Made by a program: the position numbers and the translations under genes. From positions 1-39,744 of the forward strand of contig CAIRTK010000025.1 of NCBI GenBank assembly GCA_903881475.1: a stretch of 39,744 nt of DNA, in the 5' to 3' direction. Shown in pieces: positions 1-39,744 of this stretch (positions are counted from its first letter, which is position 1; the number at the start of each line of letters is the position of its first letter). Source of the DNA: an uncultured Opitutia bacterium (GTDB lineage: Bacteria > Verrucomicrobiota > Verrucomicrobiia > Opitutales > Opitutaceae). The notes beneath the pieces are model-generated. The model ran no database searches and was not told the origin of the DNA. It saw only the letters and a list, made by a program, of their open reading frames with translations.

Positions 1-1
1 A

Positions 2-94
2 TACAACCGCGACTGGCGCCTCGAAAAGCTCCGCTACAGGAGCCCGCTCGAAGCCCGCCGCGACCACCAGAAATCTACCCTCTTAGCCGCCTGA
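2..94 (+). CDS. C-terminal end of an IS3-like (rve) transposase, partial
   Basis: The last 30 residues of a gene that begins left of the window, ending in TGA at 92-94. The residues YNRDWRLEKLRYRSPLEARR match the usual end of IS3-type OrfB integrases, a YN..R....L.Y.SP.E pattern that closes the DDE domain. Only the tail is visible, so it cannot be said whether the copy is intact. The family call rests on this short motif and on the IS-end-like sequence that follows. Confidence 0.55.
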   Translation, partial: YNRDWRLEKLRYRSPLEARRDHQKSTLLAA

Positions 95-100
95 TTAACC

Positions 101-136
101 TTTGTCTTGTGTCCAGACAACCGGTGCCGACACAGT
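101..136. mobile_element. Probable right terminal sequence of the IS3-like element
   Basis: Directly after the transposase stop lies a short hairpin (ttgtct 102-107, agacaa 115-120) followed by GGTGCCGACACA. IS3-family elements usually end within some tens of bases of the orfB stop in a sequence of this style. The left end is outside the window, so the inverted-repeat match cannot be checked and the boundary is approximate. Confidence 0.35.
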
Positions 137-285
137 GCGTTGAATCGCAGCAGATCCGTTCGGCGGTCGAGCCAGGCTTGCGTGGTTCCAGGGGCGAAAA
201 ATGCCGCCCGCCGCCAAGGAGGGGAAATTTTCGCTCGGGGGAAGTTCAAGAATTTTGTGCAAGCCCAAAATAGTCTAAAAATTCA

Positions 286-363
286 CGTGATTTTGCCCAT
301 AAACCTATTGACGCCCAAAATCACGGGACCAATAGGTTGTGGTCGCAGCGGTGCCCGACCACA
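286..363 (+). promoter_or_regulatory. Structured leader with three overlapping inverted repeats upstream of nrdB
   Basis: Most of the 376-base gap before nrdB has no coding character, but this part is dense in inverted repeats. Arms 286-295 (cgtgattttg) and 316-325 are perfect complements. Arms 302-310 (aacctattg) and 330-338 are perfect complements, and the first of these lies inside the loop of the previous pair. Arms 338-345 (tgtggtcg) and 356-363 are perfect complements with a 10-base loop. The first two stems could form a pseudoknot or compete. A role in controlling nrdBA is inference; no NrdR-box-like sequence was recognised. Confidence 0.5.
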
Positions 364-470
364 TCCTGTTGTGGTTAACAACGCGTCAGTAAGTTCCAGC
401 ATCTTTAGTTCGCTTCGCCTTCCCGCGCGTCAAAAACACCCTCATATCCCTCCCATTCCCCTTCGTTCCC

Positions 471-1556
<1,086 letters not shown>

Positions 1557-1728
1557 GAATTATCCGCCTGTCGCGTCGGCTTTCCCGCACTGCCGCCTAG
1601 TTTTCACTAGTCCTCATCCCGTTCCGGGCCGGTGCTGATGCCCCTTTTGGGCTGCGCGCCGGCTCTGCTGTTTATCTTCTTCGCCCATCCCTCTATTTGT
1701 TTCAATTCAGTTACATCTTTCCCGTTCC

Positions 1729-4700
1729 ATGAGCAATCCCTCCCTGGCGCACGATCTGGCCCTCAAGCGCACCGTCCACACTCCGGTTGATCAGAAGCCC
1801 CACTACGCTTGGCGCGATGTCGTCGCCGCCGAAGCCATCGAGGTTCCCGCCATCATCCTGCTCTGCCCGCACGGCGAGGAGCGCTTCGTGCTCGCCGAGG
1901 TTGCCGACACGCTCGGCAAGGCCCTGACCAATGTCTGCCTCGCCCGCGGGGAGAAGGATATCTTCAACGATACCAACCGCGCCTGGCTCGCCCGCATCTG
2001 CCGCGAGGTCGCCGGCAATCTCGCCGAACTCGCCCGTACGCAGACGCCGCTCCGCCTCTCGCTCAACTCTCTTTACGAGCTCATCGAGAAGACCCTCGTC
2101 GACAACAACGCCTACTTCGTCGCGAAGAGCCTCCTCCTCAACCGCGCCCGCAAGATTTCCATCGACCGCGAGGCCGCCGCGCAATCCACCCTGCGCGTCA
2201 TCCGCCGCAACAACCAGGTCGTCCCTTGGAGCGACCAGAAGGTTGAGATCGCCGTCCGCAAGACCTTCCTCTCCCTCCAGCGCGACTCCGCCCCGGCCGT
2301 CGCCCTGACCAAGGCCGTCTCTGAGCGCGTCCATTCCTCCAAGCAGTCTTTTGTCCACATCGAGGAAATCCAAGACATGGTCCAGGAGGAGCTGATGAAG
2401 TCCGGGCACTTCAAGGTCGCCGAGGCCTACATCCTCTTCCGCGCCCAGCGCAGCGCCGCCCGTGATGCCGGCATCGATACGCCTTCCGAGGCCCCGTTCG
2501 CCACCAACACGATCGTGGACAGCCCCGCGCAGTCCGCCCTCATCGTCGTCAAGAAATCCAACGGCGAGAATGTCTTCTGGGATGGCGCCGACCTCCGCAA
2601 GCGCATCGAGTTCGCCCAGATCGGCCTCGATCTCTGCCTCTCCACCGATGAGATCGAAGCCGAGCTCCGTCGCTCCGTTTACGACCAGATTTCCCAGAAG
2701 GACCTCGATTCGACCATCATCCTCAACTCGAAGACGCTGATCGAGCGCGACGCTGACTTTGCCAAGTTCGCCGGCCGCATCCAGCTCACCTACATCTACG
2801 AGGAAATCCTCGGCTGGGACATCACGCGCGACGGCATCGGCGCCCTGAAGTCCGCCCATCAGCGGGCCTTCAAGAAGTACCTGGAGCACGGCGTCGCCAT
2901 CAAGCGCCTCAATCCCCGCCTTCTCGAGTACGACCTCACCAAGCTCGGCGCCGTGCTCGATCCCTCCGCGGACCTCGAGTTCGACTTCCTCGGCATCCAG
3001 ACTCTCTACGACCGCTACCTCATCGTGGACAAGACCGCCAAGCCCTCGCGCCGCCTTGAGACGCCCCAGTTCTTCTGGATGCGGGTTTCCATGGGTCTTT
3101 TCATCGATGAGCAGGGCGACCGCGAAAGCCGCGTCACCGCGCTTTACGACCTCTACAAGTCCCGCCGCTTCTGCTCCAGCACGCCGACGCTCTTCAATTC
3201 CGGCACACTCCACTCGCAGCTCAGCTCCTGCTACCTCTACTACGTCGATGACTCCATCGAGGGTATCATGCTCCGCGGCATCGCCGAAAACGCCTTCCTC
3301 TCGAAGTGGGCCGGCGGCCTTGGCGGCTCCTGGACCGCCGTGCGCGGCACCGGCGCCTACATCGGCGGCACCAATGGCGAGTCCCAGGGTGTCATTCCCT
3401 TCCTGAAGCTTCACAACGACCAGCTCGTCGCCGTCAACCAGGGCGGCAAGCGCAAGGGCTCCGGCTGCGCCTACCTCGAGACCTGGCACAACGACATCAC
3501 CGAGTTCCTCGAGCTGCGCAAGAACACCGGCGACGACCGCCGCCGCACGCACGAAATGAACGCGGCCAACAGGATCCCCGACCTGTTCATGAAGCGCATG
3601 GAGGCCCGCCAGTCCTGGACCCTCTTCCGCGCGAACCAGACCAAGGATCTCCACGAGTTGTATGGCAAGAAATTCGAGGAAGCCTATATCCGCTACGAAC
3701 AGCTGGCCGAACAGGGCAAGATCTACGGCCAAAAAATCGACGCCCTCGAGCTCTGGAAGAAGATGCTCTCGATGCTCTTCGAGACCGGCCACCCGTGGAT
3801 TACCTTCAAGGATGCCTGCAACATCCGCTCCCCGCAGGACCACGTCGGGGTCATCCATTCCTCCAACCTCTGCACGGAGATCACGCTCAACACCTCGAAC
3901 GACGAGACCGCCGTGTGCAACCTTGGCTCCGTCCTCCTCGACTCCCACCTGAAGCCCGACGGCTCCCTGGACCACGACAAGCTCCGGGCGACCATTCGCA
4001 TGGCGGTTCGTGCGCTCGACAACGTCATCGACATCAATTTCTACCCGACCGCCGCCGCCAAGACCTCCAACAGCCGCCACCGCCCGATCGGCCTCGGCGT
4101 CATGGGCCTGGCGCACGCCCTTTACCTTCGCGGCCATGCCTTCGCCTCCTCCGAGGCCGTCGAGTTCAACGACGAGGCCATGGAAGCCATCGCCTATTAC
4201 GCCTACGAGGCCTCCTCCGACCTCGCGGCCGAGCGCGGCACCTATTCTTCCTACAAGGGCTCCAAATGGGATCGCGGCCTCCTGCCTCAGGATACCATCG
4301 ATCTCCTCGAACAGGAGCGCGGCGTTCCCGTCGAGGTGCCCCGCGGCGGCAAGATGGACTGGGCTCCCGTCCGCGCGAAGATCGCGAAGCAGGGCATGCG
4401 CAACAGCAACGTCCTCGCCATCGCCCCCACGGCGACGATCTCCAACATCACGGCGACCTCGCCCTGCATCGAACCCACATACAAGAACCTCTTCGTCAAA
4501 TCCAACCTCTCCGGCGAGTTCATCGTCCTGAATCCCTTCCTCGTGAAGGACCTCAAGGCCCGCGGGCTCTGGAACCAGGAGATGATCGACAACCTCAAGT
4601 ACTTCGACGGCGAGCTGAGGGACATCCCCAACGTTCCCGCCGACCTGAAGGCGAAGTACCTCACGGCCTTCGATATCGACCACAAGTGGATCATCGATGC

Positions 4701-5079
4701 CGCCGCCCGCCGCCAAAAGTGGATCGACCAGTCCCAGTCGGTGAACCTCTGGATCAAGACTCCCGATCTGAAGACGCTCTCGCACATGTATCGTGCGGCG
4801 TGGCATACCGGTCTGAAGACGACCTATTATCTCCGCAGCCTCGGTGCCTCCAACATCGAGAAGGCCACGGTCTCCGTGAAGAAGGAGGTCCGCGGCGCCG
4901 TGAAGGAAGGCCGGGATGGCGGCCAGAATTCCGGCGACTCGGGCGGCACGCACAGCGTCGAGCAGGTCAAGGCCGATGCGGTGACCGCAGCGGCGAAGAA
5001 AACCTACACGGCCGAGGAAAAGACCGTCTGCAGCATCGAAGCCATGCGCAATGGCGGCGAGTGCGAGGCCTGCCAATAA
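1729..5079 (+). CDS. nrdA: Ribonucleoside-diphosphate reductase large subunit with repeated ATP cones
   Basis: Catalytic subunit that reduces NDPs to dNDPs, 1116 residues, well above the roughly 760 of E. coli NrdA. The extra length is N-terminal: a divergent ATP-cone-like stretch at about 30-145, a clearer cone from about 152 (LRVIRRNNQVVPW) to 245, and a third from about 270 (ALIVVKKSNG) to 362. The catalytic core follows: C501 (SSCYLYY) and C730 (AVCNLG) form the reducing pair, and N713, C715 and E717 (NLCTE) are the thiyl-radical site. The tail carries the redox pair C1112 and C1115 (GECEACQ). It lies 172 bp after nrdB with no terminator seen between, so co-transcription is likely. Gene order is nrdB-nrdA, and no nrdR or nrdI is visible nearby. 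The start follows pyrimidine-rich DNA. Confidence 0.97.
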   Translation: MSNPSLAHDLALKRTVHTPVDQKPHYAWRDVVAAEAIEVPAIILLCPHGEERFVLAEVADTLGKALTNVCLARGEKDIFNDTNRAWLARICREVAGNLAELARTQTPLRLSLNSLYELIEKTLVDNNAYFVAKSLLLNRARKISIDREAAAQSTLRVIRRNNQVVPWSDQKVEIAVRKTFLSLQRDSAPAVALTKAVSERVHSSKQSFVHIEEIQDMVQEELMKSGHFKVAEAYILFRAQRSAARDAGIDTPSEAPFATNTIVDSPAQSALIVVKKSNGENVFWDGADLRKRIEFAQIGLDLCLSTDEIEAELRRSVYDQISQKDLDSTIILNSKTLIERDADFAKFAGRIQLTYIYEEILGWDITRDGIGALKSAHQRAFKKYLEHGVAIKRLNPRLLEYDLTKLGAVLDPSADLEFDFLGIQTLYDRYLIVDKTAKPSRRLETPQFFWMRVSMGLFIDEQGDRESRVTALYDLYKSRRFCSSTPTLFNSGTLHSQLSSCYLYYVDDSIEGIMLRGIAENAFLSKWAGGLGGSWTAVRGTGAYIGGTNGESQGVIPFLKLHNDQLVAVNQGGKRKGSGCAYLETWHNDITEFLELRKNTGDDRRRTHEMNAANRIPDLFMKRMEARQSWTLFRANQTKDLHELYGKKFEEAYIRYEQLAEQGKIYGQKIDALELWKKMLSMLFETGHPWITFKDACNIRSPQDHVGVIHSSNLCTEITLNTSNDETAVCNLGSVLLDSHLKPDGSLDHDKLRATIRMAVRALDNVIDINFYPTAAAKTSNSRHRPIGLGVMGLAHALYLRGHAFASSEAVEFNDEAMEAIAYYAYEASSDLAAERGTYSSYKGSKWDRGLLPQDTIDLLEQERGVPVEVPRGGKMDWAPVRAKIAKQGMRNSNVLAIAPTATISNITATSPCIEPTYKNLFVKSNLSGEFIVLNPFLVKDLKARGLWNQEMIDNLKYFDGELRDIPNVPADLKAKYLTAFDIDHKWIIDAAARRQKWIDQSQSVNLWIKTPDLKTLSHMYRAAWHTGLKTTYYLRSLGASNIEKATVSVKKEVRGAVKEGRDGGQNSGDSGGTHSVEQVKADAVTAAAKKTYTAEEKTVCSIEAMRNGGECEACQ

Positions 5080-5107
5080 CCCGCGTCCCGCGTTTCCTCG
5101 ATTTTCA

Positions 5108-5135
5108 AAGCCCGCCTTTCCGGCGGGCTTTTTTT
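5108..5135 (+). terminator. Rho-independent terminator of nrdBA
   Basis: An 8-bp perfect stem (agcccgcc / ggcgggct) with a short loop is followed by a run of T, starting about 30 bases after the nrdA stop. It separates the reductase operon from the next gene. Confidence 0.9.
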
Positions 5136-5252
5136 GTGCGGTTCAGCCGGGCTGACGTTTGTCATCCCGACTCCCTCTTGGTGCAAGTTCTTGCCTTTTG
5201 TAGCGGGAAGACGACGGTTCGGGTCAAGCCAGCCGTTGCCCTCTCTATCGCC

Positions 5253-6176
5253 ATGCGTCTCCGGATTTTCTTTGCCCTTGGCTTTGCTTCCCTCGCGGCC
5301 GGCCAGGATCACGGGCCGTTTCACCCGGAAAGTGTCTTTGTTTCATTTTCCCCCGCTGGCGGCTGTGCCGAGGCCTGCATTACCGCGCTCAATGGCGCCA
5401 AGCGCACGGTATATGCCCAGGCGTATTCACTGACTTCGTCAGCGATTGCGAAGGCGTTTGTCGATGCCCGCAAGCGCGGCCTCGTGGTTGAGATGATTCT
5501 CGACAAGAGCCAGCGCACCGAGCGCTTCAGCGAGGCCGGCTTTGTGGTCAATGGCGGCGTTCCGCTGTACATCGACGCCCGCCATCCCGTGGCCCATAAC
5601 ACAGTGATCATCATCGATGGGGAGATCGTGATCACCGGCTCGTTCAACTTTACCCGGGCGGCCGAGGAAACCAATGCGGAGAATCTCCTGGTCCTGCGCG
5701 ACCCCGCCTTGGCGGCACGTTATTATCGGAACTGGCAGGAGCATCAGGCGCATTCGGAGTTGTTTGGGCCCGGAGCCGGTCCCGCCGTCGTCCCGGTCGT
5801 GAGGCCGGCTGGCAGCGTTCGGGTGGTGCGCGCTAATCCTCCGCGCTCGCCGATCAGCCTGGGTATCTCGGAGCGGTGGCATGACTACCCGGACTATATT
5901 GCCAACTTCAAGGCGACGGTGGAGGGCCACTGGCGGGAGGAGATGGCTGCCAGTGAACTCAGCCAGCCGCCGGGCAGTCGCCTGACGGTGAAGATTCTCT
6001 TGTCCGCGGATGGCAACGTCGCCCGGGTCATCAGTTTTGAAGGACCTGTGTCCGAGGAGGCCAAGGCCCTTTGCCAAAAAATCCTGACCGATGGGAATTC
6101 GTATGGCCGTTGGACCGAGCCCATGATCCGTGACTTGGGGTCTTCGCAGCAGATGGCGGTCAAGTTCACGTTCTGA
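5253..6176 (+). CDS. Secreted PLD/Nuc-like protein with variant HKD motif and TonB/TolA-like C-terminal domain
   Basis: 307 residues. The N-terminus (MRLRIFFALGFASLAAGQ) reads as a signal peptide, so a periplasmic or exported protein is likely. Residues about 25-165 resemble the single-HKD Nuc/PLD nucleases, including ITGSFNFTRAAEETNAEN. The core motif reads HNTVIIID where the family has HxKxxxxD: the lysine is threonine (codon ACA, one base from AAA). The segment from about 210 to the end (YIANFKATVEGHW, LTVKILLSADGNVARV, MAVKFTF) resembles TonB/TolA C-terminal domains. The reading frame extends far upstream inside nrdA, but only this ATG gives a signal peptide and lies beyond the terminator. 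Catalytic competence is doubtful given the missing lysine. Confidence 0.8.
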   Translation: MRLRIFFALGFASLAAGQDHGPFHPESVFVSFSPAGGCAEACITALNGAKRTVYAQAYSLTSSAIAKAFVDARKRGLVVEMILDKSQRTERFSEAGFVVNGGVPLYIDARHPVAHNTVIIIDGEIVITGSFNFTRAAEETNAENLLVLRDPALAARYYRNWQEHQAHSELFGPGAGPAVVPVVRPAGSVRVVRANPPRSPISLGISERWHDYPDYIANFKATVEGHWREEMAASELSQPPGSRLTVKILLSADGNVARVISFEGPVSEEAKALCQKILTDGNSYGRWTEPMIRDLGSSQQMAVKFTF

Positions 6177-6219
6177 GCCGGATCCTGCCGGCATGAGATG
6201 ACAGGGCCGCCAGTGGGAA

Positions 6220-6234
6220 TCGCGATGATCGCGA
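6220..6234. promoter_or_regulatory. Near-perfect palindrome, possible operator
   Basis: The sequence tcgcgatgatcgcga has perfect 7-bp arms around one central base. It lies between the PLD-like gene and the OpgC-like gene, about 130 bp before the latter. An operator role is a guess from symmetry alone. Confidence 0.25.
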
Positions 6235-6363
6235 AGAAGCAGTCCCATACCCTAATCCATGGTAGTGCCTGGTCGGTTCCTGGTTCCATTATGACCTTTC
6301 GCGGTAAAAATCTAGGGATCATAATTGGGAACTCCGGGACTCCCGCGCCAATCCAAGCGGGTG

Positions 6364-7554
6364 ATGTCTCACGATCCTGCCCGCGTGGTCACAGCCCCGT
6401 CGCCAGCCGTTGCCGCGGCGATTGGATCCGCGGGGCGGAGACCGGACATGGTTTCTGGCGGGGAATCCCCGCCGCGCGACCTGCGGCTCGATTCGCTGCG
6501 CGGCCTCATGCTCGTTGGCATGGCAGTCAACCACATCGCCAGCCCGCTCCGGTTGTTCACCGATCATCCGTTGGGCTATACCACCAGTGCCGAGGGCTTC
6601 GTGTTTGTTTCCGGACTGGTCGCCGGCTTGGTTTACACCCGGCGGCGTCAGCGCTACGGCCACGATGCCACCGTGCGCTCGAGCCGGCTGCGGGTGTGCA
6701 CCATCTACGGCTGCCATCTGGTGCTGATTCTCGGTCTGTTGCTGTGGACCAACGCCTTTGACGCGGTCACGGGTGCGCCGCCGGGAAATTCGCCGCAACT
6801 CATGCTGGACCACCCTTGGGCCGCGTGGCTGGGCGGGGTCCTGCTGGTCAACCAGCCGCCCTTGCTCGACATCCTGCCCATGTACGCGGGTTTCATGCTG
6901 CTGCTGCCGGGCCTGCTGGCTGCGCTTGATGCCCGGCGGTATCAGCTGGTCCTGTGCGTCAGTTTTGCCGGTTGGGTGGTGACCAACTTTTTCTGGCCGC
7001 TGGTGCCCCTGATTTTCGGCGTGGTGCAGATGGGCGCCTTCAACTGGGGTGCCTGGCAGTTGCTTTTTGTGCTCGGAGTGACCTTTGGTCATGCCAGTGC
7101 GACGGGGCGCTCGCTGCTGCCGCGGTGGTCTCTCCGCCTGGTACTGCCGGCGCTGGCCCTTTGCACGTATTGCTTCCTGGTCCGTCACTGGTATCTGCCG
7201 GCGCCTTTCGCCGGGTTTGCCGATTGGGTGAACAAGAACAACTTGGCCCCTGCGCGGCTGCTCGACACGCTCGCGCTCTTCTTCCTCGTCCATCTGGCCT
7301 TCGTACGCTGGCCGCGGCTGTTCTTCTGGCCGTCACTGGCCTTGCTTGGCCGTCACTCACTCGTCGTGTTTTCGGTGCACGTGGCGATGGCCTACGTGCT
7401 CTTCGCCTTTCCGCAGTATGTGTCCTCAACCAATGTCCAGACCTGGCTGGGCACGGCGATCATGCTCGGCATCCTATTCCTGGTCGCACAGGTGTGCGAG
7501 CGTACCGGGACCAGAGTCGTCCACGAAGCCCGGCGCAGCAACGTGCCGGCGTGA
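6364..7554 (+). CDS. OpgC-like multi-pass membrane protein (acyltransferase-3 related)
   Basis: 396 residues with about ten hydrophobic segments. The N-terminal part RDLRLDSLRGLMLVGMAVNH and the following GFVFVSGLVAGLVY match OpgC-family proteins, membrane proteins that in Proteobacteria succinylate periplasmic glucans and are related to acyltransferase-3 enzymes. The real substrate here is unknown. The ATG at 6364 is preferred; a TTG at 6325 would add 13 unremarkable residues and a GTG at 6361 is adjacent. No glucan-synthesis (opgG/opgH) neighbours are present, so a surface-glycan role is inference from the family. Confidence 0.8.
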   Translation: MSHDPARVVTAPSPAVAAAIGSAGRRPDMVSGGESPPRDLRLDSLRGLMLVGMAVNHIASPLRLFTDHPLGYTTSAEGFVFVSGLVAGLVYTRRRQRYGHDATVRSSRLRVCTIYGCHLVLILGLLLWTNAFDAVTGAPPGNSPQLMLDHPWAAWLGGVLLVNQPPLLDILPMYAGFMLLLPGLLAALDARRYQLVLCVSFAGWVVTNFFWPLVPLIFGVVQMGAFNWGAWQLLFVLGVTFGHASATGRSLLPRWSLRLVLPALALCTYCFLVRHWYLPAPFAGFADWVNKNNLAPARLLDTLALFFLVHLAFVRWPRLFFWPSLALLGRHSLVVFSVHVAMAYVLFAFPQYVSSTNVQTWLGTAIMLGILFLVAQVCERTGTRVVHEARRSNVPA

Positions 7555-7704
7555 CCCTGACATTGCCGCAAAATGCGGTGGGATCACGGGCCGGTGTAGC
7601 TCCCGGCGCCGGCGTGCTGGTAAAAATCCGGTAAGAAAGCCGCTTCGCCGCGATCCTCGGCGGAAATGCGGCCGCATTTGGAGTTGAAGGCGAGGGCATG
7701 GTCC

Positions 7705-8661
7705 ATGCTCATGGGGGCCGACATGGAATCCTCCGACACCCGCCCCATCTTCCAGCAGATGTGGGCCACGCCGAAATACCCGGAGGTGCTCCTTCGTCTG
7801 CGCCAGCTCGTCAATGGCAGCCAGAAGTGCGGGCCCTACCCGGGGTTGCGGTGGATCGGGGTGGAGGACGATCTCATCCATCGGGCCAAGCCCCAGGACC
7901 TGGAGGACGCGGCCCGCGAAATTGGGAAGGTCAACGGCCCGGTCGCGGGAAAATATGCCCAGGAGCTCGCCAGTTCATATTTATCATCGCAGCTCATGCC
8001 ATTGGAGGATGCCGAGGGCAACGAGGGCTACTGGTACTCGGCGGTCGGGGCGATCATCCTTGAGCCCGGCCCGGCTTCCTACCCGAGCATCCGGCTCACC
8101 GAGGGCGCGATGGCCGGCATACAACAGGCGTTTCGCGCCTACTTCGAAGGGCAGGGGGAGGTGCTCTGTGTCATCTCGCCCGTGACCCTCCCCGTGGGTT
8201 TTCTCAAGCAATGCGGCCCGGGCATTTCGCGGCATATCCTGTACACGGCGGACATCCTGCAAAACAGCGAGAAGGGCATCACGGAGGATCACGGCCCGCG
8301 GGTGTTCGCCCGGGCGATCTTCGGCGTGCCTCCGCAATATCCGCCTTCGACCGATGTCGCGGAGCTGGAAAAGGCGGGCGCCTATCACGAACCCTGCCTG
8401 CCGGAACACACCCATGTGCTGCCCTTTCTGGTGTCGATGACCCGGATGGGCGACACGGCGGCCATCAAATGGGCGACCCAGCTTTTCCGGGAGAACAAGG
8501 AGACGGCCGAGGCAAAGACGCTGCTGCTCACCGCGGTTGCGACGGAAATATTCAACATCAACCCGCAGATCTTCGGCCAGCTGGAGATCTATCCCGATGT
8601 GCTCTTTTTTTCAGGCAGCACGCTGCCTGGAGGTCGCAAGCCGGAAAGTGCCAAGGCCTGA
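7705..8661 (+). CDS. Protein of unknown function, about 320 residues
   Basis: A soluble protein I do not recognise, with no signal peptide or membrane segment. Composition is normal for the genome and the gene lies on the same strand as its neighbours. Features: an acidic, proline-containing middle, the phrase QCGPGISRHILYTADIL, and a helical C-terminal third containing FLVSMTRMGDTAAIKWATQL, which suggests a scaffold-like or regulatory fold, not a known catalytic site. The start is uncertain between ATGs at 7705, 7711 and 7723. A GAGG-like sequence about nine bases before 7705 favours that one. The 150 bases before it show no other gene. Confidence 0.6.
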   Translation: MLMGADMESSDTRPIFQQMWATPKYPEVLLRLRQLVNGSQKCGPYPGLRWIGVEDDLIHRAKPQDLEDAAREIGKVNGPVAGKYAQELASSYLSSQLMPLEDAEGNEGYWYSAVGAIILEPGPASYPSIRLTEGAMAGIQQAFRAYFEGQGEVLCVISPVTLPVGFLKQCGPGISRHILYTADILQNSEKGITEDHGPRVFARAIFGVPPQYPPSTDVAELEKAGAYHEPCLPEHTHVLPFLVSMTRMGDTAAIKWATQLFRENKETAEAKTLLLTAVATEIFNINPQIFGQLEIYPDVLFFSGSTLPGGRKPESAKA

Positions 8662-8778
8662 GCCCGGCCCGTCGGTCGGTGATCCGCTGCGATGGAAGCA
8701 CGTCGCGGGTTGCGATTAACCGCATGAATGCGTGGATTGACCGCGGGCGGATGCCGCGGCAATTTCGCTCGCTCACCC

Positions 8779-10251
8779 ATGCCAACTCCGGTCAACGGCC
8801 AGGCGCGCTTCATCCTGCAACGCATTGCCCAGCGCGTGATGCGCGAGAAGGGGTTGGAACCGCAATATTCCCCGGCCGCCCTGGCCGAACTCGCCGCGAT
8901 CCGGGCGGCCGCGGATAAGACCGCCGGGACGCGCGACCTGCGGCCACTGCTCTGGTGTTCGATTGACAACGACGATTCCCGTGACCTGGACCAGCTCTCG
9001 GTGGCCGAGGCCCTGCCGGATGGCAGCGTCAAGCTCCTCGTCGCAGTGGCCGATGTGGCCGCGTTGCTCGTGCAGGGCTCGGCCCTCGACGCCCATGCGC
9101 GCGAAAACACGACCTCCGTCTACACGGCGGCCCAGAATTTCCCGATGCTGCCGGAGAAGCTCTCGACGGACCTGACTTCGCTCAACTTCGGGGTCGACCG
9201 CCTGGCGGTCGTGGTGGAGATGGTTTTCTCGCCGGAGGCCGAACTGCGCCACTCCGATGTCTACGAAGCCCAGGTGCACAACCGGGCTAAGCTGGCCTAT
9301 AACAGCGTGGCTGCCTGGCTGGACGGCAAAGGCCCCATGCCCGCACCCCTCGGCGCGGTGCCGGGACTCGACGCCAATCTCCGGCTGCAGCACCGGATGG
9401 CCCAGCGGCTCCGCGCCCGCCGCCACATGCGCGGCGCCCTGTCCCTGCAGACGATCGAGGCCCGGCCGGTGTTTGTCGGGGACGTGTTGCATGACCTGCA
9501 GGCGGAGCAGAGTAACGTGGCCAAAAACCTCATCGAGGAACTGATGGTCGCCGCCAACGGGGTGACGGCGCTGTACCTGACCGCGCATAAATTCCCCTCG
9601 ATGCGCCGCGTGGTCCGAACGCCCGACCGCTGGGACCGCATCGTCGAGCTGGCCGCGGCCCGGCACACCGAGCTCCCGCCGGAGCCCGATGGGGTCGCGC
9701 TGGAGCAATTCCTCGTGGCGGCGCAGAAGGAGGATCCGGATTATTTCCCGGATCTGTCGCTCAGCGTCATCAAGCTGCTGGGTGCGGGCGAATATGTCGT
9801 GGAGTTCCCCGGCGGAAACGCGCCCGGGCACTTCGGCCTGGCGGTCAAGGATTACGCCCATTCGACCGCGCCGAACCGCCGGTTTCCCGACCTGATTACG
9901 CAGCGCCTGCTCAAGGCCGCGCTTGCCGGCAAGCCCGTGCCCTATGCGAACGACGAACTCACGGCGCTCGCCCGGCACTGCACCGAGCAGGAGGATGCCG
10001 CCAAGAAGGTGGAGCGCCAGGTCGTGAAATCCGCGGCGGCCCTGCTGCTGGGTTCCCGGATCGGGGAGAAATTCGCCGCCACCGTCACCGGGGTCTCGGA
10101 CAAGGGAGTTTATGTCCGCCTGACGCATCCCCCGGTCGAGGGGAAATTGATGGCCGGATTCGACGGCCTGCAGATCGGCGACCGTCTTCGGGTGCAGCTC
10201 GTCCACACCGACGTGGAGCGCGGCTACATTGACCTGAACCGCGTGGGCTGA
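8779..10251 (+). CDS. RNB-domain 3'-5' exoribonuclease with S1 domain
   Basis: 490 residues, an RNase II/R-family protein shorter than E. coli RNase R. The RNB catalytic loop is at about 62-72 (IDNDDSRDLDQ), giving D63, D69 and D71; the fourth acidic position of RNase II (D210) is Gln. YAHSTAPNRRFPDLITQRLL is the conserved RNA-binding and catalytic segment near the end of RNB. An S1-like domain occupies about 420-488 (KFAATVTGVSDKGVYVRL). No N-terminal cold-shock domains are evident. The ATG at 8779 begins the conserved part. The role is RNA turnover; a DLDQ motif also occurs in other bacterial RNB proteins (recalled), so activity is probably retained. Confidence 0.88.
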   Translation: MPTPVNGQARFILQRIAQRVMREKGLEPQYSPAALAELAAIRAAADKTAGTRDLRPLLWCSIDNDDSRDLDQLSVAEALPDGSVKLLVAVADVAALLVQGSALDAHARENTTSVYTAAQNFPMLPEKLSTDLTSLNFGVDRLAVVVEMVFSPEAELRHSDVYEAQVHNRAKLAYNSVAAWLDGKGPMPAPLGAVPGLDANLRLQHRMAQRLRARRHMRGALSLQTIEARPVFVGDVLHDLQAEQSNVAKNLIEELMVAANGVTALYLTAHKFPSMRRVVRTPDRWDRIVELAAARHTELPPEPDGVALEQFLVAAQKEDPDYFPDLSLSVIKLLGAGEYVVEFPGGNAPGHFGLAVKDYAHSTAPNRRFPDLITQRLLKAALAGKPVPYANDELTALARHCTEQEDAAKKVERQVVKSAAALLLGSRIGEKFAATVTGVSDKGVYVRLTHPPVEGKLMAGFDGLQIGDRLRVQLVHTDVERGYIDLNRVG

Positions 10252-10267
10252 ATGCCCCGCCCGCTCT

Positions 10268-10471
10268 ATGCCCACGCACCGCCAACCACCCTGGAAGAAA
10301 CCCAAGCCGAAGGGCGCGGCCAAGGTGAAGCTGACGCCGGCGAGCATCCTCTGGGCGAAAACCCGGGCGCAGGCGGCGGGCCGGCGCTATCCCAACCTCG
10401 TGGACAACATGGCGGCGCTGCGGCGGCAGGTCGAGGCGGAGCACCGCGGGACTTCACCGGATCATCCCTGA
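10268..10471 (+). CDS. Small basic protein, unknown function
   Basis: 67 residues, rich in Lys, Arg and Pro at the N-terminus (WKKPKPKGAAKVKLTPAS), followed by an amphipathic helical part (LWAKTRAQAAGRRYPNLVDNM). It starts 17 bases after the RNB ribonuclease stop, so the two probably share a transcript, and a nucleic-acid-binding role would fit. No family is recognised; the reading frame could still be chance, though its composition differs from shadow frames. Confidence 0.5.
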   Translation: MPTHRQPPWKKPKPKGAAKVKLTPASILWAKTRAQAAGRRYPNLVDNMAALRRQVEAEHRGTSPDHP

Positions 10472-10472
10472 A

Positions 10473-10509
10473 GCGGGGACCGGCCGTGACGGGCGGAGAC
10501 GGGTCCCGC
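10473..10509. terminator. Weak stem between convergent genes
   Basis: Arms gcggggacc (10473-10481) and ggtcccgc (10502-10509) can pair with one bulge, between the stops of the small basic protein and the SEC-C protein. There is no T run on either strand, so this is at best a weak bidirectional terminator. Confidence 0.25.
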
Positions 10510-10510
10510 C

Positions 10511-11032
10511 TCAGGCCTTCAGCAGGCAGCACTGCTTGTACTTCTTGCCGCTGCCACAGGGGCAGGGGTCGTTACGGCCGACTTTGGGCCCAGCGGACTT
10601 GTAAGGGGCGGGTCCAAGCCGGGCCTCGCGGGTGTAGAGCCAGGCTCCATTGATTCGAAGAAACTCGGCTTTTTCGTGCAGCACTTTTTCCACGCCGCCC
10701 TCGGTTCCATAGGCCGAGAAGTCGACGAATGCCTTGTTCGGATTGCCGGTGGTCTCGTGGTTATGGACGACCAGCCTGGTCCATTGCACGGAAGGTTCGC
10801 CTTCCTCCGCCACGTAAGGCGTGCCCGCGGTCGGTCGGTACGAGTGGTGCAGAAACTTGAAATCGTGCGCAACATGCGCCGTGAAGCGGGCGCGCATCAG
10901 CTGCTCCGCGGTCGCGGCCGGGCGCTGGCCGGTCAGGATTGGCTCGCAGCACTGTTCAAACAGCTGCCCGCTGCCGCAGGGGCAGGGCAGTCCGCGCTTC
11001 GGTGAAGGGTCCTTGGTCGGCTCGGATGACAT
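10511..11032 (-). CDS. YchJ-like protein with two SEC-C zinc motifs
   Basis: 173 residues. A SEC-C motif opens the protein ([13 protein letters not shown]) and another closes it ([16 protein letters not shown]). The middle matches the YchJ/UPF0225 domain ([25 protein letters not shown]). SEC-C motifs bind zinc and, in SecA, contact SecB and the ribosome; the function of YchJ-like proteins is not established. The length is close to the E. coli protein. The gene is convergent with the small basic protein to its left, and it may follow the downstream-facing tgt fusion gene on the same strand. Confidence 0.9.
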
Positions 11033-11079
11033 CAGCCAGATCTGGCGGGTTCGCCGTCCAGCGTCAATGGAGGGCGGGA

Positions 11080-13128
11080 TTAGCGACGCTTGCCCGGCCT
11101 TGCCGCGAACTGCGGATGTGCCTCAAAACGCTGTTCGAAAGCGGATCTTTCGTTCACGGCCAGCCCGGGGGGATACTTCGAGTCGCTGCGCCGCCAGCGG
11201 GCAAGCCACTCGTCGCCCAGCAGGCGGGCCGCCGCCGGGTGCCCGCTGGCGCCGGGTTCGTGGGTGAACGCGATGGTTGTCGTGGCCTTCGGGCCGGTGC
11301 CGACGCCCTCGGCCACATGGAAGCCCGACGACAGCAGGGCGACGCGGACCGCGGTCGCGGCGGAGTAGGTATAGAGCTCGGCGGGCTTCGGCCGGCAGTG
11401 GTGAAAGAGCCGCGTGAAAACCGCAAGTGTCCACAGCCCGGTGTCCGTCTTGGCCGAGAACGGATCGTAGAAAATCAGGTCGGGCGCGGGTGATGACTCC
11501 AGGAACCCGAGGAAATCGCCGTGGCGCAGCTCCCACTGGAACAGCTCCGACACATGGGCCCAGCGGCCGGATGCCAGCACGGCATGCGGTGCGCCGTGGC
11601 GGAGGTGCGGAAAGTGGCTGGCAAAGCGCAACGCGAGCTTCAGCGGATCGAGGTCGATCTCAAAGCTCACGAGCCGCAGCGGCCGCACCGCTTCCGGGCC
11701 GCGCGCAGCGAGGGTTTCCTCGAAGCACTGCAGCGCCGCCATGGCGTTCGACGCGGCCCCGAGGCCGACATCCCAGATCACCAGCTCGGCGACATCATCG
11801 GGACGTTTCACAAGCCGTTCCGCCAAGCGGGACTGGGCCACATAGAGGGCGTTGGCCTCCTCACTGGGCCGGTTCACCGAGTGCATCACCTCCCCGGAGC
11901 TGACTTGGCGGATGCTGGAGAAGCCCTGCGGCCCGGTGACGATATCGTAGTCGCCCAGGTGCCTGGGCCGGGCGGGCGCGCGCTTTTTGACCGGGTGGAC
12001 GACATTCTCCTCGTCGCTGCCGCCGAGGTCGTGGCGTTTTGCCTCGTAGTAGGCGGCGAATGTGTCCTGCAGGATGCTTTCCCTCATCTCCCGCATCAGC
12101 CGGTGGTAGAATGCGAAATTATGCACCCCGAGCAGGTGCCAGCCGAGGACCTCGTCGGCCTTCACGAGGTGATGCAGGTAGGCGCGGGTATAGGTCCGGC
12201 AGGTGGAGCAGGCGCAGCCGGCCTCCAGCGGGGCTTCGGACAGCTTGTGTGCCACCCGGCGCAGCTGGAGCTTCCCGGCGAAGGTGAAGGCGACGCCGCG
12301 CTGCGCGAGCTGCGAGGGGATGATGCAGTCGAACATGTCGACCCCGCGGTGAACGGCCTCGAGGATGTCAATCGGCGTGCCCACGCCCATCAGGTAGCGC
12401 GGGAGTTTCTCCGGGAGGTGATCCGTCACGAGCCCGGTGAACTCGTAGCGCTGGGCGTGGGTTTCGCCGACGGCGAGCCCGCCGATCGCGAGGCCGTCGA
12501 ACGGGAGCTGGCTCAGGAAGGCGGCGCTCTTTTTCCGGAGGTCATGGTGACAGGCGCCCTGCACGATGCCGAACAGCGCCTGGGGCGAGTCGCCGCGGGC
12601 GTCGAGCGAGCGGCGCGCCCACCGGTGCGTCAGTTCCATCGCGGCCCGGGCCTCGTCATGCGCGGCGGTGGAGGGAATGCACTGGTCGAGCGCCATCATG
12701 ATGTCGCTGCCGATCACCTTCTGCATCGCGATGCTGGACTCGGGGGAGAGCAGGTGGACGTCGCCGTCGACGTAGCTCCGGAACCGTGCGCCTTCCTCCT
12801 TCATCGCGCGCTCGCCCGGCAGGGAGAAAATCTGAAAGCCGCCGGAATCGGTCAGCACCGGGCGGTCCCAGTTCATGAAGCGGTGGATGCCGCCGAATTT
12901 CCCAAACACCGCGGGCCCGGGCCGGAGCAGCAGGTGGTAGGTGTTGGCCAACAGCACGCTCGCGCCGGTCTCCTTCAGGGTTTCCACCGTCTGGCTTTTC
13001 ACCGTGGCCTGCGTGCCCACCGGCATGAACACGGGGGTTTGCACCGGGCCGTGCAGCGTCTGGAAGGTCGCGGCCCGGGCCTTGGAGTGGCTGGCGGCGC
13101 GGTCGAGCTTGAAGTTGAGGCGTGACAT
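11080..13128 (-). CDS. tgt: tRNA-guanine transglycosylase fused to an MnmC-like methyltransferase
   Basis: 682 residues in one uninterrupted frame. Residues 1-370 are a bacterial Tgt, which exchanges G34 for preQ1 in GUN-anticodon tRNAs: base D94 (TDSGGFQ), nucleophile D267 (GVDMFDC), GGLAVGE at 216-222, and zinc ligands C305, C307, C310 and H336, each three residues after the E. coli positions. Residues about 390-655 resemble the MnmC1/DUF752 SAM-dependent methyltransferase: [12 protein letters not shown] (SAM loop), [26 protein letters not shown] and [10 protein letters not shown]. MnmC1 acts at U34. Both activities modify the wobble base. After D267 the usual PTRNARNG is PSQLAQRG. The ATG at 13128 is chosen because homology begins there; an upstream in-frame extension has no family resemblance. 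Confidence 0.88.
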
Positions 13129-13138
13129 CCGGGGAACA

Positions 13139-13168
13139 GTTGAAGGGTGAAAGTTGAAGGTTGAAAGC
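13139..13168. repeat. Purine-rich short tandem repeat between divergent genes
   Basis: Imperfect repeats of gttgaag/gtgaaa fill most of the 70 bp between the tgt fusion (minus) and the small RHH-like gene (plus). This is the only space available for both promoters. Confidence 0.4.
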
Positions 13169-13198
13169 GCAGATGACAGCCGCCAAGCCCGTGGATGC

Positions 13199-13441
13199 AT
13201 GGACCTCCCCGACGACGACCAAGGCTTCCTCCGCGACCTGGTCAAAACCTCCCGCCAGAAAACCCACCATGTGGCGTGGACCGATCGGGACGGCACCGTG
13301 CGCCAGACGGTGCTCAGCCAGGCCGAGGTGGTGCGGCTCAACATTCTCGCGCAGCGCCTGGGGATCTCCAAGGCCGAGCTGCTCCGCCAGGCGGCGCACA
13401 TCCCGGTGGCGAAGGCTGTGGCTAAACCGCCGCTGGCCTGA
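13199..13441 (+). CDS. Small ribbon-helix-helix-like protein
   Basis: 80 residues. After an acidic start (MDLPDDDQGFLRDLV) comes a possible strand (HHVAWTDRDGTVRQTVLS) and two helices (VVRLNILAQRLGISKAELLR), the arrangement of CopG-like DNA-binding proteins or of antitoxins. It is divergent from the tgt fusion, 70 bp away. The ATG at 13199 is preferred over an upstream start that lies in the purine repeat. No toxin partner is adjacent, so an antitoxin role is not supported. Confidence 0.55.
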   Translation: MDLPDDDQGFLRDLVKTSRQKTHHVAWTDRDGTVRQTVLSQAEVVRLNILAQRLGISKAELLRQAAHIPVAKAVAKPPLA

Positions 13442-13472
13442 AGCCGGCTGGTCATTTATTGCCCGGCCGACC

Positions 13473-13565
13473 TTGTCATTCTGAGCGCAGCGAAGAATCC
13501 AGAAAGATTCCGCTACGAGCTTCGATATCATCCAACTGGATTCTGGGCTGCGCTCAGAATGACAA
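13473..13565. repeat. REP-like long palindrome (tgtcattctgagcgcagc family)
   Basis: Left arm 13474-13502 and right arm 13536-13564 match at 27 of 29 positions when one is reverse-complemented, plus one further flanking pair. The core tgtcattctgagcgcagcga is of a kind I recall as widely dispersed in environmental bacterial genomes. Carries no gene; possibly a non-autonomous mobile repeat or a transcription-end structure. Confidence 0.8.
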
Positions 13566-13635
13566 TCATATCCCGCCATTGACCGAATCTCATTAGGCAG
13601 AGAGAGAAGGCCCGCTTTCACCCAACCCCATTCCC

Positions 13636-14475
13636 ATGTCCGACTTCAAACTGACCGACCAGCAGGTGACGTTCTTCAGGACCTTTGGCTTCATCGCGTT
13701 TCCCGGCCTGCTCAAGGACCGCATCGACGAGATCATCCGGGAGTTCGAGGCCATCTTCGCGAAGCGCGGTGGCGGCCACGCGGGCAAGCCGCACGAGGGC
13801 AAGCAGCGGTCCTGCATCGTACCGTTCCCCGACCAGAGCGCCGTGCTCTCCGGCCTGCTGGATGACCCGCGGATCCACGGCATCGCGGCCGGGCTGCTGG
13901 GTGACGATTTCAACTACATGCCCAGCGACGGGAATTATTATACCGGTGACACGGGCTGGCATTCCGACGGCTGGCACAAGGAGCATCTGCACATCAAGAT
14001 CGCCTTCTATCTCGATCCGCTGACGCGCAACACGGGCTGCCTCCGCGTCATTCCGGGCAGCCACAAGGTCGGCGATGGGTTCGCCGATTCGCTGCAGGAG
14101 CAGATTCAGAAGTCCCCCGAGACCTTGGGACTGCACGGGCGGGATGTTCCCAGCCTGGCGCTGGAGACCGTGCCGGGCGACCTCCTGGTCTTCAATCACA
14201 ACACGAAGCACGCGGCGTTCGGCGGGAACGGCTGGCGGCGGATGTTCACCATGAATCTGTGCCAGCGTTATCCCGAGGCGAGGCTGCAGGAATTGCGCGA
14301 CTACCTCAACGGCGTCTCCCGCTTCTGGGTCGAGCGCGCCTATGGCGAGATCATGATGAACACCGCCACTCCGGGGCGCCGGCGGCATCTCGAGCAGGTG
14401 ATGGCCAATGACGGCCACATCGCCGAGCTATCCCGCAAGGCCCGTGCGGCCATGCCGGAGCCTTCGCGCGGGTAG
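13636..14475 (+). CDS. Phytanoyl-CoA dioxygenase (PhyH) family oxygenase
   Basis: 279 residues. Fe(II)/2-oxoglutarate-dependent hydroxylase fold: iron ligands H109 and D111 (GWHSDGWH), distal H192 (TKHAAFGG) and a 2-oxoglutarate-binding Arg at 201 or 202 (WRRMFTM). CLRVIPGSHKVGD is the usual PhyH loop. The true substrate is unknown; bacterial members act on many small molecules. The start follows the C/T-rich leader ccattccc with no Shine-Dalgarno sequence. It ends 3 bp from the convergent epimerase gene, and sits in a group with a second PhyH gene and a glycosidase, suggesting sugar or aromatic-glycoside breakdown. Confidence 0.88.
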   Translation: MSDFKLTDQQVTFFRTFGFIAFPGLLKDRIDEIIREFEAIFAKRGGGHAGKPHEGKQRSCIVPFPDQSAVLSGLLDDPRIHGIAAGLLGDDFNYMPSDGNYYTGDTGWHSDGWHKEHLHIKIAFYLDPLTRNTGCLRVIPGSHKVGDGFADSLQEQIQKSPETLGLHGRDVPSLALETVPGDLLVFNHNTKHAAFGGNGWRRMFTMNLCQRYPEARLQELRDYLNGVSRFWVERAYGEIMMNTATPGRRRHLEQVMANDGHIAELSRKARAAMPEPSRG

Positions 14476-14478
14476 GAT

Positions 14479-15495
14479 TTATTTTGGCGCGAACGCCTTC
14501 ACCGTCTCGGCGGAGAATTGGTCCCACGCCGCGACCAGCCGGTCCTCCATCGGATCGGTGTCGGCGCTGACGATCTTCCCGTGCCGGTCCATCCAGGCCA
14601 CGGTGCGGCGCACGCCCTCCTCGTAGGGCATGGCGGGGCGGTATTCAGGCACGTCGCGTTTCAGCTTCGCGCTGGAATAGACGCCATGAAAGCGGAAAAT
14701 CTCCTCCAAGGCGGCATAGCGCGGCCGGTCGACGGCCAGCAGGAAATCGGTGGGCAAGTGCACCAGGCGGGGGACGGGCGCGCCGATGGCCGCGGCGGTG
14801 CGGCGCGTGTAGTCGTCCCAGGTGACGACCTCGTCGCCGACAATGTTGTACGCTTCGCCCAGGCAGTTTGAATTTCCTGCCGCGTAAGCAAACCCGACGC
14901 CGACATCCTCGGAATAGGTGCTCTGCCAGAGCCCGTGGCCGTCGCCGCTGACGATGATCGGCCGGCCCTGGCGCAGGCGGTCAACGAATGTCGGCTCCCA
15001 GCCGAGGTTGTTGATCACGTTGCCGCCGGGACCATAGGTGTGCGATGGCCGGAAGATCGTGACGGGCATTTTCCCCGCGGCATGGGCGCGGAGGAAAAGC
15101 TGTTCGCACGCCACCTTGTCGCGTCCGTAGGTCGAGAGCGGCGCCTGGGGCGTGGTCTCGAGCGTGGGCACGACCGTCTGGGTGTTGCCGTAGGTGCAGA
15201 CGGTGCTGCAGAAGATAAACTGCCCGCAGCGGCCGGCAAAGGCGCGGAGGTCGCTCTCGGCCTGATCGGGCCGGAAGCAGATCATGTCGATCACGACGTC
15301 CCACGGGCCGTTGGCGGCCATGGTGCGCTCGAAGGCCTTGAAGTCGTTTCGGTCGCCCGTCAGGTGCCGCACCGCGCCGAGCCGGTCATCGGTCTGGCCG
15401 CGGTTGAAGACGGTGATCGTGGCGCCGCGCGTATGGAGCGCTTTGACAATTCCCGTGGAAATCAGGCCGGTACCGCCGATGAGGAGCACGTTCAT
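14479..15495 (-). CDS. NAD(P)-dependent epimerase/dehydratase (SDR family)
   Basis: 338 residues. Rossmann start MNVLLIGGTGLISTG with the GxxGxxG loop, then FNRGQ and GDRND, typical of extended SDRs of the CSP41/isoflavone-reductase-like branch. The position of the catalytic Tyr-Lys pair is STYGRDKVACEQ. The family includes nucleotide-sugar epimerases and NADPH-dependent reductases; the substrate is not deducible. It is the last gene of a minus-strand group headed by a PhyH gene and a GH29-like gene, so a role in sugar conversion is inferred. The ATG at 15495 opens the Rossmann motif; an upstream in-frame ATG adds residues unlike the family. Confidence 0.85.
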   Translation of the reverse strand: MNVLLIGGTGLISTGIVKALHTRGATITVFNRGQTDDRLGAVRHLTGDRNDFKAFERTMAANGPWDVVIDMICFRPDQAESDLRAFAGRCGQFIFCSTVCTYGNTQTVVPTLETTPQAPLSTYGRDKVACEQLFLRAHAAGKMPVTIFRPSHTYGPGGNVINNLGWEPTFVDRLRQGRPIIVSGDGHGLWQSTYSEDVGVGFAYAAGNSNCLGEAYNIVGDEVVTWDDYTRRTAAAIGAPVPRLVHLPTDFLLAVDRPRYAALEEIFRFHGVYSSAKLKRDVPEYRPAMPYEEGVRRTVAWMDRHGKIVSADTDPMEDRLVAAWDQFSAETVKAFAPK

Positions 15496-15622
15496 GCGGG
15501 CATCGAAAGGCGCGGCCCGGCGGGTGTCCAACCAACAAGCGCGGCCGCCGGCAGGCTTCACGAAAAAGGGCGGGCCGGGACCCGCCCTGGCCTGGCGTGG
15601 GATTGCGCCCGGGAAATCCCGC

Positions 15623-16606
15623 TCAGCGCGTGGCGTGGATGGCGTGGCCGAGCGCGGTGATCTGGGGGTGGAACACGGGATCGATCAGGCCGCCGAGCGT
15701 CAGCGGGGCATCCCACGAGATGACACCGCCCTTGCCGTTGATGTACTTGGTGTAGGCGATGGTGAACTCGTCGTCGAAGCGCAGGGGATGTTTGCCCCAC
15801 CACTCGCCCATGATCGTAAGGAGGTGGAGCTGGGCGCCGTCGAGGAAGCGGTCGAAATTCCGGAGACGCGAGTAGTCGGGGAGGCAGCCGGGGGCGACGG
15901 GCAGGTCGCGCTCGATTTCGCCCGGCGTGTAGTCCTCGTACTCGGTGATCGAGTAGATCGGTGTGCGCAGGCCATTGTTGAAGGCGACGATCGAGTCCGG
16001 ATTCCCCGCCTTGAGGGCCTCGGCGAAGCTGCGGTAATTGGGCGCGTCCGGATGCTGGTATTTTTCCTTCTCGTAGGGGCCGTCGACCCACCAGCCGCTC
16101 AGGGCCCAGCCCCAGCGCAGCGACCATTCGCGAACGACGGCCTCCCAGTTGCGCTGGAGGACGGTCATGCGCTCGTCGGGCACGCCTTCGAGTCGAGCCT
16201 TGGCGACAGGATCGCTCGCGGGGGCCGCCCCCGGCACATAGGCCATCAGCCGGATGCCGCGGGCCGAGAGTGCCCGGGCCAGGTCGGCGATGAGGTCGCG
16301 CTGCGAGCACTTGCTGGGCGTGATGCCCACGATTTCATCGTAGGTCCGGTTCGGCGAAAGATAATATCCCGAGTTTTGCCCAAGGGTGATGACGAAGTAC
16401 GGCACATGCGCCGCGGCCAATTGGCGGGCGAGGCCTTCCACGTCGAAGGCGTCGATGCGCCGGTTCCAATCGCTGACCGGCAGCACGGTGGGCTTCAGGT
16501 TGCTGGCAGAATCCGCGAGGTAGTGCGTGAACAGGCCCCAGCGGCAGTCCCGGAACCAGTCGGTGTTGGCGCGTTTCCACGGGGTGGGGGTAGGAGGAGT
16601 AGGCAT
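15623..16606 (-). CDS. GH29-like glycoside hydrolase (alpha-L-fucosidase fold)
   Basis: 327 residues with no signal peptide, so probably cytoplasmic. It has the GH29-like beginning (WFRDCRWGLFTHYL), VPYFVITLGQNSGYYLS, and GWWVDGPYE with D175 in the nucleophile position. A separate acid/base residue cannot be assigned by eye. It is shorter than many alpha-L-fucosidases, which carry extra beta domains. It lies 51 bp after the second PhyH gene and 127 bp before the epimerase, and an AGGA-like ribosome-binding sequence precedes the start. The sugar released is not certain; fucose is only the family default. Confidence 0.75.
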   Translation of the reverse strand: MPTPPTPTPWKRANTDWFRDCRWGLFTHYLADSASNLKPTVLPVSDWNRRIDAFDVEGLARQLAAAHVPYFVITLGQNSGYYLSPNRTYDEIVGITPSKCSQRDLIADLARALSARGIRLMAYVPGAAPASDPVAKARLEGVPDERMTVLQRNWEAVVREWSLRWGWALSGWWVDGPYEKEKYQHPDAPNYRSFAEALKAGNPDSIVAFNNGLRTPIYSITEYEDYTPGEIERDLPVAPGCLPDYSRLRNFDRFLDGAQLHLLTIMGEWWGKHPLRFDDEFTIAYTKYINGKGGVISWDAPLTLGGLIDPVFHPQITALGHAIHATR

Positions 16607-16657
16607 GGCTTACGAGCGTTTCCTGGGCAGGGCGGGCCAGAGGCCCGCGCGGCAACC

Positions 16658-17488
16658 TCAGCCGCCGTAGATCACCGGGCAGATCGCGGGATTGCCGAGG
16701 TGCCCGAGGTAATCGTAGCCGCCGCCCTTGGTATCGATCCCGCGGTCGGGAACCGGAACGGCCTTTTCCGTGCACAGGTGGATGGCAAAACTGCGGCGGG
16801 GCGCATGCGAAACGTTCGGCTGGCTGCCGTGCAGTGTCAGGCGGTGATGCAGGCTGAAGGCGCCGGCGGGCATGGCGCCGGACACGTCCTTCCACTCCGC
16901 CTTGGGCGGCAGGGCGATCTTGCGCTTCGATTCGTCAACCGAGCCGAAAAAATCGCTGCCTTCCAGCAGGCCCCAGCGCTGGGAGCCCGGCACGAAATGC
17001 ATCGGGCCGCTCTCCTCGCGCACGTCGCTGATGGCCAGCCACGCGGTAAACACGTCGCTGCCCGGCTGCCACCACGTGTTCCAGTAGTAAAGATCCTGGT
17101 GCCAGCCCACGGCGCCACGGGCGTCGCCGCCCGGCGGCTTGTGCAGCATCTGCACGGCCCAGACCTGCACCCGCTTCGCGCCGGTGATGGCGGCGACCCA
17201 TTCGCCGATCGCGGGGTGCGTGATGGTCTCGTAAATCGTGCGGTCGGACACATGGGCCTGGTCGATCTTGCTCAGCTTGCCCGGGGCATCGTCGGGCGCG
17301 GCCCAGGAGTTCAGCGGCTTTTGACCGGTCTCATACTCGCCGTGACGCACGGCGTCCATGCGCGGGATGACCCGGGCGAGCAGTTCCGGCGGCACGACCG
17401 GCGGGGCGATGCAAAACCCGTCGCGCTCGTATTGGACGGCTTTTTCGCGGGCAAGGGCAGGGTCAACCAGGGCGGCAGGGGCGGGCAT
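16658..17488 (-). CDS. Second phytanoyl-CoA dioxygenase (PhyH) family oxygenase
   Basis: 276 residues. Iron ligands H130 and D132 (VGWHQDLYYW), distal H220 (LTLHGSQPN) and Arg 231/232 (APRRSFAIH) are all in place, and MHFVPGSQRWG is the PhyH loop. This one is closer to the canonical PhyH pattern than the plus-strand copy at 13636, and the two are clearly different paralogues. It is the first gene of the minus-strand group with the GH29-like hydrolase and the epimerase. The ATG at 17488 is supported by the following PhyH N-terminal helix. The substrate is unknown. Confidence 0.9.
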   Translation of the reverse strand: MPAPAALVDPALAREKAVQYERDGFCIAPPVVPPELLARVIPRMDAVRHGEYETGQKPLNSWAAPDDAPGKLSKIDQAHVSDRTIYETITHPAIGEWVAAITGAKRVQVWAVQMLHKPPGGDARGAVGWHQDLYYWNTWWQPGSDVFTAWLAISDVREESGPMHFVPGSQRWGLLEGSDFFGSVDESKRKIALPPKAEWKDVSGAMPAGAFSLHHRLTLHGSQPNVSHAPRRSFAIHLCTEKAVPVPDRGIDTKGGGYDYLGHLGNPAICPVIYGG

Positions 17489-17631
17489 GGGATGGCGCGG
17501 GGTTTCGGCTGCGGTCTGGAGTGACGGAGAGCCGAACGTTGGTCAACTGCTTCGCGGCCGGTGCCGATGCTGGTTGCCCAGGCGGCCGGCGCCGGATATC
17601 CGATGGGTTCGGACCGTCCGAACTCCCGCGC

Positions 17632-18237
17632 ATGAAAATCAAATCCGCCCTCTTTGACACCAGTGCGCCCGACCTGAAGTCGTGCCCGCCCTCGGCCCTG
17701 CCGGAATTTGCCTTCATCGGCCGGTCCAACGTCGGCAAGTCCTCCCTGATCAATCTGCTGGCCGAGCGGCGCGAGCTGGCCAAGGTCTCGGTGACTCCGG
17801 GCAAGACGAAGCTGATCAATTTCTTCACCATGAACGACACCTGGAGCCTGGTGGATCTGCCCGGCTACGGGTATGCCTCGGTCGGGCAGCAGCGGCGCGA
17901 CGAGTTCAATCAAGCGGTGAGCGATTACCTGCAGAAGCGGAAGAACATCTTCTGTGTGTTTGTGCTGATCGATTCCCGGCTCACGCCGCAGCCCATCGAC
18001 CTGCAGTTTGTCCGGTGGCTGGCAAGTGTCTCGGTGCCCTTCGTCCTGGTTTTCACCAAGACGGACAAGCAGTCCACGCTCCGTTCCGAGGCGAGCGTCC
18101 GGCAGTTTCGCGCGAACCTGGTCGAAGGCGGCGTGGAGGTCCCCGAGATTTTTCTCAGCTCATCGAAGACCAAGGCCGGCCGGAGCGACATCCTCGGGTT
18201 TATCGAGTCCACCCTGGCAAAAAACAACCGGACCTAG
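17632..18237 (+). CDS. engB: Ribosome-biogenesis GTPase EngB/YsxC
   Basis: 201 residues. Walker A GRSNVGKSS begins at residue 30, the G3 motif is DLPGYG and the G4 motif is TKTDK. EngB binds the 50S subunit and is essential for its assembly in many bacteria. The length is typical. The ATG at 17632 is chosen because family homology begins there; an in-frame extension upstream reads as non-coding sequence. It is divergent from the second PhyH gene and convergent with the ferritin-like gene 23 bp further on. Confidence 0.95.
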   Translation: MKIKSALFDTSAPDLKSCPPSALPEFAFIGRSNVGKSSLINLLAERRELAKVSVTPGKTKLINFFTMNDTWSLVDLPGYGYASVGQQRRDEFNQAVSDYLQKRKNIFCVFVLIDSRLTPQPIDLQFVRWLASVSVPFVLVFTKTDKQSTLRSEASVRQFRANLVEGGVEVPEIFLSSSKTKAGRSDILGFIESTLAKNNRT

Positions 18238-18260
18238 GCCGCCGGCGGGTCGGTTTGCCG

Positions 18261-18716
18261 TCAGTCCTTGATGGCCGGGTTGTCGATGCCCAGCGCGTCC
18301 GCGAGGTCGGTCAGGTGTTCCTGCTCCTGCGCGATGATTTTTCGCAGCACCTCGCCCAGCGCGAATTCACCCATCGCCTCGGCCTGGCGGATGCGGTCCC
18401 GGTAGTGGCGGATCGTGGTTTCCTCGTTGGCGAGATCGAAGCGGAGCATGTCCTCGGGCTTGTCCGAGAGCTTCACCGGCTTGGGTGTGGTCACCGGCGT
18501 GCCGTTGAAATAGTCGATTTGCTTGGTGATCTGGAGGGCGTGCTCCAGTTCCTCCCCGGCATGCAGCTTCAGCTCGTCGGCGATGCCCTTGTATTTCGCT
18601 CCCTTGATCGTCTGGCTGTAAACGGTGTAGGCGATGATGGCTTGGAATTCGCGGGCCAGGTCCTCGTTGAGGAGCCTGACCATTTCCTTTCGGGTGATGG
18701 GAGCGTGTTTCTTCAT
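18261..18716 (-). CDS. Ferritin-like diiron protein
   Basis: 151 residues forming the four-helix ferritin pattern. Putative diiron ligands: E23 (REFQAIIAY), E56 and H59 (EELEH), a Glu at 98 or 99 (ANEETTIRHY), E131 and H134 (EQEH). The family stores iron or detoxifies it together with peroxide. The bacterioferritin heme-binding methionine was not identified. The ATG at 18716 opens with MKKHAPITRKEM; an upstream in-frame ATG adds residues from the promoter region. The upstream gap to 18789 would hold its promoter, next to a palindromic repeat. Confidence 0.85.
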   Translation of the reverse strand: MKKHAPITRKEMVRLLNEDLAREFQAIIAYTVYSQTIKGAKYKGIADELKLHAGEELEHALQITKQIDYFNGTPVTTPKPVKLSDKPEDMLRFDLANEETTIRHYRDRIRQAEAMGEFALGEVLRKIIAQEQEHLTDLADALGIDNPAIKD

Positions 18717-18785
18717 GGCGGTGCTAGGACGGACAGCCGGATGCGGGTCCGGTTCGCGCAATTCGGGCGCGGGAGGACCCGGCGA

Positions 18786-18899
18786 GTTGGCCACAAAAAG
18801 GCACAAAGGGGCACGAGCTGCGAAGGAGCTGAAAGTGCGCCTATAGGCGCGCGGGAGATTTGAGCCGGAGCCTTGGTGCCCTTGTGCTTCTTTGTGGCC
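18786..18899. repeat. REP-like palindrome (ggccacaaa family)
   Basis: The arm beginning gttggccacaaaaaggc (18786-18802, continuing to 18814) pairs with the arm 18876-18899, which ends cttctttgtggcc, with a few mismatches and one offset base. A single-arm match to it (gccttttcgtggccaac) occurs at 27463-27479. No gene is present inside. Confidence 0.65.
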
Positions 18900-18929
18900 G
18901 GCATTAGGACCTGATGCACCTTTGACTCT

Positions 18930-19097
18930 TCAAGTAGATAAGTAAACCCGATCATGTCCGACTCGCGCGCAAAAGAAGAATCCCGCCTGATTGCCTTTTC
19001 TAAAACCAGTTCCAACTCGCCACGGTAAGCCCTCGATTTCTGGTCTCCGTTCTTTTAACGCTTTGGTTAATTCCAAACGATATTCCTCGCCAGTTTG
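18930..19097 (-). pseudogene. Fragment of a larger gene, possibly a helicase-type C-terminus
   Basis: The 55 residues QTGEEYRLELTKALKERR to VGHDRVYLST read as a real protein end: balanced composition, and a WRVGTGFRKGNQAGFFFC stretch that I loosely associate with the end of large helicase-like proteins. It stops at TGA (18932-18930). The reading frame upstream of 19097 becomes Arg/Ser/Cys-rich, unlike protein, at exactly the place where a different fragment begins on the other strand. The helicase assignment is weak; the truncation is the firmer point. Confidence 0.4.
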
Positions 19098-19098
19098 A

Positions 19099-19479
19099 GC
19101 TGCCGCTACCGATGCCGCGAGGGACAAGCTGGAGCGGTTACGCCAAGACACGCTCGCCGCAAAGCAAAAACTGGCTGACCTGCGACACCGGCAGCGGCAC
19201 AATCTGGAGGTTGAGCGGCAGCGCAGGGAGCATGAACGGCAGGTGCAAAAACCGAAACAGAACGAGGGTAATTCCACTCCATCACGGGTCCAGCTTCTCA
19301 ACAGCAAGGGCCGTCTCATCGGCTGGCTCCACTCCGAACGGGACGGCAAGGTTACGGTCTACGATGCCAAAGGGCGACTCGTTGCGCGTGAGTTGGCTGG
19401 CATCACGCTGGACCGCACAGGGCGTTGGGCTGGGCGTGGTCGTCAGGGACTCGTACAGCTTGGGCGAAGGCTTGCCTAG
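19099..19479 (+). pseudogene. Fragment of a coiled-coil protein
   Basis: From just after a stop at 19096-19098 the frame reads AATDAARDKLERLRQDTLAA, a long charged helix, then a basic linker and a compact module VQLLNSKGRLIGWLHSERDG to YDAKGRLVARELAGITLD. There is no ATG in frame before GTG at 19243, which lies after the coiled coil. So either the gene lost its 5' end at the junction with the minus-strand fragment or translation begins at the GTG. The YDAKGRL-type repeat is common in plasmid and phage accessory proteins. Confidence 0.4.
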
Positions 19480-19507
19480 TGATACCCATGCTGATGATGC
19501 TCCTGCT

Positions 19508-20812
19508 ATGAGCTACACGCCGCCAAACCAATCAACTCTTGAAAGTTCAGCGTCGGGACAGAACGAAACTAGAGTTATTGCCGTGCTCGCTCTCGTGATT
19601 CTAGCCGCGCTCTCAGCGTGGTTGTGGACCACGTTCCTGACGTTCAAGCCAGACTCGATAAACGATTATGGTAATCTGGTTGGAGAACTAGAAGCCGCTC
19701 AAGAGCACTTGCAGCAAAGTGGTGCCAACCAGTCGGGCTACCTAGATATTAAAGTCAAAGACAGCGATATCGTATATAGGGTGCCGAGTGACGGCTATTT
19801 TGATTACTTCAAGCGAGAGGCGTTTTTCAAAGAAGCTCACCATGGAGATATGATTGAATTATGGGCTCTCAAAACAGACCTAGCTAGCCCAAGGAAATTC
19901 GGAGATGCACATGTTGCTTTTGTTCGGGCAGTCAAAATCGGTGAAGTCACTTACTGTGACTTTAGTGACCATGTCGCGTGGCAGGTTCGGAATAACCGCT
20001 GGATACTGCCATTCGCCCTAGCACTCAGCCTAGGAGGAGTCCTTGTTTTATCTGGCTTGCTCGTCACCGCGAAGACACAGCCATCCGCTAATCCTGCATC
20101 GAACTACTCGCCTCTGCGATTTACCGGAAAGGGGGCAGATGTGTTTTCAGGCAACGGCTTAATCTCATCGCTCGCACTGATATCAATTCTGGGAATTCCC
20201 ATATGGGATGTCTATTTCAACAGGTGGATTGCGAAGCATACAGCGACAGCAAAAGGGGAGTCCTTTTCGTTCGTAGGCCCGATATCCGTCGCTTACGGTA
20301 TCATGATTCTCGGGGTGGTTGTACAGCTTTCGCAGCAATTCCTACCTTTAGGTAAATTCTATGCGCTATTCGGGAGCACTACCGCGATGTGGGCAGCTAT
20401 CGTGTTCGTGGCCCTGATATTCTATGCGGTGCAGGGTGCAGTCGCATACCTGCAATTCCGCTTTTTTGTGGATAACCTGCGATGGCCCGATGGAACAACG
20501 ATTCAGTCATCAGTACCGCTGCTGAAATTCATTCTGATACAGGTGTTGGGCGTATTAAGCGTATTCACTATAATTGGGTGGGCATGGTGGTTGGTCTGGA
20601 GTTTCAGATGGGTCACAAGACATATTAAATCTCGTGGTTCTGCTTTTCGCTTTGTCGGCACCGGCTTTCAGTGTCTCTGGAGAACAGTAGCAGCGTTGGT
20701 CGCATCAATTCCTCTCATCACAGCACCTTGGGCGATAGCATGGATTGTGCGGTGGTTTGCTACCTCTTTGGAGATAGAGGAGACGGAAGAGCGACCCGCA
20801 GGGCGATTATAA
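19508..20812 (+). CDS. Multi-pass membrane protein, DUF898/YjgN-like repeats (tentative)
   Basis: 434 residues. One membrane segment lies near the N-terminus (VIAVLALVILAALSAWLW), then a soluble part to about 170, then seven or more further segments. Two similar units begin LRFTGKGADVF and SSVPLLKFILIQ and each contains a W-rich helix before an FRFVG/FSFVG motif; this resembles the DUF898/YjgN pattern. The gene uses ATA, TTA, CTA and AGA codons far more than its neighbours and is A/T-richer, which suggests recent transfer. The ATG at 19508 is preferred because the open frame before it reads as non-protein. Function unknown. Confidence 0.65.
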   Translation: MSYTPPNQSTLESSASGQNETRVIAVLALVILAALSAWLWTTFLTFKPDSINDYGNLVGELEAAQEHLQQSGANQSGYLDIKVKDSDIVYRVPSDGYFDYFKREAFFKEAHHGDMIELWALKTDLASPRKFGDAHVAFVRAVKIGEVTYCDFSDHVAWQVRNNRWILPFALALSLGGVLVLSGLLVTAKTQPSANPASNYSPLRFTGKGADVFSGNGLISSLALISILGIPIWDVYFNRWIAKHTATAKGESFSFVGPISVAYGIMILGVVVQLSQQFLPLGKFYALFGSTTAMWAAIVFVALIFYAVQGAVAYLQFRFFVDNLRWPDGTTIQSSVPLLKFILIQVLGVLSVFTIIGWAWWLVWSFRWVTRHIKSRGSAFRFVGTGFQCLWRTVAALVASIPLITAPWAIAWIVRWFATSLEIEETEERPAGRL

Positions 20813-20904
20813 CGTGCCACAAACCGTCACCGCCATTTGGTAGGTCTCTGCAAGCTTATCGACCGTCTTGTTGTTACCGGGACGGGCATCCGCGATCGCC
20901 GTGG

Positions 20905-21708
20905 CTAGGGTCCGGCGCCGATGCCGACGCTGACCCGGTCGTTGAAAAACGTGTTCACCGCCCAAAGCTGGCTGGCGAGGCCGTTGCGCCGGACGATCTC
21001 GGGATCGCCCTCGTAGACGGCCGTGGCGGTCCAGTCGAGGTGGGGCATGATGCCGCTCCGGTACTCCAGGGCGTAGGCGCGGGCCTTTTCGCTGAGAAAG
21101 GTATTCACGACACTCTGGCCACCGAAGGCCGTGAGTTCGCTGCCGGTGACGTAGTCCTGCATGGGGGGGGCGTCGCCGAGTTTTCCTGGCACCGGTTTTT
21201 GGTCGCGCCCGAACCAAAACCCCACGCCCACGGCGGTCGTGGTCGTCTGGATCTCATGCGCGGGGGCGATGCGGTTGATCATCAGCCGGTAGAACCACCG
21301 GTTCGAAAGATAGCCCGTGGCGGAAAAACTGTAGATGGGCGCCGTGCCGTGCACGTTGGCCGAACTGCCGTCGGGGGCGTACTGCGTGTCGTAGAAATAG
21401 TAGGCACCGGCGCCGACGGAGATCGCGACCCGGTCCTGCCAGAAGGGCAGGCGGCCCCATGCCTCGAGGGCATTGCCGTCGCGATGATGGTCGGGCACGT
21501 GGCCCTCATTGATGTAGGCCACCGAGCCGGCGAAATAGTCGGTGAAGTTCTGCCGGTAGTCGACCTGCCAGGTATAGCTGGAGCCGGTGCTGTCGGTCCG
21601 CATCACGCCCCCGAGCAGGGTCAGTTCCTGGGCGCGGAGCCACGGACCGGCCAGGAGCAGGGATAACATGGCGAGTTTCAGGGCCTGGCGAAAGGGGTGC
21701 ATCGGCAT
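20905..21708 (-). pseudogene. Outer-membrane beta-barrel protein, C-terminus frameshifted
   Basis: 267 residues to the first stop. Signal peptide (MLSLLLAGPWLRAQE) followed by alternating aromatic strands typical of an outer-membrane barrel of the PagL/acyloxyacyl-hydrolase size. The frame stops at GIGAGP. One frame over, the minus strand continues ATAIADARPGNNKTVDKLAE to YQMAVT, which looks like the missing last strands. Restoring four bases (ccta) at about 20907 would rejoin the frames. The continuation loses sense at about 20824, where the A/T-rich island begins. The last aromatic residue normally needed for barrel assembly is absent, so function is probably impaired. An in-frame ATG at 21702 is an alternative start. 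Confidence 0.6.
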
Positions 21709-21824
21709 TAAACACGGACCGCGCTTTCCCCCGGTGGTTCGTGGTCTTCGGCCGCGCCGCCGTTTGGGTGAAAAGCACCCGTGACATGTGTCCGGCCAAG
21801 GGTGCACACTCTGGTCCTTCAGCC

Positions 21825-21995
21825 ATGAAGAAGCCCACGCGGGAAGAGCAGCGGCACCGGTGCACGCGCAAGCGGCGTTATCGCACTCAGGGCGATGCCC
21901 TTGAGGCTGCGATGCTGGCGGGCGTGGAGCGGCAGCGGACCGCCTACTTTTGCCCGATCTGCGGAAACTGGCACCTGAGTTCGGCCGGGAGATGA
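21825..21995 (+). CDS. Small zinc-ribbon-like protein
   Basis: 56 residues, very basic (MKKPTREEQRHRCTRKRRYR) and ending YFCPICGNWHLSS. The CxxC together with His, and Cys16 with nearby Arg, suggests a mini zinc finger. A protein of this size and motif is typical of small accessory regulators; none is recognised by name. It is divergent from the barrel gene across about 116 bp. Translation from the ATG at 21825 is chosen because the earlier in-frame ATG adds sequence from the promoter region. Confidence 0.6.
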   Translation: MKKPTREEQRHRCTRKRRYRTQGDALEAAMLAGVERQRTAYFCPICGNWHLSSAGR

Positions 21996-22011
21996 CGGCG
22001 GCGCTGTCCGG

Positions 22012-22033
22012 CCGGCCTCCTTACGTCGGCTGC
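22012..22033 (-). repeat. Dispersed intergenic repeat, copy 1 (gcagccgacgt family)
   Basis: On the minus strand this reads gcagccgacgtaaggaggccgg. It matches 20 of 22 bases with 23199-23220 on the plus strand, in the other flank of the next two genes. Confidence 0.65.
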
Positions 22034-22054
22034 GACCGGAGGTCGGATCGGAGT

Positions 22055-22345
22055 TTAGCTGGACGGCAGGGCCAGCAGGGAGTCCGGGCCCTTTTCGCCC
22101 TGCTCGGTCTTCAGGTATTTCTGGCCGGCATAGGTGACGACGACGACCTTCACGGTGCGGTCCTTGGTGACCACGAAAAATTCGTCGGTGCCGGACTCGA
22201 TGGCGCTGATGGCGGCCTGCTGGGAAAGCTTCCAGCGGCTCTTGTCGGAATTAAGCCCGCCGATCAGCTCAATGCGCTCATGCGGATCATAACTGTAGGC
22301 TTTCTGGGCGAAAGTGACGGTGCGGCGGTGGATGGGACGGGCCAT
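22055..22345 (-). CDS. DUF3892 family protein
   Basis: 96 residues. The C-terminal part FFVVTKDRTVKVVVV ... KYLKTE ... PDSLLALP is the DUF3892 pattern, a small family of unknown function. It begins with a basic segment (MARPIHRRTVTF). No partner is evident. It is divergent from the DTW-domain gene, whose start lies 164 bp away. The start is supported by the absence of any conserved residue further upstream. Confidence 0.75.
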   Translation of the reverse strand: MARPIHRRTVTFAQKAYSYDPHERIELIGGLNSDKSRWKLSQQAAISAIESGTDEFFVVTKDRTVKVVVVTYAGQKYLKTEQGEKGPDSLLALPSS

Positions 22346-22508
22346 GGTGGTCGGAGGGAGCGGAGGATGCGGGCGGGCGAGCCCTACGTTCACCGCGATT
22401 GCCGCCAATAGCGAATTATACCGCCGGCCGGCTGCAGCCAGGCGCGAAGCAGCCGTCGGAGAAGTCCGGGTTGACCGGCCGGCGTTTGTTGCTCCCGATG
22501 GCGGCACG

Positions 22509-23186
22509 ATGGCGCGAAGCGTGGTCCTCAACCAAAGTCCCCGGTGCGAGCGCTGCCAGCTGCCGCCGCGCTGGTGCATCTGCGACGGGCTCCGGAGCAT
22601 CGACTGCCCGGTGAAGGTGGACGTGCTCATGCACCACATGGAAAACTGGCGCCCCAGCAGCACGGGGCATCTCATCAAGCGCGTGATCCCGACGGCGGAC
22701 GTGCATCTTTACCGGCGCGAGCGCCCGCTGGAGCGTGAGGCGATCATACAACCGGGCAAGGCGCTCTGGATCCTGCACCCGCTCGGCGAACCGCTGCCGG
22801 CGGCGGAGCTGCCCGGCGGCCTGCAGGTGCTGCTGCTCGACGGCACGTGGCGGCAGGCGGGCGACATGATGCGCGCCGTCGAGCCATGGGGCCGCCGGGT
22901 CTGCCTGCCCATGACGGGTGACAGCCGCTACTGGCTGCGCACCCAGGCGGGCGAGGGGAAGTTCTGCACGGTCGAGGCGCTGATTTTTCTGCTGGGTGCG
23001 CTCGGGCTGACGACGGCCCGCGACCAGCTCCGCCTGCAGTTTGAGCTGCACGTGTACGCCGGGCTTTGTTCCCGCGGGGCCAAGGCGAAGGCCGCGGAAT
23101 ACCTGGCGGAATCGCCGGTCCGCGTCGCACTGCCCGAATTGCTCGAGAAACTCTCCCGGCGCCGGGCGCGGGATACCGGTGCGTAG
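22509..23186 (+). CDS. DTW-domain tRNA-uridine aminocarboxypropyltransferase
   Basis: 225 residues. Cysteines C13, C16, C23 and C25 (CERCQLPPRWCIC) form the N-terminal zinc-like cluster of the family; the signature DGTW is at 111-114, followed by the CTVEAL motif. E. coli TapT and TrmX-like enzymes use SAM to make acp3U in tRNA; the target position here cannot be told from the sequence. With the Tgt-MnmC-like fusion it is the second SAM-linked tRNA-modifying gene in the window, but the two are 9 kb apart and not linked. The ATG at 22509 is preferred to an in-frame ATG upstream in the DUF3892 promoter region. Confidence 0.88.
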   Translation: MARSVVLNQSPRCERCQLPPRWCICDGLRSIDCPVKVDVLMHHMENWRPSSTGHLIKRVIPTADVHLYRRERPLEREAIIQPGKALWILHPLGEPLPAAELPGGLQVLLLDGTWRQAGDMMRAVEPWGRRVCLPMTGDSRYWLRTQAGEGKFCTVEALIFLLGALGLTTARDQLRLQFELHVYAGLCSRGAKAKAAEYLAESPVRVALPELLEKLSRRRARDTGA

Positions 23187-23198
23187 GGCGTGGCGGTA

Positions 23199-23249
23199 GC
23201 AGCCGACGTGAGGAGGCTGGTCCGGGCTGAAGCGGTAAAGCCAGCCTCC
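23199..23249 (+). repeat. Dispersed intergenic repeat, copy 2, with hairpin
   Basis: gcagccgacgtgaggaggctgg (23199-23220) is the second copy of the repeat at 22012-22033. In addition ggaggctgg (23212-23220) and ccagcctcc (23241-23249) form perfect 9-bp arms, which could act as a transcript end for the DTW gene. Confidence 0.65.
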
Positions 23250-23340
23250 GCCCGTCCGCTGTGACCGGCAGAATGTCGCCTGGTTCGTCGACGCCATCGG
23301 GCTTGCCATGCCGGGCGGCGTTCCCAATACCCGACGCCGT

Positions 23341-24375
23341 ATGACCGAAGCGCGCACTCCCCCTGTGGTCGATTGGTACCGTACCCCGCTCCCGACCGAT
23401 GTCTTCAAACGCCTGCACCAGCGCAGCGACTGGAAGGCCCTCGCGCAGACCGGTGGATTTCTCGGCGTGTACGCCACCACCGCGACGCTCGCGTTCCTGT
23501 CCTGGCGGCACCACGAGCCGTGGTACCTGACCGTGCTGCTGGTTTTCCTGCACGGCATGGTGGCGAGCTTCCTGACCAACGGCATGCACGAGCTGGGCCA
23601 CGGCACGGTCTTCAAGACAAAGCTGCTGAACGAGATTGCCCTGCGCACCGTCTCCTTCCTCGGCTGGCTGCACCCGGATCTGTTCACCGGGAGCCACCAG
23701 CGGCACCACCGCTACACGCTGCATCCGCCCGACGACCAGGAGGTCGTGCTGCCGGTGAAGCTCATGCTGAAGCATTTCCTCGAGCAGGGGTTCATCAACC
23801 CGCGCGGCTTCCGGTGGATGTTCCTCTACACCGTGCGCATTGCCTGCGGGCGCTTCGCGGGTGCGTGGGAGCTGATCTGCTTCCCGCCGGACCAGCCGCG
23901 GCTGCGCCGCGTGCCGATCCTCTGGGCGCGGGTGATGCTGGCCGGCCACGTGCTGATCGCGGCCGTCTCGCTGTACTACGGGCTGTGGATCATCCCGGTG
24001 CTCATCTCCCTGACCCCGATGTACGGCGGCTGGCTCTTTTTCTTCTGCAACAACACGCAGCACATCGGCCTCCAGGACAAGGTGCCCGATTTCCGGCTGT
24101 GCTGCCGTACCGTCATCCTGCACCCGGTGGTGAGTTTTCTCTTCTGGCAGATGAACTACCACATGGAGCATCACATGTTTGCCGCGGTGCCCTGCTACAA
24201 CCTGAAGGAGCTCCATGCGGCGATCCGCTATGACGTGCCGCCGCCGCCGGTCGGACTTGTCGCCTCGTGGCGGCACATCATCTCCGTCCTGCGGCGCCAG
24301 GAAAAGGAGCCGTCCTACCAGTATGTCGCCGAGCTGCCGATGTCCGCCAGCCAGCCCAAGCCGGTCAAGGCGTAG
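23341..24375 (+). CDS. Membrane fatty acid desaturase family protein
   Basis: 344 residues, integral membrane with several hydrophobic pairs of segments. The three His boxes are H83ELGH87, H119QRHH123 and H274MEHH278, all diiron ligand positions. The family desaturates or hydroxylates acyl chains and related lipids; the regiospecificity is not readable. It starts 154 bp after the DTW gene, with a palindromic repeat between. The ATG at 23341 (MTEARTPP) is preferred over one 33 bp upstream. Confidence 0.85.
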   Translation: MTEARTPPVVDWYRTPLPTDVFKRLHQRSDWKALAQTGGFLGVYATTATLAFLSWRHHEPWYLTVLLVFLHGMVASFLTNGMHELGHGTVFKTKLLNEIALRTVSFLGWLHPDLFTGSHQRHHRYTLHPPDDQEVVLPVKLMLKHFLEQGFINPRGFRWMFLYTVRIACGRFAGAWELICFPPDQPRLRRVPILWARVMLAGHVLIAAVSLYYGLWIIPVLISLTPMYGGWLFFFCNNTQHIGLQDKVPDFRLCCRTVILHPVVSFLFWQMNYHMEHHMFAAVPCYNLKELHAAIRYDVPPPPVGLVASWRHIISVLRRQEKEPSYQYVAELPMSASQPKPVKA

Positions 24376-24451
24376 TGGGCCGTGAGCAGGGCGGGTCACG
24401 GATCCGCCCTCTGGCAAACGTCATCCGACCTGACTGGCTCCGAGAAACAAA

Positions 24452-24477
24452 CAGCCCCGGATGCAACATCCGGGCTG
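24452..24477 (-). terminator. Rho-independent terminator of the peroxiredoxin gene
   Basis: Stem cagcc(c)cggat / atccgggctg, followed on the minus strand by a T-rich stretch (tttgtttc). It lies about 30 bases beyond the minus-strand peroxiredoxin stop and after the convergent desaturase. Confidence 0.75.
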
Positions 24478-24505
24478 CGCCAAATCAGCGGGAACGGCGG
24501 GGCGC

Positions 24506-25144
24506 CTACGACGCCATCGCGAGGTACTCGGCCACGCCCTTGCTCGTGGGCTTCATGCCCTTCTTGCCGCGGCTCCAATTGGCCGGGCAGACTTCGCCGT
24601 GCTGCTCGAAGAACTGCAGCGAATCCACCATGCGGAGGGCCTCGTCAATGCTGCGCCCGAGCGGCAGGTCGTTGATCAGCTGGTGGCGAACCACGCCCTT
24701 CTGGTCGATGAGGAACAGGCCGCGGTAGGCAATGAGGTCGCCCGTCGCGGTGAACGGATCGCCGGGCCGCCCGCCCGCCTGCAGTTCGCCGGCCAGCACG
24801 CCGTAGGCGGAGGAGATGGTCTTGTTGGTGTCGGCGACGATCGGGTACGTGACACCCTCGATGCCGCCCTTGTCCTTCGGCACCTGAAGCCAGCCCCAGT
24901 GGGACTGCTCGGTGTCGGTCGAGCACGCTACCACCGCGGTGTGGCGTGACTCGAAATCGGGCAGCGCGGCCTGGAAGGCGTGCAGCTCGCTCGGGCAGAC
25001 GAACGTGAAGTCCTTCGGGTAAAAGAAGAACACCACGTGCTTCTTGCCGAGATAGCGCGTCAGGGAGAAGTCTGAGACGACCTCCCCGTTGACGACAGCG
25101 TTGGCGTTGAAGGTGGGGGCGGATTTTCCGACGAGGATAGGCAT
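24506..25144 (-). CDS. 2-Cys peroxiredoxin (AhpC/Prx1 type)
   Basis: 212 residues. Peroxidatic C50 in FTFVCPSE, resolving C186 in EVCPANW, and the FFFYPKDFTFVC active-site approach. The enzyme reduces hydrogen peroxide and organic peroxides using thioredoxin or a similar donor. The length and the extended C-terminal tail fit the Prx1 group. The start is preceded by a long pyrimidine tract (cttctcccttttctccc) and no Shine-Dalgarno sequence. It is divergent from the GH78-like gene. No ahpF or oxyR is nearby. Confidence 0.93.
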   Translation of the reverse strand: MPILVGKSAPTFNANAVVNGEVVSDFSLTRYLGKKHVVFFFYPKDFTFVCPSELHAFQAALPDFESRHTAVVACSTDTEQSHWGWLQVPKDKGGIEGVTYPIVADTNKTISSAYGVLAGELQAGGRPGDPFTATGDLIAYRGLFLIDQKGVVRHQLINDLPLGRSIDEALRMVDSLQFFEQHGEVCPANWSRGKKGMKPTSKGVAEYLAMAS

Positions 25145-25296
25145 GGGAGAAAAGGGAGAAGAGCCGCAACATTCAGCATGGCAAGTGCCAGCGTCGCCCG
25201 AAAAATGAAAATTCTCCGGACCCCGGCGTGATGCCGCGAGTCGGAGCTGGCCAACCCCCGGAGCTTCCGTGCAAGACTGCGCGCCTTCCCCTGCTT

Positions 25297-27429
25297 ATGT
25301 CACCCTACCGTCCTTTTGCCCGCGCCCTTCCTGTCTGGCCGAAAAAACTTTCCGGCCGAATGAATATCTGGGTGAGCTTCCATGCCGCCATCCGGGTTGC
25401 CCCCGGCCGCACGGCCACGCTGAAAATCGCCGCGGCCCAGGCCTGGCGGGTGTGGGTCAACGGCGAGCTCGCCGGCCGCGGCCCGGCCCGCACGGCGCAC
25501 GGCCATGCCCGGGTGGACGAGTGGCCGGTGCGGGCGGATGCCGCCGGCGCGCTGGCCGTGGTCATCGAGGTGATGGCCTATGGCGTGCCGACCTTCTGCT
25601 CGACGTTTGAGCCGGAATTCTGCTGCGCGGAAATCGTCGTCGGACGGAGAGTCGTGGCGTGGACCGCCCCGCGCGGAGGAAACTTCGCGGTCGAGCACCG
25701 CGCCGAGCGGATTCAGCGCGTCGAGCGCTACAGCTACCAACGCGCATTTGCCGAAGCCTACCGTTTCGGCACCGGGGGCTTGGTGTGGCGCGCGCCGGGC
25801 TACACGCCGCGGCGGCCGCTGGCGCTGGCGCGGGTCGCGTATCGTCGCAACTGGCTCGAGCGCGGCATGGCTTACCCCGACCTCTCCATCGCTCGCCCGC
25901 AGCCGTCCTTCGCCAAGGGCCGCGCGGCGCCCTACAGCGCGAAGCTCGCCAGGCAGGCGACGGAGTGGCGGCACATTTACGACGTGCCGAAGACGTCGAA
26001 GGGTTTCAAAATCAAACAGCTCGAGTGGCTGATCTATCTCCCGCTGAAAGGCACGAAGTTCACCGACCGCGGGCACGCGAAGCTCGGCGCGAAGCCGCTG
26101 GCCCTGCGGACGCGGGACTATGTGCGCGCGGATTTCGGGGCGGACTTCACCGGATTTCCGGCGCTTCGCGCAAAGGCGGTGAAGGCGACGCGGCTGATCC
26201 TGATGTTCGAGGAAATCCTGGTCGACGGCCGCCTCGTGTTCGACCGCTCCTCGAACGTCAACGCGATCCGCCTCGATCTCGCCGCCGGCGTGGAAATCGA
26301 TTTTGAGGCGTTCGAGCCATACACGCTGCGCCATCTGCAGATCCTGGTTTGGGATGGCCAGGTGGAGGTTTCCGACGTGCGCTTGCGTCACTACCGCAAC
26401 GCCGCGCAACTGCGCGAGGCGCCGGCCAACCTGGAGGCCGCCGCGGCCGGAGTGCGCCGCGCCGCGCTGTCAAGCTACCGGCAGAACGCGCTCGATATCT
26501 TCATGGACTGCCCGTCGCGCGAGCGCGCCGGCTGGCTCTGCGACAGCCTTTTCACCGCGCGGGCCGAGTGGCACCTCACGGGCGACAACGCGATCGAGCG
26601 CGCCTTTCTGGAGAATTACCTGGTCGCACCGCAACTGAAGGACCTGCCACGCGGCATGGTCGCAATGTGCTATCCGGCTGAAGCGCTGGGCATGCAGTTC
26701 ATCCCCAACTGGGCGATGTTCTATGTCATCCAGCTCGACGAGGCCCGGCGGCTGCGCGGCCTGCCGGCGGCGTGGCAGCCGCTGATCGAGCAGAGCGTGC
26801 GCGGGTTGGTCGCCTACTTCAGGAAATTCGAGAACGAACTCGGTCTGCTCGAAAAACTGGAGAGCTGGGTTTTTGTCGAATGGTCCAAGGCCAACGACTA
26901 TGTGCAGGACGTGAACTTCCCCTCAAACATGCTCTATGCGATGATGCTGCGTTCGGCGGCGCGCCTGCTGGGGCAACCCCGGCTGGCCGGACAGGCGGAG
27001 CGCATCGAGGCGAAGGTGCGCGAGCTCGCGTGGCGCGACGGCCGCTTCGTCGACAATGCCGTGCGCGACAAGCAGGGCAAACTGGTGGTGAACGACAAGG
27101 CCAGCGAGGCCTGCCAATACTACGCCTTCTTCACCGGCGTCGCCTCGACCAAGCGCGAAGTCGCGCTCTGGCACCGGCTCGTGCGCGCGGATTACGGCGA
27201 GCTGCATCCGGCGAATGTCTTCGTCGGCAAGATCATGCGCTTCCAGCTCCTGATCGAGAACGGCGAATATGCCGCCGCCCGCCGCGAGGTCTTGAAGAGC
27301 TACGTCCCGATGGTGAAGCTCACCGGCACGCTCTGGGAACTCTTCGAGAAAAACGTCAGCTGCAACCACGGTTTCACGTCCTACATCGCCGTCCTGATCG
27401 ACCAGCTCGCCGCGGCGCAAAAAGCCTAG
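25297..27429 (+). CDS. GH78-like alpha-L-rhamnosidase family protein
   Basis: 710 residues with no signal peptide, so likely cytoplasmic. An N-terminal beta-rich region to about 390 contains VWVNGELAGRGPAR, as in the accessory domains of rhamnosidases. The (alpha/alpha)6 barrel starts with the signature D404CPSRERAGW; classical GH78 has DCPQRDERLGW at this site, so this one is a variant. Later conserved parts include ESWVFVEWSKANDYVQDVNF and KASEACQYYAFFTGVA. The substrate is not certain. It stands alone with no transporter beside it. The ATG at 25297 is preferred because the upstream extension lies in the promoter region. Confidence 0.75.
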   Translation: MSPYRPFARALPVWPKKLSGRMNIWVSFHAAIRVAPGRTATLKIAAAQAWRVWVNGELAGRGPARTAHGHARVDEWPVRADAAGALAVVIEVMAYGVPTFCSTFEPEFCCAEIVVGRRVVAWTAPRGGNFAVEHRAERIQRVERYSYQRAFAEAYRFGTGGLVWRAPGYTPRRPLALARVAYRRNWLERGMAYPDLSIARPQPSFAKGRAAPYSAKLARQATEWRHIYDVPKTSKGFKIKQLEWLIYLPLKGTKFTDRGHAKLGAKPLALRTRDYVRADFGADFTGFPALRAKAVKATRLILMFEEILVDGRLVFDRSSNVNAIRLDLAAGVEIDFEAFEPYTLRHLQILVWDGQVEVSDVRLRHYRNAAQLREAPANLEAAAAGVRRAALSSYRQNALDIFMDCPSRERAGWLCDSLFTARAEWHLTGDNAIERAFLENYLVAPQLKDLPRGMVAMCYPAEALGMQFIPNWAMFYVIQLDEARRLRGLPAAWQPLIEQSVRGLVAYFRKFENELGLLEKLESWVFVEWSKANDYVQDVNFPSNMLYAMMLRSAARLLGQPRLAGQAERIEAKVRELAWRDGRFVDNAVRDKQGKLVVNDKASEACQYYAFFTGVASTKREVALWHRLVRADYGELHPANVFVGKIMRFQLLIENGEYAAARREVLKSYVPMVKLTGTLWELFEKNVSCNHGFTSYIAVLIDQLAAAQKA

Positions 27430-27462
27430 CCGGATCCACGTCACCGCACCGGTAGCCTTGGG

Positions 27463-27479
27463 CCTTTTCGTGGCCAACC
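27463..27479. repeat. Single arm of the ggccacaaa-type repeat
   Basis: The reverse complement of gccttttcgtggccaac matches 16 of 17 bases of the arm at 18786-18802. It lies between the convergent GH78-like and M55 genes. Confidence 0.4.
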
Positions 27480-27483
27480 CGGC

Positions 27484-28311
27484 TCAGGATTCCGGATGCC
27501 AGTCGGCTGACGGCCAGTTGTAGATAAAGCGCGGATCGTTGATTTTCCAGGAGACCATGCGCGCGTGCAGCCGGCGGACGCCGGGAAAGGCGGCGAGCTT
27601 GTCGGCGAACGCGCTCCATCCGAACTCGACCGTGATCTCGACGGGCATGGCCAGCCGCCATGGTTTCGCGGCGGAGCGGCGGCGGACCGCCTCGGCGACT
27701 TCGCGCCGGATGCGCGCGCGGACTTCGTCGGTGGGATAGAGCTCGCACGTTTCCCAGCCGAGGCCGCGTTTGGTGGGTGTGCTGGCGACCCATGGAAACA
27801 GTTGCTTCGCCTCGCTGCACAGCGCCTCGTCGCCGGAAACGTGCAGCAGCGGCACGCCATACGCCCCGGTATGGAGCGCGAACTGGCTCATCTCGCCGTG
27901 TTCCACACCGTTGATGAGGAAGCGGCAGATTTCCTTGGGACATTGGGTATGGTCGAGAAAACCGCCGGTCGTGCCGGCCATGGCATGCTGGCCAACCATC
28001 ACGACGCCCGCGGTGGACTCGTCGAGACCATGCAGGCGGATAGGGAGGGCGTGCTCGAGCCGTTGAAGCGATGCGCGGGGGTCGAGGGCGACGCGGGCAA
28101 AGGCCTTCTGGCCATTCCGGCCGTGCCCGTCCCAGACGACCACTTCCGTGGCGCCGCCATCGAAGCAGCCGGCGACAGTGGCATTGGTATCGGCGGCAAG
28201 CTGCGCCAGCCCGTGCGCATACTCCGGGGCCTGGTCATCCCGGGCGTAGCACTGCTCCCAGTCGTTGACGCCGGCGAGGCCCTCCATGTCGGTGACAATA
28301 CAGATTTTCAT
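27484..28311 (-). CDS. M55-family D-aminopeptidase (DppA-like)
   Basis: 275 residues. The two metal sites are recognisable: D8 and E10 (DMEG), H63 (WDGHGRNG), H109 (VGQHAMAG) and a Glu at 137 or 140 (NGVEHGE), with VSGDEALCSEA following. DppA of Bacillus removes N-terminal D-residues from D-Ala-D-Ala type peptides. No peptide transporter or dpp operon surrounds it here. It is convergent with the GH78-like gene; the lipoprotein gene lies behind it on the same strand, separated by a terminator. Confidence 0.88.
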   Translation of the reverse strand: MKICIVTDMEGLAGVNDWEQCYARDDQAPEYAHGLAQLAADTNATVAGCFDGGATEVVVWDGHGRNGQKAFARVALDPRASLQRLEHALPIRLHGLDESTAGVVMVGQHAMAGTTGGFLDHTQCPKEICRFLINGVEHGEMSQFALHTGAYGVPLLHVSGDEALCSEAKQLFPWVASTPTKRGLGWETCELYPTDEVRARIRREVAEAVRRRSAAKPWRLAMPVEITVEFGWSAFADKLAAFPGVRRLHARMVSWKINDPRFIYNWPSADWHPES

Positions 28312-28400
28312 GGTTGTGCGCCGACCTGACTACACGGGGGGTCGGACGTGGCGAATCATAAAGCCAGCGATCGCCAGCCTGGACAGAATGACTTGAACAT

Positions 28401-28427
28401 AAAAAAGCCCCGCCGGAAGGCGGGGCT
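28401..28427 (-). terminator. Rho-independent terminator of the glycine-zipper lipoprotein gene
   Basis: Perfect 8-bp stem gccccgcc / ggcggggc with a four-base loop, followed on the minus strand by six T. It lies about 35 bp beyond the lipoprotein gene stop. Confidence 0.9.
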
Positions 28428-28461
28428 GGCTGGGGCTGATGTAGCCGGCAAGCTAATGCGC

Positions 28462-28974
28462 TTAGCGCCAGTAACCCTGAATATAAACGTAATTGCCGCC
28501 GCGGGGTTCCCAATGCGGCTGAACGTAGGCGTGATAGCGGCGGTGCGGCGGGCGGGCCCAGCGGCCTCCGATCCACACATAGCGGGCGCCATCGTAGGCC
28601 CAGTAGCCGGAGATCCACACCACGCCGGGGTCGGGTTGGGCATAGACGACTTCGGGTTGCGGCGGGGGCGGGGGCGGGGGCTGGGCGACCACGACCGTGG
28701 TGGTGGCCTGGGCCTCGGACGTGTAAAGCGTCCCGCGCTCGTGATCCAGGCTGTTCCCGATCGTGCCACCTGCGATGCCGCCGGCGATGGCACCGATGGC
28801 GGCGCCCGCGGCGCCATTGTGGCTGCCGCTGTTGTTGCCGATGATGGCTCCGGCGAGCGCGCCGAGGGCGGCGCCCCCGACCGCACCCTGCTGGGTGTTG
28901 GGGCCTGTGCCGACGCAACCGGTCAGAAGACCGGTGAGGGCAAGGGCCGTGAGGAAGGGTTTTGTGGAGTTCAT
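28462..28974 (-). CDS. Outer-membrane glycine-zipper lipoprotein with YXWGXW-like repeats
   Basis: 170 residues. Lipobox LTGC near residue 20 after a hydrophobic signal peptide. Glycine-zipper region GGAALGALAGAIIGNN and GGIAGGTIGNS, of the kind that inserts in the outer membrane. A proline run (PPPPPPPQPE) leads to YXWGXW-type repeats (VWISGYWAYDGARYVW, IGGRWARPP, YVYIQGYWR). Function is unknown. It is transcribed on its own, with a terminator after it. The ATG at 28974 gives the signal peptide; an in-frame upstream ATG does not. The roughly 235 bp upstream hold no gene. Confidence 0.88.
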   Translation of the reverse strand: MNSTKPFLTALALTGLLTGCVGTGPNTQQGAVGGAALGALAGAIIGNNSGSHNGAAGAAIGAIAGGIAGGTIGNSLDHERGTLYTSEAQATTTVVVAQPPPPPPPQPEVVYAQPDPGVVWISGYWAYDGARYVWIGGRWARPPHRRYHAYVQPHWEPRGGNYVYIQGYWR

Positions 28975-29209
28975 GGGTTTTGCGGTATGACGAGTAAGGA
29001 AGGGAATTGGTTCCGTTTGACTGGGGGAATGACGGCGGAAGGGGTTGCGTGGTGTCAGGCTGGCTTGAGATATTTTAATGAGAGAGCGACTTGTCCGACC
29101 CAACCGGCGAGGAAACCGTTTTCATAAACCGCCGGGCGTCAAATTCAAGCGGGACTGATCTCCGGCGGTCAGGCGACGAACCTGGCGTGTGCCGGGATCC
29201 GGCGAGCCC

Positions 29210-29338
29210 TTATTTCCTGAGGGTCTTCGCGACGATAAAAATCACCACGGCACCGAAGCATCCGCCGCCGAGGAGGAGATAGACGAGGGAATAGGCAATC
29301 GCCGCCAGGGGCGGCAGGGCAAGGATGAATGCAGTCAT
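29210..29338 (-). CDS. Very small single-span membrane protein
   Basis: 42 residues: two hydrophobic stretches (FILALPPLAAIAYSLVYLLL and GGGCFGAVVIFIVAKTL) around a GGG turn, ending in Lys. It is divergent from the MFS gene with 146 bp between. The absence of charged residues inside and the basic tail support it as a real inner-membrane peptide, but there is no known family. Confidence 0.5.
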   Translation of the reverse strand: MTAFILALPPLAAIAYSLVYLLLGGGCFGAVVIFIVAKTLRK

Positions 29339-29484
29339 GGGAGGGATGGGCCGACGGTTTGACCCGCGCCGGGGGGCGGGTACCAGCATGGTAGCATCAA
29401 AGCCCGCCCGGTTCCCGGCATTCGCCGGCGGGGACGAACGTTTGCAGGCTCGCCAAGAACCCGGCGGGCTCAAAACATGACTGC

Positions 29485-30738
29485 ATGAGCAACGCTGCAG
29501 CCCGCAAGCCCGCCACGGGTTTCATTTTCGTCACGCTGGTCCTTTCGATCGTCGGGTTCGGGCTGCTGATCCCGGTGTTGCCGAAGCTGATCGTGCAATA
29601 CAAGGGTGGCGACTTTACGAGCGGGGCGAACACCCTGAAGTGGATTGTCGGCACCTACTCATTCATGCAGTTCGTGTTCTCGCCGATCCTCGGATCGCTG
29701 TCCGACCGCTTCGGTCGCCGCCCCATCATCCTGATCGCGACGGCCGGCTCGGCCATTGATTACGTGATCATGGCCAATGCGCCTTCGCTGACGTGGTTCT
29801 TTATTGCCCGGGTCGTGGCGGGCTCCACGGCCGGGGTACTCGCCACGGCCAACGCCTACATTGCCGACGTCACGCCACCCGAGAAGCGCGCCCAGTCATT
29901 CGGCCTGCTCGGCGCCGCCTTTGGCATCGGCTTCATCATCGGGCCGGTGGTGGGCGGCCTGCTCGGCCAATACGATATCCGCCTGCCGTTCTGGTTTGCG
30001 GCGGGCTGCTCCGCCCTGAACTGGGTGTGGGGATTTTTTGTCCTGCCTGAATCGCTCAAGCCGGAAAACCGCCGGGGCTTCTCCTGGAAGCGCGCCAATC
30101 CCGTCGGCGCGCTGCTCTCGATGCGGCGTTTCCCGTCCGTGCTCGGTCTGGTCGAGTGCTTTTTCATCATCACGCTTGCGCAAGTCATGCTGCAGACGAC
30201 TTGGGCACTCTACACCGAGCAGCGCTACGGCTGGGATCCGCTGCAGATCGGCCTGTCCCTCATGTTCGTGGGGGTCGCCACCGGCCTGGTTCAGGCGACG
30301 CTCGTCAAAAAAATCGTGCCCAAGCTGGGCGATCCCCGGGCCGTGATCGTTGGCATGGGGATCGCGATCATCGCCTACATCGGCTACGGCCTGGCCCCCC
30401 AGGGCTGGGTGATTTACGCCGTCATCTGCGTGGGCTGTTTTGCCGGCATTGCCGGTCCCGCCCTGCAATCCTACACCACCCGTCACGTACCGCCCAACGA
30501 ACAGGGTGCTGTGCAGGGCGTATTCGCCAGCCTCCAAAGCCTGGCGAGCATTCCCGGCCCGTTCATCGCACTATACAGCTTTGGCTGGGCCATCGCACCG
30601 GAGCGTTCCTTTCATCTGCCCGGGATCGCCTTCTTTGAAGCCGCGGTCTTGTCGGCCCTTGCCCTGCTGCTGGCGGTGCGCAGCTTCCGGCGCGACCGCA
30701 ACACGGTGATGATGCCGGCCGCGTCTGCCTTGCCGTGA
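29485..30738 (+). CDS. MFS transporter, TetA-like drug-exporter group
   Basis: 417 residues with 12 predicted membrane segments. Motif A is GSLSDRFGRRPIIL in the loop after the second segment; the TetA-like GPVVGGLLGQY motif follows. Such proteins exchange a drug or metabolite for protons. The substrate is not assignable, and no repressor gene (TetR) is next to it. The start ATG lies just after another ATG in a different frame. It is convergent with the aldo/keto reductase, 24 bp apart. Confidence 0.88.
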   Translation: MSNAAARKPATGFIFVTLVLSIVGFGLLIPVLPKLIVQYKGGDFTSGANTLKWIVGTYSFMQFVFSPILGSLSDRFGRRPIILIATAGSAIDYVIMANAPSLTWFFIARVVAGSTAGVLATANAYIADVTPPEKRAQSFGLLGAAFGIGFIIGPVVGGLLGQYDIRLPFWFAAGCSALNWVWGFFVLPESLKPENRRGFSWKRANPVGALLSMRRFPSVLGLVECFFIITLAQVMLQTTWALYTEQRYGWDPLQIGLSLMFVGVATGLVQATLVKKIVPKLGDPRAVIVGMGIAIIAYIGYGLAPQGWVIYAVICVGCFAGIAGPALQSYTTRHVPPNEQGAVQGVFASLQSLASIPGPFIALYSFGWAIAPERSFHLPGIAFFEAAVLSALALLLAVRSFRRDRNTVMMPAASALP

Positions 30739-30762
30739 CCTTGCGCGCCATGCGACCGGCCG

Positions 30763-31755
<993 letters not shown>

Positions 31756-31922
31756 GGGAAAAAAATGAGTCATTCCGCCGGCAAAGTAAAATGCCACGGC
31801 AGACAATCTGGCCCCAACCTGCAGCGGGTTGCCCCGGATGAGCGCGGGCACCGCCCGGTCAGGATGACGGGGAAAGGCGCATCCAGACTGGCGGGGAGAC
31901 CGCGCGGGTGTAAGTTCAGGCC

Positions 31923-32831
31923 ATGATTACATTCAAGGGAGCTGGCTGGTGGTGCATCGGAGCGTTTTTGGGCGTCATTGTCGCGATGGCGGCGGAGACA
32001 GGCGACGCGGACTACACGCATGAAATCGAGGCTTGGCGGGTGGCGCGGGTGCAGCAGCTGACCAGGCCGGATGGCTGGCTGAGCCTGATTGGGCTGCATT
32101 TCCTGAAGCCGGGTGAGAATACCGTGGGCTCCGCGCCGGACAATGCGGTGGTATTGGCGAAGGGGCCCGCGCACGTGGGCACGCTGATCGTCAGCCCGGA
32201 AGGCCGCGTGAAGGCGTTGTTCAATCCAGGGCTGGATATGCAGGTGGACGGGAACGCCGTGCTGTCGGCGGACCTGCGGGACGACACCAAGGGCGTTCCG
32301 ACGATCGTCAAATTCGGCGAGATCAGTTTCATCGTGATCGATCGTGGCGGGAAAAAGGCGCTGCGGGTGAAGGACAGCGAGGCGGAGCGGCGCACGCATT
32401 TTCTGGGGCTGGATTACTTTCCGATCGATCCGAGCTGGCGGATTGAGGCGACGTGGGTGCCCTTTGAAAAGCCGCGGGAGGTGCCCATCCGCAACATCCT
32501 GGGGAACGTGTCGCCGGCGCTGATCCTCGGGAAGGCGGTGTTCACGCGCGCGGGCCGGACCTATGAACTGTGGCCGATCCAGGAGACGCCGGAAGGGCCG
32601 CTATTCTTTGTGATCTCGGATCTGACGAGCGGCAACGAGACCTACGCGGCGGCCCGGTTTCTGTATGCCGCGCCATCCGTCGACGGCAAAGTCCTGCTCG
32701 ATTTCAACAAGGCCCAGAACCCGCCCTGCGCCTTCACCTCCTTCGCCACCTGCCCGCTGCCCCCGAAGGAAAACCAGCTGGACCTAGCCGTAACCGCCGG
32801 AGAAAAGAAATACCGCGGCGAACACCACTGA
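31923..32831 (+). CDS. Secreted DUF1684 family protein
   Basis: 302 residues. N-terminal signal peptide ([19 protein letters not shown]). The body carries the DUF1684 pattern: [20 protein letters not shown], then [20 protein letters not shown] and [15 protein letters not shown], ending near [14 protein letters not shown]. The function of the family is unknown. The gene ends 5 bp before the inverted repeat of the transposase element, so its terminator, if it had one, has been displaced. Confidence 0.85.
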
Positions 32832-32836
32832 TGGCA

Positions 32837-33895
32837 CTGATGGGGTCAGCCCCTAACTTTTGTGGTTGACCCGATATTTTATGTCTATTTTGTGACATTG
32901 TGTCTCGACAACCCCGTATTGAATTTCCGGGCGCGATTTATCATGTGCTGAACCGGGGTAATTACCGGACAGATTTATTTGATTCTGCGGGAGCGGCCCA
33001 GGCATTCGTCGACTGCCTCTTTCAGACCTGTGAGCGGATGGGCTGGCGGCTTCACGCCTACTGCGTGATGCGGAATCATTACCATCTGGCGCTGGAGACA
33101 CCCAACGGAAACCTGGTGGATGGGATCCACTGGCTGCAGAGCACTTTTGGGAATCGCTTCAATCGTTTCCGCGGAGAAAACGGGCGCGCCTTTCAGGGAC
33201 GCTACAAGGCGATCCTCGTGGAGCCGGGGCTGCATCTGTCACGGCTCGTGAATTACATCCATCTCAACCCGGTGCGCGCGAAAATTGTGACACTTGATTT
33301 GCTGCCGCAGTTTCGCTGGTCGAGCTACCGGCATTTCATGCGTTCCCCCTCGGAGCGGCCGCCGGCGTTGGTCTGCGTTGACTGGCTCAATGCCATGGGC
33401 GCGCCGGGTGATTCCCCCGCAGGGTGGCGATTCTACCGGGAGCATCTGGCGTGGCTGATGGCGGATGAAGACCGGCAAAAAGAGGAGGCCTTTGATCACA
33501 TGAGCCAAGGTTGGCTGCATGGCGGGGCTGACTTCCAAAAAGCCGTGCTCGGGCAGTTCAAACAAATGACCGTGGCCCGGGACTGGAGCCACGGGGAAGT
33601 CAGGCAGATCAACCAGACCGAGCACGGCCCGCTTCTGGATCGGGCGTTGAAGGCCTTGGGCCATGCCCCCGAATTCGTCGGCTTGTCCCCAAAATCAGCG
33701 CCTTGGAAGATCGCGATTGCCGTGTGGATGAAATCTCGGGGTCACGTGACCAACCGATGGCTTTCCGAGAACCTGAAAATGGGCCCGCCTGATGCTGTCA
33801 GTCGTTATGTAGGTGAATATCGAAAAGGACAAAGAAATGATTCCCAACGTTTAGTGGAAAAGCTGACCACAAAAGTTAGGGGCTGACCCCATCAG
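32837..33895 (+). mobile_element. REP-associated transposase element with perfect 30-bp inverted repeats
   Basis: Left repeat 32837-32866 and right repeat 33866-33895 are exact reverse complements over 30 bases. Each contains ggggtcagcccc, itself able to fold (GGGG/CCCC around four bases). The whole 1059-bp unit contains only the transposase gene, whose stop lies inside the right repeat. No target-site duplication was identified with confidence. Confidence 0.85.
32900..33886 (+). CDS. REP-associated tyrosine transposase (RAYT, Y1/HUH type)
   Basis: 328 residues with a GTG start. HUH motif H60-Y-H62 (MRNHYHLALE) and catalytic Y119 (LVNYIHLNPVRA), as in IS200-like Y1 enzymes and RAYTs. IEFPGAIYHVLNRG is the family N-terminus. 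The C-terminal part beyond about 150 is an extra domain with a helix-turn-helix end (ENLKMGPPDAVSRYVGEY). Single-stranded cut-and-join of flanking palindromes is the known activity of the family. The coding end overlaps the right inverted repeat. All motifs are intact. Confidence 0.92.
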   Translation: MSRQPRIEFPGAIYHVLNRGNYRTDLFDSAGAAQAFVDCLFQTCERMGWRLHAYCVMRNHYHLALETPNGNLVDGIHWLQSTFGNRFNRFRGENGRAFQGRYKAILVEPGLHLSRLVNYIHLNPVRAKIVTLDLLPQFRWSSYRHFMRSPSERPPALVCVDWLNAMGAPGDSPAGWRFYREHLAWLMADEDRQKEEAFDHMSQGWLHGGADFQKAVLGQFKQMTVARDWSHGEVRQINQTEHGPLLDRALKALGHAPEFVGLSPKSAPWKIAIAVWMKSRGHVTNRWLSENLKMGPPDAVSRYVGEYRKGQRNDSQRLVEKLTTKVRG

Positions 33896-34548
33896 CTGGG
33901 AGGTTTTCCGTGGTGGGCGGCGTGGGCAGCGTAGGCGGCGGTGTCGGCGAGCATGGCGTCGATGGTGGCGGCGAGGGGTTCGAGACGGACCAGGCCGGAA
34001 AAGACCGCTTTGTCGCCGATGGCGTCCGTCAAGACAAACGCCGGCCGTTGGTTGATCTGGTGAGCGAAGAACTCCCGGGTGCTCGCCTCGATGCGGGCTT
34101 TTACCGCGGCTGATTCCGCTTTGGCCCGCAGTTTCTTCGGGTCGAGTTTGCCGGCCTTCGCGGCCACTGCCACGGCCGTCGCCATGTCGCCGACTTTCCG
34201 GCCTTCCCGCACGGCGGCGTGCGCGAGGGCCCGGCGCATTTCATCCCCGTCGAAGCCGAAATCGCGGCCGGCCTCGGCGACCAAGTTGGGGACATTGTAG
34301 ACTCCTTTGCGCTCCGCCTCAAACCAGCCCGAGTTGAGCATGAACGGCGACCGCATGACCGTGCCGCCGCTCCGGCGATAGTACCAGTCGCACTGCGCCT
34401 GCGACGCGGGAAAATCCCCCGGGCTCATCAGCGCGATTTTCCATTCAAACTCCACGCGCCCGCCGTAGCGTTCCTTGAGCGCATCCCAAGTGGGCTCGAC
34501 CCACGTGCACCACGACGAAAGAACCTCGAGATAGTAGGTGATTTTCAT
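33892..34548 (-). CDS. DsbA-family thioredoxin-like protein (HCCA-isomerase/FrnE-like)
   Basis: 218 residues. Thioredoxin-like fold beginning MKITYYLEVLSSWCTW; the helical insert carries residues for the DsbA/GST-kappa group. Only one Cys (C14) is at the active site, with CTWV in place of CxxC. The protein ends HHGKPPS with its stop codon at 33892-33894, which lies inside the right repeat of the transposase element. So the natural C-terminus may have been cut off by insertion. The substrate is unknown; members isomerise hydroxychromene carboxylates or act as oxidoreductases. Confidence 0.72.
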   Translation of the reverse strand: MKITYYLEVLSSWCTWVEPTWDALKERYGGRVEFEWKIALMSPGDFPASQAQCDWYYRRSGGTVMRSPFMLNSGWFEAERKGVYNVPNLVAEAGRDFGFDGDEMRRALAHAAVREGRKVGDMATAVAVAAKAGKLDPKKLRAKAESAAVKARIEASTREFFAHQINQRPAFVLTDAIGDKAVFSGLVRLEPLAATIDAMLADTAAYAAHAAHHGKPPS

Positions 34549-34608
34549 GCCCGCCAGCGCAGCGCGCAGGACGCCGGGCGTCGATGCAAATGCGACGGGG
34601 ACAAAGTC

Positions 34609-35352
34609 CTACTTGTCGCCCCCAAAGAGTTTCTTGAGGCCCTCGCCGGTCTTCCTGATTCCCTCGACTGCGGCGGCGCCGGCGGTGGTGCCGATTTTGC
34701 CGGCGGCATGCGTGGTGGCACCCACGACGTCACTGGTCACACTCTTCATGATCGCGAACGCCAGCTGGTTGGCCGTGATACCGCCTTCCTTGGTGCCAAG
34801 GTCGTCCAGTTCGATCGGCGGCATCGGCAGCGGCAGGGCGGCGACCCCGACGCCGAGGGTGACTTTCCCGTTGGTCAGGCGGAAATGCCTGACTTCAAAC
34901 TTGGTGGGCCCGCCGGGCGGGGTACCGGGCGCGGCCGCCTGGCGGTTGCCGCCCATGGCTGCCTCGACGTTTTTCAGCAGGTCGTTGATGTTGCTGGAAA
35001 TAATCTTGGTCTCGTAGGCAAACTCCGCCTGGTCGATCACGATTTCCTCGATGATGACGTGGTCGCCGAAAATGGAGAACGGCTTCATTACAATGTGCAC
35101 CCGGCCGAGGTAAAAGGCCCGGCCCGGGCTCCAGCCGGCGGGGTTGTCCACCGCGAGGCCGGTGAGGGTGCCGCTGCCCGAGAGCGGCGAGATGTTCGCG
35201 CCGGCGAGCTCTACCTTGGTTTGGGTGAGCAAGGGCGCGATCCGGTTGACCCCGGCTTTCACCACCGAGCCGAGAAAATATGCCAGGCCGACATAGATCA
35301 CCAGTGCGAGCACGACGACCGAGGCCCCGAGGTAAGTGAAGAATTTTTTCAT
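34609..35352 (-). CDS. AsmA-like membrane-anchored protein
   Basis: 247 residues. One N-terminal membrane helix (LGASVVVLALVIYVGLAYFL), then a beta-rich body with GSGTLTGLAVDNPAGW and FYLGRVHI, reminiscent of the AsmA/YhdP superfamily of bridge-like envelope proteins. The C-terminal third is low complexity (GATTHAAGKIGTTAGAAAVE). It is shorter than most AsmA proteins. The role is probably in the envelope; the exact function is unknown. The ATG at 35352 gives the MKKFFTY start. Confidence 0.65.
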   Translation of the reverse strand: MKKFFTYLGASVVVLALVIYVGLAYFLGSVVKAGVNRIAPLLTQTKVELAGANISPLSGSGTLTGLAVDNPAGWSPGRAFYLGRVHIVMKPFSIFGDHVIIEEIVIDQAEFAYETKIISSNINDLLKNVEAAMGGNRQAAAPGTPPGGPTKFEVRHFRLTNGKVTLGVGVAALPLPMPPIELDDLGTKEGGITANQLAFAIMKSVTSDVVGATTHAAGKIGTTAGAAAVEGIRKTGEGLKKLFGGDK

Positions 35353-35477
35353 AGCGGAACCCCGCCAGCATGAACGGTCCCGCCGACGGCACAATCCCAT
35401 CCACGGACCATGGATTGGCCGGTTGGTTCAAACCCCGGTCCACGCCGAAACAACTCCGCTGGAATCCGCCGGGGAAC

Positions 35478-35714
35478 CTAGCGCTGCGCCAGCCCGCCTG
35501 GTGCGCTCACGGGATGGTCTGCCTCGGTCGGATACAAGTCGGTCCCGGCGGAAGAAAACCTTTCTCCGACATACCCGAGGCCCAGTCCCAGAAACAGCAG
35601 CCAGAGCGCGCAGGCCACCACCCGCCACTGGGCCGATCCCGAAGCCAGCTCATCCCGCACTTTCAGGTTGCGGGCCGCGAATCTACCCGAACTGCGTGAG
35701 GCAGTAGGATTCAT
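35478..35714 (-). CDS. Small single-span membrane protein
   Basis: 78 residues: a basic, Ser-rich N-terminus (MNPTASRSSGRFAARNLKVR), one membrane helix (VVACALWLLFLGLGLGYVG) and a short outside tail. It sits upstream of the AsmA-like gene on the same strand (125-bp gap) and is divergent from parE. No family is recognised; the hydrophobic helix with flanking charges supports it as coding. Confidence 0.5.
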   Translation of the reverse strand: MNPTASRSSGRFAARNLKVRDELASGSAQWRVVACALWLLFLGLGLGYVGERFSSAGTDLYPTEADHPVSAPGGLAQR

Positions 35715-35850
35715 GCGCGTTCAGACGTGTCCGGCCGGAGTTTGTTACCTGCCGGCGCTTTTTTGACCAAAAATTCCCCATCGGTGGCCCCGGCAATTTC
35801 GCTTGTCACCCCGCGTCATGGCGGGACGCTGTGCGCCATACCGATTCCCC

Positions 35851-37692
35851 ATGGCCCAAGCCTATACCGAAGCCAGCATCAAGACCCTCAGCTCCCTCGA
35901 CCATATCCGACTGCGCCCCGGCATGTACATCGGGCGCCTGGGCAACGGGCAGCACGCCGAGGACGGCATCTACGTCCTGCTCAAGGAAACCATCGATAAC
36001 TCCATCGACGAGTTCATGATGGGGCAGGGGAGGAAGATCGAGGTCGAGCTGACCGACCGCACCGTGCGCGTGCGCGACTACGGCCGCGGCATCCCGCTCG
36101 GCAAGCTCGTGGACTGCGTCTCGATCATCAACACCGGCGCCAAGTACGACAGCGAGACCTTCCAGAAGGCGGTCGGCCTCAACGGCGTCGGCCAAAAGGC
36201 GGTCAACGCCCTTTCCGTCTCCTACCGCGCCCAGGCCTTCCGGGACGGCGACACCAAGCTGGCCGAGTTTGCCCAAGGCAAGCTGAAGAAGGAGACCAAG
36301 GTCACCAAGACCGACGAGCGTAACGGCACCCTGATCGAGTTCACCCCCGACACCGCGCTCTTTGGCGCCGACTTCAAGTTCCGCCTCGAATTCATCGAGG
36401 ACATGCTCTGGAACTACGCCTTTCTCAACCGCGGGCTCACCCTCACGCTCAACGGCAAGCCCTTTAAGTCGGAGCACGGCCTGAAGGACCTCCTCACCAA
36501 GGAACTCAGCGGCGAGCCCCTTTACCCGATCATCCATCTCGAGGGTGAGGACATCGAGGTGGCCTTCACCCACGGCAACCATTACGGCGAGGAGTACTGG
36601 TCTTTCGTCAACGGCCAGCACACCACCATGGGCGGCACGCACCTTGCCGCTTTCCGCGAGGCGCTGGTCGACACGCTCCGCAACCACTTCAAGAAGGACT
36701 TCGATGCCGCGGATGTCCGCCAGTCCATCGACGCAGCCATCGTGGTCCGCGTGCAGGAGCCGGTCTTCGAGTCGCAGACCAAGACCAAGCTCGGCTCGGC
36801 CGACCTCGGCCCCAAGGGCCCTTCGATCAAGGAATTCGTCGGCAAGTTCATGCAGCAGTCGCTCGACACCTACCTGCACAAGAACCGGGAGACGGCCGAG
36901 ATCATCCGGAAGAAGATCGACGAGAACGAGCATGAGCGGAAGGAACTCGCCGGCATCCGCAACATCGCCCGCGAGCGGGCCAAGAAGGCCTCGCTCCACA
37001 ACCGCAAGCTCCGCGACTGCCGCCTCCACCTCGGCGACCGCAACCCGCGTTCCGAGGAGAGCACGCTCTTCATCGTCGAGGGCGACTCCGCCGCCGGCTC
37101 GCTCACCGCCACGCGCGATGTCCAGACGCAGGCCGTCTTCGCGCTCAAGGGCAAGCCGCTTAACACCTACGGCCTGACCAAGAAGGTCATCTACGAGAAC
37201 GAGGAATTCCACCTCCTGCAGGCCGCGCTCAACATCGAGGACGGCCTCGACGGCCTCCGCTACAACAAGATCGTCATCGCCACCGACGCCGACGTCGACG
37301 GCATGCACATCCGGCTCCTGCTGCTCTCGTTCTTCCTGCAGTTCTTCCCCGACGTCATCCGCAACAACCACCTTTTCATCCTGCAGACGCCGCTTTTTCG
37401 CGTGCGCAACAAGAAGCTCACGCGCTACTGCTACTCCGAGCAGGAGAAGCAGGCCGCCGTCGCCGAGTGCGGCGCCAGCCATGAGATCACGCGCTTCAAG
37501 GGCCTGGGTGAAATCTCCGCCGGCGAGTTCAAGGACTTCATCGGAGAAAATATCCGGCTCGATCCCGTGAACCTCCACCACCTCTTCAGCAGCGAGGAGC
37601 TCCTGTCCTTCTTCATGGGCAAGAACACGCCCGAGCGGCAGGATTTTATCATTGATAATCTCAGGGTGGAAAAAGATTTGGTCGAAGCCTGA
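35851..37692 (+). CDS. parE: DNA topoisomerase IV subunit B (ParE)
   Basis: 613 residues, the ATPase subunit. The GHKL motifs are [13 protein letters not shown], the DYGRGIPLG loop and [12 protein letters not shown]; the TOPRIM motifs are VEGDSAAGS and [12 protein letters not shown]. The phrase [20 protein letters not shown] matches the ParE type of Bacteroidetes and chlamydiae better than GyrB. The ATG at 35851 ([10 protein letters not shown]) directly precedes family homology; the start follows ccgattcccc without a Shine-Dalgarno sequence. It forms an operon with parC, whose start is 184 bp further on across a palindromic repeat. Confidence 0.93.
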
Positions 37693-37702
37693 TCATCATG
37701 GG

Positions 37703-37815
37703 CTCACGCAGAGACGCAGGGACGCAGAGGGACCGGAATGAAATTTGGTCGGATCGTTGCTGCCTTAATCCGCGCCCTACTTCCCCTTTTCCGCGCCTCT
37801 GCGTCTCTGCGTGAG
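37703..37815. repeat. REP-like palindrome (ctcacgcagagacgcag family) between parE and parC
   Basis: Arm ctcacgcagagacgcag (37703-37719) has a perfect 17-base complement at 37799-37815. A related gcgcctttgcgtggg follows. It is present inside the parE-parC gap and carries no gene. Confidence 0.8.
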
Positions 37816-37875
37816 ATAATCCCGTTCCTCCCTCCCTGACTCCGCGCCTTTGCGTGGGACCCAATCCTTTCAGCA

Positions 37876-39744
37876 ATGCCCAAGAAAAAGCCTTCCAAGA
37901 AAAACGACCAGACCGAGCTGCCGCTCGACGCCGCGCCTGCGATCCCATCTGAAGAAGGTGCACCGCCGCCAGAGCCGGGTGCGGCTCCAAAGTCCGAGCC
38001 TGCCGCCTCAAGCCTGCCGCCGGCCGCTTCCGAGGCTCCGCCGCCGAAGCGCAAGAAAGGCGAGAAGGTCCAGGACGAGCAGGCGCCGCTCGCGCAGAGC
38101 TACCGCAACTGGTTTCTCGACTACGCCAGCTACGTCATCCTCGACCGTGCCGTCCCGCACATCGACGACGGCCTGAAACCCGTCCAGCGCCGCGTCCTCC
38201 ACACGCTCTGGGACATGGACGACGGCCGCTTTCACAAGGTCGCCAACGTCGTCGGCGCCACGATGAAGCTGCACCCGCACGGCGACGCCTCCATCGGCGC
38301 TGCGCTCGTGTCCATCGGCCAGCGCGCCTGGCTCATCGAGCCGCAGGGCAACTACGGCAACCTGCTCACCGGCGACGATGCCGCAGCGCCCCGGTACATC
38401 GAGGCCCGCCTCACCGCCTTCGCCAAGGACGTCCTCTTCAACCCGAAGACCACCACCTGGCAGCTCAGCTACGACGGCCGCAACAAGGAGCCGATCACGC
38501 TGCCCGCCAAGTTCCCGATCGTCCTGCTCGAGGGCGCCGACGGCATCGCGGTCGGCCTCTCGACCAAGATCCTCCCGCACAACTTCAACGACCTCTGCCG
38601 CGCGGCGATCAACCACCTCCAAGGGAAAACCTTCCGCATTCTGCCCGACTTCCCCACGGGCGGCACCGCCGATTTCTCGGAATACAACGACGGCGAGCGC
38701 GGCGGCAAGGTGAAGGTCCGCGCCAAGATCGAGGAGCGGTCCAAGTACCTGCTCGCCATCACCGAACTCCCCTACGGCGTCACGACGGAGTCGCTCATCG
38801 AGTCCATCCTCGCCGCCAACGCCAAGGGCAAGATCAAGGTCAAGCACGTCGACGACAATACCGCCGACAAGGTCGAGATCCTGATCCACCTCCCGCAGGG
38901 CGCCGAGCCCGACAAGGTCATCCAGCAGCTCTACGTCTTCACCAACTGCCAGGTGCAGCTCAACCCCGCCGCATGCGTCATCGTCCGCGACCCCAAGACC
39001 GGCGACGACAAGCCGCACTTCCTCGGCGTCCGCGACATCCTCAAGACCAGCGCCGAGGCCACGAAGGAACTCCTCAAGCGCGAACTCGAGATCAAGCTCG
39101 GCGAGCTCGAGCAGCAGTGGCATTGGGATTCGCTCGAGCGCATCTTCATCGAGGAGCGCATCTACCGGCTTATCGAGAAGTCCAAGACCTGGGAGAGCGT
39201 GCTGGCCGAGATCCGCGGCGGCCTGAAGCCGTTCCTCAAGCAGCTGCGCCGCGACGTGACCGACGACGACATCGTCCGGCTGACCGAGATCCGCATCAAG
39301 CGCATCTCCGCCTACAACCGCTTCCAAGCCGAGGAGGCCATGAAGAAGATCGAGGAGGGGATCAAGGAGACCAAGGCCAACCTGAAGAAGCTCACGGAGT
39401 ACGCCGTCGCGTGGTTCGAGATGCTGCAGGAAAAATACGGCAAGGGCATCAGGCGGAAGACGAGCTACGACGAGATCGAGCAGATCGACGCGTCCGAGGT
39501 CGTCTCGGCCAACCAGCGCCTCTACGTCAACCGCGAGGACGGCTTCATCGGCCTGAACTGGCGCCAGCACGAGTTCGTGACGGAGTGCACGATCCTCGAC
39601 AGCGTGCTCACGATCATGGGCGACGCGACGCTCAAGGTCAGCAAGGTCGCCGACAAGACCTTCATGGGCCTCGACATCCGGCACGTCGCAATCTGGCCGA
39701 AGGACGGCGACACGAAATTCTACACGATGATCTACCGGGACGGC
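37876..39744 (+). CDS. parC: DNA topoisomerase IV subunit A (ParC), partial at right edge
   Basis: 623 residues visible, running off the window without a stop. The first 70 residues or so are a Lys/Pro/Ala-rich, probably unstructured extension (MPKKKPSKKN), not usual in the family. The core begins YRNWFLDYASYVILDRAVPH; catalytic Y174 lies in APRYIEAR; the region that corresponds to the quinolone-resistance segment reads HPHGDASIGAALV, with A138 and A142 at the two drug-contact positions. It cuts and re-seals DNA together with ParE. A clear continuous reading frame extends from the ATG at 37876 to the edge. The C-terminal beta-propeller is not in view. Confidence 0.93.
   Translation, partial: MPKKKPSKKNDQTELPLDAAPAIPSEEGAPPPEPGAAPKSEPAASSLPPAASEAPPPKRKKGEKVQDEQAPLAQSYRNWFLDYASYVILDRAVPHIDDGLKPVQRRVLHTLWDMDDGRFHKVANVVGATMKLHPHGDASIGAALVSIGQRAWLIEPQGNYGNLLTGDDAAAPRYIEARLTAFAKDVLFNPKTTTWQLSYDGRNKEPITLPAKFPIVLLEGADGIAVGLSTKILPHNFNDLCRAAINHLQGKTFRILPDFPTGGTADFSEYNDGERGGKVKVRAKIEERSKYLLAITELPYGVTTESLIESILAANAKGKIKVKHVDDNTADKVEILIHLPQGAEPDKVIQQLYVFTNCQVQLNPAACVIVRDPKTGDDKPHFLGVRDILKTSAEATKELLKRELEIKLGELEQQWHWDSLERIFIEERIYRLIEKSKTWESVLAEIRGGLKPFLKQLRRDVTDDDIVRLTEIRIKRISAYNRFQAEEAMKKIEEGIKETKANLKKLTEYAVAWFEMLQEKYGKGIRRKTSYDEIEQIDASEVVSANQRLYVNREDGFIGLNWRQHEFVTECTILDSVLTIMGDATLKVSKVADKTFMGLDIRHVAIWPKDGDTKFYTMIYRDG

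Follow-up and report, generated by a model that had tools for sequence, protein, structure and literature searches.

Bacterial tRNA-guanine transglycosylase (Tgt) is thought to have one job, namely the entry into queuosine (Q), and QueA builds Q on the amine of preQ1 (7-aminomethyl-7-deazaguanine). MnmC2 acts in a different wobble-base pathway, where it methylates the aminomethyl group of nm5U34; preQ1 and nm5U carry the same CH2-NH2 group. That the amine of preQ1 can be N-methylated within a nucleic acid has a reported precedent: DpdM is said (NAR, 2023) to make mdPreQ1 (N-methylated dPreQ1) in phage DNA. DpdM is reported to have an unrelated fold and not to be fused to a Tgt, and its substrate is DNA.

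The window analyzed here, a 39,744-nucleotide stretch of DNA from an uncultured Opitutia bacterium, encodes on its minus strand a protein in which a Tgt domain is followed by a predicted methyltransferase. The gene runs as a single open frame of 682 residues from an ATG at 13128 to a TAA at 11080. The initial annotation had described such an uninterrupted frame holding both a Tgt and a methyltransferase, leaving the strand unstated, and the frame is real, with no stop between the domains. A plus-strand reading of 11080-13128 was rejected, as it contains stops. The features of the locus are as follows.

11080-13128, minus strand: Tgt-MnmC2-like fusion gene, 682 codons, ATG to TAA
12019-13128, minus strand: Tgt domain (queuine tRNA-ribosyltransferase fold), residues 1-370, with PF01702 at 16-365
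12847-12849, minus strand: D94, equivalent to Zymomonas mobilis D102, kept in 36/36 representative fusions
12328-12330, minus strand: D267, the nucleophile, equivalent to Z. mobilis D280, kept in 36/36 representative fusions
12295-12318, minus strand: PSQLAQRG helix, residues 271-278, in which Z. mobilis R286 is replaced by Q273 and R289 by Q276
12121-12216, minus strand: zinc ligands C305, C307, C310 and H336, kept in 36/36 representative fusions
11956-12018, minus strand: linker, residues 371-391, weakly conserved and partly of low pLDDT
11107-11955, minus strand: predicted SAM methyltransferase domain of MnmC2-like type, residues 392-674, its C-terminal extension ending in HPQF
11743-11775, minus strand: SAM motif (motif I of MnmC2 by alignment), residues 452-462
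11428-11466, minus strand: loop corresponding to the catalytic-Asp loop of MnmC2, residues 555-567, with KTD in place of the KN(P) part

The representative fusions are our own selection from 85 rows. Pfam TGT (PF01702) matches the protein at residues 16-365 (E 3.7e-142) and NCBIfam TIGR00430, the model against which the initial annotation had proposed to check this half, scores 436.9 bits, over its cut-off of 306.75. Pfam Methyltransf_30 (PF05430) matches residues 537-620 (E 6.7e-12, 45.8 bits, cut-off 22). An alternative in-frame ATG lies upstream and would give a protein of 791 residues; the 682-residue start was chosen since this is where conservation across the family sets in, and the homology searches were run with this form. 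Both halves are under purifying selection, with dN/dS values of 0.07-0.24 for both halves against six relatives (a seventh pair is saturated). Chance or a frame artefact was rejected as the source of the frame on the strength of the domain matches, the homologues spanning both domains and this selection.

By sequence profile and predicted fold, the methyltransferase half is closest to MnmC2. The predicted model of the domain has a pLDDT of 89.6. The nearest structure by sequence profile is MnmC2 3vyw (E 8.6e-11), Foldseek ranks 2qy6 nearest (E 5.7e-14) and then 3vyw and 3ps9, and VIA-align gives 3vyw a Z of 20.5 (rmsd 3.2 over 240 residues) against 17.2 for the best spermidine synthase. The fused domain has in common with MnmC2 (PF05430/DUF752; Aquifex 3vyw and the N-terminal half of E. 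coli MnmC) the predicted fold, motif I and the Asp of the DPFS loop together with the Trp that follows it. This Asp, D555 here, which we take to be the catalytic residue of MnmC2, is invariant in 26/26 aligned fusions. The fused domain differs from MnmC2 in its KTD loop, in an identity of only ~20-30%, in its C-terminal extension and in its partner, which is a Tgt rather than the FAD domain of MnmC. Moreover, it scores 73.2 bits over 411-620 against NCBIfam MnmC2 NF033855, below the cut-off of 136, whereas the genuine MnmC of genome G223 scores 236.6 bits. The initial annotation had called this half MnmC1/DUF752-like. The PF05430/DUF752 part of that assignment stands, but PF05430/DUF752 corresponds to MnmC2, and the MnmC1 label gives way to MnmC2 because the FAD-dependent MnmC1 domain (TIGR03197) matches genuine MnmC proteins (loci L141 and L142) and has no match in the fusion protein up to E 1.

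Standalone relatives of the fused methyltransferase lie behind ybaB-, recR- and HAD-like genes at L156 5111-6070 and L157 4681-5550, in two genomes that carry the fusion too. The standalone methyltransferase of genomes G227 and G230, both with the fusion as well, is 32-36% identical to the fused domain over 294-306 residues, C-terminal extension included, but is unfused and retains an RN form of the loop. In G230 it follows dnaX-, ybaB-, recR- and HAD-like genes, and in G227 the last three (names assigned by eye). Further PF05430 matches at L148 and L149 are also relatives of the fused domain, and those at L150 and L151 have, by eye only, a spermidine-synthase-type look.

The fusion architecture is conserved as a family. 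A scan of the window protein against a collection with one genome per species confirmed 400 stretches, and among the matches listed both domains were matched in 80/80 loci. The initial annotation had allowed that close relatives might carry two separate genes; those among the matches listed are fused. Alignments begin at query residue 1-4 in 79 of the 80 listed loci; that of L046, which lies at the end of a contig, begins at residue 40. The open frame of L079 as read stops short, after 637 residues. A sample of 120 genomes of the window's family showed no clear split version: G147 likely carries a frameshift, contig ends truncate the stretch in G127 and G204, and one stop falls inside the matched fusion stretch in each of G123 and G212. 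The initial annotation treated this fusion as apparently undescribed, and the titles and abstract openings of the openly licensed papers listed likewise hold no report of it or of N-methyl-preQ1 in RNA, and no occurrence of mdPreQ1. Sequence databases may already contain the architecture.

The main fact, which the initial annotation missed, is that the fused Tgt is an accessory second Tgt, separate from the standalone Tgts beside which it occurs. The standalone Tgt of the window's genome lies at C72:511-1617. At least two TIGR00430 matches are found in 32 of the 33 family genomes with the fusion, the window's included (the exception, G127, is 84% complete), and 18/19 fusion genomes traced from their loci have at least two Tgts (the exception is G230, and four of the 19 duplicate genomes of the family sample). 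Two TIGR00430 matches occur in only 5/87 fusion-less family genomes: in four, one match is incomplete and sits where a contig ends, whereas the fusion-less genome G183 has two long incomplete matches. Replacement of the housekeeping Tgt by the fusion was rejected, given the further Tgt in these 32/33 and 18/19 genomes. In a quick IQ-TREE analysis (74 rows, 72 of them distinct, unrooted), a branch with an SH-aLRT of 100 splits the 36 fusion Tgts from 38 standalone Tgts, and a midpoint-rooted FastTree contains the same fusion group with a support of 0.676.

The record titles of the listed loci mostly name Opitutae, Opitutaceae, Opitutus and Verrucomicrobia, and include IMCC26134 and Geminisphaera colitermitum TAV2. 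Other titles name Deltaproteobacteria, Riflebacteria, Spirochaetes, Betaproteobacteria, Erysipelotrichia, Bacteroidetes and more, mostly as labels of metagenome-assembled genomes that may singly be wrong. Fusions of like-labelled genomes cluster in the tree (L022/L025/L039/L041; L071/L078; L070/L076/L081/L061), and so do their standalone Tgts. Across the window's order, the fused domain is present in 6/103 genomes, of which four belong to the window's family and two to a single other one. The family sample has the fused methyltransferase in 33/120 genomes and 18/49 genera, and the window's genus has it in 2/5 genomes. Identity to the window's fusion Tgt is 70-82% for the fusion Tgts of 13 genomes from other lineages, whereas the standalone Tgts of these genomes are 46-55% identical to that of the window's genome. 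A shallow, patchy fusion group beside deep housekeeping Tgts indicates horizontal spread of the fusion.

The Tgt half matches Z. mobilis TGT in the PDB (E 3.2e-110). The residues named in the initial annotation (D94, D267 and C305/C307/C310/H336) are all present and align with Z. mobilis TGT residues, the zinc ligands with C318, C320, C323 and H349. The likeness to bacterial Tgt (TIGR00430; Z. mobilis, E. coli) extends over the whole domain, the catalytic Asps, the zinc ligands and the preQ1 pocket, whose C158, L231, A232 and E235 (Z. mobilis numbering, here and below) are all retained in the 36 representatives. The fused Tgt differs from bacterial Tgt in being a second genome copy with its own tree group and a C-terminal methyltransferase, and also at E157, R286 and R289. 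The E157 position is Q in 36/36 fusions and E in 38/38 standalone Tgts. The R286 position is Q in 34/36 fusions and R in 1/36, and the R289 position is Q or H in 31/36 and R in 2/36; both are R in 38/38 standalone Tgts. These two arginines are said, in a 2003 study by Xie et al., to contact the RNA beside G34 (U33-G34-U35). Their replacement suggests that the fused enzyme may recognize an RNA target, or an anticodon context, that differs from the usual U33-G34-U35. The available part of one paper places Arg286 at the cavity joining both R34/P35 pockets in a twisted dimer, which is not direct proof of RNA contact (PMC5395182), and the available part of the E. coli TGT-tRNA paper (PMC13416341) names neither residue.

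The standalone Tgts of Opitutaceae have themselves lost two of the four zinc ligands that the 36 representative fusions keep. The C320 position is N in 20/20 Opitutaceae standalone Tgts and in 26/38 standalone Tgts across all lineages, and the C318 position is L, V, A or I in 24/38. The standalone Tgt of the window's genome (locus L091, G000:C72:400-1700) is among those with altered zinc ligands.

QueA is present in 115/120 family genomes; among the 33 fusion carriers it is missing from G127 and G156 only (31/33), and a second set of fusion genomes has it in 21/21. With QueA beside the fusion, preQ1-tRNA is an expected intermediate and a canonical queuosine pathway is to be expected; preQ1 as an end product through loss of QueA was rejected on these counts. 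A queA gene, or a piece of one in G217, adjoins the standalone tgt in 9 of the 19 genomes covered by both the Tgt and the QueA searches, the window's not among them. QueF, the maker of preQ1, was found in all tested fusion genomes of the window's family (no result is given for G127) and is absent or doubtful in 9/16 fusion genomes outside it (G215, G216, G218, G220, G222, G224, G226, G227 and G230). If preQ1 is the base inserted, these nine would have to salvage preQ1 or be incomplete genomes.

The explanation that we favor, tentatively and with a chance a little short of even, is a two-step reaction. The Tgt half would place preQ1 in an RNA in exchange for a guanine, after which the MnmC2-like half would use SAM to methylate the exocyclic primary amine of the inserted base. 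The product would be 7-(methylaminomethyl)-7-deazaguanosine (N-methyl-preQ1). Methylation of the amine would block QueA, so that the site would be a dead end, apart from the queuosine made by the housekeeping Tgt and QueA. The proposal builds on the observed architecture, its conservation as a family, the second-copy status, the catalytic residues, the predicted methyltransferase fold, and the occurrence of QueA, and in some genomes of MnmC or MnmM, alongside the fusion; from these we infer preQ1 as the base, its amine as the acceptor, the order of the steps and the target RNA. N-methylation of preQ1 is favored because the CH2-NH2 group is common to nm5U and preQ1, because the fusion partner comes from the preQ1-installing enzymes and because mdPreQ1 provides a precedent. 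The shared aminomethyl group also gives a chemical reason to an idea of the initial annotation, that the methyltransferase might act on the Tgt product, which we consider better than its U34 idea. Points against preQ1 N-methylation are the doubtful QueF in those nine of 16 genomes outside the family, the two of 33 family genomes missing QueA, the NF033855 score below cut-off, the altered catalytic loop and, within the window's family, the lack of MnmM in all 33 fusion genomes.

The methyltransferase half could instead be the organism's MnmC2, converting nm5U34 to mnm5U34 in split-box tRNAs, with the Tgt half holding the anticodon loop or doing its own G34 job. PF05430 membership and the predicted MnmC2 fold fit this reading, as does the family sample, where MnmM never accompanies the fusion (0/33 fusion genomes vs 15/87 fusion-less; Fisher p 0.0105, by genus 0.020, with no kinship correction) and where the 33 fusion genomes have no other PF05430 match above 30 bits. 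However, both the fusion and MnmM are missing from 72/120 family genomes (the PF05430 search covered part of the 120), so such a double lack is common; the NF033855 score of 73.2 bits is under the cut-off of 136; and the Tgt half retains catalytic residues that docking would not need. Mutual exclusion of MnmM and the fusion as proof of a U34 role is further weakened by G019 and G068 (2/21 genomes), which have both, and the fusion is accompanied by a genuine MnmC, over its cut-off, in G223 and G225, by an MnmC2-like protein that scores under it in G221 and by the standalone relative of the fused methyltransferase in G227 and G230. Because some fusion genomes also have a genuine MnmC or MnmM, U34 methylation is unlikely to be the general role of the fusion, and taken together we consider that the fused domain is unlikely to be the organism's MnmC2. 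The pairing of two wobble activities in the initial annotation, at G34 and U34, therefore fails as a general role (two genomes with MnmC, one with an MnmC2-like protein and two with MnmM). It may apply in the window's own family, where the lack of any other U34 methyltransferase in the fusion genomes favors U34 methylation by the fusion.

It is improbable, in our estimate, that another base is inserted (salvaged queuine or another 7-deazaguanine) or that the methyl goes to a different group (on Q or on a neighboring loop nucleotide): the absence or doubtful presence of QueF in 9/16 fusion genomes outside the window's family, the uniform change of E157 to Q and the changed catalytic-Asp loop would fit, but the pocket residues C158, L231, A232 and E235 are kept and QueA is present in 21/21 genomes. 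The two activities might also be independent, each on its own tRNA, and fused for co-expression only. The full-length AlphaFold model, with a pTM of 0.56 and no confident mutual orientation of the two domains, and the weakly conserved linker agree with this, yet all 80 loci among the matches listed have both domains, no clear split version was seen and a further Tgt could already serve Q34 in nearly all genomes checked, which makes mere co-expression quite improbable. A target in DNA or in an RNA other than tRNA, of the kind seen with DpdA transglycosylases in phages and bacterial islands, is very unlikely indeed; patchy horizontal spread and the changed RNA-contact arginines are consistent with it, but phages, plasmids and viral contigs gave no match to the methyltransferase domain and PADLOC none to the whole protein, the Tgt half scores over the tRNA Tgt cut-off and the gene lacks widely conserved neighbors.

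If insertion and N-methylation of preQ1 is the right explanation, a horizontally spread second Tgt with a built-in methyltransferase would point to an undescribed modified base and perhaps to a new RNA target. The prediction is sharp: a gene-dependent nucleoside equal to preQ1 + 14 Da. The wobble-base chemistries of nm5U and preQ1 would be linked via their common aminomethyl group, and a TIGR00430 match would not always denote a queuosine enzyme. A wider version, in which this second Tgt acts at an RNA site beyond the four GUN anticodons, inserts and N-methylates preQ1 there, yields a QueA-proof, queuosine-independent nucleoside and spreads as a single gene between phyla, we consider unlikely in all its parts.

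Among 81 neighborhoods no neighbor of the fusion is widely conserved, and operon partners were rejected for this reason. The most frequent neighbor clusters are mainly antisense or overlapping frames of the fusion gene itself, and the commonest genuine neighbor is apparently a YihA-like GTPase gene (read by eye), in 19/81 neighborhoods. No tRNA and no Rfam family was found in the window. At 10514-11032 on the minus strand, immediately downstream of the fusion gene, the window encodes a YchJ-like SEC-C protein, whose cluster occurs in only 7/81 neighborhoods. The 15 MnmM-like PF06962 matches of the window's family (G108, G112, G118 and others) lie in frames of 543-691 residues, and MnmM may itself be fused in those genomes.
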